Source of the DNA: Pseudolabrys sp.
GTDB lineage: Bacteria > Pseudomonadota > Alphaproteobacteria > Rhizobiales > Xanthobacteraceae
Assembly (NCBI GenBank): GCA_022841665.1
Contig: JALHRB010000007.1
Location: 1 to 54,195 of the forward strand
DNA length: 54,195 bases
Reading direction: 5' to 3'
This document shows positions 1 to 54,195 of the stretch, piece by piece. Numbering within the stretch: the stretch's first letter is position 1; each line of letters opens with the position of its first letter. The notes under the pieces are model-generated. The model was given only the letters and a program-made list of their open reading frames with translations. It did not search any database and was not told the origin of the DNA. Made by a program: the position numbers and the translations under genes.

Positions 1-978
1 ACGGCGAACAGCCCGAATTTGCTGCCGCCGGTCGCCGGCGGCGCGACGCGGCAGGCCTCCGTGCGCGCCGGCCTCGAGGCGCTGGCGGCGCGCGCGCCGC
101 ATATCGTGCTGATCCACGACGCCGCCCGCCCCTTCGCCAGTCCGACGCTGTTTTCTCGCGCGGTCGCGGCCGCGGAAAAAACCGGCGCGGCAATTCCCGG
201 CCTGCCGGTCTCCGACACGATCAAGAGCGTCGATGCGCAAGGCTTCGTCGGCGAGACGCTCAACCGCAACACCCTGCGTGCGATCCAGACCCCGCAAGCT
301 TTCACTTTCGGCGCCCTGCTCGAAGCGCACCGGCGCGCCGCGCGCGAAGGCCGCGACGACTTCACCGACGACGCCGCGCTCGCCGAGTGGGCCGGCATGA
401 AGGTTGCCGTGTTCGAGGGCGAAGCCGGCAACATCAAGCTCACCTCGGCGGACGATTTCGCGCGCGCCGAGGCGCTGCGGATGGCCGCGCTCGGCGACGT
501 GCGCACCGGCATGGGCATCGACGTGCACGCCTTCGGCCCCGGCGACCATGTCATGATCGGCGGCGTGCACATTCCGCACGGCCAGGCGCTCACCGGCCAT
601 TCCGACGCCGACGTCGGCCTGCACGCGCTGACCGACGCGCTGCTCGGCGCGCTCGCCGACGGCGACATCGGCGCTCACTTCCCGCCCAGCGATCCGCAAT
701 GGAAGGGCGCCTCTTCCGACCGCTTCCTCGCCTTCGCGGTCGCGCGCGTGCAGGCGCGCGGCGGCATCGTCGCGCATCTCGATCTCACCATCGTCTGCGA
801 GGCGCCGAAGATCGGCCCGCACCGCGACGCCCTGCGCGGGAACATCGCACGCATTGCCGGCATTGACGTGTCCCGCGTGGCGGTGAAGGCGACGACCAGC
901 GAAAAGCTCGGCTTCACCGGCCGCGGCGAAGGCATTGCGGCCTATGCAACGGCGACTGTGCGGCTGCCCTGGAGTTGA
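1..978 (+). CDS. ispDF: Bifunctional IspD/IspF (MEP pathway), 5' truncated by window edge
   Basis: Fusion enzyme of the non-mevalonate isoprenoid pathway: the IspD part makes CDP-methylerythritol from MEP and CTP, and the IspF part cyclises CDP-ME 2-phosphate to MEcPP. The frame is open to base 1 with no start, so the N-terminus lies outside the window. The visible IspD part begins near the conserved [10 protein letters not shown] stretch and includes HDAARPF. IspF starts near base 511 with GIDVHAF, whose Asp and His bind the metal, followed by [12 protein letters not shown] and the C-terminal [14 protein letters not shown] signature. The two-domain fusion is usual in Alphaproteobacteria. It is followed 4 bases later by cinA on the same strand, so the two are probably cotranscribed. 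Family assignment is secure; only the start is missing. Confidence 0.96.
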
Positions 979-982
979 AGCG

Positions 983-1507
983 ATGGTGGATGAGGAGATG
1001 CGCGCAGCGGCGGTCGCCCTGCTCGACCTGTGCAAGAAGAAAAAGCTGACGCTGGCGACGGCGGAATCCTGCACCGGCGGGCTGGTATCGGCCGCATTAA
1101 GCGAAATCCCCGGCTCCTCGCTGGTGCTCGACCGCGGCTTCGTCACCTATTCGAACGAGGCCAAACAGCAGATGCTGGGCGTGACGCCCGCGACCATCGA
1201 CGTCTACGGCGCGGTGAGCAAGGAATGCGCCGAGGAAATGGCCAAGGGCGCGCTGGCGCACGCCTTAGTCGATCTCGCCGTCTCGATCACCGGCATTGCC
1301 GGGCCGACCGGCGCGGTGCCGGGCAAGCCGATCGGCCTCGTCTTTTTTACGGCCGCCTCGCGCAGCGGGCGCGTCATCACGCACGACCGCAAGTTTGGCG
1401 ACATCGGCCGCGACAAGGTGCGTCACGCCTCGGTGCTGCAGGCGCTCGCCATGCTGTACGAACTCGCCGAGAAGGAAGAGCCGAGGCCGCCGGCGGGCGA
1501 GAGCTGA
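983..1507 (+). CDS. cinA: CinA C-terminal domain protein (nicotinamide-nucleotide amidohydrolase PncC-like)
   Basis: A 174-residue stand-alone CinA C-terminal domain. Family members (PncC) deamidate nicotinamide mononucleotide to nicotinate mononucleotide in NAD recycling. Two family signatures are clear: TLATAESCTGGL near residues 24-35, with the nucleophile Ser, and SITGIAGPTGA in the second half. The N-terminal MoCF-like domain of full CinA is absent, as in many Proteobacteria. An in-frame start exists upstream at 935, but the ATG at 983 has a GGAG eight bases ahead and gives the normal family length. It lies 4 bases after ispDF, suggesting one transcript, and ends 7 bases from the convergent gene at 1515-1952. 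The biochemical role is from family knowledge. Confidence 0.92.
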   Translation: MVDEEMRAAAVALLDLCKKKKLTLATAESCTGGLVSAALSEIPGSSLVLDRGFVTYSNEAKQQMLGVTPATIDVYGAVSKECAEEMAKGALAHALVDLAVSITGIAGPTGAVPGKPIGLVFFTAASRSGRVITHDRKFGDIGRDKVRHASVLQALAMLYELAEKEEPRPPAGES

Positions 1508-1514
1508 GGCTCCC

Positions 1515-1952
1515 CTACCCGACCGTCAGCGGGGACGCCTCCGCCAAGCCGGACCGCTCGTCATGCCGCACGCCATCGGCCGTCGCCGGCAGTTGCAGCA
1601 CGCTCGCGCGCTGGCCGGGGATCAGCCGCGTCAGCAGCACGATGCGGCCGTCGGGAAACTCGAGCGCGTCGTGATGCGTCTCGTGCCGCTCGACATTGAC
1701 TTGGCGGAAGCGCGCCAAGCGCGCGCCGGTCCTGCCGAAGCCGAAGCGCGGCAGCAGGCGCCGGAACGGATGGTCATATTCCACCTCCTGTTCGAAGGCG
1801 AGTTCGGTGCCCGGGCGCAGACAGACGGCGACAAGCGGTTCGTCCACCGCCGCGAAGCCGCGCGTCAATGAATTCACGAATTTGGTCGAGACGAGCTGGT
1901 CGCCGACCTCGGCGGGACGGCTGGCTAGACCCTGCAGGCTGTAGTCGCACAT
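1515..1952 (-). CDS. Conserved hypothetical protein, MCDYSL type
   Basis: A 145-residue soluble protein of unknown function that begins MCDYSLQ, an N-terminus I recall from hypothetical proteins of Bradyrhizobium relatives. The start at 1952 is preferred over one at 2018 because GAGGAG lies eight bases upstream and the extra 22 residues would be unlike the rest. No signal peptide or membrane segment is visible. The middle has an acidic, beta-rich stretch around VCLRPGTELAFEQEVEYDHP, then basic residues and a His pair (ERHETHHDALEF). It is convergent with cinA and divergent from tspO, so it is probably a single-gene unit. No function can be assigned. Confidence 0.68.
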   Translation of the reverse strand: MCDYSLQGLASRPAEVGDQLVSTKFVNSLTRGFAAVDEPLVAVCLRPGTELAFEQEVEYDHPFRRLLPRFGFGRTGARLARFRQVNVERHETHHDALEFPDGRIVLLTRLIPGQRASVLQLPATADGVRHDERSGLAEASPLTVG

Positions 1953-2110
1953 CGAAGGCACTCCTCTGGCTGCGACGCCATGTGGCTGCCCCCCGATGCT
2001 GTGATTTGACTCATGCATGGTGGCGTTCTTGTGTCAGCGGCTGCAGGCTGCGCGATTTTCATAAAATGCGGCGCGGAACCGCGCGGCCATATGCGCATTG
2101 AGGAACCCTG

Positions 2111-2593
2111 ATGACCCCTTCTTCGCGCCGCCGCGACCTCGGCATCGCATTGCTCGCCGTGCTGGCCGTCGCCGCGACGTCGGTTGCCGGACAGATCGCG
2201 ACCTATCCGAACCTTCACTGGTACGCGGGTCTCGCCAAGCCGGCGTTCAATCCGCCCAATTGGGTGTTCGCGCCGGCGTGGACGGCGCTCTACGCGCTGA
2301 TGGCCTTTGCGTTCTGGCGCATCTTGCGGCAGCCCGCTTCGCCGGCGCGGCAGGCCGCGATCACCCTCTTTGTCAGCCAGCTCATCCTCAACGCGGCCTG
2401 GTCGTGGATGTTCTTCGGCGCGAACAGCCCGCTGCTCGGCCTCATCAATGTCGTTCCGCAATGGCTGCTCATCGCCGCCACCATCGCTGCCTTTCGCAGG
2501 GTCGATGCGCTGGCCGCCTGGTGCCTCGTGCCGCTGGCGGCCTGGGTCGCCTTCGCCGCCGTGCTCAATGCGTCCGTGTGGGCGCTGAACTAG
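2111..2593 (+). CDS. tspO: TspO/MBR family tryptophan-rich sensory protein
   Basis: A 160-residue five-helix membrane protein of the TspO/peripheral benzodiazepine receptor family. Members bind porphyrins and, in Rhodobacter, modulate tetrapyrrole-dependent gene expression. The helices are evident: residues about 10-28, 48-70, 80-100, 107-125 and 135-156. The family motif PPNWVFAPAWTALY follows helix 1, and LNAAWSWMFFG marks the third and fourth helices. The ATG at 2111 has AGGAA about seven bases ahead. Its stop codon shares a CTAG with the stop of the convergent gene at 2590-3723. No neighbour suggests a specific ligand. Confidence 0.93.
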   Translation: MTPSSRRRDLGIALLAVLAVAATSVAGQIATYPNLHWYAGLAKPAFNPPNWVFAPAWTALYALMAFAFWRILRQPASPARQAAITLFVSQLILNAAWSWMFFGANSPLLGLINVVPQWLLIAATIAAFRRVDALAAWCLVPLAAWVAFAAVLNASVWALN

Positions 2594-3723
2594 CCGTTCA
2601 GATCCGGCAGCGGGTGGAAGATCGCCTCGCGCATGAGATCGTTGACGCTCTTGCCGCGGTGCGCCTCGTTGCGCCGTGCGATGTCGGCGAGCATGGCGCG
2701 CGCCGGACGTCCGGCCGCCTCTTCTCTGGCGACGAAGGTGTCGACGACCGGGCGCGTGGCCTCGGCGATGCGCTCGAACTCGGCCGGCGCGAAATAGACG
2801 AACTGCAATCCACCCAATTTGAACCGCTCCCGCGCGCGCGCCCCGGCGACGCCGTAGAACACCTGCGTTTCGGCCTGCGCCTGCGCGCGTAGCCAGGCGT
2901 TGACGATCGTTTTCAGGTCTGCCGGCAGCGCGGCCCACAGCGTCCGGCTCATGCCGAATTCGAGGTTCTGCCGCACCAGGCCGAGCGCACTGCGATAGCG
3001 CGCGACTTTGCCGATGCCGAACACTTCCGCCGAGCCGTCGGCGAGATGCATGGCGTCGATGCGCTCTTCCGACAGCGCCGGATTCATTTCGAGCGAAGAC
3101 AGCGTCACGGGCGACGCGCCGAGCGCGCGCATGACGTCGGCCTCGACGCCCTCCGTGGTGCCGATGCGCAGGCCCCTGAAGTCGTCGCGCGTGCGGACCG
3201 GCTTCATGCTGAACAGGTGATAGGCGCCGGAAGATTTCATCCGCCCCATCAGGATGCCCTGGCGTTCGACATCGGCGCGGAAGTAACGGCCGTAAAGCTC
3301 TTCCGCGACGAGCGTGGCGACTTCGGAGGACGGAAACAGGCCGGGCAGTTGCAGGCCCTGCGCAAGGTGGTAGGCGGAACTGTCCCAGCCGGAATAGACC
3401 GGCGCGAGATGGCTGCGGCCGTCGGTCAGCGCGGCGACGCCCTCGCGGTCCTTATGGACGCTGGCGCCCCAATGGTCTTCGACCTTGATCTTGCCGTGCG
3501 CCATCGCCTCCAGCACGCGGAAGGCCGGCTTGAACACGTCAACCACCGCGGACGCCGTCGCCGGCGGATGGCCCGTAACCTTGAGCGTCAGCGGCGGGCC
3601 GCCATAGGAGAGCGGATAGGCCACTTCGTCGACGAACGCGCCTTCGAGCCAGGCGCGCGCCACGCTCGCCTGCTCACGCGCCGCCTCGAAAGACGGTTCG
3701 CTCTCAGCCGCGATGGCCTGCAT
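2590..3723 (-). CDS. TRAP-type (DctP-like) solute-binding protein lacking a signal peptide
   Basis: A 377-residue protein whose body resembles DctP-type substrate-binding proteins of TRAP transporters: GASVHKDREGVAALTDGR, VYSGWDSSAYHLAQGLQLPGLF, FRGLRIGTTEGVEADVMRALGASPV. TRAP binding proteins normally sit in the periplasm. This one has no hydrophobic N-terminal signal: it begins MQAIAAESEPSFEAAREQ, which is acidic and helical. The start is fixed by the preceding tctC-like gene, which ends 5 bases upstream, so the two are probably cotranscribed. No DctQ or DctM membrane subunits are nearby. It may act in the cytoplasm, be exported another way, or have lost its signal. The family call is fairly sure; location and ligand are not. 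Confidence 0.7.
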   Translation of the reverse strand: MQAIAAESEPSFEAAREQASVARAWLEGAFVDEVAYPLSYGGPPLTLKVTGHPPATASAVVDVFKPAFRVLEAMAHGKIKVEDHWGASVHKDREGVAALTDGRSHLAPVYSGWDSSAYHLAQGLQLPGLFPSSEVATLVAEELYGRYFRADVERQGILMGRMKSSGAYHLFSMKPVRTRDDFRGLRIGTTEGVEADVMRALGASPVTLSSLEMNPALSEERIDAMHLADGSAEVFGIGKVARYRSALGLVRQNLEFGMSRTLWAALPADLKTIVNAWLRAQAQAETQVFYGVAGARARERFKLGGLQFVYFAPAEFERIAEATRPVVDTFVAREEAAGRPARAMLADIARRNEAHRGKSVNDLMREAIFHPLPDLNG

Positions 3724-3728
3724 GACGG

Positions 3729-4697
3729 CTACTGGTTCTGCCCGATGCCGAGCTTCTTGACCAAGGGCGCCATGCGCTTGGCTTCCGCCGACAGCGACGC
3801 CTGCAACTGCTCGCCGGTCGAACTGTGCGCCTCGAGGCCCGCGGCCTCCAGCCGCTTGATCACCTCGGGATCCTTCAGCGCCGCGGTGAACTCGCGGTGC
3901 AGATAGGTCAGCACCTGCGGCGGCGTTCCCTTCGGCGCGAACAGCGCCAGCGTCGGCATGTATTCGTAGCCTTTGACGCCTGCTTCATCGACCGTCGGCA
4001 CGTCGCGCAAGGTCTTGGTGCGCACGCGGTCGCCGACCGCCAGCGCGCGCACGGTCTTGGCCTGGATGAATGGCAGCGCCACCGAGGTCGCGATCCAGAA
4101 GGCGTTCACCTCGCCGGTGGACACCGCCTGCGTCGCCTGGGCGCCGCCGCGGTAGGGTACATGCAACATGTCGATACCGGCATCGGCCTTGAGCTGCTCC
4201 ATGGCGATGTGCTGCGGGCTGCCGACCCCGACGGAGGCGTAAGTGAGTTTGCCCGGCTCTTTCTTGGCTAGCGCGATCAGCTCCTGCAGCGTGTTCGCGG
4301 GCAGGCCGGGATTGACGATCAGCACGCTCGGGAAACGCGCGAGCAGCGTGACCGGCGCGAAATCCGTAAACGGCTCGAACCCCAGCTTCATCCCCGTCGC
4401 CGGCAGGATGGTGTGAACGCCGTTGTTGAACGCGCCGATGGTGTAGCCGTCGGCGGCCGCGCGGGCGACGCGCTGGGCGCCGATGCCGCCACCGCCGCCG
4501 GTGACGTTCTCGATGGCGATGGCCTTGCCGGTGCGGGCGGTGATGTTCTGCGCCACCACGCGCGCGACCAGGTCGGAGGCCGTGCCGGCCTGCAACGGCA
4601 CCACCAAGGTGATCGGGCGGCTGGGATAATCCTGCGCGACGGCCGGCGTTGCGGCGATCAGCGCCGCGCCGAGCGCGAGCGTGAGACGGCGGAGCAT
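3729..4697 (-). CDS. TctC/Bug-type tripartite tricarboxylate transporter substrate-binding protein
   Basis: A 322-residue periplasmic solute-binding protein of the Bug/TctC family. A Sec signal peptide (MLRRLTLALGAALIAATPAVA) is followed by the mature start QDYPSRPITLVVP, a family hallmark; cleavage is predicted after Ala21. Further family features are NVTGGGGGIGAQRVARAAADGYT, the DFAPVTLL block, HVPYRGGAQATQAV and DVPTVDEAG. The frame stays open upstream to about 5150, but 4697 is the right start: GGAAGG lies about ten bases ahead and it opens the signal peptide. No TctA or TctB genes are in the window, so this is an orphan binding protein, common for this family. It lies between a cupin gene and the DctP-like gene, probably one transcript. 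Confidence 0.93.
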   Translation of the reverse strand: MLRRLTLALGAALIAATPAVAQDYPSRPITLVVPLQAGTASDLVARVVAQNITARTGKAIAIENVTGGGGGIGAQRVARAAADGYTIGAFNNGVHTILPATGMKLGFEPFTDFAPVTLLARFPSVLIVNPGLPANTLQELIALAKKEPGKLTYASVGVGSPQHIAMEQLKADAGIDMLHVPYRGGAQATQAVSTGEVNAFWIATSVALPFIQAKTVRALAVGDRVRTKTLRDVPTVDEAGVKGYEYMPTLALFAPKGTPPQVLTYLHREFTAALKDPEVIKRLEAAGLEAHSSTGEQLQASLSAEAKRMAPLVKKLGIGQNQ

Positions 4698-4741
4698 TTT
4701 GGCGTTTCCTTCCCTCTGTACGGCTGCTTTGCAGCGCGACG

Positions 4742-5089
4742 TCATTTCTGCGGCAGTTTCTGCTTGTACCAGCTGAAGTCCTGGCGGCCGGGTGCGAAGA
4801 TGTCGAGATACTCGGCGTCTTCCAGCACCTCGCCGCCATGCGCCACGCCGGCCGGCATCAACAGCACGTCGCCCGGCCCGACGATGCGCGGCTCCTCGCC
4901 TTCGATCACCCAGCGCATCTTGCCGTCGAGCATGTGGGTGATCTGGTCGAAGTCGTGCGTGTGCATGTTGATCGGGCCCTTCGGCGCCTTGATGCGCGCC
5001 AGCATGGCGTTCGGAACCTCGACCACGCGGCCTTTGATCAACGGATTGAGCGCGACCTCTTCGAGATCGGCCCAGCGATACATCGGCAT
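4742..5089 (-). CDS. Small cupin-domain protein
   Basis: A 115-residue single-domain cupin. Motif 1 contains His43 and His45 (NMHTHDFDQI) but has Gln49 where the metal-binding Glu usually sits; motif 2 is PGDVLLMPAGVAHGG with His84. Such proteins are often metal-dependent isomerases, decarboxylases or dioxygenases, or small-molecule sensors, so the exact role is open. It is the first gene of a minus-strand cluster followed 44 bases later by the TctC-like binding protein and then the DctP-like protein, suggesting a role linked to uptake or handling of a small organic acid. No signal peptide is present, so it should be cytoplasmic. Confidence 0.85.
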   Translation of the reverse strand: MPMYRWADLEEVALNPLIKGRVVEVPNAMLARIKAPKGPINMHTHDFDQITHMLDGKMRWVIEGEEPRIVGPGDVLLMPAGVAHGGEVLEDAEYLDIFAPGRQDFSWYKQKLPQK

Positions 5090-5224
5090 GACGGATTCCC
5101 CGGCGGCTTGAGCCGGCAGGATAGAGCAAACAGAAATGCCGCGCTTTCACGATAGAAAATCGGCGCGACTTTTTGCTTGCTCACGGGGCAACACCAGGTC
5201 GCAAACGGTAAAAGGCTCGCGTCC

Positions 5225-5686
5225 TCAGGCGCGTTTGCGGCCGTAGACCTGGTCGGCACGGGCCTCGAAGGCCGCCGAGAAGCGCCGGAACGCGGTGTCG
5301 AACATCGCGCCCATCAGCATGGCGAGCGTGCGGCTCTTGAACTCGTAGTCGATGAAGAACTCGACCTCGCAGGCGCCCTCGCCCGTGGGCGCGAAGGTCC
5401 AGCGGTTCTGCATGCGGCTGAACGGGCCGTCGAGATATTCGACCAGGATCTTCAGGTTCGGCCGGTCGAGCGTGACGCGGCTGGTGAAGGTCTGGCGCAC
5501 GAGCTTGTAGGCGGCCGTCATCTCGGCAACCAAAACGCCGACGCCCTCGCCTTTGTCGGTGCGGCTCTTCACGCGCATGCCGGCGCAGAGCGGCACGAAC
5601 TCGGGATATTTTTCCACGTCGGCGACGAGATCGAACATGTCGGCCGCGGCGTGGCGCACGCGGCGCTTGGTGGAGAAATGCGGCAT
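5225..5686 (-). CDS. RatA/Coq10-like START-domain protein (ubiquinone-binding)
   Basis: A 153-residue SRPBCC/START-fold protein of the Coq10/RatA family. Coq10 homologues bind ubiquinone and assist respiration; E. coli RatA was reported as a ribosome-association toxin, so names vary. The N-terminal pattern is typical: MPHFSTKRRV, then DMFDLVADVEKYPEFVPLC. FSRMQNRWTF and the C-terminal CEVEFFIDYEFKS and FDTAFRRFSAAFEARAD complete the fold. It lies downstream of lipA on the same strand, the usual neighbour in rhizobial relatives, separated here by 108 bases that hold a palindromic repeat. The Coq10-like reading is the better guess for this lineage. Confidence 0.87.
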   Translation of the reverse strand: MPHFSTKRRVRHAAADMFDLVADVEKYPEFVPLCAGMRVKSRTDKGEGVGVLVAEMTAAYKLVRQTFTSRVTLDRPNLKILVEYLDGPFSRMQNRWTFAPTGEGACEVEFFIDYEFKSRTLAMLMGAMFDTAFRRFSAAFEARADQVYGRKRA

Positions 5687-5698
5687 GGCCCTACCCGC

Positions 5699-5780
5699 TC
5701 GTCCCCGCGAAAGCGGGGAACCAGTTCGCGAAGCGAGGCCTTGCCTTGAGGCTCTGGGTTCCCGCTTGCGCGGGAACGAA
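5699..5780. repeat. Paired-hairpin intergenic repeat (REP-like), family A
   Basis: Two hairpins separated by about 38 bases lie between lipA and the RatA-like gene. The first is a 7-bp stem at 5702-5708 and 5713-5719 with loop GAAA; the second is an 8-bp stem at 5758-5765 and 5770-5777 with loop TTGC. The same two-arm layout returns at 31180-31267 and, with changed bases, at 33333-33430, so this is a mobile or formerly mobile palindromic repeat family. It may also act as a transcript-end structure. Confidence 0.75.
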
Positions 5781-5794
5781 CGGCTGCATAAGCA

Positions 5795-6745
5795 TCACGT
5801 TTTCGCCGCGCGCGCGGCTTTCAGGCGCGCGAAATCTTCGCCGGCGTGGTGCGAGGAGCGCGTCAGCGGCGAGGCCGCGACCATCAGGAAGCCCTTGGCA
5901 TAGGCGATGGTCTCCAGCGCCTTGAACTCCTCCGGCGGCATGAAGCTTTTGACTTCATGGTGCTTGCGCGTCGGTTGGAGATACTGCCCGATGGTGAGGA
6001 AATCGACATTGGCCGAGCGCAGGTCGTCCATCACCTGCAAAATCTCGTTCCGCTCCTCGCCCAGGCCCACCATGATGCCGGACTTGGTGAACATCGCGGG
6101 GTCGAGCTCCTTCACCCGCTGCAGCAGGCGCAGCGAATGAAAGTAACGCGCGCCCGGCCGCACCGAGAGATAAAGCGACGGCACGGTTTCGAGATTGTGG
6201 TTGAACACGTCGGGCCGGGCGTCAACGACAACCTCAAGCGCGCCGTCCTTGCGCAAGAAGTCGGGCGTCAGCACCTCGATAGTGGTGCCCGGCGCGTATT
6301 CGCGGATGGTGCGGATGGTGTCGGCGAAATGGCGCGCGCCGCCGTCGGCAAGGTCGTCGCGATCCACGGACGTGACGACGATGTGCGAGAGGCCGAGCTT
6401 GGCGGTCGCCGCGCCCACATGCGCGGGCTCTTGCGGATCGAGCGCGCCGGGCAGTCCGGTCTTCACGTTGCAGAAGGCGCAGGCGCGCGTGCAGGTGTCG
6501 CCCATGATCATGAAGGTGGCGTGCTTCTTCTCCCAGCACTCGCCGATGTTGGGGCAGCCCGCCTCCTCGCACACGGTGTGCAGGTTGTTGGCGCGCATGA
6601 GCGCATGCGTCTCGGCATAGCCGGGTGACACCGGCGCCTTCACGCGGATCCAGTCGGGCTTCCTGAGCACGGGCGAATCCGGGCGGTGCGCCTTTTCCGG
6701 GTGGCGCGGGCGCGGGTTGTTGATCAGGTCGAGGACGACGGCCAT
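5795..6745 (-). CDS. lipA: Lipoyl synthase LipA
   Basis: Radical-SAM enzyme of 316 residues that inserts two sulfurs into octanoyl groups on lipoyl domains, producing the cofactor needed by the pyruvate dehydrogenase proteins encoded upstream. Both iron-sulfur cluster signatures are intact: the auxiliary cluster Cys59, Cys64 and Cys70 ([12 protein letters not shown]) and the radical-SAM CxxxCxxC at Cys85, Cys89 and Cys92. The family blocks [12 protein letters not shown] and GIMVGLGE follow, and PTRKHHEV with a C-terminal SSHHAGE close the protein. The length is normal. On the minus strand it follows the pdh/lpd/cysK group, interrupted by the small membrane-protein gene, and precedes the RatA-like gene. 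Confidence 0.98.
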
Positions 6746-6806
6746 GGGGGATACTTACGGCTGCGGCTGCGCCGCCGCAAGCCGCCTGCCCTGCCCGGCC
6801 TGCGGG

Positions 6807-7049
6807 TCAGGCCCGCCGGATCGCCCGCCAGATGAACAGAAAGATGATGGCGCCGATGGTGGCGCTGATCAGGTTGCCGATGAAATCCGGCATGATGAAG
6901 ATGCCGAGCCGCGGCAGGATCGCGCCGCCCAGGATGGCGCCGACCAGACCGACGGCGAGATTGCCGAACAGGCCGCCGCGCCCGCCCAGAATGACATGCG
7001 CCAGCCAGCCGGCGATGAGCCCGACGACGATCCACGCAATGATGCCCAT
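6807..7049 (-). CDS. GlsB/YeaQ/YmgE family small membrane protein
   Basis: An 80-residue protein of the transglycosylase-associated or GlsB family, small inner-membrane proteins linked to general stress responses. It has three hydrophobic segments (about residues 3-20, 28-50 and 57-75) and the Gly-rich family pattern GLIAGWLAHVILGGRGG followed by VGLVGAILGGAI. The ATG at 7049 has AGGGG close ahead. The open frame continues upstream to 7151, but that extension is only translated palindromic repeat (7067-7157), so I exclude it. Members of this family are very widespread and their molecular role is unsettled. Confidence 0.88.
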   Translation of the reverse strand: MGIIAWIVVGLIAGWLAHVILGGRGGLFGNLAVGLVGAILGGAILPRLGIFIMPDFIGNLISATIGAIIFLFIWRAIRRA

Positions 7050-7066
7050 GATGCCCCTCGCTCTGC

Positions 7067-7157
7067 TGTCGTCACCGGGCTTGTCCCGGTGACCCCGACC
7101 AGGGAGGCACAATGCCAGCCTAAGCGAGATGGCCGGGTCAAGCCCGGCCATGACAAG
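7067..7157. repeat. Paired-hairpin intergenic repeat (REP-like), family B
   Basis: Two perfect 9-bp stems, each with a 5-base loop: 7071-7079 with 7085-7093 (loop CTTGT), and 7129-7137 with 7143-7151 (loop TCAAG). They are separated by about 35 bases and lie between cysK and the GlsB-like gene. The same architecture, with compensating changes in the stems, occurs at 16931-17021, which supports a structured repeat family rather than chance. Confidence 0.78.
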
Positions 7158-7163
7158 AAAAGA

Positions 7164-8219
7164 CTAGGCCGCCTTCGGCGGCAGCCGGTTGCTCGGCGTC
7201 GAGTTGGAGATCTTTATCTCGTCGTCGTTCATGTCGGCGCCGATGTCGCCGAACAAAGGCGTCGACAGATAGCGCTCACCGGTGTCGGGCAACATGCAGA
7301 GGATAGTGGAGCCGGGTGACGCTTGTTTGGCGACTTCGAGCGCGCCGGCGAAGGTCGCGCCGGAGGTGATGCCGACGAAAATGCCTTCCTGCTGCGCCAG
7401 CGCCTTGGCGCATTTCAGGGCGTCGGGACCGGCGATGGTGAGCACGCGGTCGATGACTTTCATGTCGACCGCTTCGCCGGTGATTTTCGGAATGAAGTCC
7501 GGGCTCCAGCCCTGCATCGGATGCGGCTTGAACGCCGGATGGGGCTTGGCCGGCGTGCCGTCCGGATTGCGCTCCTGCGCGGTTCCGCTGGTGAGCATCG
7601 GCGCGTCGGCCGGCTCGCAGACCACGATCTTGGTCTCCGGCCGCTCCTTCTTGAGCACGCGCGACACGCCGGTGAGCGTGCCGCCGGTGCCGAAGCCGGT
7701 GACCCAGTAGTCGAGCTTCTCGCCCTTGAAGTCCTCGACGATCTCGCGCGCGGTGGTGCGCTCGTGCATGTCCGGATTGGCCTCGTTCTCGAACTGGCGG
7801 GCGAGGAACCAGCCGTGCGTCCTGGCGAGCTCCTGCGCCTTGTTGACCATGCCGAAGGCGCGCTCGGCCGCGGGCGTGAGCAGCACCTTGGCGCCGAGGA
7901 AGCGCATCAGCTTGCGGCGCTCGACCGAGAAGCTTTCGGCCATGGTGACGACCAGCGGATAGCCCTTGGCCGCGCACACCATGGCGAGCCCGATGCCGGT
8001 GTTGCCCGACGTGGCCTCGACCACGGTCTGCCCCGGCTTGAGGGCGCCGGATTTTTCCGCCGCCTCGATGATGCCGAGCGCGAGACGATCCTTGACCGAG
8101 CCGAGCGGGTTGAAGGCCTCGATCTTGACGTAGAGGTTGATGCCCTTGGGCGCGAGCTTGGCGACTTTGACCACCGGCGTGCGGCCGACGGTGCCGAGGA
8201 TGTTGTCGAACTTGGCCAT
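7164..8219 (-). CDS. cysK: Cysteine synthase A (O-acetylserine sulfhydrylase)
   Basis: PLP-dependent enzyme of 351 residues that makes cysteine from O-acetylserine and sulfide. The PLP lysine is Lys43 in NPLGSVKDR, and the cofactor phosphate/substrate loop is TSGNTGIGLAM near residues 70-80. The motif GTGGTLTGVSR later in the protein is the glycine-rich PLP-phosphate loop. The protein is slightly longer than usual because of a tail after the GERYLST region (NDDEIKISNSTPSNRLPPKAA). It sits between lpdA and the GlsB-like gene on the same strand, 31 bases after lpdA, so it may be read with the pdh operon; in many relatives cysK is elsewhere. Confidence 0.95.
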   Translation of the reverse strand: MAKFDNILGTVGRTPVVKVAKLAPKGINLYVKIEAFNPLGSVKDRLALGIIEAAEKSGALKPGQTVVEATSGNTGIGLAMVCAAKGYPLVVTMAESFSVERRKLMRFLGAKVLLTPAAERAFGMVNKAQELARTHGWFLARQFENEANPDMHERTTAREIVEDFKGEKLDYWVTGFGTGGTLTGVSRVLKKERPETKIVVCEPADAPMLTSGTAQERNPDGTPAKPHPAFKPHPMQGWSPDFIPKITGEAVDMKVIDRVLTIAGPDALKCAKALAQQEGIFVGITSGATFAGALEVAKQASPGSTILCMLPDTGERYLSTPLFGDIGADMNDDEIKISNSTPSNRLPPKAA

Positions 8220-8250
8220 CGAACTCTCCCTGCCTGCCTTGCGCCGGCGG

Positions 8251-9669
8251 TTACATGTTCAGCACGCGTCCATAGGCGTCCAGCACCGCCTCCTTCATCG
8301 TTTCAGACAATGTCGGGTGCGGGAAGATGGTATGCATCAATTCTTCTTCGGTCGTCTCCAAATTCATGGCTACGACGAAGCCCTGGATCAGTTCGGTGAC
8401 CTCGGCGCCGACCAGATGCGCGCCGAGCAATTGTCCGGTCTTCTTGTCGAAGATGACCTTCACGAGGCCCTGGTCCTCGCCCAACGCAATGGCCTTGCCG
8501 TTGCCGACGAAGGGGAAGCGGCCGACGCGCACGTCGAGCTTCTTCTCCTTCGCCGCCTGCTCGGTGAGGCCGACGGAAGCGACCTGCGGGAAGCAATAGG
8601 TGCAGCCCGGGATCATCGCCTTGTTCATCGGGTGCGGGTGCAGGCCCTTGATCGCCTCGATGCAGACGACGCCCTCGTGCTCGGCCTTGTGCGCCAGCAT
8701 CGGGGGCCCTGCCACGTCGCCGATGGCGTAGATGCCGGGCACGCTGGTCGTGCTGAACTCGTCGACCTTGATAATGCCGCGCTCGGTCTTCACGCCGATT
8801 TTTTCGAGCCCCAAATTCTCGATGTTGCCGACGACGCCGACCGCGGAGATCACGCGGTCCACCGTAATCGACTGCGTTTTGCCGCCGGCCTCGATGGTGG
8901 CGGTCACGCTGTCGGTCTTCTTGTCGAGCTTGGTCACCTTGGCGTCGGTGACGATTCTGATGCCCTGCTTCTCGAATTGCTTGCGCGCGAAGGCGGCGAT
9001 CTCGGCGTCCTCGACCGGCAGGATCTGCGGCAGCACCTCGACCACCGTCACCTCGGCGCCCATGGTGCGGTAGAACGAGGCGAACTCGATCCCGATGGCG
9101 CCGGAGCCGATCACCAGCAGCGACTTCGGCATCTTGTCGGGGTTCATCGCCTCGAAATAGGTCCACACCAGCTTCTTGTCCGGCTCCAGCCCCGGCAGCA
9201 CGCGCGGCCGCGCGCCGGTGGCGACGATGATGTGCTTGGCCTGATACGCGCCCGGCCCGAGCGCGCCCTTCGGCGCTTCGGTCTTCGAGGCCTTCACGCT
9301 GACCTTGCCGGGCGCCTCTAAGGTGGCCTCGCCCCAGATCAGGTTGATCTTGTTCTTCTTGAACAGGTAGCCGACGCCGCTGTTCATGCGGCCGGCGACG
9401 GCGCGCGAGCGCTTCACGATTGCGGCCGGATCGAACGACACCTTCTCGGCCGACAGCCCGTAATCCTTGGCATGCTGCATGTAGTGGTAGATCTCGGCCG
9501 AGCGCAGCAGCGCCTTGGTCGGTATGCAGCCCCAGTTCGAGCAGATGCCGCCGAGGAAATCGCGCTCGACCACGGCCACCTTGAAGCCGAGCTGGGCCGC
9601 GCGGATGGCGGTGACGTAGCCGCCGGGGCCGGCGCCGATGATGAGGACGTCGAAGGAAGTATCGGCCAT
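8251..9669 (-). CDS. lpdA: Dihydrolipoyl dehydrogenase (E3)
   Basis: FAD-dependent E3 component of 472 residues that reoxidises dihydrolipoamide on the 2-oxoacid dehydrogenase complexes with NAD+. The FAD-binding GAGPGGY is at residues 12-18; the redox-active pair is Cys43 and Cys48 in GGICSNWGCIPTKALL, with Trp47 in place of the commoner Val or Asn. The NAD motif GSGAIGIEFASFY and the C-terminal HPTLSE with the catalytic His are present. No lipoyl domain is fused to it. It is part of the pdhA-pdhB-pdhC group on the minus strand but is separated from pdhC by the small AT-richer gene at 9703-10083. Confidence 0.98.
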   Translation of the reverse strand: MADTSFDVLIIGAGPGGYVTAIRAAQLGFKVAVVERDFLGGICSNWGCIPTKALLRSAEIYHYMQHAKDYGLSAEKVSFDPAAIVKRSRAVAGRMNSGVGYLFKKNKINLIWGEATLEAPGKVSVKASKTEAPKGALGPGAYQAKHIIVATGARPRVLPGLEPDKKLVWTYFEAMNPDKMPKSLLVIGSGAIGIEFASFYRTMGAEVTVVEVLPQILPVEDAEIAAFARKQFEKQGIRIVTDAKVTKLDKKTDSVTATIEAGGKTQSITVDRVISAVGVVGNIENLGLEKIGVKTERGIIKVDEFSTTSVPGIYAIGDVAGPPMLAHKAEHEGVVCIEAIKGLHPHPMNKAMIPGCTYCFPQVASVGLTEQAAKEKKLDVRVGRFPFVGNGKAIALGEDQGLVKVIFDKKTGQLLGAHLVGAEVTELIQGFVVAMNLETTEEELMHTIFPHPTLSETMKEAVLDAYGRVLNM

Positions 9670-9702
9670 GAGGACTCGCTAGCTCAATCTCATCCGCAAA
9701 TG

Positions 9703-10083
9703 TCAACGTTGCCGGGACTGCCGGATCAGTAGGCGAGCAGAGAATACTACGTCTTCAATCATTCTTGCAGTCAGGCGTCCAGCGAGCGTAGCGACCGCTT
9801 CGTTTTGATCGCGACCTAGAACGAGGAAACGTGCCACGCATTCACGTAATTCTCGAGTTTCGAGAGATGATTTAAGGCTGACGGTTTTAATGAGAAGGTC
9901 ATTATGCTCTTTGAGAAGCCGCCTCAGCGCCTTCTGCCTAACTTGATACTTAGCTAATCGCGGATTTACAAGATTGCGTAATTCAACAGGCTTTTTCGCG
10001 GGCTTACTCGCCTTTGCCTCATGTCCAACAGGATCGCATCGAATGATAGTGTTGGCGCCAAAATAGTGCGCGCGCCGGCCCAT
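9703..10083 (-). CDS. Hypothetical protein, AT-richer insertion between pdhC and lpdA
   Basis: A 126-residue basic, helix-rich protein with no signal peptide or membrane segment and no motif I recognise. It starts 9 bases after the pdhC stop with a credible ribosome site (GAGGT about seven bases ahead of the ATG at 10083), so it is likely translated from the pdh transcript. Base composition is visibly more AT-rich than its neighbours, with many Lys, Leu, Arg and Ile codons ending in A or T, suggesting a later arrival. The middle (KYQVRQKALRRLLKEHNDLL) could form an amphipathic helix or coiled coil. The function is unknown. Confidence 0.6.
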   Translation of the reverse strand: MGRRAHYFGANTIIRCDPVGHEAKASKPAKKPVELRNLVNPRLAKYQVRQKALRRLLKEHNDLLIKTVSLKSSLETRELRECVARFLVLGRDQNEAVATLAGRLTARMIEDVVFSARLLIRQSRQR

Positions 10084-10092
10084 TTCGCTACC

Positions 10093-11529
10093 TCAAACCA
10101 CCATCATCACCGGGTTTTCGATCAGCATCTTGAACGCGCCGATCAGCTCTGCCCCGAGCGCGCCGTCGACCGAGCGGTGATCGCAGGACAGTGTCACGCT
10201 CATGATGGTGGCGGGCACGATCTGGCCGCCCCGCACCACCGCGCGCTCCTCGCCCGCGCCGACCGCGAGAATGGTCGACTGCGGCGGGTTGATCACCGCG
10301 GTGAAGTCCTTGATGCCGTACATGCCGAGGTTCGACACCGAGGTGGTGCCGCCCTGGTACTCGTGCGGCTTGAGCTTGTGCGCGCGGGCGCGCGCGGCGA
10401 GGTCGCGCATCTCGTTCGAGATGGCCGACAGCGACTTGGTCTCGGCCTTGCGGATGATGGGCGTGATCAGCCCGCCCGGCAGCGCCACGGCGACGCTCAC
10501 GTCCGAGTGCTTATGACGAAGCATGCCGCCTTCCGTCCACGACACGTTGGCGTCGGGCACGCGTTGCAGGGCGAGCGCCAGCGCCTTGATGACGAAGTCG
10601 TTGACCGAGAGCTTGTAGGCTGGCTTGCCGTCCTTGTCCTTCGGCGCTGCGGCGTTGATCTCCTCGCGCGCGGCCATCAGTTTGCCGATGTCGCAGTCCA
10701 TCGTGAGATAGAAATGCGGCACCGTTTGCGTCGAGGCGGTGAGCCGCTGCGCGATGGTGCGGCGCATGCCGTCATGCGGCACGAAGTCGTAGGCGCCTTG
10801 CTCGTAGAGGCCGAGGATCTGCTTGTCCGATAGGCTGGTCGCGATCGCCGGCGCGCCGGCGGATACGGCCGCAGCCGGTGCGGCGCTCGGTGCGCGCAAA
10901 CCCTTGCCGGATTTGGCCTCCGCGATGTCGCGCGCGATCACGCGCCCGTGCGGGCCGGAGCCTTCGATGCGGGAAAGATCGATGCCGGCTTCCTTGGCGA
11001 GCCGGCGCGCGAGCGGGGAGGAGAAAGTGCGCGCTCCATGCGAGGCCTGAACCCCCTCACCCGCCGCCTTCGGCGGCGACCTCTCCCCACTGGGGAGAGG
11101 TGAAGAGCTCTGAGCCTGCGGCGCGGCAGAGCGCGCTCCCTCTCCCCCATAGCCCGTCGAAGACGTGCGTGAACGCCCTGATGCGGGAGAGGGTTGGGGT
11201 GAGGGGGACACTGACTCGGCTTTTTTCTCTGGCGCTTTCGGAGCCGCCGCCTGCGGTTTCGCGCCTGCCGCCGCCTTCACATCCTCGCCCTCGCCGGCGA
11301 GCACGGCGATGACCGCATTCACCGCCACGTCCTGCGTGCCTTCCGGCACCACGATTTTGGCGAGCGTGCCCTCGTCCACCGCCTCGTATTCCATCGTCGC
11401 CTTGTCGGTCTCGATCTCGGCGATGACGTCGCCCGACTTGATCGTGTCGCCCTCCTTCTTCAGCCAACGCGCTAGGTGGCCCTTCTCCATCGTGGGCGAC
11501 AGCGCGGGCATGAGGATGTTGGTGGGCAT
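10093..11529 (-). CDS. pdhC: Pyruvate dehydrogenase E2, dihydrolipoyl acetyltransferase
   Basis: E2 core of the pyruvate dehydrogenase complex, 478 residues; it carries acetyl groups on lipoate and transfers them to CoA. Domains in order: one lipoyl domain (1-78) with the modified Lys43 in ETDKATM; a long linker; a peripheral-subunit-binding domain (about 168-206, SSPLARRLAKEAG through GPHGRVIARDI); and the catalytic domain from about 245, ending with the active-site DHRSVDGALGAE. The linker, residues about 108-160, is translated from a palindromic repeat element (bases 11053-11206) and is rich in Ser, Pro and Gly. The frame remains open and all domains are intact, so the protein should work. 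It follows pdhB by 9 bases. Confidence 0.97.
   Translation of the reverse strand: MPTNILMPALSPTMEKGHLARWLKKEGDTIKSGDVIAEIETDKATMEYEAVDEGTLAKIVVPEGTQDVAVNAVIAVLAGEGEDVKAAAGAKPQAAAPKAPEKKAESVSPSPQPSPASGRSRTSSTGYGGEGARSAAPQAQSSSPLPSGERSPPKAAGEGVQASHGARTFSSPLARRLAKEAGIDLSRIEGSGPHGRVIARDIAEAKSGKGLRAPSAAPAAAVSAGAPAIATSLSDKQILGLYEQGAYDFVPHDGMRRTIAQRLTASTQTVPHFYLTMDCDIGKLMAAREEINAAAPKDKDGKPAYKLSVNDFVIKALALALQRVPDANVSWTEGGMLRHKHSDVSVAVALPGGLITPIIRKAETKSLSAISNEMRDLAARARAHKLKPHEYQGGTTSVSNLGMYGIKDFTAVINPPQSTILAVGAGEERAVVRGGQIVPATIMSVTLSCDHRSVDGALGAELIGAFKMLIENPVMMVV
11053..11206. repeat. Palindromic repeat element embedded in the pdhC reading frame
   Basis: Nested inverted repeats lie wholly inside pdhC: an outer 10-bp pair at 11053-11062 and 11197-11206, a 9-bp pair at 11138-11146 and 11185-11193, and a tight 9-bp hairpin at 11080-11088 and 11092-11100 with a 3-base loop. 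The layout and base words (CCCTCACCC, CTCTCCC, GGGAGAGGG) match a class of intergenic repeats common in Alphaproteobacteria. Here it is read through as part of the E2 linker. The identity of the family is from memory; the inverted repeats are seen directly. Confidence 0.8.
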
Positions 11530-11538
11530 GGGCGGCGC

Positions 11539-12954
11539 TTACTTGTAACAAACGGCTTTGGCCGCCTCGACCACTTCCGCCACCGACGGCAGCGCGAGCT
11601 TTTCGAGATTGGCGGCGTAAGGCATCGGCACTTCCTTGCCCGACACGCGCGCGACCGGCGCGTCGAGGTAGTCGAAGGCCTGCTCCATGATGCGCGCGGC
11701 GATCTCGGCGCCGACGCCGGATTGCGCCCACCCCTCCTCCACCGTCACCGCGCGGCCGGTCTTCTTCACCGACGCAATGATGGTCTCGGTGTCCATCGGC
11801 TTGAGCGTGCGCAGGTCGATGACTTCAGCCTCGATGCCCTCGCCGGCCAGCTCCTCCGCCGCCTTGAGCGCATAGGTCATGCCCATCGACCAGGCGATGA
11901 GGGTCACGTCGCTGCCGGCGCGCGCGATCTTGGCCTTGCCGATCGGCAGCACAAAGTCGTCGAGCTTCGGCACTTCCGAGGAATGGCCGTAGAGGATTTC
12001 ATTTTCTAAAAAGACGACCGGATTGGGATCGCGGATCGCCGCCTTCAGCAAGCCCTTGGCGTCGGCCGCGGTCGAGGGCGCGATCACCTTCAGGCCGGGA
12101 ATGTGCGAGTACCAGGCCGAGTAATCCTGGCTGTGCTGGGCGGCGACGCGCGCGGCCGCGCCGTTCGGGCCGCGGAAAACGATCGGGCAGCCCATCTGGC
12201 CGCCCGACATGTAAAGAGTCTTCGCCGCCGAGTTGATGATCTGGTCGATCGCCTGCATGGCGAAATTCCAGGTCATGAATTCGACGATGGGTTTCAATCC
12301 GGCCAGCGCGGCGCCGACGCCCAAACCCGCAAAGCCGTGCTCGGTGATCGGCGTGTCGATGACACGCTTGTCGCCGAATTCCTGCAGCAGGCCCTGCGTC
12401 ACCTTGTAGGCACCCTGATACTCGGCGACCTCCTCGCCCATCACGAAGACGTCCTTGTCGCGCCGCATCTCCTCGGCCATGGCGTCGCGCAAGGCCTCGC
12501 GCATGGTCATGGTGACCATCTCGGTGCCTGCGGGAATGTCGGGATCGGCGGCGACTTTGGTTTCGGGTGCTTCCGGCGCTTTTTCTTGGCTTTTGGGGAC
12601 CGGGGTTGCCGGCGCCTTGGCTTCGGTCTTCTCGGATTTTGCGGGCGGTGCGGACTCGGCGGCTTTCTGCTGGGCGGAAGGTTTCGATGCTTTGATCTCG
12701 GATTTGTCTTCGCCTTCGGCCAGGATCAGCGCAATCGGCGTGTTCACGGCCACATCGGCGGTGCCTTCCGGCACCAGAATCTTGCCGAGCGTGCCCTCAT
12801 CGGCGGCTTCCACTTCCATGGTGGCCTTGTCGGTCTCGATCTCGGCGATCACGTCGCCGGACTTGACCGCGTCGCCTTCCTTCTTCAGCCACTTGGCGAG
12901 GTTGCCCTTCTCCATCGTGGGCGACAGCGCGGGCATGAGCACTTCGGTCGGCAT
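11539..12954 (-). CDS. pdhB: Pyruvate dehydrogenase E1 beta with N-terminal lipoyl domain
   Basis: Beta subunit of the E1 component, 471 residues; with PdhA it binds thiamine diphosphate and oxidatively decarboxylates pyruvate. The N-terminal 78 residues form a lipoyl domain with Lys43 in ETDKATM, then an Ala/Lys/Pro-rich linker (about 85-140), then the transketolase-like domain ([51 protein letters not shown]) and the C-terminal half with TVEEGW. A lipoyl-bearing E1 beta is known in Alphaproteobacteria. The start is ATG 12954, 14 bases after the pdhA stop; the frame is open further upstream, overlapping pdhA, but lacks the lipoyl start there. Its first domain is very similar to that of pdhC. 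Confidence 0.97.
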
Positions 12955-12968
12955 GGGGGCGCGCGGTC

Positions 12969-13991
12969 CTAGCGGTAGATATCGGTGTAAAGCTCGGCCG
13001 TGTCCGGCTCGGGATCGTTGGTGGCGAATTCGGCCGCCTCGTTGACGAGGCTGCGCACGTCGGCGTCGATCTTCTTCAATTCGTCCTCGCTGGCGAACTT
13101 CCTTTCGAGGATGCGATGCCGCGCCATGTCGATCGGGTCGTGCATGGTGCGCACTTTCTCGACCTCCTCGCGCGTGCGGTATTTCGCCGGGTCCGACATC
13201 GAGTGGCCGCGATAGCGGTAAGTGAGCATCTCGAGGATGAACGGGCCCTTGCCGGCGCGGCACCATTCGGCGGCCTTGTCGCCGGCGGCCTTCACCGCGC
13301 GCACGTCCATGCCGTCCACCTGCACGCCCGGAATGTTGAACGACAGGCCGCGGCGCGACAGGTTGGTTTCGGCCGATGCGCGCGTCACCGACGTGCCCAT
13401 GGCGTAGCGGTTGTTCTCGATGATGTAGATGGCCGGCAGCTTCCACAGCTCGGCCATGTTGAAGCTCTCGTAGACCTGGCCCTGGTTGGCGGCGCCGTCG
13501 CCGAAATACGTGACCGAGATGTTGTCGTTGCCGCGGTAGCGGTTGGCGAAAGCGAGGCCGGTGCCGAGCGGCACCTGCGCGCCGACGATGCCGTGGCCGC
13601 CGTAGAAGCCTTTCTCTTTCGAGAACATGTGCATCGAGCCGCCCTTGCCCTTGGAATAGCCATGGGTGCGCCCGGTGAGCTCGGCCATGACGCCCTTGGC
13701 GTCCATGCCGGTGGCGATCATGTGGCCGTGGTCGCGATAGCCGGTGATGACCTGGTCGCCTTCCTTCATCGCCATCTGCATGCCGACGACGACGGCTTCC
13801 TGGCCGATATAGAGGTGGCAGAAGCCGCCGATCAGTCCCATGCCGTACATCTGGCCCGCCTTCTCCTCGAAGCGGCGGATGGTCAGCATCATGCGGTAGG
13901 CGTCGAGCTCCTGCGCTTTGCTGAAGTCCGCAATCGGACCTTCGGGCGCCGCCGGTTCTTCGGTGTTGGGGCTTTTCTTGGCGACGGCCAT
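12969..13991 (-). CDS. pdhA: Pyruvate dehydrogenase E1 alpha
   Basis: Alpha subunit of E1, 340 residues. The thiamine-diphosphate motif runs from GDGAANQGQ (about residue 164) to IIENN (about 194). Other family blocks are [48 protein letters not shown] and the phosphorylation-loop region [16 protein letters not shown] prefer ATG 13991 to the GTG six bases upstream because GGGAG sits at proper distance from the ATG. It is the first gene of the pdhA-pdhB-pdhC-hypothetical-lpdA series. About 280 bases upstream are gene-free and should contain the promoter, but I cannot point to a convincing box. Confidence 0.97.
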
Positions 13992-14273
13992 TGGCACTCC
14001 CTGCGCAAGCGTCCGGCTATTGTGATGGGGCGCGGTTCGGCTTGGCGACCCCCCAATAGCTTAATTCGCCCGGGGGCGAAAGCGCGAGGCCGCAGGCCAG
14101 CGATGCGGCAATATCACCATGTTTAGTGCCGGCTGGCGCGCGCTGTGACAATGCCGGACGGGCTTTGGAGGTCCCCGGGCGCGCAAACGAAAAGAGATTT
14201 CGGGCGGCTCGCCTGCGGCGCACGATCCTTGCTGGAAAGTGCCTTGCGGCTTTCAGCTTCGTGCGCGCTGCCT

Positions 14274-14591
14274 CTATTGCGGGCGCAGCAGCAGGGTCAG
14301 GTCGCGCGGATCGGTGAGGCCGAGCACCGCGCGGGCGCGCTCGTCCAGCATGTCGGGGTCGATGCGGTCGGAGCGCAGTAACGCGACCCGCCGCTCCCAC
14401 AGCCCACGCTCGGCCTTGAGGACGGCCACCTGTTCCTTCATGGCGGCGAGCTGCTGCTCCAGGTCCTGCTGGGCGCGCAGGCCGTGGTCGCCCGAGAAGG
14501 CGTTCATGCCGAAATAGCCGATGAACAGCGCGGCGAAGGTGTAAAGCGCGAGCGCGGTCAGGACGGCGTGGCGGCGGCGGTGGGAGACCAT
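14274..14591 (-). CDS. FtsB/DivIC-like septum formation initiator
   Basis: A 105-residue bitopic membrane protein of the septum formation initiator family (FtsB/DivIC), which links FtsQ and FtsL in the divisome. A basic N-terminus (MVSHRRRH) leads into one membrane helix (about residues 9-27), then a coiled-coil heptad region (about 40-68, LEQQLAAMKEQVAVLKAERGLWERRV) and a C-terminal LDERARAVLGL motif typical of the family. ATG 14591 is preferred over a TTG three codons upstream. In alphaproteobacteria this gene usually lies between eno and pdhA, as it does here. No clear ribosome site was seen. Confidence 0.85.
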   Translation of the reverse strand: MVSHRRRHAVLTALALYTFAALFIGYFGMNAFSGDHGLRAQQDLEQQLAAMKEQVAVLKAERGLWERRVALLRSDRIDPDMLDERARAVLGLTDPRDLTLLLRPQ

Positions 14592-14648
14592 GCGGCCCAA
14601 GATGCCGCAGGGCCGTTAAGGCGGTTTTAATGGCGGGTGACTGGACGC

Positions 14649-15452
14649 CTAAACCCGCTGCCTGATCTCGTTGAGCACGAAATTGCCCAGGCGCTTGCCG
14701 CGATTGCGCAGCACTTTCAGCGCGCCCTGGTCGACGAAATAGGTGAGCAGGATCGAATCGCGCGTCTTCACCCGATTGTGCACCGGGTCGGCCGAATGCC
14801 AGGTGTCGTCGCCGACCGCGAAGGCGTAGCCGGTGTTGCGCGCAAAACGCATCTGCGTGTGCTTGGGTTTGGAGCCGTCCGGCAACACGTCGTGGAAGAT
14901 GGTGCCGATGTCGGTGTTTTCATCGTCCTTCGGCAGATAGAGCTGGACGGTGATTCCCTTCCAATGCGTGTCGGTATGCGGCGTGATCAGGTAGCCCGGA
15001 ATGTCGCGCGTCAGGATCGGAATCGGATACATACCGACGGTAGCGAAGCCGTCGCCGAAACGCTTCTTCAGTCCCGGCGCGAGGCGCCGCATGAAGGCCT
15101 GCTTCACCTTCTCCGAGCAGAGCGCGCGGCCGACCACGTCCCAGAGCGCCTTCTTCTCGGGCGGCAGGTTGTGGATGTATTCGGGGAACAGGTCGATCTT
15201 GACGCGCGTATGCGTGCCGTCGTCGAGATCGTGGCCCTTGCTGCGCCCGTGCATCGGCCGGTAGTCGGCGGCCTCCGGCATCAGCGCGAGAATTTGCGCG
15301 TAGACGTCGTCCGGAAACACGCGGTCGAATTCGAGATGGAAGAACGGCTTCTCGACCGCGCGCGCGGCATCGATCGACTGGACGATGAAGTCAGACAGCC
15401 GCTCGACAGAAGCCATGCGGTCGCGCCGGCTTAAGCCCGTTGTCTGATCCAC
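14649..15452 (-). CDS. Putative 2-oxoglutarate/Fe(II)-dependent oxygenase
   Basis: A 267-residue soluble protein with the double-stranded beta-helix signature of 2OG-Fe(II) oxygenases: metal ligands His159 and Asp161 (TPHTDTHWKG) and His219 (GDDTWHSADPV), with Arg231 and Ser233 in RDSILLTYF as the expected 2-oxoglutarate-binding pair. Enzymes of this kind hydroxylate proteins, sugars, lipids or small molecules; the substrate here cannot be read from sequence. The likely start is GTG 15452, which has GAGAA about eight bases ahead; an ATG at 15416 lacks such a site. It lies between eno and the ftsB-like gene, with no obvious partner. Confidence 0.8.
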   Translation of the reverse strand: MDQTTGLSRRDRMASVERLSDFIVQSIDAARAVEKPFFHLEFDRVFPDDVYAQILALMPEAADYRPMHGRSKGHDLDDGTHTRVKIDLFPEYIHNLPPEKKALWDVVGRALCSEKVKQAFMRRLAPGLKKRFGDGFATVGMYPIPILTRDIPGYLITPHTDTHWKGITVQLYLPKDDENTDIGTIFHDVLPDGSKPKHTQMRFARNTGYAFAVGDDTWHSADPVHNRVKTRDSILLTYFVDQGALKVLRNRGKRLGNFVLNEIRQRV

Positions 15453-15576
15453 CGGAATTTCTCGTGTTCAGGGCGGCGATGTCGTCATGGCCAAGAATCT
15501 GAGGTGATTTGCCGCATTAGGCAAGTCGTCGCATGAATAATTAGCTGAAATTTATGCGGTAAATATACCAGCCGCC

Positions 15577-16914
<1,338 letters not shown>

Positions 16915-16930
16915 TCATGCCCCGTCCTCC

Positions 16931-17021
16931 CTTGTCATGCGCGGGCTTGACCCGCGCATCCCGATAAGTGACACGCTGAGCTCTCCTAAGCGGGATTGCC
17001 GGGACAAGCCCGGCAATGACA
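16931..17021. repeat. Paired-hairpin intergenic repeat (REP-like), family B
   Basis: Second copy of the layout at 7067-7157: two 9-bp stems with 5-base loops at 16937-16945/16951-16959 (loop CTTGA) and 16995-17003/17009-17017 (loop ACAAG), spacer about 35 bases with a shared TAAGCG word. It lies between eno and queF and ends only seven bases before the queF start. A short piece (CCCTTGTCATGC) is repeated just upstream at about 16909-16920, perhaps the trace of a partial extra copy. Confidence 0.78.
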
Positions 17022-17027
17022 ACGATT

Positions 17028-17480
17028 ATGGCGAAGAAAAACCTCCAGCTCGGCCGCCCGGCCCCGATCCCCGCCTCGCCCGACCAGGCGGTGCTCGACC
17101 GCGTGCCCAACCCGCACCGCGACACCGACTATGTCGCGCGCTTCACCGCGCCGGAGTTCACGACGCTGTGCCCGATCACCGGCCAGCCCGACTTCGCGCA
17201 CCTGGTGATCGACTACGTGCCGGGGCGCTATCTGGTCGAGTCGAAGTCGCTCAAGCTCTACCTCGTGAGCTTCCGCAACCACGGCGCCTTCCACGAGGAC
17301 TGCACCGTCGCCATCGGCAAAAGGCTGTTCGGTTTGCTCAAGCCGAAATGGCTGCGCATCGGCGGCTACTGGTATCCGCGCGGCGGCATGCCGATCGACG
17401 TGTTCTGGCAGGGCGGGAAATTGCCGAAGGGCGTCTGGGCGCCCGACCAGGGCGTCGCGCCCTATCGCGGCCGCGGCTAG
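17028..17480 (+). CDS. queF: NADPH-dependent 7-cyano-7-deazaguanine reductase QueF
   Basis: A 150-residue tunneling-fold enzyme that reduces preQ0 to preQ1 in queuosine biosynthesis, the unimodular QueF type. The nucleophile Cys48 and proton donor Asp55 are in CPITGQPDF, and the QueF motif ESKSLKLYL with substrate-binding Glu71 follows. The ATG at 17028 begins the family-like [10 protein letters not shown]; an ATG at 17016 lies inside the repeat hairpin and is less likely. No Shine-Dalgarno is visible because the repeat abuts the start. Its stop shares a CTAG with that of the convergent MFS gene. No other queuosine genes are nearby. Confidence 0.96.
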
Positions 17481-18640
17481 ACCGCAGGCGGCGCCGGCCG
17501 GCGCAGCCGATAGCCGCAAACGAGCCCCGTCGCCGCCAGCACCACCGCGCCGGTGATCAGGACCGGCACGATGCCCGTGGTATTGAGGCCGACGCCGTAG
17601 ACGATCGGTCCGGCCGCCTGCCCGACGAAAAAGAAGAACGAGTGCAGCGCCATCGCCGAACCGCGCGCGGCCGGCGACAATTCGCTGGCGTAGATCTGGA
17701 TCACGGCGTGCAGCATGTAGAAGCTCAAGCCGAGCAGCATGAAGTTGGCGAACTCGACCGGCCAGGGCAGGCGCGCCGCGATTACCAGCAGGCAGAAGCC
17801 GACCACGATTCCGCCGATCCGCATCATGTGCTGCTCGCCCAAAAGCGCCAGCAACCGCGACACGAAGATGCCGTAGAGAGCGCCGCCGATGCCGAAGCCG
17901 GCGATGACGATGCCGGCGATGGAGGCGCGCGTTTCGCCCGCGCTGTAGAGCAGCGTCGCCATGTGCGGAAACACGCCGTACATGAAAAGCGCTTCCAGGA
18001 AGACCGCGCCGAAGCAATATTTGGCGAGCGGGTTCTTCAGGATCGACACGTAGTTCGGCACCAGCGTCGAGAGATCGAAGCGGCGCTTCTCTTCCTTGAA
18101 ACCGCGGAAGCCGGGCAGCGCCGCCGCCAGCACAAGCAGGCCGAAGATCCCGGTGGCGAAAAATACGCCGCGCCAGCCGGCCAGGTCGCCGACGATGCCG
18201 GCGCAGGTCGAGCCCAGCAGGTTTCCGGTCATGATTGCAAACAGCAGGCGCCCCATCGCCACCTGACGCTCGGCCACCGGCACGAGGTCGCCGACAAGCG
18301 CGAACGAGATCGGCACCACGCCGCCGGCGGCAAGGCCCGCGATCACGCGCGCCGTCACCAGCATTTCGAAGCTCGTTGCAAAGCCGCAGGCAAGCGTCGC
18401 CAAGGTGACGATCAGCATGCAGAGCAGCATCAGGCGCGCCTTGCTGAAGGCGTCGGCGAGCGCGCCCAACACCGGCTGCACCAGCGCGTAAGGCAGCGAG
18501 AACGCGGTCGACAGCAGCGCCGCGGTTGCCGGCTCGACATTGAGACCGAAGGCGATCTGCGGGATCACCGGATCGGTCGAGCGCATGAACAAAGAACTCG
18601 CGAAGACGACGAAGGCGATGAGGTTGAGCGTGCCGGACAT
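17477..18640 (-). CDS. MFS transporter
   Basis: A 387-residue major facilitator superfamily protein with about twelve hydrophobic helices. The N-terminal half has [14 protein letters not shown] after helix 1 and the A-motif-like [14 protein letters not shown] between helices 2 and 3; a second cluster ([17 protein letters not shown]) marks the matching loop in the C-terminal half. The pattern resembles drug/sugar-type exporters, but substrate is not predictable. The ATG at 18640 has GGAG five bases ahead. It starts 14 bases after kdsA ends, so it may share the kdsA transcript. Confidence 0.9.
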
Positions 18641-18654
18641 GGCGCTCCGGGCGC

Positions 18655-19497
18655 TCAGCTCTTGGCCAGGCGGTCGAAACCCACCAGCGTGCGCAAGAGC
18701 GGCTCCATCTCCTTGAGCGGCACCATGTTGGGTCCGTCGGACGGCGCCTTGTCGGGATCCTGATGGGTCTCGATGAACACGCCGGCAACGCCGACCGCGA
18801 CCGCCGCGCGCGCCAGCACCGGCACGAATTCGCGCTCGCCGCCCGACGACGTGCCCTGCCCACCCGGCTGCTGCACCGAATGGGTGGCGTCGAAGATCAC
18901 CGGCGCGCCGGTGGTGCGCGCCAGGATCGGCAGCGCGCGCATGTCGGAGACGAGCGTGTTGTAGCCGAAGGAGACGCCGCGCTCGGTGACGAGCACGTTG
19001 CGGTTGCCGGCGCCCGTGATCTTGGCGACCACGTTCTGCATGTCCCAGGGCGCCAGGAACTGGCCTTTCTTCACGTTGACGGCCTTGCCGGTCTTAGCGG
19101 CGGCGATCAGGAGATCGGTCTGCCGGCACAGGAAAGCCGGGATCTGCAACACGTCGGCGGCCTGCGCCGCGCGCGCGCATTGCTCGGCTTCGTGCACGTC
19201 GGTGAGCACCGGCACTTTCAGCGTGTCGCGGATTTCGGCGAAGATCGGCAGCGCGGCGTCGAGCCCGAGCCCGCGCTTGGCTTTGGACGAGGTGCGGTTG
19301 GCCTTGTCGAACGACGTCTTGTAGACGAGGCCGATGCCGACGCGCGCCGCGATCTCCTTGAGCGCCGTGGCCATCTCCAGCGCGTGCGCCCGGCTTTCGA
19401 GCTGGCACGGGCCGGCGATCAGCGCGAGCGGCAGATCGTTGCCGAAGCGCACGGCGCCGACGGAAACAGTCGCGTTGGGAATCAGGGTCTGGTCCAA
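18655..19497 (-). CDS. kdsA: 3-deoxy-8-phosphooctulonate synthase (Kdo-8-P synthase)
   Basis: Makes Kdo-8-phosphate from phosphoenolpyruvate and arabinose 5-phosphate for the lipopolysaccharide inner core; 280 residues. Signatures: [10 protein letters not shown] with Cys31, which places it in the metal-dependent class; [30 protein letters not shown]; and [12 protein letters not shown]. The only plausible start is TTG 19497: GAGGA precedes it by about six bases and the product then matches the family N-terminus. It is preceded by a VOC gene on the same strand and followed by the MFS gene. Other lipid A genes lie 20 kb away in the window. Confidence 0.96.
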
Positions 19498-19539
19498 GGT
19501 TTCCTCGCGGCCGGACCATGATACGGGCGCGTCAGCGGG

Positions 19540-20340
19540 TCAACGGGAGGGCTCGAATACCAGCAGCGCGCCGCAGGCGGTGTGTTGTGACGCGGCCAGC
19601 GCCGGGCCGGACAGGCGCAAAGCCGCCAGCCGCGCGCCGTTCGCGGTTTCGGGCGGTGCCGCCTTGTAACGGCCGCTGAAGGCGGCCGGCGTCAGCACCT
19701 CGATCGTCCCGCGCGGCGTGGCGATGGCGAAGCCGCCATCGGCCGCGGTCGCCTGGCCGTCCGCAAAGGCTTCGAAGAAAGCGCGATGCCGCGCGGGGTC
19801 GTCGGCCACGGCGACGACGCCCGCGACGCCGGTGACGCCGTTGGCATGTTTCTGGAACGCGGGGTTCCAGAAATTCTCCGGATAGTGCTGCTGGCAGGTA
19901 GCGAAATGGATATCGGGCGCCGCTTCGTTCTCGGCGAAGGCGAGCGAGAAGCCGACTTTCACCGCCGTTCCGTCCGGCCGCTTGCCCTCGCGCTCAAAGC
20001 CCATCACGGGCGAACCCGCGATACCGGCTTGGCGGAACGCCGCTTCGTCGGTACGCGCGCCGCGCGATTCCAGAATGAGCAGCGACAGCCCCTCGCCGCG
20101 CGCGAGGAAGTCGCGGTTATAGGCGGCGAACAGAGTCGAGAATCCGTCGGTGCCAAGCTTGTCCGGTTCGGCGAACGTCAGCAGCTCGATGAAGAAGCCG
20201 GGGAATTGCACGATTGTGTTGTGCGTGCCCCACGGATGCTTGTTCCGCGCGCCGACGGTAAAGCCGAGCGCGCGATAATGCGCGGCCACGGCATCGAGAT
20301 CGCGCACGGCATGGACGATGTGATCGAGGCCACGGGGCAT
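19540..20340 (-). CDS. VOC (glyoxalase-like) family protein
   Basis: A 266-residue protein with an N-terminal vicinal-oxygen-chelate fold: MPRGLDHIVHAVRDLDAVAAHYRALGF, then WGTHNTIVQFPGFFIELL, and a second half with FWNPAFQKHANGVTGVAGVV that looks like a second module. This resembles the glyoxalase_3 group (PF13468), whose reactions are mostly unknown. Starting at ATG 20340 gives the family-like N-terminus; an upstream TTG at 20358 would add six residues. It lies 27 bases after pyrG and 42 bases before kdsA, so it is probably carried on the same transcript. Metal ligands would be the first-domain His and Glu, but I cannot assign the substrate. Confidence 0.83.
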   Translation of the reverse strand: MPRGLDHIVHAVRDLDAVAAHYRALGFTVGARNKHPWGTHNTIVQFPGFFIELLTFAEPDKLGTDGFSTLFAAYNRDFLARGEGLSLLILESRGARTDEAAFRQAGIAGSPVMGFEREGKRPDGTAVKVGFSLAFAENEAAPDIHFATCQQHYPENFWNPAFQKHANGVTGVAGVVAVADDPARHRAFFEAFADGQATAADGGFAIATPRGTIEVLTPAAFSGRYKAAPPETANGARLAALRLSGPALAASQHTACGALLVFEPSR

Positions 20341-20367
20341 GTGCCCAGTCTGCGGCAACGCGGCGAA

Positions 20368-22008
<1,641 letters not shown>

Positions 22009-22134
22009 TTAATCCCCGCGAATCGATTCGACGAGCGCGAAAACCGGCGAGCAGCCTTGCGGCTGTGCGTAGCGGGGAAAATCGTCGCGCTTACCGGAAC
22101 TTGCACCAAACTGCTCACCTGCACCCGTAAAGCG

Positions 22135-22159
22135 GAAGGGCCGGTTTTGCCGGCCCTTC
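22135..22159 (-). terminator. Rho-independent-like terminator of secG
   Basis: A perfect 10-bp inverted repeat (22135-22144 and 22150-22159) with a 5-base loop, located just beyond the secG stop on the minus strand. Downstream in the direction of transcription the T-tract is weak, so it may work only partly. Its position between secG and pyrG suggests the two are not simply one transcript. Confidence 0.65.
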
Positions 22160-22166
22160 GTTCGGT

Positions 22167-22544
22167 CTATCGCGATTGCGGCACTTGCGGTTCCGATGGC
22201 GCACCCTGCTGCAGCTGACGCAGCAATCCGCCGGCATCGCCGCCGCCGAGCGGAGGCGCCGGCGCCCCCGGTGCCGTCGGCGCAGCAGGAGTTCCACCTT
22301 GCAGGATCGAGGTCGGCGCGCGGTTGGCGCCGGCCAGGATCGACAGGATCAGGCTGGTCACGAAAAACAGCCCGGCCAGGATCGCAGTCGCGCGCGTGAG
22401 CACGTTGGCGGTGCCACGGCTGGACATGAAGCCGCCCCCGCCGCCGCCGATGCCGAGCCCGCCGCCTTCCGAGCGCTGCAACAGCACCACCCCGATCAGC
22501 GCGAGCACCAGCATCAGGTGAATGACAATGATCACGTGCTGCAT
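22167..22544 (-). CDS. secG: Preprotein translocase subunit SecG
   Basis: A 125-residue inner-membrane accessory subunit of SecYEG that assists SecA-driven protein export. Helix 1 (about residues 2-22) is followed by the family motif VVLLQRSEGGGLG, a Gly-rich loop and SSRGTANVLTRATAILA, which leads into helix 2 (about 51-71). A C-terminal Pro/Ala/Gly-rich tail of about 50 residues is longer than in E. coli, as often in this order. It is followed by a strong hairpin and then pyrG; tpiA is upstream on the same strand. Confidence 0.93.
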   Translation of the reverse strand: MQHVIIVIHLMLVLALIGVVLLQRSEGGGLGIGGGGGGFMSSRGTANVLTRATAILAGLFFVTSLILSILAGANRAPTSILQGGTPAAPTAPGAPAPPLGGGDAGGLLRQLQQGAPSEPQVPQSR

Positions 22545-22673
22545 AAGGTCAAAATCCGTTCAAACGTCCGCAGCCGTCCGCGAAAGCGGTCCTGCGCGCT
22601 CCATATAGGAATTCGCGGCGGTCTCTACACGATCATCCCGGGCTTTTCCACCCCGGCAGGCCTTTCGTGGGCG

Positions 22674-23426
22674 CTAGCGGTAAACCGCGGCAATTCCGAG
22701 GAAATCGGCCGCTTTCAGGCTGGCCCCACCGACCAGGGCGCCGTTGACGTCGGCAATGGTGAGGAGTTCGCCGGCGTTGGAGGGCTTCACCGACCCGCCA
22801 TAAAGAATACGCACCCCCGCCCCCTCGGTCCCGAAGCGGGCGAGCTTCTTGCGGATGAAGGCATGCACCTCGGCCACGTCGGCCGGCGTCGGCGTCAGCC
22901 CGGTGCCGATGGCCCAGACCGGCTCGTAGGCCACAACCAAGTTGGCGGCGGTGGCGCCGTCCGGCAGCGAGCCGTCGAGCTGGCGGCCGACCACCTCGAG
23001 GGTCTTGCCGGCTTCCCGCTCGGCGCGCTGCTCGCCGACGCAGACGATGGCCAAGAGTCCCGCCCGCCAGGCGGCTTTCGCCTTTGCCTGCACCTGGGCG
23101 TCGGTCTCGCGGTGGTCGGTGCGGCGTTCCGAGTGGCCGACGATGACGGCTTTGGCGCCCGCATCGGCCAGCATCTCGGCAGCGATATCGCCGGTATGGG
23201 CGCCCGAGGCCTCGGCGTGGCAGTCCTGCCCGCCGATGACGACCGGCGTGCCGCGCGCGGCCGCCGCGAAGGCCGCGATCAGCGTGGCCGGCGGGCAGAC
23301 CATCAGGTCGGCCTTGCCGGCGAGCGCCTGCGCCCCTTCGATGATTTTCGAAAGCTCGGCCACCGCGGCCGAAAGCCCGTTCATTTTCCAGTTGCCCGCG
23401 ACCAACGGGCGCAGTGAAGCCGCCAT
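22674..23426 (-). CDS. tpiA: Triose-phosphate isomerase
   Basis: Interconverts glyceraldehyde 3-phosphate and dihydroxyacetone phosphate; 250 residues, normal length. Catalytic residues are Lys14 (GNWKMN), His98 (VIVGHSERR) and Glu168 ([11 protein letters not shown]), and the phosphate loop [12 protein letters not shown] is intact. It is divergent from ppiD with a 174-base intergenic region, and secG lies 129 bases downstream on the same strand. That order (tpiA upstream of secG, ppiD and trpE divergent) is typical of rhizobial relatives. Confidence 0.97.
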
Positions 23427-23600
23427 CTTGCCGTCCCTTTTGCGCCTGCGGTTAGCAGAGCCGCTTTGGCAAGGCCAGAGCGGCCCGCCGCCACGGCCGA
23501 TCCCTCTTGAGTTGCAAGGAGTTGGCCCGGGGCTTAAAAGGGCGCGCTCAGCCAGTCAATTCGACGCTCTATCAACGCTCAGCCAGGAAGAACTCGGCGC

Positions 23601-25520
23601 ATGCTCCGCGGAATCCAAAAGGCCACCTCGACCTGGCTCGGCAAGGGGGTCCTCGCCGTCGTCATGGGCTTCCTGGTCATCAGCTTCGCGATCTGGGGCA
23701 TCGGCGACATCTTCCGCGGCTTCGGGCGCAATGCCGTGGTCGATATCGGCGGCACCGAAATCTCGGTCGAGCAGTTCCGCCAGTACTACACCGACAAGCT
23801 GCAGCAGGTGAGCCGCCAGATGGGCCGGTCGATCACGCCGGACCAGGCGCGCGCCTTCGGCCTCGACCGCCAGATCCTCGGCCAGTTGGTGGCGGAAATG
23901 ACGCTCGACGAGCAGGCCCGCAGCCTTCGCCTCGGCATCGCCGACGCCGACATCGCAAAGCGCATCACCGACGACCCGAACTTCAGGGGTTTGAACGGCC
24001 AGTTCGACCGCAGCCGTTTCGAGCAGATCATCCGCCAGGCCGGCTACACGGAAGCCCGTTTCGTCGCCGAGCAGCGCAACGTCACGCTGCGCCGGCAGAT
24101 CGCCGTGACCGTCACCGGCGACCTGCGCGCGCCCCGCTCGATGATGGAGGCGGTCAACCAGTACCAGAACGAGCGGCGCGACATTGAATACGTGGCGCTC
24201 GGGCCCGCGCAGGCCGGCGACGTGCCGCAGCCGACGCCCGAACAGCTCGGCGCCTATTTCGAGGAACGCAAGACGTTTTTCCGCGCGCCGGAGTACCGCA
24301 AGGTCACGCTGCTCGCCCTCGCCCCGGCCGAACTTGCCAAGCCCGACCAGGTATCCGACGCCGACGCCAAGGCTTTCTACGAGCAGCGCAAGGACACCTT
24401 CGGCAAACCGGAGAAGCGCGCGCTGCGCCAGATCGTGTTCCCGAACGAGGCGGACGCGGCGGCCGCACGCGAGCGCATCGGCAAGCCAGCTCCTTTGGGC
24501 GCGACCTTCGACGACATCGCCAAGGAGCGCGAGCTCAAAGCCTCCGACACCGACGTCGGCCTGGTGGCGAAAACGGAGATCATCGATCCGGCGGTGGCGG
24601 AAGCGGCCTTCGCGCTGAAATCGGACGAGGTGAGCCAGCCGGTGAAGGGCCGCTTCGGCATTGTGCTAGTCAAGGTGGGCAAGATCGAGCCGGGCGAGCA
24701 GAAGACTTACGAGGACGTCGCCGCGCAGATCAAGCAGCAGCTGGCCGAGGCCCGCGCGCGCAACGAGCTCAACAGTCTGCGCGACAAGGTCGAGGACGAA
24801 CGCGCCGCCGGCGCCACGCTTGCCGAGACCGCCAAGAAGCTCAATCTCAAGTCCGTGACCATCGAGGCGGTCGACCGCGGCGGCCGCGGGCTCGACGGCA
24901 AGCCGGTCGCCGGGCTGCCGCAGACGCCGGACGTCATCACGCCCGCTTTCGCCACCGACGTCGGCGTCGACAACGAGGCGCTGCAGCTGCCGGGCAACGG
25001 CTACCTTTATTTCGACGTCACCAACATCACGCCCTCGCGCGACCGCACGCTCGATGAGGTGAAGGACCAGGTGGCGACGCGCTGGCGCGACGACGAGATT
25101 GCCAAGCGCCTGCAGGCCAAGAGCGAAGAGCTGCTCGGCAAGCTGAAAGCCGGAACGCCGCTGGCGCAGGTCGCATCGGAGGCCGGCCTCAAGTTGGAAA
25201 CCGCGGTCGGGCTGCGGCGCGGCCAGCCGACGCAAACGGTGCCGGCCAAGCTGATCGATGCGGCGTTCAAGACGCCGAAGGACGGCGCCGGCACGGCCGA
25301 AGGCGCCAGCGACACGCAGCGCTTCGTGTTCCGCGTCACGCAGGTGACCGCGCCGACCTTCGATCCCGCTTCGCCGCAGGGCCAGCAACTCGCCACCACG
25401 CTGCAGAATTCCTACGCCGACGACATCATCGGCCAGTATGTCGCGCGGCTGGAAGCCGACTACGGCGTCAAGATCAACCAGGCCGCGCTCAACCAGGTGG
25501 TCGGCGGCTCCGCCCAATAG
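23601..25520 (+). CDS. ppiD: Membrane-anchored peptidyl-prolyl isomerase, PpiD/SurA-like
   Basis: A 639-residue periplasmic folding factor anchored by one N-terminal helix (about residues 16-35, GVLAVVMGFLVISFAIWGIG). A SurA-N-like chaperone part follows (VVDIGGTEISVEQFRQYY, QILGQLVAEMTLDEQARSLRLG), and a parvulin-type domain around 265-355 with LRQIVFPNEADAAAARERI, FGIVLVKVGKI. It assists outer-membrane and secreted proteins after Sec export. The start 23601 has no perfect Shine-Dalgarno but AGGAAG occurs about 10 bases ahead. trpE begins only 4 bases after its stop, so both are probably on one mRNA. Confidence 0.93.
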   Translation: MLRGIQKATSTWLGKGVLAVVMGFLVISFAIWGIGDIFRGFGRNAVVDIGGTEISVEQFRQYYTDKLQQVSRQMGRSITPDQARAFGLDRQILGQLVAEMTLDEQARSLRLGIADADIAKRITDDPNFRGLNGQFDRSRFEQIIRQAGYTEARFVAEQRNVTLRRQIAVTVTGDLRAPRSMMEAVNQYQNERRDIEYVALGPAQAGDVPQPTPEQLGAYFEERKTFFRAPEYRKVTLLALAPAELAKPDQVSDADAKAFYEQRKDTFGKPEKRALRQIVFPNEADAAAARERIGKPAPLGATFDDIAKERELKASDTDVGLVAKTEIIDPAVAEAAFALKSDEVSQPVKGRFGIVLVKVGKIEPGEQKTYEDVAAQIKQQLAEARARNELNSLRDKVEDERAAGATLAETAKKLNLKSVTIEAVDRGGRGLDGKPVAGLPQTPDVITPAFATDVGVDNEALQLPGNGYLYFDVTNITPSRDRTLDEVKDQVATRWRDDEIAKRLQAKSEELLGKLKAGTPLAQVASEAGLKLETAVGLRRGQPTQTVPAKLIDAAFKTPKDGAGTAEGASDTQRFVFRVTQVTAPTFDPASPQGQQLATTLQNSYADDIIGQYVARLEADYGVKINQAALNQVVGGSAQ

Positions 25521-25524
25521 CGCC

Positions 25525-27042
25525 ATGCAGATCGAGCCGTCCGAACAAGCCTTCGCCGAACGCTACGGGCGCGGCGAGGCGCAGGTGGTTTGGACCACGC
25601 TGGTGGCCGACCTGGAGACGCCGGTCTCGGCCTATCTCAAGCTCGGCGGCGGCAAGGCGATGAGCTTCCTGCTCGAGTCGGTCGAGGGCGGCGCCGTGCG
25701 CGGGCGCTATTCCATCATCGGGCTCGAACCCGACCTCATCTTCCGCGCCAACGGCCGGACCGCCGAGATCAATCGGAGCGCGCGCACCAAGCCGGACGCC
25801 TTCACGCTTTGCGCCGAGCCGCCGCTCGACGCGCTGCGCGCGCTGATCGACGAAAGCCGCATCGCGCTGCCCGAGGCGCTGCCGCCGCCGGCCGCCGGCG
25901 TGTTCGGCTATCTGGGCTACGACATGGTGCGGCAGATGGAAGAGCTGCCGCAGCCCAATCCCGACCCGATCGGCATTCCCGACGCCGTGCTGGTGCGGCC
26001 GACGCTGGTCGTCGTGTTCGACGCGGTAAAGGACGCGCTGACGGTGGTGACGCCGGTGCGGCCCGAGAAAGGCGTCGACGCTAAGGCCGCGCTCGCGCGC
26101 GCTATCGAGCGCCTTTCACGCGTGGTCGAGAGCCTCGACCGGCCGCTTAACAAATCGCTGGCGGACTACGACGAGGGCCCGCTCGACGTGCCGCCGCGGT
26201 CGAACACGACGCCGGCCGAATACAAGACGATGGTGGCGCGCGCGAAGGAATACATCGCCGCCGGCGACGCCTTCCAGATCGTGCTGGCGCAACGCTTCGA
26301 GGCGCCTTTCACGCTGCCGCCTTTTTCGCTCTATCGCGCGCTGCGGCGCACCAACCCCTCGCCTTATCTCTACTTCCTCGACTTCGGTGGCTACGCGGTC
26401 GCCGGCTCCAGCCCGGAAATCCTGGTCAAGGTCTCAGGCGACAAGGTCACCATCCGCCCGATCGCCGGCACCCGCCCGCGTGGCGCGACCCCGCACGAAG
26501 ACAAGGCGCTGGAGGAGGAGCTGTTGGCCGACCCGAAGGAGCGCGCCGAGCATCTGATGCTGCTCGACCTCGGCCGCAACGACGTCGGCCGCGTGGCCAA
26601 GATCGGCACCGTGAGGGTGACCGACCAGTTCTTCGTGGAGCGCTACAGCCACGTCATGCACATCGTCTCCAATGTCGAGGGCAAGCTCGCCGACGGCAAG
26701 GACGCGCTCGATGCGCTGGCCGCCGGCTTTCCCGCCGGCACGGTCTCGGGCGCGCCCAAGGTCCGCGCGATGGAGATCATCGACGAGCTGGAGAAGGAAA
26801 AGCGCGGGCTCTATGCCGGCTGCGTCGGCTATTTCTCCGCCGCCGGCGAGATGGACACCTGCATCGTGCTGCGCACCGCGCTGGTCAAGGACGGCACGAT
26901 GTATGTGCAGGCCGGCGCCGGCATCGTCGCCGATTCAAACCCGGACTCCGAGCAGCAGGAATGTGTCAACAAGGCGAAGGCCCTGTTCCGCGCGGCGGAA
27001 GAAGCGCGCCGGTTTGCGAGCCAGGCCAAGAGAGGGCAATGA
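25525..27042 (+). CDS. trpE: Anthranilate synthase component I
   Basis: Makes anthranilate from chorismate using ammonia provided by TrpG; 505 residues. The tryptophan-binding LLES element is at residues 49-52, and the chorismate-binding core has IAGTRPRG, LMLLDLGRNDVGRV, HIVSNVEGKL, PAGTVSGAPKVRAMEII and the C-terminal QAGAGIVADSNP. It starts 4 bases after ppiD without a strong ribosome site, which suggests translational coupling. Unlike the fused trpE(G) of Rhizobium, here trpE and trpG are separate genes, parted by about 1 kb with three membrane-protein genes. No attenuator was seen. Confidence 0.97.
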   Translation: MQIEPSEQAFAERYGRGEAQVVWTTLVADLETPVSAYLKLGGGKAMSFLLESVEGGAVRGRYSIIGLEPDLIFRANGRTAEINRSARTKPDAFTLCAEPPLDALRALIDESRIALPEALPPPAAGVFGYLGYDMVRQMEELPQPNPDPIGIPDAVLVRPTLVVVFDAVKDALTVVTPVRPEKGVDAKAALARAIERLSRVVESLDRPLNKSLADYDEGPLDVPPRSNTTPAEYKTMVARAKEYIAAGDAFQIVLAQRFEAPFTLPPFSLYRALRRTNPSPYLYFLDFGGYAVAGSSPEILVKVSGDKVTIRPIAGTRPRGATPHEDKALEEELLADPKERAEHLMLLDLGRNDVGRVAKIGTVRVTDQFFVERYSHVMHIVSNVEGKLADGKDALDALAAGFPAGTVSGAPKVRAMEIIDELEKEKRGLYAGCVGYFSAAGEMDTCIVLRTALVKDGTMYVQAGAGIVADSNPDSEQQECVNKAKALFRAAEEARRFASQAKRGQ

Positions 27043-27060
27043 GCGCGCGCTCTGCGCGCT
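27042..27060. terminator. Possible bidirectional terminator hairpin between trpE and the DUF305 gene
   Basis: A 7-bp stem (27042-27048 with 27054-27060, loop of five) lies exactly at the convergent ends: the trpE stop ends at 27042 and the opposite gene's stop begins at 27059. There is no T-tract, and a GC-rich genome makes such stems common, so the role is only suggested by position. Confidence 0.35.
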
Positions 27061-27511
27061 ACCGCTTCGCCTGCAAATCCGCGATCAGCGCCTTCATTTC
27101 GACGATCTCGCGCTCCTGCGCCTCGATGATGCGGCCCGCCAGGTCCTTGGCGCGCGGATCGGTGATGGTGGCGCGGCGGCTGGTCAGGATGGCGATGGAA
27201 TGGTGCGGGATCATCGCCTTCATCCAGGCCACGTCCGCGACCGTCGCCTGGCTGCGCACGAGGTAGAGCGAGCCGGCAAAGACCGCAACGCTGGCGGCAA
27301 GGATGGCGATGTTTGCTCGGATATTTTTGTACATGCCCCACATGAACAGCAGCATGACGATGGCCATGGTCGCGCCCATGATCAGCGCCATGAAGGCGCG
27401 CGTCTGGCTGAAGAAGATGTGGTCGGCGGCCCAGACGTTCAGGTACATGAGGCCGTACATCACGACGGTCGAGGTCGCGATCATGGCGGCGAATTTCAGG
27501 TAGTGATGCAT
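27059..27511 (-). CDS. DUF305 membrane protein
   Basis: A 150-residue protein with three membrane helices (about residues 6-25, 38-58 and 64-82) and a C-terminal DUF305 region with the family His pair (WMKAMIPHHSIAI) followed by DPRAKDLAGRIIEAQEREI. DUF305 proteins are often found near copper or other metal handling genes and have a ferritin-like helical fold, but the function is not settled. ATG 27511 opens MHHYLKF; a longer in-frame start at 27646 lies in a region that would overlap the promoter of the divergent small genes. It is convergent with trpE. Confidence 0.82.
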   Translation of the reverse strand: MHHYLKFAAMIATSTVVMYGLMYLNVWAADHIFFSQTRAFMALIMGATMAIVMLLFMWGMYKNIRANIAILAASVAVFAGSLYLVRSQATVADVAWMKAMIPHHSIAILTSRRATITDPRAKDLAGRIIEAQEREIVEMKALIADLQAKR

Positions 27512-27631
27512 GGCCCGTGGTCCCGCAAAACGGTTGTCAGGGGGCATAAGCAGCGGCGGCGCGCCCAGGTTCCCGGCCCGGCAATCGAGGCTGGGCTGAC
27601 TCGTCCCTGGGTTGTGGTATCCTGCGGCCGC

Positions 27632-27859
27632 ATGAGCCTCATTCACAACGAGCGCATCAAGTTGCTGGCCACGGCCCTCAACAACATGGCGGTCGCTACC
27701 GTCATCACCGCCGTCGTCGGGCCGACCGTTGGTATCCTGAACGGCGTGTCCAGCCCGGCGATAACGGCTTGGTGGGTCTTGAGTGGCCTCCTATGGTTTT
27801 TGGCCGGAATTGGCTTACATTTGGTGGGCCAAGGAGCTCTAGGGAGACTCAAACCATGA
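27632..27859 (+). CDS. Small two-helix membrane protein (unknown)
   Basis: A 75-residue protein beginning MSLIHNERIKLLATALNNMA, with two hydrophobic segments (about residues 18-36 and 44-66) and a short basic end. No family was recognised, though the N-terminal pattern resembles small membrane proteins found in rhizobial relatives. The gene ends in ATGA, overlapping the start of the next tiny gene by four bases, so the two are almost certainly translated together. It lies divergently 120 bases from the DUF305 gene and upstream of trpG. No function can be given. Confidence 0.6.
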   Translation: MSLIHNERIKLLATALNNMAVATVITAVVGPTVGILNGVSSPAITAWWVLSGLLWFLAGIGLHLVGQGALGRLKP

Positions 27860-27975
27860 GTGCCGCGCAGCTCTATTTTCTCGTAGCGCCTATCGTCCTG
27901 TTGCTTGTTGTCGGCGGCGGCGTGGGCATCTGGATGTATGCCACTCGGGCTGAAAAACGGCCTCGCGTGCGCTGA
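27856..27975 (+). CDS. Very small single-helix membrane protein (unknown)
   Basis: A 39-residue protein with one strongly hydrophobic helix (about residues 8-28, VAPIVLLLVVGGGVGIWMY) and a basic tail (TRAEKRPRVR), so the C-terminus should face the cytoplasm. The ATG at 27856 overlaps the stop of the preceding gene (ATGA), and AGGGAG sits nine bases ahead. Tiny proteins of this type often modulate larger membrane complexes; that is inference. It ends 60 bases before trpG. Confidence 0.55.
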   Translation: MSAAQLYFLVAPIVLLLVVGGGVGIWMYATRAEKRPRVR

Positions 27976-28035
27976 TTGCGCGCCGCTTGACCCCTCTAGG
28001 TGCCCCCTCTAAGACCTTGAGCGGGCACCCAAAAC

Positions 28036-28668
28036 ATGATCGTCCTGATCGACAATTACGACAGCTTCACCTTCAACCTCGTCCATTACCTGGGCGGCTT
28101 GGGGGCGGACGTCGTCGTGCACAGGAACGACAAGGTCACGTCTGCGGACGTGCTGGCGTCCGACCCGGAAGCCATCGTGCTCTCGCCCGGCCCCTGCACG
28201 CCGAACGAGGCCGGCATCTGCCTCGACCTCATCGGCAAGGCCGCCGGCAAGGTGCCGCTGATGGGCGTCTGCCTCGGCCACCAGGCCATCGGCCAGGTGT
28301 TCGGCGGCAAGGTGGTGCGCGCGCCCGTGCCGGTGCACGGCAAGCTGTCCGAGATCCGCCACAACGGCACCGGCGTGTTCCGCGGCATCAACGGCCCGTT
28401 CCAGGCCACGCGCTATCACTCGCTCGTGGTGGAGCGCGCGACCATGCCGGCGCAATTGAAGGTCAATGCCGAAACCGGCGACAAGCTCGTGATGGGCCTG
28501 ATGCACGAGAGCCTGCCGATCCACGGCGTGCAATTCCATCCCGAAAGCATCGCCTCCGAGCACGGCCACCTGATGCTGAAGAATTTTCTCGATCTGTCGG
28601 CGGCCTGGAACGCGCAGCGCGGGCGGCGCCCGGCGCGGCCGGCGCCCGCACTCGAAGCGGCGGGCTGA
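28036..28668 (+). CDS. trpG: Anthranilate synthase component II (glutamine amidotransferase)
   Basis: A 210-residue class I glutamine amidotransferase supplying ammonia to TrpE. The N-terminal [19 protein letters not shown], the nucleophile region [13 protein letters not shown] and the catalytic His/Glu in [14 protein letters not shown] are intact. The length is slightly longer than usual because of an Arg/Pro/Ala tail of about 18 residues. It could also serve PabA in folate synthesis, as in many bacteria. trpD starts 4 bases later. Confidence 0.96.
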
Positions 28669-28672
28669 AGTC

Positions 28673-29698
28673 ATGGCCGACGATTTCAAGGCGCTCATCG
28701 CCAAGGTCGCGACCGGCGCCAGCCTCACGCGCGCGGAAGCCGCCAACGCCTTCGACCGCATGATGTCGGGCGAGGCCACGCCCTCGCAGATGGGCGGGCT
28801 TTTGATGGCGCTGCGCGTGCGCGGCGAGACGGTCGACGAGATCACCGGCGCGGTCACCACCATGCGCGCCAAGATGCTTCCCGTGAAGGCCCCTAGCGAC
28901 GCGGTCGACGTGGTCGGCACCGGCGGCGACGCGTCCGGCTCCTACAACATCTCGACCTGCGCGGCCTTCATCGTCGCCGGCGCGGACGTGCCGGTCGCCA
29001 AGCACGGCAACCGCGCGCTGTCGTCGAAATCGGGCGCCGCCGACGTGCTGCAGGCGCTTGGCGTCAAGATCGACCTTAATGCCGAGCAGGTGGGAAGATG
29101 CATCAAGGACGCCGGCATCGGCTTCATGTTCGCGCCGGCGCATCACCCGGCCATGAAGAACGTCGGGCCGACCCGCGTCGAGCTCGGCACCCGCACCATC
29201 TTCAATTTGCTCGGGCCGCTGTCGAACCCGGCCAGCGTCAAGCGCCAAATGATCGGCACCTTCTCCCGGCACTGGATCGAGCCGATGGCGCAGGTCTTGA
29301 ACAATCTCGGCTCGGAGACGGTCTGGGTCGTGCACGGCTCGGACGGGCTCGACGAAATCACCACCGCCGGCACCACCAGCGTGGCGGAATTGAAGGGCGG
29401 CAAGGTGCGCAGCTTCGAGATTTCGCCGGAGGACGCGGGGCTTGCGCGCGTGCAGCCGGAGGCGCTGAAGGGGGGCGACGCCGAGCATAACGCCAGGGCG
29501 CTGCTCGACGTGCTCAAGGGCAAGAAGAGCGCGTTCCGCGAGGTGGCGATTTTGAACGCGGCGGCGGCCCTGATCGTGGCCGGCAAGGCGGCCGACTTGA
29601 AGGAAGGCGCGAAGCTGGCGGCGAAGGCGATCGACTCGGGCGAGGCCGAAGGCCGGCTCGACCGGCTGATCGCGGTGTCGTGCGCGGTGGAAGCTTAA
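28673..29698 (+). CDS. trpD: Anthranilate phosphoribosyltransferase
   Basis: Joins anthranilate to phosphoribosyl diphosphate; 341 residues. The PRPP-binding motif [17 protein letters not shown] and [18 protein letters not shown] are present, as is the substrate region [12 protein letters not shown] with [12 protein letters not shown]. It starts 4 bases after trpG and ends 58 bases before trpC; the interval holds a palindromic repeat, so transcription into trpC may be affected by that hairpin. Confidence 0.97.
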
Positions 29699-29700
29699 CG

Positions 29701-29747
29701 CGCATGATCCCGAAAAGTGGGCACCGGTTTTCGGATAAGATCATGCG
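29701..29747. repeat. Palindromic repeat between trpD and trpC (rhizobial GATC type)
   Basis: A compact cruciform-capable element: an outer 8-bp stem (29702-29709 with 29739-29746) and an inner stem of seven (29710-29716 with 29728-29734). The core words, CCGAAAA and TTTTCGG with GCATGATC ends, match a repeat that I know as very common in Rhizobiales intergenic DNA. It ends about ten bases before the trpC start, which has its own GGGG ribosome site. Confidence 0.82.
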
Positions 29748-29756
29748 CAGGGGAAA

Positions 29757-30569
29757 ATGATGTCCGACATCCTCGCCAAGATCGAAGCCTACAAGCGCGA
29801 GGAGATCGCGGCGGCCAAGCGCGTGAAGCCCATGAGCGTGGTCGAGGCCGAAGCCAAGGCCGCGGCGGCCCCGCGCGGCTTCCTCAAGGCGATCGAGAAG
29901 AAGATTGCGACCGGCGACTATGCGCTGATCGCCGAGATCAAGAAGGCGAGCCCGTCGAAGGGGCTGATCCGCGCCGATTTCGATGTGCCGGCACTCGCCC
30001 GCGCTTATGAGGCGGGCGGCGCGACCTGCCTGTCGGTCTTGACCGACGCCCCCTCGTTCCAGGGCCGGCCGGAGTTTCTCGCGCAAGCACGCGACGCCAC
30101 CAGGCTACCGGCGCTGCGCAAGGACTTCGTCTACGAGCCCTATCAGGTGGCCGAATCGCGGGCGCTGGGGGCCGACTGCATCCTGATCATCATGGCCGGG
30201 GTTTCGGACGCGGCTGCCGCGGAGATCGAAAGCGCCGCTTTTTCCTGGGGTATGGACGTGCTTGTTGAAGTTCATCAGGAAGATGAGCTTGAGCGGGCCA
30301 TGCGCCTGAAATCACGGCTGATCGGCATCAACAACCGCGACCTGCGCACCTTCAAGACGGCGCTGGAGGTGAGCGAGCGCCTCGCCCCGCGCGTGCCGCG
30401 CGACCGCGTGGTGGTCGGCGAAAGCGGGCTCAACACGCCGGCCGACCTCGCCCGCCTCGCGCGCGCGGGCATCAACACCTTCCTCATCGGCGAGAGCCTG
30501 ATGCGCCAGCCCGACGTTACCGCCGCCACCCGCGCTTTGCTCGCGCGCCAGCGCGCAGCCGTGGAGTAG
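29757..30569 (+). CDS. trpC: Indole-3-glycerol phosphate synthase
   Basis: A 270-residue (beta/alpha)8 enzyme making indole-3-glycerol phosphate. Key parts: [16 protein letters not shown] with the catalytic Lys, [23 protein letters not shown], and [13 protein letters not shown], and the final [11 protein letters not shown]. The TrpF domain is not fused. The start could also be ATG 29760; GGGGAA lies about six bases ahead of 29757. moaC follows 3 bases later, so trpC and moaC are probably cotranscribed, an arrangement common in Alphaproteobacteria. Confidence 0.97.
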
Positions 30570-30572
30570 CCC

Positions 30573-31154
30573 ATGGCGCGGACCAGGAAACCGGTCGCCA
30601 CGCGCGCCAAGTCCGGCGCCAAGTCCCGCGCGAAGCCCAAGGCGCGGGCCAAGGCCACGCCGATGATGGGCGACGCCGAATTGCTCACCCATCTCGACAC
30701 GCGCGGGCAGGCGCGCATGGTCGATGTCTCCGCCAAGCCGCCGACCGAGCGCATCGCGGTCGCCGAAGGCCGCGTCATCATGCGCAAGGAGACGCTCGAC
30801 CTGGTCATCGCCGGCAACGCGCTCAAAGGCGACGTGCTGGGCGCGGCAAGGCTCGCCGGCATCATGGCGGCCAAGCGCACGCACAGCCTGATCCCGCTCT
30901 GCCATCCGCTGCCGATCACCAAGGTGGTGTTGGAGATCAATCCCGAGCATGCGCTCCCCGGCTTCCTGGTGCAGGCGACGGTGAAGGTCACCGGCCCGAC
31001 CGGGGTCGAGATGGAGGCGCTGACCGCCGTCTCGATCGCCTGCCTGACCATCTACGACATGGTCAAAGCGGTGGAGCGCGGCATGCGCATCGAGGGTATC
31101 CGGCTTTTGGAAAAAAGCGGCGGACGCTCCGGGCATTGGCGCGTGGAGCGCTGA
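30573..31154 (+). CDS. moaC: Cyclic pyranopterin monophosphate synthase MoaC
   Basis: Molybdenum cofactor enzyme forming cyclic pyranopterin phosphate with MoaA. The body (residues 34-193) carries [33 protein letters not shown] and [17 protein letters not shown] with [12 protein letters not shown]. Normal members have about 160 residues; this one begins with about 33 extra residues of Lys, Arg and Ala runs ([19 protein letters not shown]). The start is fixed by the trpC stop 3 bases upstream; a later Met could be used, but there is no clear ribosome site there. moeA follows after 120 bases containing a repeat. Confidence 0.95.
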
Positions 31155-31179
31155 GATGAAGCAGTGCGCCCTTCTCCGC

Positions 31180-31267
31180 TCATTCCCGCGTAAGCGGGAA
31201 TCCAGCCCGAACTTCGGAGCGGTTGACCTGCGCTGCACTGGGTCCCCGCTTGCGCGGGGACGAACGG
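31180..31267. repeat. Paired-hairpin intergenic repeat (REP-like), family A
   Basis: Second copy of the layout at 5699-5780: a 7-bp stem at 31183-31189/31194-31200 with loop GTAA and an 8-bp stem at 31242-31249/31254-31261 with loop TTGC. The end matches the other copy (GCGGGGACGAACGG here, GCGGGAACGAACGG there). It lies between moaC and moeA, ending eight bases before the moeA ATG. Confidence 0.78.
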
Positions 31268-31274
31268 TTCTGCG

Positions 31275-32483
31275 ATGAGCCTCATGCCGGTCGCCGAGGC
31301 GCTGCAACGGGTGCTGGCCGGCGCCGGGCCCCTGCCCGTCGAGACCGTCGCGCTCAAGGACGCGCTCGGCCGCGTGCTGGCCGAGGATATCGCCGCCACG
31401 CGCTCGCAGCCGCCCGCCGCCGTCTCCGCCATGGACGGTTATGCGCTGCGCGGCGCCGACGTCGCCAACGCGCCTGTGACGCTGAGGGTGATCGGCGAAG
31501 TCGCCGCCGGGCACCCTTTCGCGGGCGAGGTCAAGCCGGGCGAGGCCGCGCGCATCTTCACCGGCGGCGTGCTGCCGAAGGGCAGCGACACCGTGGTGGT
31601 GCAGGAAATCGCCACGCGCGATGGCGACAAAGTCAATTTCCAGAAGCCGACCAAAGCGGGGCGCAACGTGCGCGCCGAAGGCGTCGATTTCCGCCAGGGA
31701 CAAGTGCTGCTGCGCAAGGGCACGCGCCTGAGCGACCGCGACCTGATGCTGGCGGCGGCGATGAACCATGCGGCGCTGCCGGTGCACCGCAGGCCCAAGG
31801 TGGCGATCGCCGGCACCGGCGACGAGCTGATCGCGCCCGGCGGCACGCCCGGCCCCGGCCAGATCGTCTATTCCAACGGCTTTGCGCTCACCGCCCTGGC
31901 GCAGAACGAAGGCGCCGAGGCGCGCGACTTCGGCATCGTGCGCGACCGACTCGAGGACATCGCCGCCGCCGTCCGCGCGGCCCGCGACTGGGGCGCCGAC
32001 ATCCTGGTGACCACCGGCGGCGCCTCGGTCGGCGAGCACGACCTGGTGCAGCGCGCGCTCAAGGCCGAAGGGCTCGACCTGTCGTTCTGGCGGGTGGCGC
32101 TGCGGCCCGGCCGGCCGATGATGCACGGCAAGCTCGGGCCGCTTCAGGTGCTCGGCCTGCCCGGCAACCCGGTGTCGTCCTACGTCTGCGCCTTCCTGTT
32201 CCTGGCGCCGCTGATCCGCAAGCTCTCGGGCCGCCACGACGTCGAGCGCGTGCCGGAACCGGCGCGCCTCGGGCGCGACGTGCCGGCCAATGACGAGCGG
32301 GCGGACTATCTGCGCGCCACCCTGGAGATCGGCCCGGACGGCCCGGTGGCGACCCCGGTGCCCTTGCAGGACAGTTCCCTGATGGCGCCGTTGGCCCAGG
32401 CGGGCTGCCTCGTGATTCGGGAACCGAACGCACCGGCGGCCTCAATAGGGTCAACGTGCGTCATCCTTAAGCTTGCCCTGTAG
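31275..32483 (+). CDS. moeA: Molybdopterin molybdenumtransferase MoeA
   Basis: A 402-residue enzyme that inserts molybdate into molybdopterin. The blocks PVETVALKDALGRVLAED, PPAAVSAMDGYALR, IFTGGVLPKGSDTVV, IAGTGDELIAPGG, TTGGASVGEHD, ALRPGRPMMHG and LGLPGNPVSSYVC are in the family order. The start ATG 31275 lies eight bases after a repeat with no typical ribosome site; a downstream Met in MPVAEALQ at 31284 is a possible alternative. Its end is 39 bases from the first SOS box of lexA. Confidence 0.96.
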   Translation: MSLMPVAEALQRVLAGAGPLPVETVALKDALGRVLAEDIAATRSQPPAAVSAMDGYALRGADVANAPVTLRVIGEVAAGHPFAGEVKPGEAARIFTGGVLPKGSDTVVVQEIATRDGDKVNFQKPTKAGRNVRAEGVDFRQGQVLLRKGTRLSDRDLMLAAAMNHAALPVHRRPKVAIAGTGDELIAPGGTPGPGQIVYSNGFALTALAQNEGAEARDFGIVRDRLEDIAAAVRAARDWGADILVTTGGASVGEHDLVQRALKAEGLDLSFWRVALRPGRPMMHGKLGPLQVLGLPGNPVSSYVCAFLFLAPLIRKLSGRHDVERVPEPARLGRDVPANDERADYLRATLEIGPDGPVATPVPLQDSSLMAPLAQAGCLVIREPNAPAASIGSTCVILKLAL

Positions 32484-32522
32484 CGGCCGTTCGACTTCTT
32501 CACCCCAAATTAAATGGTTGCG

Positions 32523-32537
32523 GAACACATATCGAAC
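32523..32537 (-). promoter_or_regulatory. LexA (SOS) box 1 upstream of lexA
   Basis: Perfect GAAC-N7-GAAC at 32523-32537, that is GTTC-N7-GTTC on the other strand, which is the alphaproteobacterial LexA operator. It lies 75 bases ahead of the lexA start and so fits autorepression. Confidence 0.8.
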
Positions 32538-32548
32538 AGATAGTGTCC

Positions 32549-32563
32549 GTTCATGATTTGTTT
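32549..32563 (+). promoter_or_regulatory. Degenerate LexA (SOS) box 2 upstream of lexA
   Basis: GTTC-N7-GTTT at 32549-32563: one mismatch from the consensus direct repeat, in the opposite orientation to the box 11 bases upstream. It lies 49 bases before the lexA ATG. Two operators in front of lexA are common and would allow graded autorepression; the mismatch makes this one less sure. Confidence 0.5.
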
Positions 32564-32612
32564 CTAGCTGCCGGGGCCTCTGGGGGTACCGGCGGGCGAT
32601 GGAGAGAACCAG

Positions 32613-33323
32613 ATGCTGACGCGCAAGCAGTTTGAGCTCCTGCGTTTCATCCACGAGCGGCTGACCGAGGCCGGCGTTCCGCCCTCCTTCGACGAGATGA
32701 AGGACGCCCTCGACCTGCGCTCCAAGTCCGGCATCCACCGCCTGATCACGGCTTTGGAGGAGCGCGGCTTCATCCGCCGCCTGCCCAACCGGGCGCGCGC
32801 CATTGAGGTGATCAAGCTGCCGGATTCGGTCGCTCACGGCATCAGCGGCGGTAGCGCCCGCTCGCGCGGCTTCACCCCGAGCGTCATCGAGGGCGACCTC
32901 GGCCGCGTCCGCCAGGTCTCCGAGGACGACAACAGTGGCCGCCCGATCGCGGTGCCGGTCATGGGCCGCATCGCTGCCGGCACGCCGATCGAGGCGATCC
33001 AGACCCGCAGCCATGTCATCAACATGCCGCCCGACCTCTTGTCGGCCGGCGAGCATTTCGCTTTGGAAGTGCGCGGCGACTCGATGATCGAGGCCGGCAT
33101 CCTCGACGGCGACATCGCGCTGATCCGCAAATCGGAAGCGGCCGAAACCGGCGACATCGTGGTGGCGCTGATCGACGACGAGGAAGCCACCCTCAAGCGC
33201 TTCCGCCGCCGCGGCGCCTCCATCGCGCTCGAGCCGGCCAACTCGTCCTACGAGGTGCGCATCCTGCCACCCAACCGCGTGCGCATCCAGGGCAAGCTGG
33301 CCGGGCTGTTCCGAAGGTATTAA
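32613..33323 (+). CDS. lexA: LexA repressor (SOS response)
   Basis: SOS repressor and self-cleaving protease, 236 residues. The N-terminal winged helix (1-65) includes [23 protein letters not shown]. The cleavage site is Ala122-Gly123 (RIAAGTP), with catalytic Ser157 (RGDSM) and Lys195 (ATLKRF) in the peptidase fold. The linker of about 40 residues before the cleavage site is longer than in E. coli LexA, as usual in Rhizobiales. Two candidate operators lie at 32523-32563, so it should repress itself. The ATG 32613 has GGAGAG about nine bases ahead. comEC converges from the other side. Confidence 0.97.
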
Positions 33324-33332
33324 CCCGCAGGC

Positions 33333-33430
33333 TGTCATCACCCGCGCAAGCGGGTGATCCAGTAACCCCTGTCTTTCAATTTAGGGTGCTGCGGCATACT
33401 GGATGCCCCGCCTTCGCGGGGCATGACAGC
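33333..33430. repeat. Paired-hairpin repeat between convergent lexA and comEC
   Basis: Two 9-bp stems with 4-base loops (33337-33345/33350-33358, loop GCAA; 33403-33411/33416-33424, loop CTTC) flank about 44 bases, and the outer words TGTCAT/ATGACA and CCAGTA/TACTGG are also inverted, so the whole can fold into one larger structure. It occupies the space between the lexA and comEC stops and could end transcripts from both sides. Confidence 0.75.
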
Positions 33431-33436
33431 GGAGAG

Positions 33437-35707
33437 CTAATCCCCCGCCTCCAGGTCCTCCGTGCGCGGCGTCGCATCGCGCGCGGCTGGCCGTGACGGC
33501 ACTACCTCCGCCGGCGTGTCCTTCGCGCGCGCCCAGGGCCGGTCATAACCGGGCGGTCGCGCCGCCTCGATCTCGAAACGGTCGCCGGTCCAGCGCAAAC
33601 TGGTCGCGCCCTGCGCGCGCCAGACCTTGCGGTCGACCAGCATGGCGGCGCAGGCGCCTTGCGCCTCGCGCGCACTGAGCACCACCGCCGCGCGGGCGCA
33701 GTCCTCGGCGAAGGCCTCGATCGTGAGCGCGAACGCGACCGGCCGCCCGTCCTTCAGCTTCCCGATGCAACCGGCGGCGTCGCAGCGCACCCCTTCGCTT
33801 AAACTCGTGTCCTTTGGCGCGCGCGCATCGCCGTCGGCGGCGAGCCAGTCCTTGACCGCGAAGGTGTCGCGCCCGCTATGCAGCACGCGCAGCCGCCCGT
33901 CGGCGCCGCGCAGCGCGGCCGCCTGGCCTTCGCCCGAGATCAGGATGTCCGGTTTCGTCGCCGCGACCGCCCACAGGCTGGCGGCGACGGCGAGCACCGC
34001 CCCGCTCCAGCGCAGCGGCGTGCGCAGCAGGCAGACCAGCAGCAGCCCGGCGGTGCCGAGCAGCAGCGGCCCGGTGCCGAAGGCGCGCATATGTCCGACC
34101 GCGCCGGGCAGGCTCGTCACCCACAGCGCAACCCCGATCATCCAGTCGATGCCGTCGCCCATCAGCCGCCAGAACAGGCCGTCGAAGCCGAACGGCATGG
34201 CCAGCACGCCGAGGATGCCCATCGGCATGACGAGGATCGACACCACCGGCATGGCGGCGAGATTGGCGAGCACGCCATAGGGCGCGACGCGGTGGAAGTG
34301 GAAGGCGGCGTAAGGCGTGGTGGCGAGCCCCGCGACCAGCGAGGCCAGCACCAGCGCGGCGATCTCGCGCCCGCCCCACAGCGCGACGCGCGCCTGCAGC
34401 GAGGACTCGGCATCCGGCCGCCCAAATACGCTATTTGGCAGCCCGTTCTGGTAGGCCGCGATCAGCGCCAAAGTCGCGGCAAACGACATCTGGAAACTCG
34501 GATGCACGACCGACTCCGGCGACAACGCCAGCACGACGAAAGCGGCAACCGCGAGCGTGCGGAAGGTGAGCGCCGGCCGGTCGGCCATCACGCCGGCGAG
34601 CACGATGGCGACCATGATGAAGGAGCGCTGCGTCGCGACCTCCGCGCCCGACAGCACCAGGTAGAACGCGGCGGCGGCGAGCGCGCCGGCTGCCGCCCAT
34701 TTCTTGATCGGCCGCCGCGTCGCCAGCGTCGGCGCGAGCGCGAGCCCCGCGCGGATGACGAAGAACACGATGCCGGCCACCACCGCCATGTGGTAGCCGG
34801 AGATCGACAGCACGTGCGCCAGGCTCGATATGTACATCGCGTCGTTGACCGGCGGCGAGATGGCGTCGCGTTTGCCGGTGATCAGCGCCGACGCGATCGA
34901 GCCGCGGTCGCCCGGCAGCTGCGCGCGGATGCGGTTGTCGATGCCTTCGCGCATACTATCGACGATCGTTGCATAGCGCAGCCAGAAGCCGGGCGCCTCC
35001 GGCGCGGGCGCGGTCTTGATATGGCCGAGCGCGTAGCCGGACGCGCCGATCTGCTGGAAATACATGCCGCGCGCGAAGTCGTAGCCGCCGGGGCGCAACG
35101 GCTGCAAAGGCGGCGACAGGTGCGCCTTCAGCTCGACGAAGGCGCCAACCGGCGGCGCCGTCTCCTTGCGCACGGCGACGCGCACGCGCTCCGGCTTCTC
35201 GCGCATGCGCGCGCCCTCGATCGCGCGCACGCGGATGACGACGCGGTCGCTCTTCGCGCGCTCCTCGCGCACCTCGACGAAGCCCTTGATGGCGGCGCTG
35301 CCGACCGGGAACTGCAGCACGGGATGCGCAACACGCAGCGTGTGCAGGGTGGCGACCGCAAAGCCGGCCGCGATGGCGGCGAGGCCGAGCGCCAAAGGAA
35401 AGCCGACGCTGCTGCGCCGTGCGGCGAAGGCAATCGCCATGGCGACGACGCTTGCGCCGACTGCCGCCGCCCAGAGCGGCTCGCGCCCGGCGGTGAAGTA
35501 AAGGACGATGCCGAAGCCGAAGGCGACCGGCAGCCAGGGCAGCAAGCGCCCGGGCGCGACCTCGGCCCAGGCCCATTCGGCAAGCACTTTGCGCGTGCGC
35601 TCGGCCGTGGCGGTGACGCCATCGGGCAGTGCGAGGCCGGCGCGGCGGCGCGCGGCCGCGATCGCCGCCGCCAGAGCCTTCGCACGCGGTCTGTCCTCGC
35701 CCGCCAT
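33437..35707 (-). CDS. comEC: ComEC/Rec2-family membrane protein (DNA uptake channel)
   Basis: A 756-residue polytopic protein of the ComEC/Rec2 family, the inner-membrane channel for transforming DNA. An N-terminal membrane pair (about 57-110) leads into a DUF4131-like OB region (VEVREERAKSDRVVIRV), then the Competence domain with GGYDFARGMYFQQIGASGY, ALITGKRDAI, LSISGYHMAVVAGIVFF and many helices. The C-terminal part (about 600-756) keeps hydrophilic sequence but has no HxHxDH motif, so the metallo-hydrolase part seems inactive. It starts with ATG 35707. No other competence genes are in the window. Confidence 0.9.
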   Translation of the reverse strand: MAGEDRPRAKALAAAIAAARRRAGLALPDGVTATAERTRKVLAEWAWAEVAPGRLLPWLPVAFGFGIVLYFTAGREPLWAAAVGASVVAMAIAFAARRSSVGFPLALGLAAIAAGFAVATLHTLRVAHPVLQFPVGSAAIKGFVEVREERAKSDRVVIRVRAIEGARMREKPERVRVAVRKETAPPVGAFVELKAHLSPPLQPLRPGGYDFARGMYFQQIGASGYALGHIKTAPAPEAPGFWLRYATIVDSMREGIDNRIRAQLPGDRGSIASALITGKRDAISPPVNDAMYISSLAHVLSISGYHMAVVAGIVFFVIRAGLALAPTLATRRPIKKWAAAGALAAAAFYLVLSGAEVATQRSFIMVAIVLAGVMADRPALTFRTLAVAAFVVLALSPESVVHPSFQMSFAATLALIAAYQNGLPNSVFGRPDAESSLQARVALWGGREIAALVLASLVAGLATTPYAAFHFHRVAPYGVLANLAAMPVVSILVMPMGILGVLAMPFGFDGLFWRLMGDGIDWMIGVALWVTSLPGAVGHMRAFGTGPLLLGTAGLLLVCLLRTPLRWSGAVLAVAASLWAVAATKPDILISGEGQAAALRGADGRLRVLHSGRDTFAVKDWLAADGDARAPKDTSLSEGVRCDAAGCIGKLKDGRPVAFALTIEAFAEDCARAAVVLSAREAQGACAAMLVDRKVWRAQGATSLRWTGDRFEIEAARPPGYDRPWARAKDTPAEVVPSRPAARDATPRTEDLEAGD

Positions 35708-35775
35708 GACGCCCCCAACGCCCGGGCATGCTAGGGCAATCTCAGGTTGTGACTAGGAGAACGGTTGTGAACCCT

Positions 35776-35913
35776 TGTCCCGGGCGTAGCGCAGCGTGAG
35801 CGCTGCGAACGGTGCGCTGCAGACCCGGGATCGCCAGAAAGCGTCGTTTGGGGCGGTCCCGGATCAGCACCGCATCACTTCGCTGACGCTCGTGCTGCGG
35901 TGCATCCGGGACA
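35776..35913. repeat. Palindromic repeat between comEC and glnS
   Basis: Two nested hairpins: TCCCGGG/CCCGGGA at 35778-35784/35824-35830 enclosing a smaller stem of CGCAGCG type, and GTCCCGGAT/ATCCGGGAC at 35856-35864/35904-35912. This fills much of the 225-base space between the comEC start and the glnS stop. It resembles the other repeats in design but not in base words, so it is a different family. Confidence 0.65.
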
Positions 35914-35932
35914 GGTGGGCTTATCCGCCCGC

Positions 35933-37633
<1,701 letters not shown>

Positions 37634-37742
37634 GCTTCCTCGGCTCGTCAATCACCTTATTCTGCGGCCCGTATGACGGGACGCTCGGCTCAATGTCAAC
37701 CGCGCTGACTCTTTCTCCGGGACCTATGCTACACGGCCGCCG

Positions 37743-39164
37743 ATGAGCGCTCCCGTCGTCACCCGCTTCGCGCCCTCCCCGACCGGCTTCCTCCATATCG
37801 GCGGCGGGCGCACCGCGCTGTTCAACTGGCTCTATGCGCGCCGCCACGGCGGCAAGATGCTGCTGCGGATCGAGGACACCGACCGCGAGCGCTCGACCGA
37901 CGCCGCCATCGCCGCCATCATCGACGGGCTGTCGTGGCTCGGGCTGACCTGGGACGGCGACATCGTGTTCCAGTTCGCGCGCGCTGCCCGCCACCGCGCG
38001 GTGGCCGAGCAGCTCTTGGCCGAGGGCAAGGCCTACCGCTGCTACGCCTCGCCGGAAGAGCTCCAGGTGATGCGCGAGGCCGCCCGCAAGGAAGGCCGCT
38101 CCAAGCTCTATGACGGGCGCTGGCGCGACCGCGACCCCTCCGAGGCGCCGGCCGGCGTCAAGCCGGTCATCCGTCTGAAGGCGCCGCAGGAAGGCGAGAC
38201 CGTGATCGAGGACCAGGTGCAGGGCCGCGTCGTCTGGCAGAATGCCGACCTCGACGACCTGGTGCTGCTGCGCTCGGACGGCAATCCGACCTACATGCTG
38301 GCGGTGGTGGTGGACGACCACGACATGGGCGTCACCCACATCATCCGCGGCGACGACCACCTCACCAACGGCGCGCGCCAGAAGCACATCTACGAGGCGC
38401 TCGGCTGGACGGTGCCGTCGATGGCGCACATCCCGCTCATCCACGGGCCGGACGGCTCGAAGCTGTCCAAGCGCCACGGCGCGCTCGGCGTCGACGCCTA
38501 CCGCGCCATGGGCTACCTGCCGGCGGCGATGCGGAACTACCTGGTGCGGCTGGGCTGGAGCCACGGCGACCAGGAGATATTCACCACCGAGGAGATGGTC
38601 GCCGCCTTCGACCTCGCCCATATCGGACGTTCGCCGGCGCGCTTCGACTTCGCCAAGCTGGAGAGCCTCAACGGCCACTACATCCGCGCGACGCCCGACG
38701 CCGACCTGATCGCGGCGCTGGAGGACCTGCTGCCGCACATCGCCGGCGGCGACGAGCTTAAGTCCAAGCTCAGCCCCGCCTTGCGCGCCAAAATGCTGGC
38801 CGCCATGCCGGGCTTGAAGGAACGCGCTAAGACTTTGGTCGAACTGTTCGAGGCGACCCGCTTCCTCTGGGCCACCCGCCCGCTGGCCATCGCCGAGGCG
38901 GCGCAGGCGCTGCTGACGGCGGAGGCGAAGGCGACCATCGCGGCGCTGTTGCCTGCCCTCGAATCGGTCACCGAGTGGAGCGCCGCCGCGGCCGAGGCAG
39001 TGGTGCGCGGCTTTGCCGAGAAGACCGGCGTCAAGCTCGGCGCCGTGGCGCAGCCCTTGCGCGCCGCGCTCACCGGCAAGACCACCTCGCCGCCGATCTT
39101 TGACGTGCTCGCCGTGCTCGGCAAGGACGAAAGCCTCGCCCGCCTGCGCGACCAGGCCGGCTAG
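37743..39164 (+). CDS. gltX: Glutamate--tRNA ligase
   Basis: Charges tRNA-Glu (and, in organisms with GatCAB, sometimes tRNA-Gln); 473 residues. The HIGH motif has the GltX form HIGG at 18-21 ([21 protein letters not shown]), and [11 protein letters not shown] is the KMSKS block. [16 protein letters not shown] and the C-terminal helical anticodon-binding domain are normal. It is divergent from glnS. Some Rhizobiales carry two GltX paralogues; a second copy elsewhere is possible. Confidence 0.97.
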
Positions 39165-39361
39165 GTTCCCGCGCCGCATTTTCACATCGTCCAAGCCGCA
39201 GGCATGCCCAATCGCAGGGCACAGCCGCGCGGCGCGCGATCTTGCAGCGCACACTTGAATGGGTTACGCAAACAACGGCCGGAACACGCACGCCGCCAAG
39301 GCGAATCGCGACCCCGGCCGGACTTTTCACGCGCATCGCTCGCCAATTCGAGGGCCCGGCC

Positions 39362-40666
<1,305 letters not shown>

Positions 40667-40674
40667 TTTCCACT

Positions 40675-40786
40675 GTCATTCCGGGGCGCCCGCGTGAGCG
40701 AGCGAACCCGGAATCCAGAAACGAATTCTGAAACGATAATGGAGTCCGGGTTCGCGACGGAGACCTTCGCATCCGTCGCGGTTCAT
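40675..40786. repeat. Palindromic repeat between gltA and the DUF433 gene
   Basis: Two palindromic parts: ATTCCGGG/CCCGGAAT at 40678-40685/40707-40714 and CGCGACGG/CCGTCGCG at 40753-40760/40773-40780. The arms are of a different family from those at 5699 and 7067. It separates the gltA operon from the toxin-antitoxin pair and lies about 30 bases upstream of the antitoxin ATG, where it might affect transcription. Confidence 0.65.
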
Positions 40787-40818
40787 GGTATTTTGCCATC
40801 CGAACCCGAGAGGCGCCT

Positions 40819-41040
40819 ATGGCTCACGAGCGCATCGAGATCAATCCCGGCATCATGGGTGGCAAACCCGTGATCCGCGGCACCCGCATTCCGGTTGAGC
40901 TGGTTCTCCGCAAGCTCGGCACCGGGATGACGTTCGACGCCGTTCTGGCCGACCATCCGCGTTTGCGACGCGAGGATATACTCGCCGCGCAAGCTTTCGC
41001 CGCCGATTATCTGGCCGACGAAGAAACCGTGTACGGATAG
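40819..41040 (+). CDS. DUF433 family antitoxin-like protein
   Basis: A 73-residue winged-helix DUF433 protein, usually found as the DNA-binding antitoxin of DUF5615-type toxins. The family pattern is seen: RIEINPGIMGGKPVIRGTRIPVELVLRKL, then MTFDAVLADHPRL and REDILAAQAFAADY. The start has GAGAGG six bases ahead. The toxin gene follows 2 bases after its stop, a typical TA arrangement, and autoregulation of the pair is probable but no operator could be defined. Base composition is a little less GC-rich than the neighbours. Confidence 0.87.
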   Translation: MAHERIEINPGIMGGKPVIRGTRIPVELVLRKLGTGMTFDAVLADHPRLRREDILAAQAFAADYLADEETVYG

Positions 41041-41042
41041 CC

Positions 41043-41399
41043 GTGCGATGGCTCGTCGATGAATGTGTCGACGTAGCGCTGATCGCAAGCCTTCAGGCGT
41101 CGGGTCATGACATTGTCTTTGTCGGCAACATAGAGCCGGCGGCCGATGATCTTGCGGTCATGTCACGGGCACGCCAGGATCATCGCCTCCTGCTGACCGA
41201 CGACAAAGATTTCGGTGAACTGGTGTTTCATCGCGGCGGCAGCGTGCCCGGATTGGTGTTGCTGCGCATCGATCAATCTATGCGATCTCTGCGCGCCGAA
41301 CGACTCTTCGCTGCAATTGAACGCTTCGGCGACGGCTTGTTCGGGCGCTATACGATTATCGAGGAGGCACGTTTCCGCTACAGGCCGTTGTTGCGTTAG
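41043..41399 (+). CDS. DUF5615 PIN-like toxin
   Basis: A 118-residue PIN-like nuclease of the DUF5615 (Mut7-C like) group; partner of the preceding DUF433 protein. Acidic residues expected for a metal site are Asp6 and Glu7 (LVDECVD), plus Asp53, Asp54 and Asp56 (LLLTDDKDFGEL). It starts with GTG 41043, 2 bases after the antitoxin stop, with no alternate start that would keep the LVDE motif. It is probably an RNase that is neutralised by the antitoxin; the target is not known. It converges with the KAS III gene on the other strand. Confidence 0.85.
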   Translation: MRWLVDECVDVALIASLQASGHDIVFVGNIEPAADDLAVMSRARQDHRLLLTDDKDFGELVFHRGGSVPGLVLLRIDQSMRSLRAERLFAAIERFGDGLFGRYTIIEEARFRYRPLLR

Positions 41400-41401
41400 C
41401 G

Positions 41402-42481
41402 CTAGCTCACCTTGCCGTTCGCGCCATTGCCCCTCGCCGCCTTCGCCCCATCGTACGCCCAGGTCACATACACCCCCGCCCAGGTGAACCCGCCGCCGAA
41501 GGCGGCGAGCACCAGGCGGTTGCCGGCCTTGAGCTGCGGCTCGTAGTCCCACAGCGACAGCGGGATGGTGGCGTTGGTGGTGTTGCCGTATTTGTGGATG
41601 GTCACCATCACGCGCTCCATCGGCAGGCCCATGCGCTCGGCGGTGGACTCGATGATGCGCTTGTTGGCCTGGTGCGGCACCAGCCAGTCGATCATGTCGC
41701 CGCGCAGATTGTTGCGGCTCATGATCTCGCCGGCGACTTCCGCCATCTTGGCGATGGCGAACTTGTACACGGCCGCGCCTTCCTGGTGCACGTAGTGCTG
41801 GCGCTTGGCCACCGTCTCCGCGCTCGCCGGCAGGCGCGAGCCGCCGGCCTTCTGGTGCAAATGGATCATGCCGGCGCCGTCGGAGCGGATCAGCGCGTCC
41901 ATGATGCCGTAGCCGTTGTCCTGCGCCTCGAGCAGCACCGCGCCGGCGCCGTCGCCGAACAGCACGCAGGTGGCGCGGTCGGTGTAGTCGATGATCGACG
42001 ACATCTTGTCGGCGCCGACCACGATCACCTTGCGCGCGGTGCCGGCGGCGATGAACTGCGTCGCGATGGTGAGCGAATAGAGGAAGCCCGAGCAGGCCGC
42101 CTGCACGTCGAACGAGCCGATGTTGTTGATACCGACCATGTCGCAGATCAGGTTGGCGGTCGACGGGAACTGCATGTCCGGCGTCGTGGTGGCGCAGATC
42201 AGCAGATCGACCTCGCCCGGCTTGGTGCCGGTCTTGGCCAGCAGCCCGCGCACGGCCTCGGCCGCCATATGCGAGGTGCCGAGCCCCTCGCCTTTCAGGA
42301 TGTGGCGCTCCTTGATGCCGGTGCGCTCGGTGATCCAGGTGTCGCTGGTGTCGACCATGCGGGCCAATTCCGCATTGGTCAGCAGGTCCGGCGGAACATA
42401 GCCGTGGACGGCGGTAATGGTGGCGCGGGGTGGCAGGGTCAAAGGCGGAATTCCCAACTTTCGGCCATGACATACGCCCAA
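41402..42481 (-). CDS. 3-oxoacyl-ACP synthase III (FabH-like), Bacteroidota-like
   Basis: A thiolase-fold KAS III that would condense acyl-CoA with malonyl-ACP. The catalytic triad is intact: Cys130 (QAACSGF), His270 (VPHQANKR) and Asn300 (YGNTTNAT). The sequence around GADKMSSIIDYTDRATC and the HYVHQEGAAVYKFA stretch differ from the usual proteobacterial FabH and look like Bacteroidota enzymes. The start is uncertain: only TTG codons (42481, 42457 or 42442) are available, none with a strong ribosome site. It is 18 bases after lpxB on the same strand, so it probably ends the lipid A operon. The main rhizobial fabH is usually elsewhere with plsX. Confidence 0.88.
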   Translation of the reverse strand: MGVCHGRKLGIPPLTLPPRATITAVHGYVPPDLLTNAELARMVDTSDTWITERTGIKERHILKGEGLGTSHMAAEAVRGLLAKTGTKPGEVDLLICATTTPDMQFPSTANLICDMVGINNIGSFDVQAACSGFLYSLTIATQFIAAGTARKVIVVGADKMSSIIDYTDRATCVLFGDGAGAVLLEAQDNGYGIMDALIRSDGAGMIHLHQKAGGSRLPASAETVAKRQHYVHQEGAAVYKFAIAKMAEVAGEIMSRNNLRGDMIDWLVPHQANKRIIESTAERMGLPMERVMVTIHKYGNTTNATIPLSLWDYEPQLKAGNRLVLAAFGGGFTWAGVYVTWAYDGAKAARGNGANGKVS

Positions 42482-42499
42482 TGGGCGCGGCGCAGCAAG

Positions 42500-43699
42500 C
42501 TACGCCCTTGGCCCGGCGGGCGCCATCGGGGCGCGTGACGGGTGGTTAAGGGCGGCCAGGACCGCCGCGGCCGCCCGCTCGCTCGGGATGGCGGTTCCGA
42601 TCTCCATCAGGACGTCCAGGCGGGCGAAGGACTCGATCTGGCGCCGCCGCTCGGGCGTATCGCGCAGCAGCGGCGCGAGCGCGGCGGCGAGGCGCGAAGG
42701 GGTGCAGTCGCGCTGCAGGAATTCCGGCACCACCGGCCCGTCCAGGATGATGTTGGCGAGGATGACGCTCGGAACGGTAATCAGCAGCCGTCCGATAACC
42801 TCTTCTACAATCGGAACTTTATAGGCCGTGACCATCGGAATGCCGGCGACCGCCAGCTCCAGGGTCGACGTCCCCGATTTGCTCAGCGCCGCCCGGGCGG
42901 TGCGGAAGGCGGCTTCCTTGTCGGCCGGATCGGTGACGACGCGGGCCGAAACGGGCCATTCGGCCACCGCGGCGCGGACCATGTCCGCCAGCCGGGGCAC
43001 CGCCGGCACCACCACTTCGAGCGGCGTTTCACGTGAAACAATTCCTAACGCCTGCCCGAAAATCCCGGCCATGCGCCGGATCTCGGCCGAGCGGCTGCCC
43101 GGCAGCACGATGAGGACCGGCGGATCGGAAAGACGGCGCTGGGCCTCTTCCGCATTCGGCCGTAAGCGCGCCGCCTGCTCGCCCAGCGGATGTCCGACAT
43201 AGCTCGTCGGCGGGCCGCCGAGACGCGCCATCGCAGACGGTTCAAACGGCAGCAATGCAAGCACACGGTCGACGTAAGGCTTCATCGCACGCGCGCGGCC
43301 CGGCCGCCACGCCCACACCGACGGGCAGACGTAATCGACGATCGGGATATGCGGCGCGCGGGCGCGCACGCGCTTCGCCACGCGATGGGTGAATTCGGGG
43401 CTGTCGACGATCACCAGCACGTCGGGCTTGGCCGCGATCACCGCATCGGCCGCTTCGCGGATGCGGCCGAGAATTTTCGGCAGACGCGCCGGAATGGCGG
43501 CGAAGCCGACGATGGCGAGCTCGCCAAGTGGAAACAAACTCGGCACACCCTCCTGCGCCATATGGCCGCCGCCGACGCCGGAGAAGCGCACGCGGCCTTG
43601 CGTGGCGCGGCGCAGCGCGCCGATCAGCGCGGCGCCGAGGCGGTCGCCGGACTCTTCGCCCGCGACCAGGAAGATGTGCGGGCCCGCTTCCGCGTTCAT
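42500..43699 (-). CDS. lpxB: Lipid-A-disaccharide synthase
   Basis: Glycosyltransferase joining UDP-diacylglucosamine with lipid X to form the lipid A disaccharide; 399 residues. The N-terminal IFLVAGEESGDRLGAALI, FSGVGGGHMAQEG, VDSPEFTHRVAKRV, VDYVCPSVWAWRPGRA and LPGSRSAEIRRM are family hallmarks. The start overlaps the stop of lpxI by 4 bases (ATGA), so the two are translationally coupled. It acts at the cytoplasmic membrane face. Confidence 0.97.
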   Translation of the reverse strand: MNAEAGPHIFLVAGEESGDRLGAALIGALRRATQGRVRFSGVGGGHMAQEGVPSLFPLGELAIVGFAAIPARLPKILGRIREAADAVIAAKPDVLVIVDSPEFTHRVAKRVRARAPHIPIVDYVCPSVWAWRPGRARAMKPYVDRVLALLPFEPSAMARLGGPPTSYVGHPLGEQAARLRPNAEEAQRRLSDPPVLIVLPGSRSAEIRRMAGIFGQALGIVSRETPLEVVVPAVPRLADMVRAAVAEWPVSARVVTDPADKEAAFRTARAALSKSGTSTLELAVAGIPMVTAYKVPIVEEVIGRLLITVPSVILANIILDGPVVPEFLQRDCTPSRLAAALAPLLRDTPERRRQIESFARLDVLMEIGTAIPSERAAAAVLAALNHPSRAPMAPAGPRA

Positions 43700-44565
43700 T
43701 GCGGCGATCCGGCCGGCACGCCGGCGACGAAAATCTTGGCGGCGTCGGCGGCGGCGATGAGGCGCGCGGGCTCGGCGACGATGGTTTCGCCGGCAACGAC
43801 CGCGAGGCCGGCAAGGCCTGCGCGCGCGACCCCTTCGGCGGTGGCCGGGCCGATCGACGGCAGATCGAACCGGCGGTCCTGCTGCGGCTTCGGCGCCTTC
43901 ACCAGCACGCCGGTGCCGGCGGCGCTGCGGATGCGGCCGCTGGCGCGCAGCTTGGCGACGCGCGCCAGCATGCCGTCGGTGCCTTCCGCCGCCTCGACCG
44001 CGAGCACGTGGCGGTCGGCGACCACCACGGCCTGGCCGATGTCGTAGGGGCCGGCGGCGCGCAGATAATCGAGACCGAAGGCGATATCGGCGCGGTCGCG
44101 CTCGGACGGCTGCACGAAACCGAGCGCGCCTTGCGGCACCAGAATCTCCGGCGCCACTTCATGCGCGCCGAGGACGCGGAAGCCCTGTTCTTCGATCAGC
44201 TTCACCACGTTCGACAACAGGTGATTGTCGCCGCCGCGAAAGCCGGCCGCGATGCGCGCCAATACGCTGAGCGAACGGAGATCGAAACGCACCTGCCACA
44301 AAGACGGCCGCACCAGCGAGCCGAGCAGCACGATGTCGCGGCAGCCGGCCGCGTGCAGCGCGCGCTCGAACGGCGCGAATTGCGCGATGCGCACCCACAT
44401 GTGCGCGCGGCCTTCGTAGTCCTGCGGCCGGGCGATGCCGCGCATCGGAAACAGCAGCACCTTGCGGCCGCGCGCGCCGACGTAATCGGCCACCGCCAGC
44501 GGCAGGCTGCCGGCGCCGCACACCAGCGCGAGCGGCCCTTGGCCTGCTGCGGCGGCCTCGCTCAT
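43696..44565 (-). CDS. lpxI: UDP-2,3-diacylglucosamine pyrophosphatase LpxI
   Basis: Hydrolyses UDP-2,3-diacylglucosamine to lipid X; LpxI takes the place of LpxH in Alphaproteobacteria. Of 289 residues, the N-terminal LALVCGAGSLPLAVADY and the C-terminal GVLVKAPKPQQDRRFDLPSIGPATAEGV are clear family signatures. It overlaps lpxA by 4 bases on one side and lpxB by 4 on the other, so it is in the middle of a tightly coupled group of three. Confidence 0.95.
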   Translation of the reverse strand: MSEAAAAGQGPLALVCGAGSLPLAVADYVGARGRKVLLFPMRGIARPQDYEGRAHMWVRIAQFAPFERALHAAGCRDIVLLGSLVRPSLWQVRFDLRSLSVLARIAAGFRGGDNHLLSNVVKLIEEQGFRVLGAHEVAPEILVPQGALGFVQPSERDRADIAFGLDYLRAAGPYDIGQAVVVADRHVLAVEAAEGTDGMLARVAKLRASGRIRSAAGTGVLVKAPKPQQDRRFDLPSIGPATAEGVARAGLAGLAVVAGETIVAEPARLIAAADAAKIFVAGVPAGSPQ

Positions 44566-45377
44566 GATCCCTCGCCGGCCTCGTTGCGGTTGACCGCCAT
44601 GGTGAGCGGGCGCTTGCCCGCGCGGACGAACTCGACGATGCGCACGACCAGCGCGTCGCCGGCATAGTCGGCGGCGACCTTGTCGAGCCGTGCGCGGAAC
44701 TCGCCCGCGCCGAAGAACAGCGCCTGGTAGGCTGCGCGCACGCGATGAATCTCGGCCTTGCTCAAGCCGCGCCGCTTCATGCCGACGACATTGAGCCCGA
44801 CGAGATCGGCGAGCGGCCCGTGCGCCATGCCGAAGGGAATGACGTCGGCGCGCACGCCCGAGAGGCCGACGATCATGGCGCCCTCGCCGATGCGCGCGAA
44901 CTGACGCACCGCGACGCCGCCGCCGAACACGACATTGTCGCCGATCTGCGAATGGCCGCCGAGCATGACATTGTTGGCGAAGATCACCTTGTTGCCGACG
45001 ACGCAGTCATGGGCGACGTGGCTGCCGACCATGAAGAAGCAGCCGTCACCGACCGTGGTCACGCCGCGGTCGGCGGCGGTGCCGGTGTTCATCGTAACGT
45101 TCTCGCGGATGTCGCAGTCGGCGCCGACCTCGAGACGCGTCGGCTCGCCTTTGTAGCCGAGCGACTGCGGCGGCGAGCCGAGCGAGGCGAAAGGATGGAT
45201 CACCGTGCGCGGGCCGATGCTGGTGTGGCCGGTCAGGTTGACATGGGCGATGAGCCGGCAGCCGTCGCCGATCGTCACGTGCGGGCCGACGGTGCAGAAC
45301 GGGCCGATCGAAACGTCGCGGCCGATGGCGGCCCCGGCCTCGACGCGCGCCGAGGGGTCGATCATGGCAGCGCTCAT
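44562..45377 (-). CDS. lpxA: Acyl-ACP--UDP-N-acetylglucosamine O-acyltransferase
   Basis: First enzyme of lipid A synthesis, 271 residues. A left-handed beta-helix made of hexapeptide repeats ([22 protein letters not shown] onward) and the catalytic His123 in [13 protein letters not shown] are seen. The C-terminal helical part has [23 protein letters not shown] 45377 overlaps the fabZ stop (ATGA); the longer frame to 45455 would overlap fabZ and is unlikely. Another Met is four codons on at 45365. Confidence 0.97.
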
Positions 45378-45832
45378 ATGTCGGAGATCATGGCGCCGAC
45401 TTCCGCCTCGGCGACGATCGTGCCCGCGACCTTCGCTTCGCCGCGATACCACCACATGTTGCGGCGGTGCGCGGTGCGCGTCATGTGATATTCGATGGTG
45501 TCGCCCGGCACCACCGGGCGGCGGAATTTGGCCTTGTCGATGGTCATGAAGAACACGTTCTTGGCGCGGTCCAATCCCATCGCGACGATGCAGAGCACGC
45601 CGGCGGTCTGCGCCATGCCCTCGATCATCAAGACGCCGGGGAAAACCGGATTGTCGGGAAAGTGGCCCTGGAATTGCGGCTCGTTGACGGTGACGTTCTT
45701 GATGCCGATGCCGAACTCGTCGCCGCGGATGTTGGTCACGCGATCGACCATGAGGAACGGATAGCGGTGCGGCAGCATCTTCAGGATCGCCCCGATATCG
45801 GCCGCTTCCAGTTTGGTGACTACTTCGTCCAT
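45374..45832 (-). CDS. fabZ: 3-hydroxyacyl-ACP dehydratase FabZ
   Basis: Hot-dog fold dehydratase of 152 residues acting in fatty acid elongation; it competes with LpxA and LpxD for 3-hydroxyacyl-ACP. The active-site His57 ([13 protein letters not shown]) and Glu71 (LMIEGMAQ) are present, as is [12 protein letters not shown]. The order lpxD-fabZ-lpxA on one strand is the ordinary one. It starts 10 bases after lpxD. Confidence 0.97.
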
Positions 45833-45842
45833 GATACTCGTC

Positions 45843-46910
45843 TCACTCGTCGGCGCCTTCGACCTTGCGGCGCGCGCTCATTTCCCGGCGCGCCAACTGG
45901 TTGAGGATCGTCATCTCGCGGAACCACTCCTTCACCGGCTTGGCGGGCGTGCCGCCCCAGCGCGCGCCGGCCGGCACGTCGCCATGCACGTTGCTCGTGG
46001 CCGCGATGTGCGCGCCCTCCCCGACGGTCACGTTGTTGTTCAAACCGACGCGCGCGCCCAGCACCACGTAGTCCTCCAGCGTCGAGGAACCGGCGATGCC
46101 GGTCTGCGCGACCAGGATGCAATGCCGTCCGATGCAGACATTGTGGCCCACCTGCACAAGGTTGTCGATCTTGGTGCCCTCGCCGATGATCGTGTCGCGG
46201 ATCGCGCCGCGGTCGACGGTCGTGCCGGCGCCGATCTCGACGTCGTCCTGGATGATGACACGGCCGACTTGCGGCACCTTGAGGTGGCCCTGCGCGCCCA
46301 TGACGAAGCCGAAGCCGTCCTGGCCGATCTGGCAGCCGGGATGGATGATGACGCGATCGCCAACCAAGGCGTTGGCGAGCACCACGCCGGCGCCGATCGA
46401 GCAATCGCGGCCGATGCGCACGCCCGCGTCGATGACGGCGGTGGCGCCGATGGCGGTGCCGCTGCCGATCTCGGCACCCGCTCCGACCACCGCGCCGGGA
46501 TCGATGGCGACGCCATCTTCCAGCCGCGCGGCCGGGTCGACATGGGCGCCGGCAAAAACGCCGGGCGCGCGCAAGGCCGACGGCCGCAGCGCGTGCGGAA
46601 ACATCTTGCGCGCAACGGTAACGAAGGCGCGGTAGGGCTCCGCCACGACCAGCGCCACCGTGTGCGCCGGCAAGGTGCCGGCGAGCGCGGCGGTCGTCAG
46701 GCAGCACCCGGCATGCGTCGCGCGCGCGGCCGCGACATAGTTCCGGTTCTCGAAGAAAGTGAGATCGCCGGGCGCGGCATGGTCGAGTGCCGCGATACCG
46801 GCAAAGCGACGCCCCGGCTGTGGCGCTACCGGCGCCGCCGCGCCCGCAGCGGCGGCGATCTCATCGAGCGTGAGGCCATCCGAGTGCCTGAGGAATACCG
46901 GCTCGCTCAT
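45843..46910 (-). CDS. lpxD: UDP-3-O-(3-hydroxyacyl)glucosamine N-acyltransferase
   Basis: Third step of lipid A synthesis, N-acylating UDP-3-O-acylglucosamine; 355 residues. The N-terminal uridine-binding part includes [10 protein letters not shown], followed by many hexapeptide repeats of a beta-helix and the catalytic-His region [15 protein letters not shown]-terminal helix ([11 protein letters not shown]) is present. ATG 46910 gives the usual start; the bamA stop is 49 bases upstream. Confidence 0.96.
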
Positions 46911-46959
46911 GCCGCCAAGGGACTGTTCCGTTCGGGCGCGCCGCCGGACGCGGCCGCCA

Positions 46960-49407
46960 TCAGAACTTCGTGCCGCCGCTGAACCGGAAGATCTGAGTCC
47001 GGTCGCAAACCTGGCCGCCGCCGACCGGCGTCTCGCAGAACTTGCTCAGCGGATAGGCGAAGTCGAAACGCAGCGGCCCAAGCGGCGAATCCCACAGCAA
47101 GCCGACACCGACCGAGGAGCGGATCATGGACGCGCTGTTGAGGCCGACCTGCAGCGTTTCGCCGGTGACGCTCCAGGACGTCGGGCCCTGATAGCTCCAG
47201 AGCGAACCGGCGTCGGCGAAGACCGCGAGCTTGATGCCGATCTCCTTGGGCAGGAAGTAGAGCGGCGTTAGCGCCTCCACGGTGGCGCCCCAGTAGAGCG
47301 AGCCGCCGAGCGCGTCGTTGCTGGTGCCGGATGTCAGGTCGCGCGGGCCGATACCCGACGGCGCGAAGCCGCGCACCAGGTTCGGGCCCATCTGGAAGTG
47401 ATCCAGCATGCGCAGGTCCTTGCCGCCCCACGAGCCGACGTGGCCGCCTTGCAACTTGACCATGCCGACGATGTCCGGGAAGACCTCGTGATAGGCGCGC
47501 GCTTCGCTGCTGGTGCGCACGAAGTTCACGTCGCCGCCGACGCCGGCGAAATCCTGCTTGATCTCGGCAAAGAGGCCGGTGGTCGGCAGCCGCACGTTGT
47601 CGAGGGTGTTGTAGGACAACGAATAGCCGACGAGCGAGACCAGCACGGCGCCGTTGGCCAGTTCCTTGCGTACCGCCAGCGAAGCTTCGCCGTTGTTGTA
47701 GCAGCTGTCCCCGGGAACGACCGGCTTGGTCGTCGAATTTTGACAGTCGTTGTACTGGTTCGGCAGCGTGATCTCCTGCCGATAGATCGAATAGCGCGGC
47801 TGGAAGGCGATTTCTTCGCTCAGCCCGAAACCGAGGCGCAGATTCGTGCCGTAGGTCAGGGTGTCGTAGGAGACGTAGTCCGACGCGAGGTTCTGCTTCG
47901 CGAACAGGTCGACGCCGCCCGCCATGCGGTAGCCCAACAGATAGGGCTCGACGAAAGACAAATCGAGGCCGCGCACGCGCTGACCGTACTGGACAGCAGC
48001 CTTGGCGAACTGGCCGCGCCCCATCAGATTGCGGTCGGCGACGCTGACTTCGCCGATGGCGCCGTCGGCGGTCGAATAGCCGCCGGAGATCGAGAACTGG
48101 CCGGTGGCCTGTTCCTCGACATCGACGTTGAGGACGACGCGGTCGGGCGCGGAACCCGGCTCGTTGGTAATCTTGACCGTCTTGAAGAAGCTGAGATTCT
48201 TCAGGCGGCGCTCGGCGCGGTCGATGAGCGCGCGGTTGTAGGCGTCGCCCTCGCCGAGGTCGAATTCGCGGCGGATCACATAGTCGCGCGTGCGCACGTT
48301 GCCGCGGACGTTGATGCGCTCGATATAGGCGCGCGTGCCTTCCTCGACCACGAAGACCAGGTTGATGACTTTGGTTTGAAAGTTGCGGTCGCCGCGCGGC
48401 CGCACGGTAGCGAAGGCGTAGCCGCGCTTGGCGGCCTCGATGGTCATCGCCTCGACGCTCTTCTCCACCAGGTCGGCGTTGTAGACGCTGCCGGACGAAA
48501 GCTTGAGCCGGCTGCGCAACGTGGCCGGATCCATGGCCTGCACGTTGGAGACTACGTCGAGCGAGCCGACGCGGTACTGCGCGCCCTCGTCGATGGTGAA
48601 GGTGACGATGAACCCCTTCTTGGCCGGATCGTATTCGCCCACCGCCGCGACGATACGCACGTCGGCATAGCCGTGCTTCAGGTAGAAACGGCGCAAGAGG
48701 TCGCGGTCGGCTGCGACACGGTCCGGATCGTAGATGTCGGCCGAATGCAGGAAGCTGAGCCAGTTGCTCTCGGATGTCTTGATGACGTCCTTGAGGCGGC
48801 CGTGCGAGAAGGCGCGCGCCCCCTGGAAGCGGATGTCGTGGACGCCGGTCTTCGGGCCTTCGGTGATCTCGAAGACGAGGTCGACGCGATTGTTCGGCAG
48901 CTCGATGATCTTCGGCACCACGGTGACGTCGAAACGGCCGTTGCGGTGATAGATTTCGATGATGCGCTGGACGTCGGCCTGCACGGTCGGCTTCGACAAG
49001 GTACCGCGCGGCTTCGACTGCACCTCGACCTTGAGCTGCTCGTCCTTGGATTTCTTATTGCCTTCGAAAGCGACCCGGTTGATCACCGGGTTCTCGACCA
49101 CGGTGACGACCACGCGGCCGCCGGCGGTGTTGATGCGCACGTCCGAAAACAGGCCGGTCGCGTAGAGCGCCTTCAGCCCCTCGTCGATCTCGGCCGCACC
49201 GAGACGGCCGCCCGGGCCGGGACGGAAATAGGAACGGATGGTGTCGGCTTCGACGCGCCGGCTGCCCTGCACAACAATCGAGCTGGCGGACTGCGCAACG
49301 GCTACGCCGGAAGACGCAAGGGTGACGTACCCAGCAGCAACAATGATACCGCTGAGGACTACACAGCTAAGGGCCAGTCCCCGAACCAACCGCACAACCA
49401 GTCCCAT
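46960..49407 (-). CDS. bamA: Outer membrane protein assembly factor BamA
   Basis: Essential Omp85 protein that inserts beta-barrels in the outer membrane; 815 residues. A signal peptide ([10 protein letters not shown], hydrophobic core, cleavage near AVA-Q at 38) is followed by five POTRA domains (about 42-370; [18 protein letters not shown] begins the first) and a barrel with the loop-6 motif [11 protein letters not shown] and a C-terminal Phe (GGTKF). The rseP gene lies 161 bases upstream, an interval that could contain an internal promoter. Confidence 0.97.
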
Positions 49408-49568
49408 GCGCTACGCGCCCTTTATAGTCCTTGCGGCCGCCCCCACGCAGAATCGGCAGATTGCAGGCCGGGTATTCGGCTGCTTTGTACAGGCTTTTGG
49501 GGGACCTGCAAACGAAACTCCCAACCCAACTTTCCCTTTCCCCTCAAAAAGTTGCCGGAAGGCAACGG

Positions 49569-50720
49569 TTATGAGGTGGCCAAGTGCAGGATGTCATTAA
49601 AGGTTGCAAAAATCATCAACATGACGACGATCGCCAGGCCGATGCGGAACCCGATATCCTGCGCGCGCTCGGACAGCGGACGGCCGCGGACCGCCTCGAT
49701 TCCATAGAACAAAAGGTGACCCCCATCGAGCAGGGGAATCGGGAACAGGTTGAGGAGGCCGATCGAGACCGACAGCACGGCGGTCAGGTGCAAAAGCGCG
49801 ACGAAGCCGGCGGTTGCAACCTGCCCGGAAACCTGGGCGATGCGGATGGGGCCGCCGAGCTGGTCGGCCGCCTCGCGGCCGGCGAAGATGCCGGCGATGT
49901 AGGACATGGTGCGGTCGACCACGAACCAGGTCTCCTGCGCGCCCGCCACCACCGCGCTGACCGGATTGTAGGTCTGCGTCTTCACGTCGCCCGGCGCCAT
50001 CGAGCGGCTGATGCCGAGCACGCCGAGCCGGTGCACGTTGCCGAAATTGTCCTTGAGCTCGCGCATCTGCGGCACGGCCTTGAGCGTGGTCAGCACGCCG
50101 CCGCGCTCGACCTCGACAGTGAGCGTCTCGCCGGCGCTGATGCTGACGATGCGCTGCATGTCGGAGAAGGAATCGATTTTCTGCCCATTGATGGCGAGCA
50201 CGAGGTCGCCGGCCTGGAAGCCGGCGGCCTGCGCGGCGCTGCCCGGCTGGATGCTGTCGACGCGCGCGGTCGTCACCTGCTTGCCGACGGTCATGAAGAT
50301 GGCGGCGAAGATGACGATGGCGAGCAGGAAGTTGGCGATCGGGCCGGCCGCCACCACGGCGGCGCGCGGGCCGACCGGCTTGTGCAGGAAGGAGACCTTG
50401 CGCTCCTCCGCCGACATGCCGGCCGCGGCGGCGTGGTCGGGCACGCTGGCCGCGTTGTCGTCGCCGAAGAATTTCACGTAGCCGCCAAGCGGGATGGCGG
50501 CGAGCTTCCAGCGGGTGCCGTAGCGGTCGGTGAAGCCGACGATTTCGGGGCCGAAGCCGATCGAGAAAGCGAGCACTTTGACGCCGCACCAGCGGGCCAC
50601 CAGGAAGTGGCCAAGCTCATGAAAGAACACGACAATCGTGAGGACGAAGAGGAAAGGCACCAGGTAGCCGGCGAGCCCCCCGCCAAACGAGCTCAAGCCG
50701 CCTAAAATATCGAAACTCAT
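49569..50720 (-). CDS. rseP: RIP metalloprotease RseP (site-2 protease)
   Basis: Intramembrane zinc protease that releases anti-sigma factors or similar; 383 residues. The zinc motif HELGH is at 34-38 in the first helix, a PDZ domain is near 185-270 (ARVDSIQPGSAAQAAGFQAGDLVLAINGQ), and LFPIPLLDGGHLLFY has the third zinc-ligand Asp. The ATG at 50720 has GAGGG five bases ahead; the open frame continues upstream to 50837 but overlaps dxr. It is followed by bamA and preceded by dxr. Confidence 0.96.
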   Translation of the reverse strand: MSFDILGGLSSFGGGLAGYLVPFLFVLTIVVFFHELGHFLVARWCGVKVLAFSIGFGPEIVGFTDRYGTRWKLAAIPLGGYVKFFGDDNAASVPDHAAAAGMSAEERKVSFLHKPVGPRAAVVAAGPIANFLLAIVIFAAIFMTVGKQVTTARVDSIQPGSAAQAAGFQAGDLVLAINGQKIDSFSDMQRIVSISAGETLTVEVERGGVLTTLKAVPQMRELKDNFGNVHRLGVLGISRSMAPGDVKTQTYNPVSAVVAGAQETWFVVDRTMSYIAGIFAGREAADQLGGPIRIAQVSGQVATAGFVALLHLTAVLSVSIGLLNLFPIPLLDGGHLLFYGIEAVRGRPLSERAQDIGFRIGLAIVVMLMIFATFNDILHLATS

Positions 50721-50772
50721 CTGACCCTCGTCCCCGCCCCTAAAGGCGCCTAAAAGCGTTAGTGAAAGATTA

Positions 50773-51999
50773 CTAGGATGCCTTTGCGGCAATTTCGGGC
50801 AAGAGGGCCCGGGCCATGAGTCTTGCATCATGGTCAACGGCCAAGGCCGCCTCGATCCCGTCCGGCTCCTTGAGCCAGCCTTTGCCGGCGGCGGCGTCGA
50901 GGGTGGCCTCGACCAGGGCCGGAATGGCCGGGAACGGGATGCGGCCGGCGATGAACTCGGCCACCGCCACCTCGTCGGCGGCGTTGAGCACGGTCGGCGC
51001 GGCGCCGCCCTCCTCCATCGCGCGGCGGGCCAGCGCCAGGGCCGGGAAGCGGACGAGATCGGGCTCTTCGAAGGTCAGTTCGCGTAACGCGGCGAGATCG
51101 AGCCGCGGCGCAGGGCCAGCGATGCGCCGCGGCCAGGCCAGGCAATGCGCGATCGGGATGCGCATGTCGGGCGCGCCCAACTGGGCCACCACCGAGCCAT
51201 CGCTGAACTCGACCAAGCCGTGCACGACCGATTGCGGATGCACCAGCACGTCGATTTCGGACGGCGCCAGCGCGAACAGGTGATGCGCCTCGATCAGTTC
51301 GAGGCCCTTGTTCATGAGCGTGGCGGAATCGACCGAGACTTTCGGCCCCATCGACCAGTTCGGATGGCGCAGCGCCTGCTCGGGGGTCGCGTTGCGGATG
51401 GCGTCGAGCGTCCAGGTGCGGAACGGGCCGCCCGAGGCGGTCAGGATGACGCGGCGCACCGCTTCGCGCGGGCCCGACGCGAGCGCCTGGAAGATGGCGT
51501 TGTGCTCACTGTCGACCGGCAGCACGGTGGCGCCGGCCGCCGCCGCGCGGCGCATGAACAGGCTGCCGGCGCAGACGAGGCATTCCTTGTTGGCGAGCGC
51601 GACGCTGGCGCCGCGTTCGATCGCGGCCAAAGTCGGCTTGAGGCCGACCGCGCCGGAAATCGCCGCCATCACCCACTCGGCCGGACGCTCCGCCGCCTCG
51701 ACCAGCGCGGCGGGACCGGCGGCCGCCTCGATGCCGCTGCCGGCGAGCGCGTCCTTCAAGTCGCGATAGGCGTCCTCGTCGGCGACGACGGCGAGCCGCG
51801 CGCCCAGGTCGCGCGCGAGCTTGGCCAGCGCCGGCGCGTTGCGTTTGGCGCTGAGCGCCTCGACGCGGTAGCGGGCCGGCTCGCGCTTGATGAGGTCGAC
51901 GGTCGACGCGCCGATCGAGCCGGTGGCGCCCAAGATGGTGACGCTGCGCACGCCTTGCGCCGGTTGCGGCGGGGTCTTTCTGGCCGGGATCGCGTTCAT
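50773..51999 (-). CDS. dxr: 1-deoxy-D-xylulose 5-phosphate reductoisomerase
   Basis: Makes methylerythritol phosphate from DXP with NADPH; second step of the isoprenoid pathway that ispDF continues. Of 408 residues, [16 protein letters not shown] is the NADPH fold, [23 protein letters not shown] and [25 protein letters not shown] are active-site blocks. ATG 51999 lies 4 bases after the cdsA stop; the frame extends to 52035 inside cdsA but without family match. Confidence 0.97.
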
Positions 52000-52003
52000 C
52001 GCG

Positions 52004-52861
52004 TCACCATACCAGCAGCCCGCGCGCCGGTGCATCGAAGCCGCCGCGCGCCAGGCCGATCAGGCAGGCGGCGAGCGCCGCCGCCCAGAAACCGTCGAGC
52101 CGGTCCATCACGCCGCCATGACCGGGGATGAGATGACCGGCATCCTTGGCGCCGAAGCGGCGCTTGATCCAGGACTCCAGCAGATCGCCGGCTTGCGACA
52201 GCATCGACAGGATGAACGCAATGACCGCGATGGCGATCCAGGAGGTTGGGCCGAAGCCGCGCACCACCAAAACGCCGACGACCGTGGCGCCGAGCGTGCC
52301 CGTGATCGCGCCCGACCAGGTCTTCTTCGGGCTGATCGGCGGGCACAGTTTCGGGCCGCCGAAGGCGCGGCCGCCGAAATAGGCCAGCACGTCGGTGGTC
52401 CAGACGATGGCGAACAGAAACAGCAAGGCGGCGAGGCCGCGTTGCTCGTCGCCGCGCAGCACCAGCGGCGCCAAGAGCATCAGGCCGGCATAGCCGACGC
52501 CGGCGATGATCCAGACGCGGCGCGCGCGCGGCGCAAAGATCGCGGCGGCGAGCGCGCCGAGCCCGATCAGCAGCAGCGCCGCGATCGGCCGGTGCAGTTC
52601 ACCGACCACCGCGGCGGCGGCGAGCGCGCTGGCGCCGGCGGAAAAAGTCGCCTTTTGTCCGGGGCCGGCGACCAACGCGATCCACTCCCACAGCACCGCG
52701 ATGGCGGCGGCGCCCCAGAAGATCGCGAAAAACCAGCCGTCGACATAGGCCGCGCCGAGCGCCAGCGGGATCATCACCGCGGCGCTGGCGATGCGCAGAA
52801 CGAGGTTGCTGGTGGGACTGGGAGCGCCGGTCTGGTCCGGAGCGGACACGGGATCCGCCAC
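52004..52861 (-). CDS. cdsA: Phosphatidate cytidylyltransferase
   Basis: Inner-membrane enzyme forming CDP-diacylglycerol for phospholipid synthesis, 285 residues with about eight helices. The C-terminal signature [38 protein letters not shown] is plain. The start is likely GTG 52861, 2 bases after the uppS stop; a second GTG at 52849 is possible. A longer frame reaches 52963 but its Arg-rich N-terminus overlaps uppS and is not credible. Confidence 0.94.
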
Positions 52862-52863
52862 GA

Positions 52864-53619
52864 TCAGGATCCGGTCTTGGCGACGAGGCCGCCGAAGCGC
52901 CGCTCGCGCTGCTGATATTCGCGAATGGCGCCTTCGAGCGCGGCGCGGTCGAAATCGGGCCAATACGTGGGCAGGAAAACGAGCTCGCTATAGGCGGATT
53001 GCCAGAGCAGGAAATTGGACAGCCGCTGCTCGCCGCTGGTGCGGATGATGAGATCGGGATCGGGCAGATCGGGCGCGTCGAGAAAACGCGCCACCGTCTC
53101 CAGCGCGACGTCGGACGGCTTCATTCGTCCTTCCGCCACTTCGGCGGCGATACGGCGCGCCGCGCGCGCAATCTCCTGGCGGGCGCCGTAGTTGAAGGCG
53201 ACCACCAGCGTAAGGTTGTCGTTGTCCTTGGTCAGTTCCTCGGCTTCCACCAGCAGGCGCGCGATGTCGGGGTCGAGCCCTTCGCGCTCGCCGATGATGC
53301 GCACGCGCACGCCGCTCTTGTGCAGCTCGGCCAGGTCGTTGCGGATGAAGCGGCGCAATAGCCCCATCAATTCGCCGATCTCGCTCGCCGGGCGCGACCA
53401 GTTCTCCGCGCTGAAGGAAAAGATGGTGACGATCTTAATGCCGATCTCGCCGGCGGCGCGGATCGTGCGCCGCAAGGCCTCGACGCCGCGCCGGTGCCCC
53501 TCCGCGCGCGGCAGCCCGCGCGCCGCCGCCCAGCGTCCATTGCCGTCCATGATGATGGCGACGTGGCGCGGCACGGTGAAAGTGCCGGAAGCGGCTGGCG
53601 GGTTGTCGGCCTCGGACAT
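52864..53619 (-). CDS. uppS: Di-trans,poly-cis-undecaprenyl-diphosphate synthase
   Basis: Builds undecaprenyl diphosphate, the carrier for peptidoglycan and LPS O-units. Asp25 ([11 protein letters not shown]) is the catalytic start of the cis-prenyltransferase motif, followed by [27 protein letters not shown] and [24 protein letters not shown]. The length, 251 residues, is typical. It follows frr by 8 bases and precedes cdsA by 2, fitting the classical frr-uppS-cdsA-dxr order. Confidence 0.97.
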
Positions 53620-53627
53620 GGGCTGCC

Positions 53628-54191
53628 TCAGACCGTGAGGATCTCCTTTTCCTTGACGTTGAGCAGGTGGTCGATCTCGGCGATGCCGGCGTCGGTCGCC
53701 TTCTGGATTTCGGCCGCGTGGCGGTCGTGGTCGTCCTTGCTGATCTTGTGCTCCTTCTCGAGCTTCTTGATCAGGTCCATGGCGTCGCGCCGCACGTGAC
53801 GCACGGCGACGCGCGCGGTCTCGGCGTATTTGTGCGCGATCTTGACCAGCTCCTTGCGGCGCTCCTCATTCAATTCCGGGATGCGCAGGCGGATGGTCTG
53901 GCCGTCGGTCGCCGGCGACAGGCCGAGATTGGAATCGACGATGGCCTTTTCCACCGCCTTCACCAGCGAGCGGTCCCAGACATTGACCGCGATGAGCCGC
54001 GGTTCCGGTACGGTGACGCTGGCGCATTGCTGCAGCGGCATCTGCGCACCGTAGGCCTCGACCATAATTGGATCGAGCAGATGCGTGGAGGCGCGGCCGG
54101 TGCGCAGGCCCGCTAATTCGGTCTTCAGCACAGCCGCGGCGCCCTGCATGCGGCGTTTGATTTCGTTGATGTCGTAAGTCGCGTTTGCCAT
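53628..54191 (-). CDS. frr: Ribosome recycling factor
   Basis: Splits post-termination ribosomes with EF-G; 187 residues of two domains. Family stretches include [66 protein letters not shown] and the C-terminal [16 protein letters not shown]. The gene is complete: ATG 54191 is only 4 bases from the window edge, so its ribosome site is just outside. It is the first gene visible of the long minus-strand envelope operon; pyrH probably precedes it outside the window. Confidence 0.97.
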
Positions 54192-54195
54192 GGCG

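Follow-up and report, generated by a model that had tools for sequence, protein, structure and literature searches.

How does a sequence that looks like a dispersed palindromic repeat come to lie inside the reading frame of a core metabolic enzyme? The question is raised by the pdhC gene of a Pseudolabrys genome (G000; 3.85 Mb in 125 contigs, 95% complete), a contig of which was analysed over 54,195 nucleotides, hereafter called the window. The gene (10093..11529, minus strand) encodes the E2 component, dihydrolipoamide acetyltransferase, of the pyruvate dehydrogenase complex as an intact frame of 478 amino acids. It belongs to a minus-strand group which, from the sequence of the neighbours, we take to be pdhA, pdhB and pdhC, with lpd farther down. 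According to Pfam, E2 carries a lipoyl domain (PF00364) at residues 4-77 (11299..11520), an E3-binding, or peripheral-subunit-binding, domain (PF02817) at residues 169-202 (10924..11025) and the catalytic domain (PF00198) at residues 247-477 (10099..10791), all on the minus strand. By E2, the best-scoring named relative is a metagenome genome of Pseudolabrys, and other Hyphomicrobiales come next. The initial annotation had placed a palindromic repeat element at 11053-11206, read in frame as residues 108-160 between the first two domains. Both the intact frame with a domain on either side and the residue range were confirmed. The linker peptide at this place is Pro/Ser/Gly-rich, or Pro/Ser/Gly/Glu-rich when glutamate is counted.

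The element is a compound palindrome (SPSPQPSPASGRSRTSSTGYGGEGA...SPLPSGERSPPKAAGEG) occupying 11052..11207 on the minus strand, one base more at each end than first described. Its outer arms are perfect over 11 bases (11052-11062 / 11197-11207), and an inner hairpin has perfect 11-base arms (11079-11089 / 11091-11101). A third arm pair of 13 bases is 92% complementary (11138-11150 / 11181-11193), and an additional hairpin, GCCGCCTTCGGCGGC, is found at 11063-11077. The nested inverted repeats and the tight hairpin had been recognised properly, although their arms are slightly longer than the 10 and 9 bp originally given. In terms of the repeat families defined below, the element is a copy of family A made of two halves, all on the minus strand. 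Half u1 (CCCCCTCACCCCAACCCTCTCCC..GGGAGAGGG on the coding strand; 11138..11207) is separated by a 35-base spacer (11103..11137) from half u2 (CACCTCTCCCC..GGGGAGAGGTCG, a hairpin, then GGGTGAGGGGG, on the coding strand; 11052..11102). The u2 probe match extends over 11052-11105 with 92.6% identity, and the spacer is 80% identical to that of an E2 gene from the same genus (L022). Half u1 is interrupted in the loop of its hairpin by a nested repeat of 36 bases, or 12 codons, named N (11148..11183; 96.9% over 32 bases). Four 10-mer arm pairs match perfectly within 11050-11209, while 1000 dinucleotide shuffles of the region yielded 0.03 such pairs on average and never as many as four. The predicted RNA fold of the element has a z of -4.9 and was equalled in stability by 0 of 200 shuffles. 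These stem statistics exclude a chance origin of the palindrome.

When the same genome was searched with the element, as the initial annotation had proposed, at least 24 matches were obtained at E <= 0.001, the window included; the true number may be higher, as scoring covered 40 of 154 candidates. Two of the matches fall in a single element, which leaves at least 22 other places matching parts of the window repeat. Twenty of these 22 were retrieved and classed by eye: ten are A-like (counting L118, which is intermediate between A and C), three are C-like and seven consist of N inside other repeats. Family A has two inverted units, u1 and u2, whose arms read CCCCTCACCC, and u2 has an additional variable hairpin; family C is similar, with arms CCCCACCC. 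An open frame spans the repeat at 13 of the 20 places and none does so at the other seven. Ten of the 13 spanning-frame loci were submitted to Pfam, which recognised an Lhr-type helicase and TilS, assigned no family to seven and gave a single match below the cut-off for one (L114). Besides E2, copies in frames with recognised gene domains thus occur at two of the 20 places. The genome therefore holds copies that are read in frame as well as copies outside genes, in agreement with the repeat-family origin that had been claimed.

The nested repeat N is a 36-base palindrome, and its other copies in this genome sit within other hairpins. It was seen nested in hairpins of several repeat families (L112, L114, L115, L117, L119, L123, L124, L127 and L137), which would suit an element that targets hairpin loops. 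Among the 101 E2 linkers surveyed below, none besides that of the window passed the scoring rule for N, and in the same genus the E2 genes L002 and L022 carry A but lack N. For these two reasons N was probably inserted after A, and in the window element it is most likely the later of the two to have arrived.

A comparison with the linkers of relatives had also been proposed. The E2 sample comprised 101 distinct proteins out of 111 retrieved loci, and each linker was scored against A, B, C and N, a repeat being accepted when the score was at least 16 and 0 of 300 codon shuffles scored as high. Twenty-three of the 101 linkers passed, and two of them with single weak matches (L069 and L084) were removed. 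Of the resulting 21 repeat-bearing linkers, 11 contain family A (L001, L002, L011, L022, L033, L037, L038, L042, L061, L090 and L094), eight contain family B (L003, L008, L009, L015, L016, L023, L035 and L040) and two contain family C (L007 and L051). Family B is a distinct hairpin pair (CATCCTTCGAGACGC.. / ..CCTCAGGATGAGG). Close relatives of the window E2 mostly have either no repeat or another family in the linker, and a few share A. Many related E2 genes are thus without the repeat, and a linker conserved widely with no copies elsewhere, which the initial annotation had named as the opposing case, is not what was found. Three repeat-bearing linkers (L040, L042 and L094) are from named isolates, and the E2 repeat is therefore more than a metagenome artefact. 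In one further genome (L231, genome G230) the frame shifts after an A-type E2 repeat and does not read through into E2, owing to either a sequencing error or a broken gene.

The repeat families are scattered over the E2 phylogeny. On a tree of the linker-less E2 protein with 70 rows, from which 31 of the 101 rows, mostly distant ones, had been excluded beforehand, the states A, B, C and none require at least 18 changes, and presence against absence of a repeat requires 14, gains and losses being counted together in these figures. A quick tree of 100 rows gave 19 and 16 such changes, respectively. When only the labelled rows were considered, the three families needed seven changes, with a minimum of two and a mean of 8.3 for shuffled labels; 42 of 200 shuffles were as low, and the families are therefore hardly clustered on the tree. 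Several close rows are unlike: the sisters L040 (Rhodopseudomonas palustris XCP) and L042 (R. pentothenatexigens) bear B and A, the close rows L007 and L009 bear C and B, and of the very close E2 proteins L008 and L025 the former bears B and the latter none.

An internal control is offered by the neighbouring gene, which encodes PdhB (E1 beta; 11539..12954, minus strand). This protein, too, has a lipoyl domain at its N terminus and a flexible linker, here free of repeats. The PdhB linker is close in length to that of E2 (median 63 versus 65 residues) and was readable at 78 of 114 loci. One of these 78 PdhB linkers contains a repeat (type B, L011), against 12 of the E2 linkers at the same 78 loci, a comparison which carries no strict probability because the E2 rows are related, and so are not independent trials, and because the scoring rules were not quite identical (for PdhB, a z above 6 against 200 shuffles on both strands; for E2, 0 of 300 shuffles).

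The copies in E2 also differ from the others in the order of their halves. An exact pattern for A in the inward order was found at 474 places summed over 43 genomes of the genus, with at least one in 35 of them and none for a control pattern, while the exact outward pattern gave two matches in the 43 genomes, both in E2; such exact patterns miss diverged copies. In the wider family the outward pattern was found at 27 places in 20 of 296 genomes, four of them in E2, and an inward pair was also present at eight of these 27 loci. The A copies of E2 are thus mostly in an order that is rare between genes. Since the copies of the genus are inward and those of E2 mostly outward, E2 is not simply the recipient of a standard A copy. 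An outward order exclusive to E2 holds within the genus and fails in the wider family, where places outside E2 have it too. Stop codons are a weak explanation for the outward order, 12 of 13 inward A copies being open in at least one of the six frames. Moreover, one E2 copy (L037) and the copy in ThiC are inward, and therefore the inward form of A can be read through. The family C copies in E2 (L007 and L051) have the order opposite to that of the C copies of the window genome. In two loci of genus g26 (L168 and L170), A-like repeats in inward and outward order were observed close by, with long open frames across them.

The spacers between the halves of the A-type E2 repeats fall into at least five classes among 12 readable linkers. 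Identity inside groups is 80% for L001/L022, 82% for L033/L061 and 76-100% for L042/L174/L178/L179. Because spacers are common within groups, part of the spread reflects descent or linker exchange, not separate insertion. This points to shared descent or exchange within the spacer classes and to separate origins between them.

In-frame copies are not confined to pyruvate dehydrogenase. In the window genome, an Lhr-type helicase (L111 540-3200, contig C50) carries an A repeat after the Walker A motif, inside the DEAD domain, as an insert of 56 residues versus 7 in structure 5v9x. A TilS frame (L122 1177-2481, contig C57) has an A repeat at residues 261-319 of 435, which holds another nested palindrome (ACCCGAACTCGGGTTTACCCGAGTTCGGG) and is followed by 116 residues. 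Matches to the PP-loop domain and to solved structures stop short of the repeat (those to the structures at residue 229), and the part behind it would also belong to TilS. Among relatives, ThiC contains family A (54 residues versus 9 in structure 4s2a), UvrA contains family B (61 residues versus 4 in structure 2r6f), and family B is also in frame in a hydantoinase and in GlyS-beta, as identified by Pfam. UvrA frames with B were found at nine loci in several genera (L153, L190, L194-L196, L198, L199, L201 and L204), two of which were submitted to Pfam and both confirmed; the B copies apparently occupy the same loop, which would make it a second recurrent site. Homologues without the insert are therefore available for E2 (the repeat-free linkers), UvrA (2r6f), ThiC (4s2a) and Lhr (5v9x). 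In searches of 296 family genomes with the encoded peptides, 32 genomes had matches to the A peptide and 47 to the B peptide at E <= 0.001, intergenic places included, and the gene-hit tallies from these searches lean to E2 because queries from E2-encoded repeats favour its half order and frame.

Mobilisation by a RAYT-type transposase is unsupported in the window genome, which gave no match to Y1_Tnp (PF01797). This family had no match either in the copy-rich genomes G012, G004 and G027, and was found in five of the 43 genomes of the genus at E <= 0.001, four of them over the cut-off. A test for GTAG/CGTC tags (or the TGTC/CCTC variant) beside a stem of at least 8 bases found none in the window element, B, C or N, and six A copies tested for GTAG and CGTC carried neither tag. 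The test was positive for two repeats of the same genome (L117 and L123), and for 40641-40790 of the window as TGTC, not as GTAG/CGTC. Within the latter region, 40676-40717 is a TGTC-tagged palindromic repeat (TGTCATTCCGGGGCGCCC...CCCGGAAT), which is unrelated to the E2 repeat and belongs to the CGTC class described in PMC3733652. On inspection, the linker alignments showed no evident target-site duplication of the kind expected of a MITE, the linkers that lack the element having diverged too far for its borders to be fixed. Seven loci compared with Rfam had no hit up to E = 0.1.

Taken together, the established points, namely the further copies in the genome, the uninterrupted frame between recognised domains, the repeat-free relatives, the other families at the same site and the in-frame copies in core genes, are very probably explained by the entry of a dispersed Hyphomicrobiales repeat of family A, now with N nested in it, into pdhC, where it is translated as flexible linker. 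Such repeats would spread as small non-autonomous mobile DNA with the help of some enzyme. Copies falling into a hydrophilic, stop-free frame of a loop or linker would be tolerated as long as the peptide stays unstructured, and the E2 linker would be their commonest host, its sequence being unconstrained while it remains long and flexible. A resident repeat would then supply linker sequence and could itself be replaced or overlaid by another one. Gain, loss and replacement would all be cheap at this site since a Pro/Ser/Gly/Glu-rich peptide can serve as linker. The repeat is presumably selfish, and it may have been exapted.

Two other accounts can be largely set aside. The view that chance or codon bias created the inverted repeats in a plain GC-rich linker has in its favour that the linker is of low complexity and varies freely in element-free species. 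It is refuted by the many copies elsewhere in the genome, and the 0 of 300 codon shuffles reaching any accepted match score, together with the fold and arm-pair shuffles, leave it practically no probability. The hairpin could instead be maintained because it acts at the RNA level in the pdh operon, for instance by tuning transcript stability, with incidental coding content, as the very stable predicted fold would allow. This is improbable, given that the repeat is present in one close relative and absent, or swapped for another family, in the next, and that genes of other kinds contain comparable repeats. Hairpins as such may nevertheless have some generic role.

The most serious rival concerns the number of entries. 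One or a few ancient entries into E2 may have been followed by horizontal exchange of linkers between species and loss by replacement, which would produce the patchiness. The spacer identities within groups of the 12 A-type E2 linkers are consistent with this, as are the single frame shared by the A copies examined in E2 and their unusual half order, L037 excepted. Against it stand the three different families at the site, the number of A spacer classes and the inward order of L037. Devosia geojensis, moreover, is the sole repeat bearer among the eight rows of its branch, and N passes the rule in one linker only. We regard ancient entry as unlikely, though it is a good deal more credible than an RNA function.

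A broader reading extends repeated entry of mobile repeats to the site as such. The E2 linker of Hyphomicrobiales could be a standing capture site, in which mobile repeats of at least three families, including repeats within repeats, would be one of the chief sources from which Pseudolabrys and its kin have recently drawn new linker sequence, with selection choosing the hydrophilic frame; the unusual half order of A in E2 would then reflect a second way of insertion. This proposal is tentative, being plausible but somewhat short of probable. If it is true, linkers of core enzymes are remade from selfish DNA over the time scale of species. Because one linker is refilled repeatedly and a like linker lies one gene away as a control, the tolerance of a segment, the rate of repeat movement and the distinction between tolerated and used sequence become testable.

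Several known systems resemble the one described here. REPINs are paired inverted units mobilised by RAYT transposases. The inward copies of A similarly consist of paired inverted units between genes, but the present repeats are longer and untagged and the window genome has no Y1 family match. GTAG- and CGTC-tagged REPs are small palindromes within coding regions of several species, with UvrA as a host in both cases, according to PMC3733652. In the same paper, recB of two Xanthomonas carries different REPs at about one site, and such REPs, not necessarily genic, are present in Bradyrhizobium and R. palustris; the main text of that paper contains neither the word dehydrogenase nor the word acetyltransferase. 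Families A, B, C and N differ from them in being untagged, although other repeats of the same genome are tagged. Within a partial coverage of the literature, we found neither E2 nor any Hyphomicrobiales protein reported as carrying palindromic repeats.

Palindromic repeats that enter proteins are best known from Rickettsia, an organism hard to manipulate. These Rickettsia palindromic elements (RPE) were reportedly described by Ogata et al. in 2000 and 2002. As in the review PMC10969869, they are palindromes of about 150 bases, of several families, found in frame in core genes and translated as extra peptide. The resemblance to RPE suggested by the initial annotation holds as one of behaviour, with copies found in frame as well as outside genes and with homologues that lack the insert, and the kinship would be of this kind, not a claim on sequence. 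The differences are that Rickettsia belongs to another order, that here one linker has been taken repeatedly by different families, and that a nested repeat lies inside the first. Palindromes that code for protein are thus known; here other repeats do so, and they have a favoured site, the E2 linker. RPE-like behaviour is now found in free-living and partly culturable Hyphomicrobiales, in the genes for pyruvate dehydrogenase, UvrA, ThiC, GlyS-beta and a helicase.
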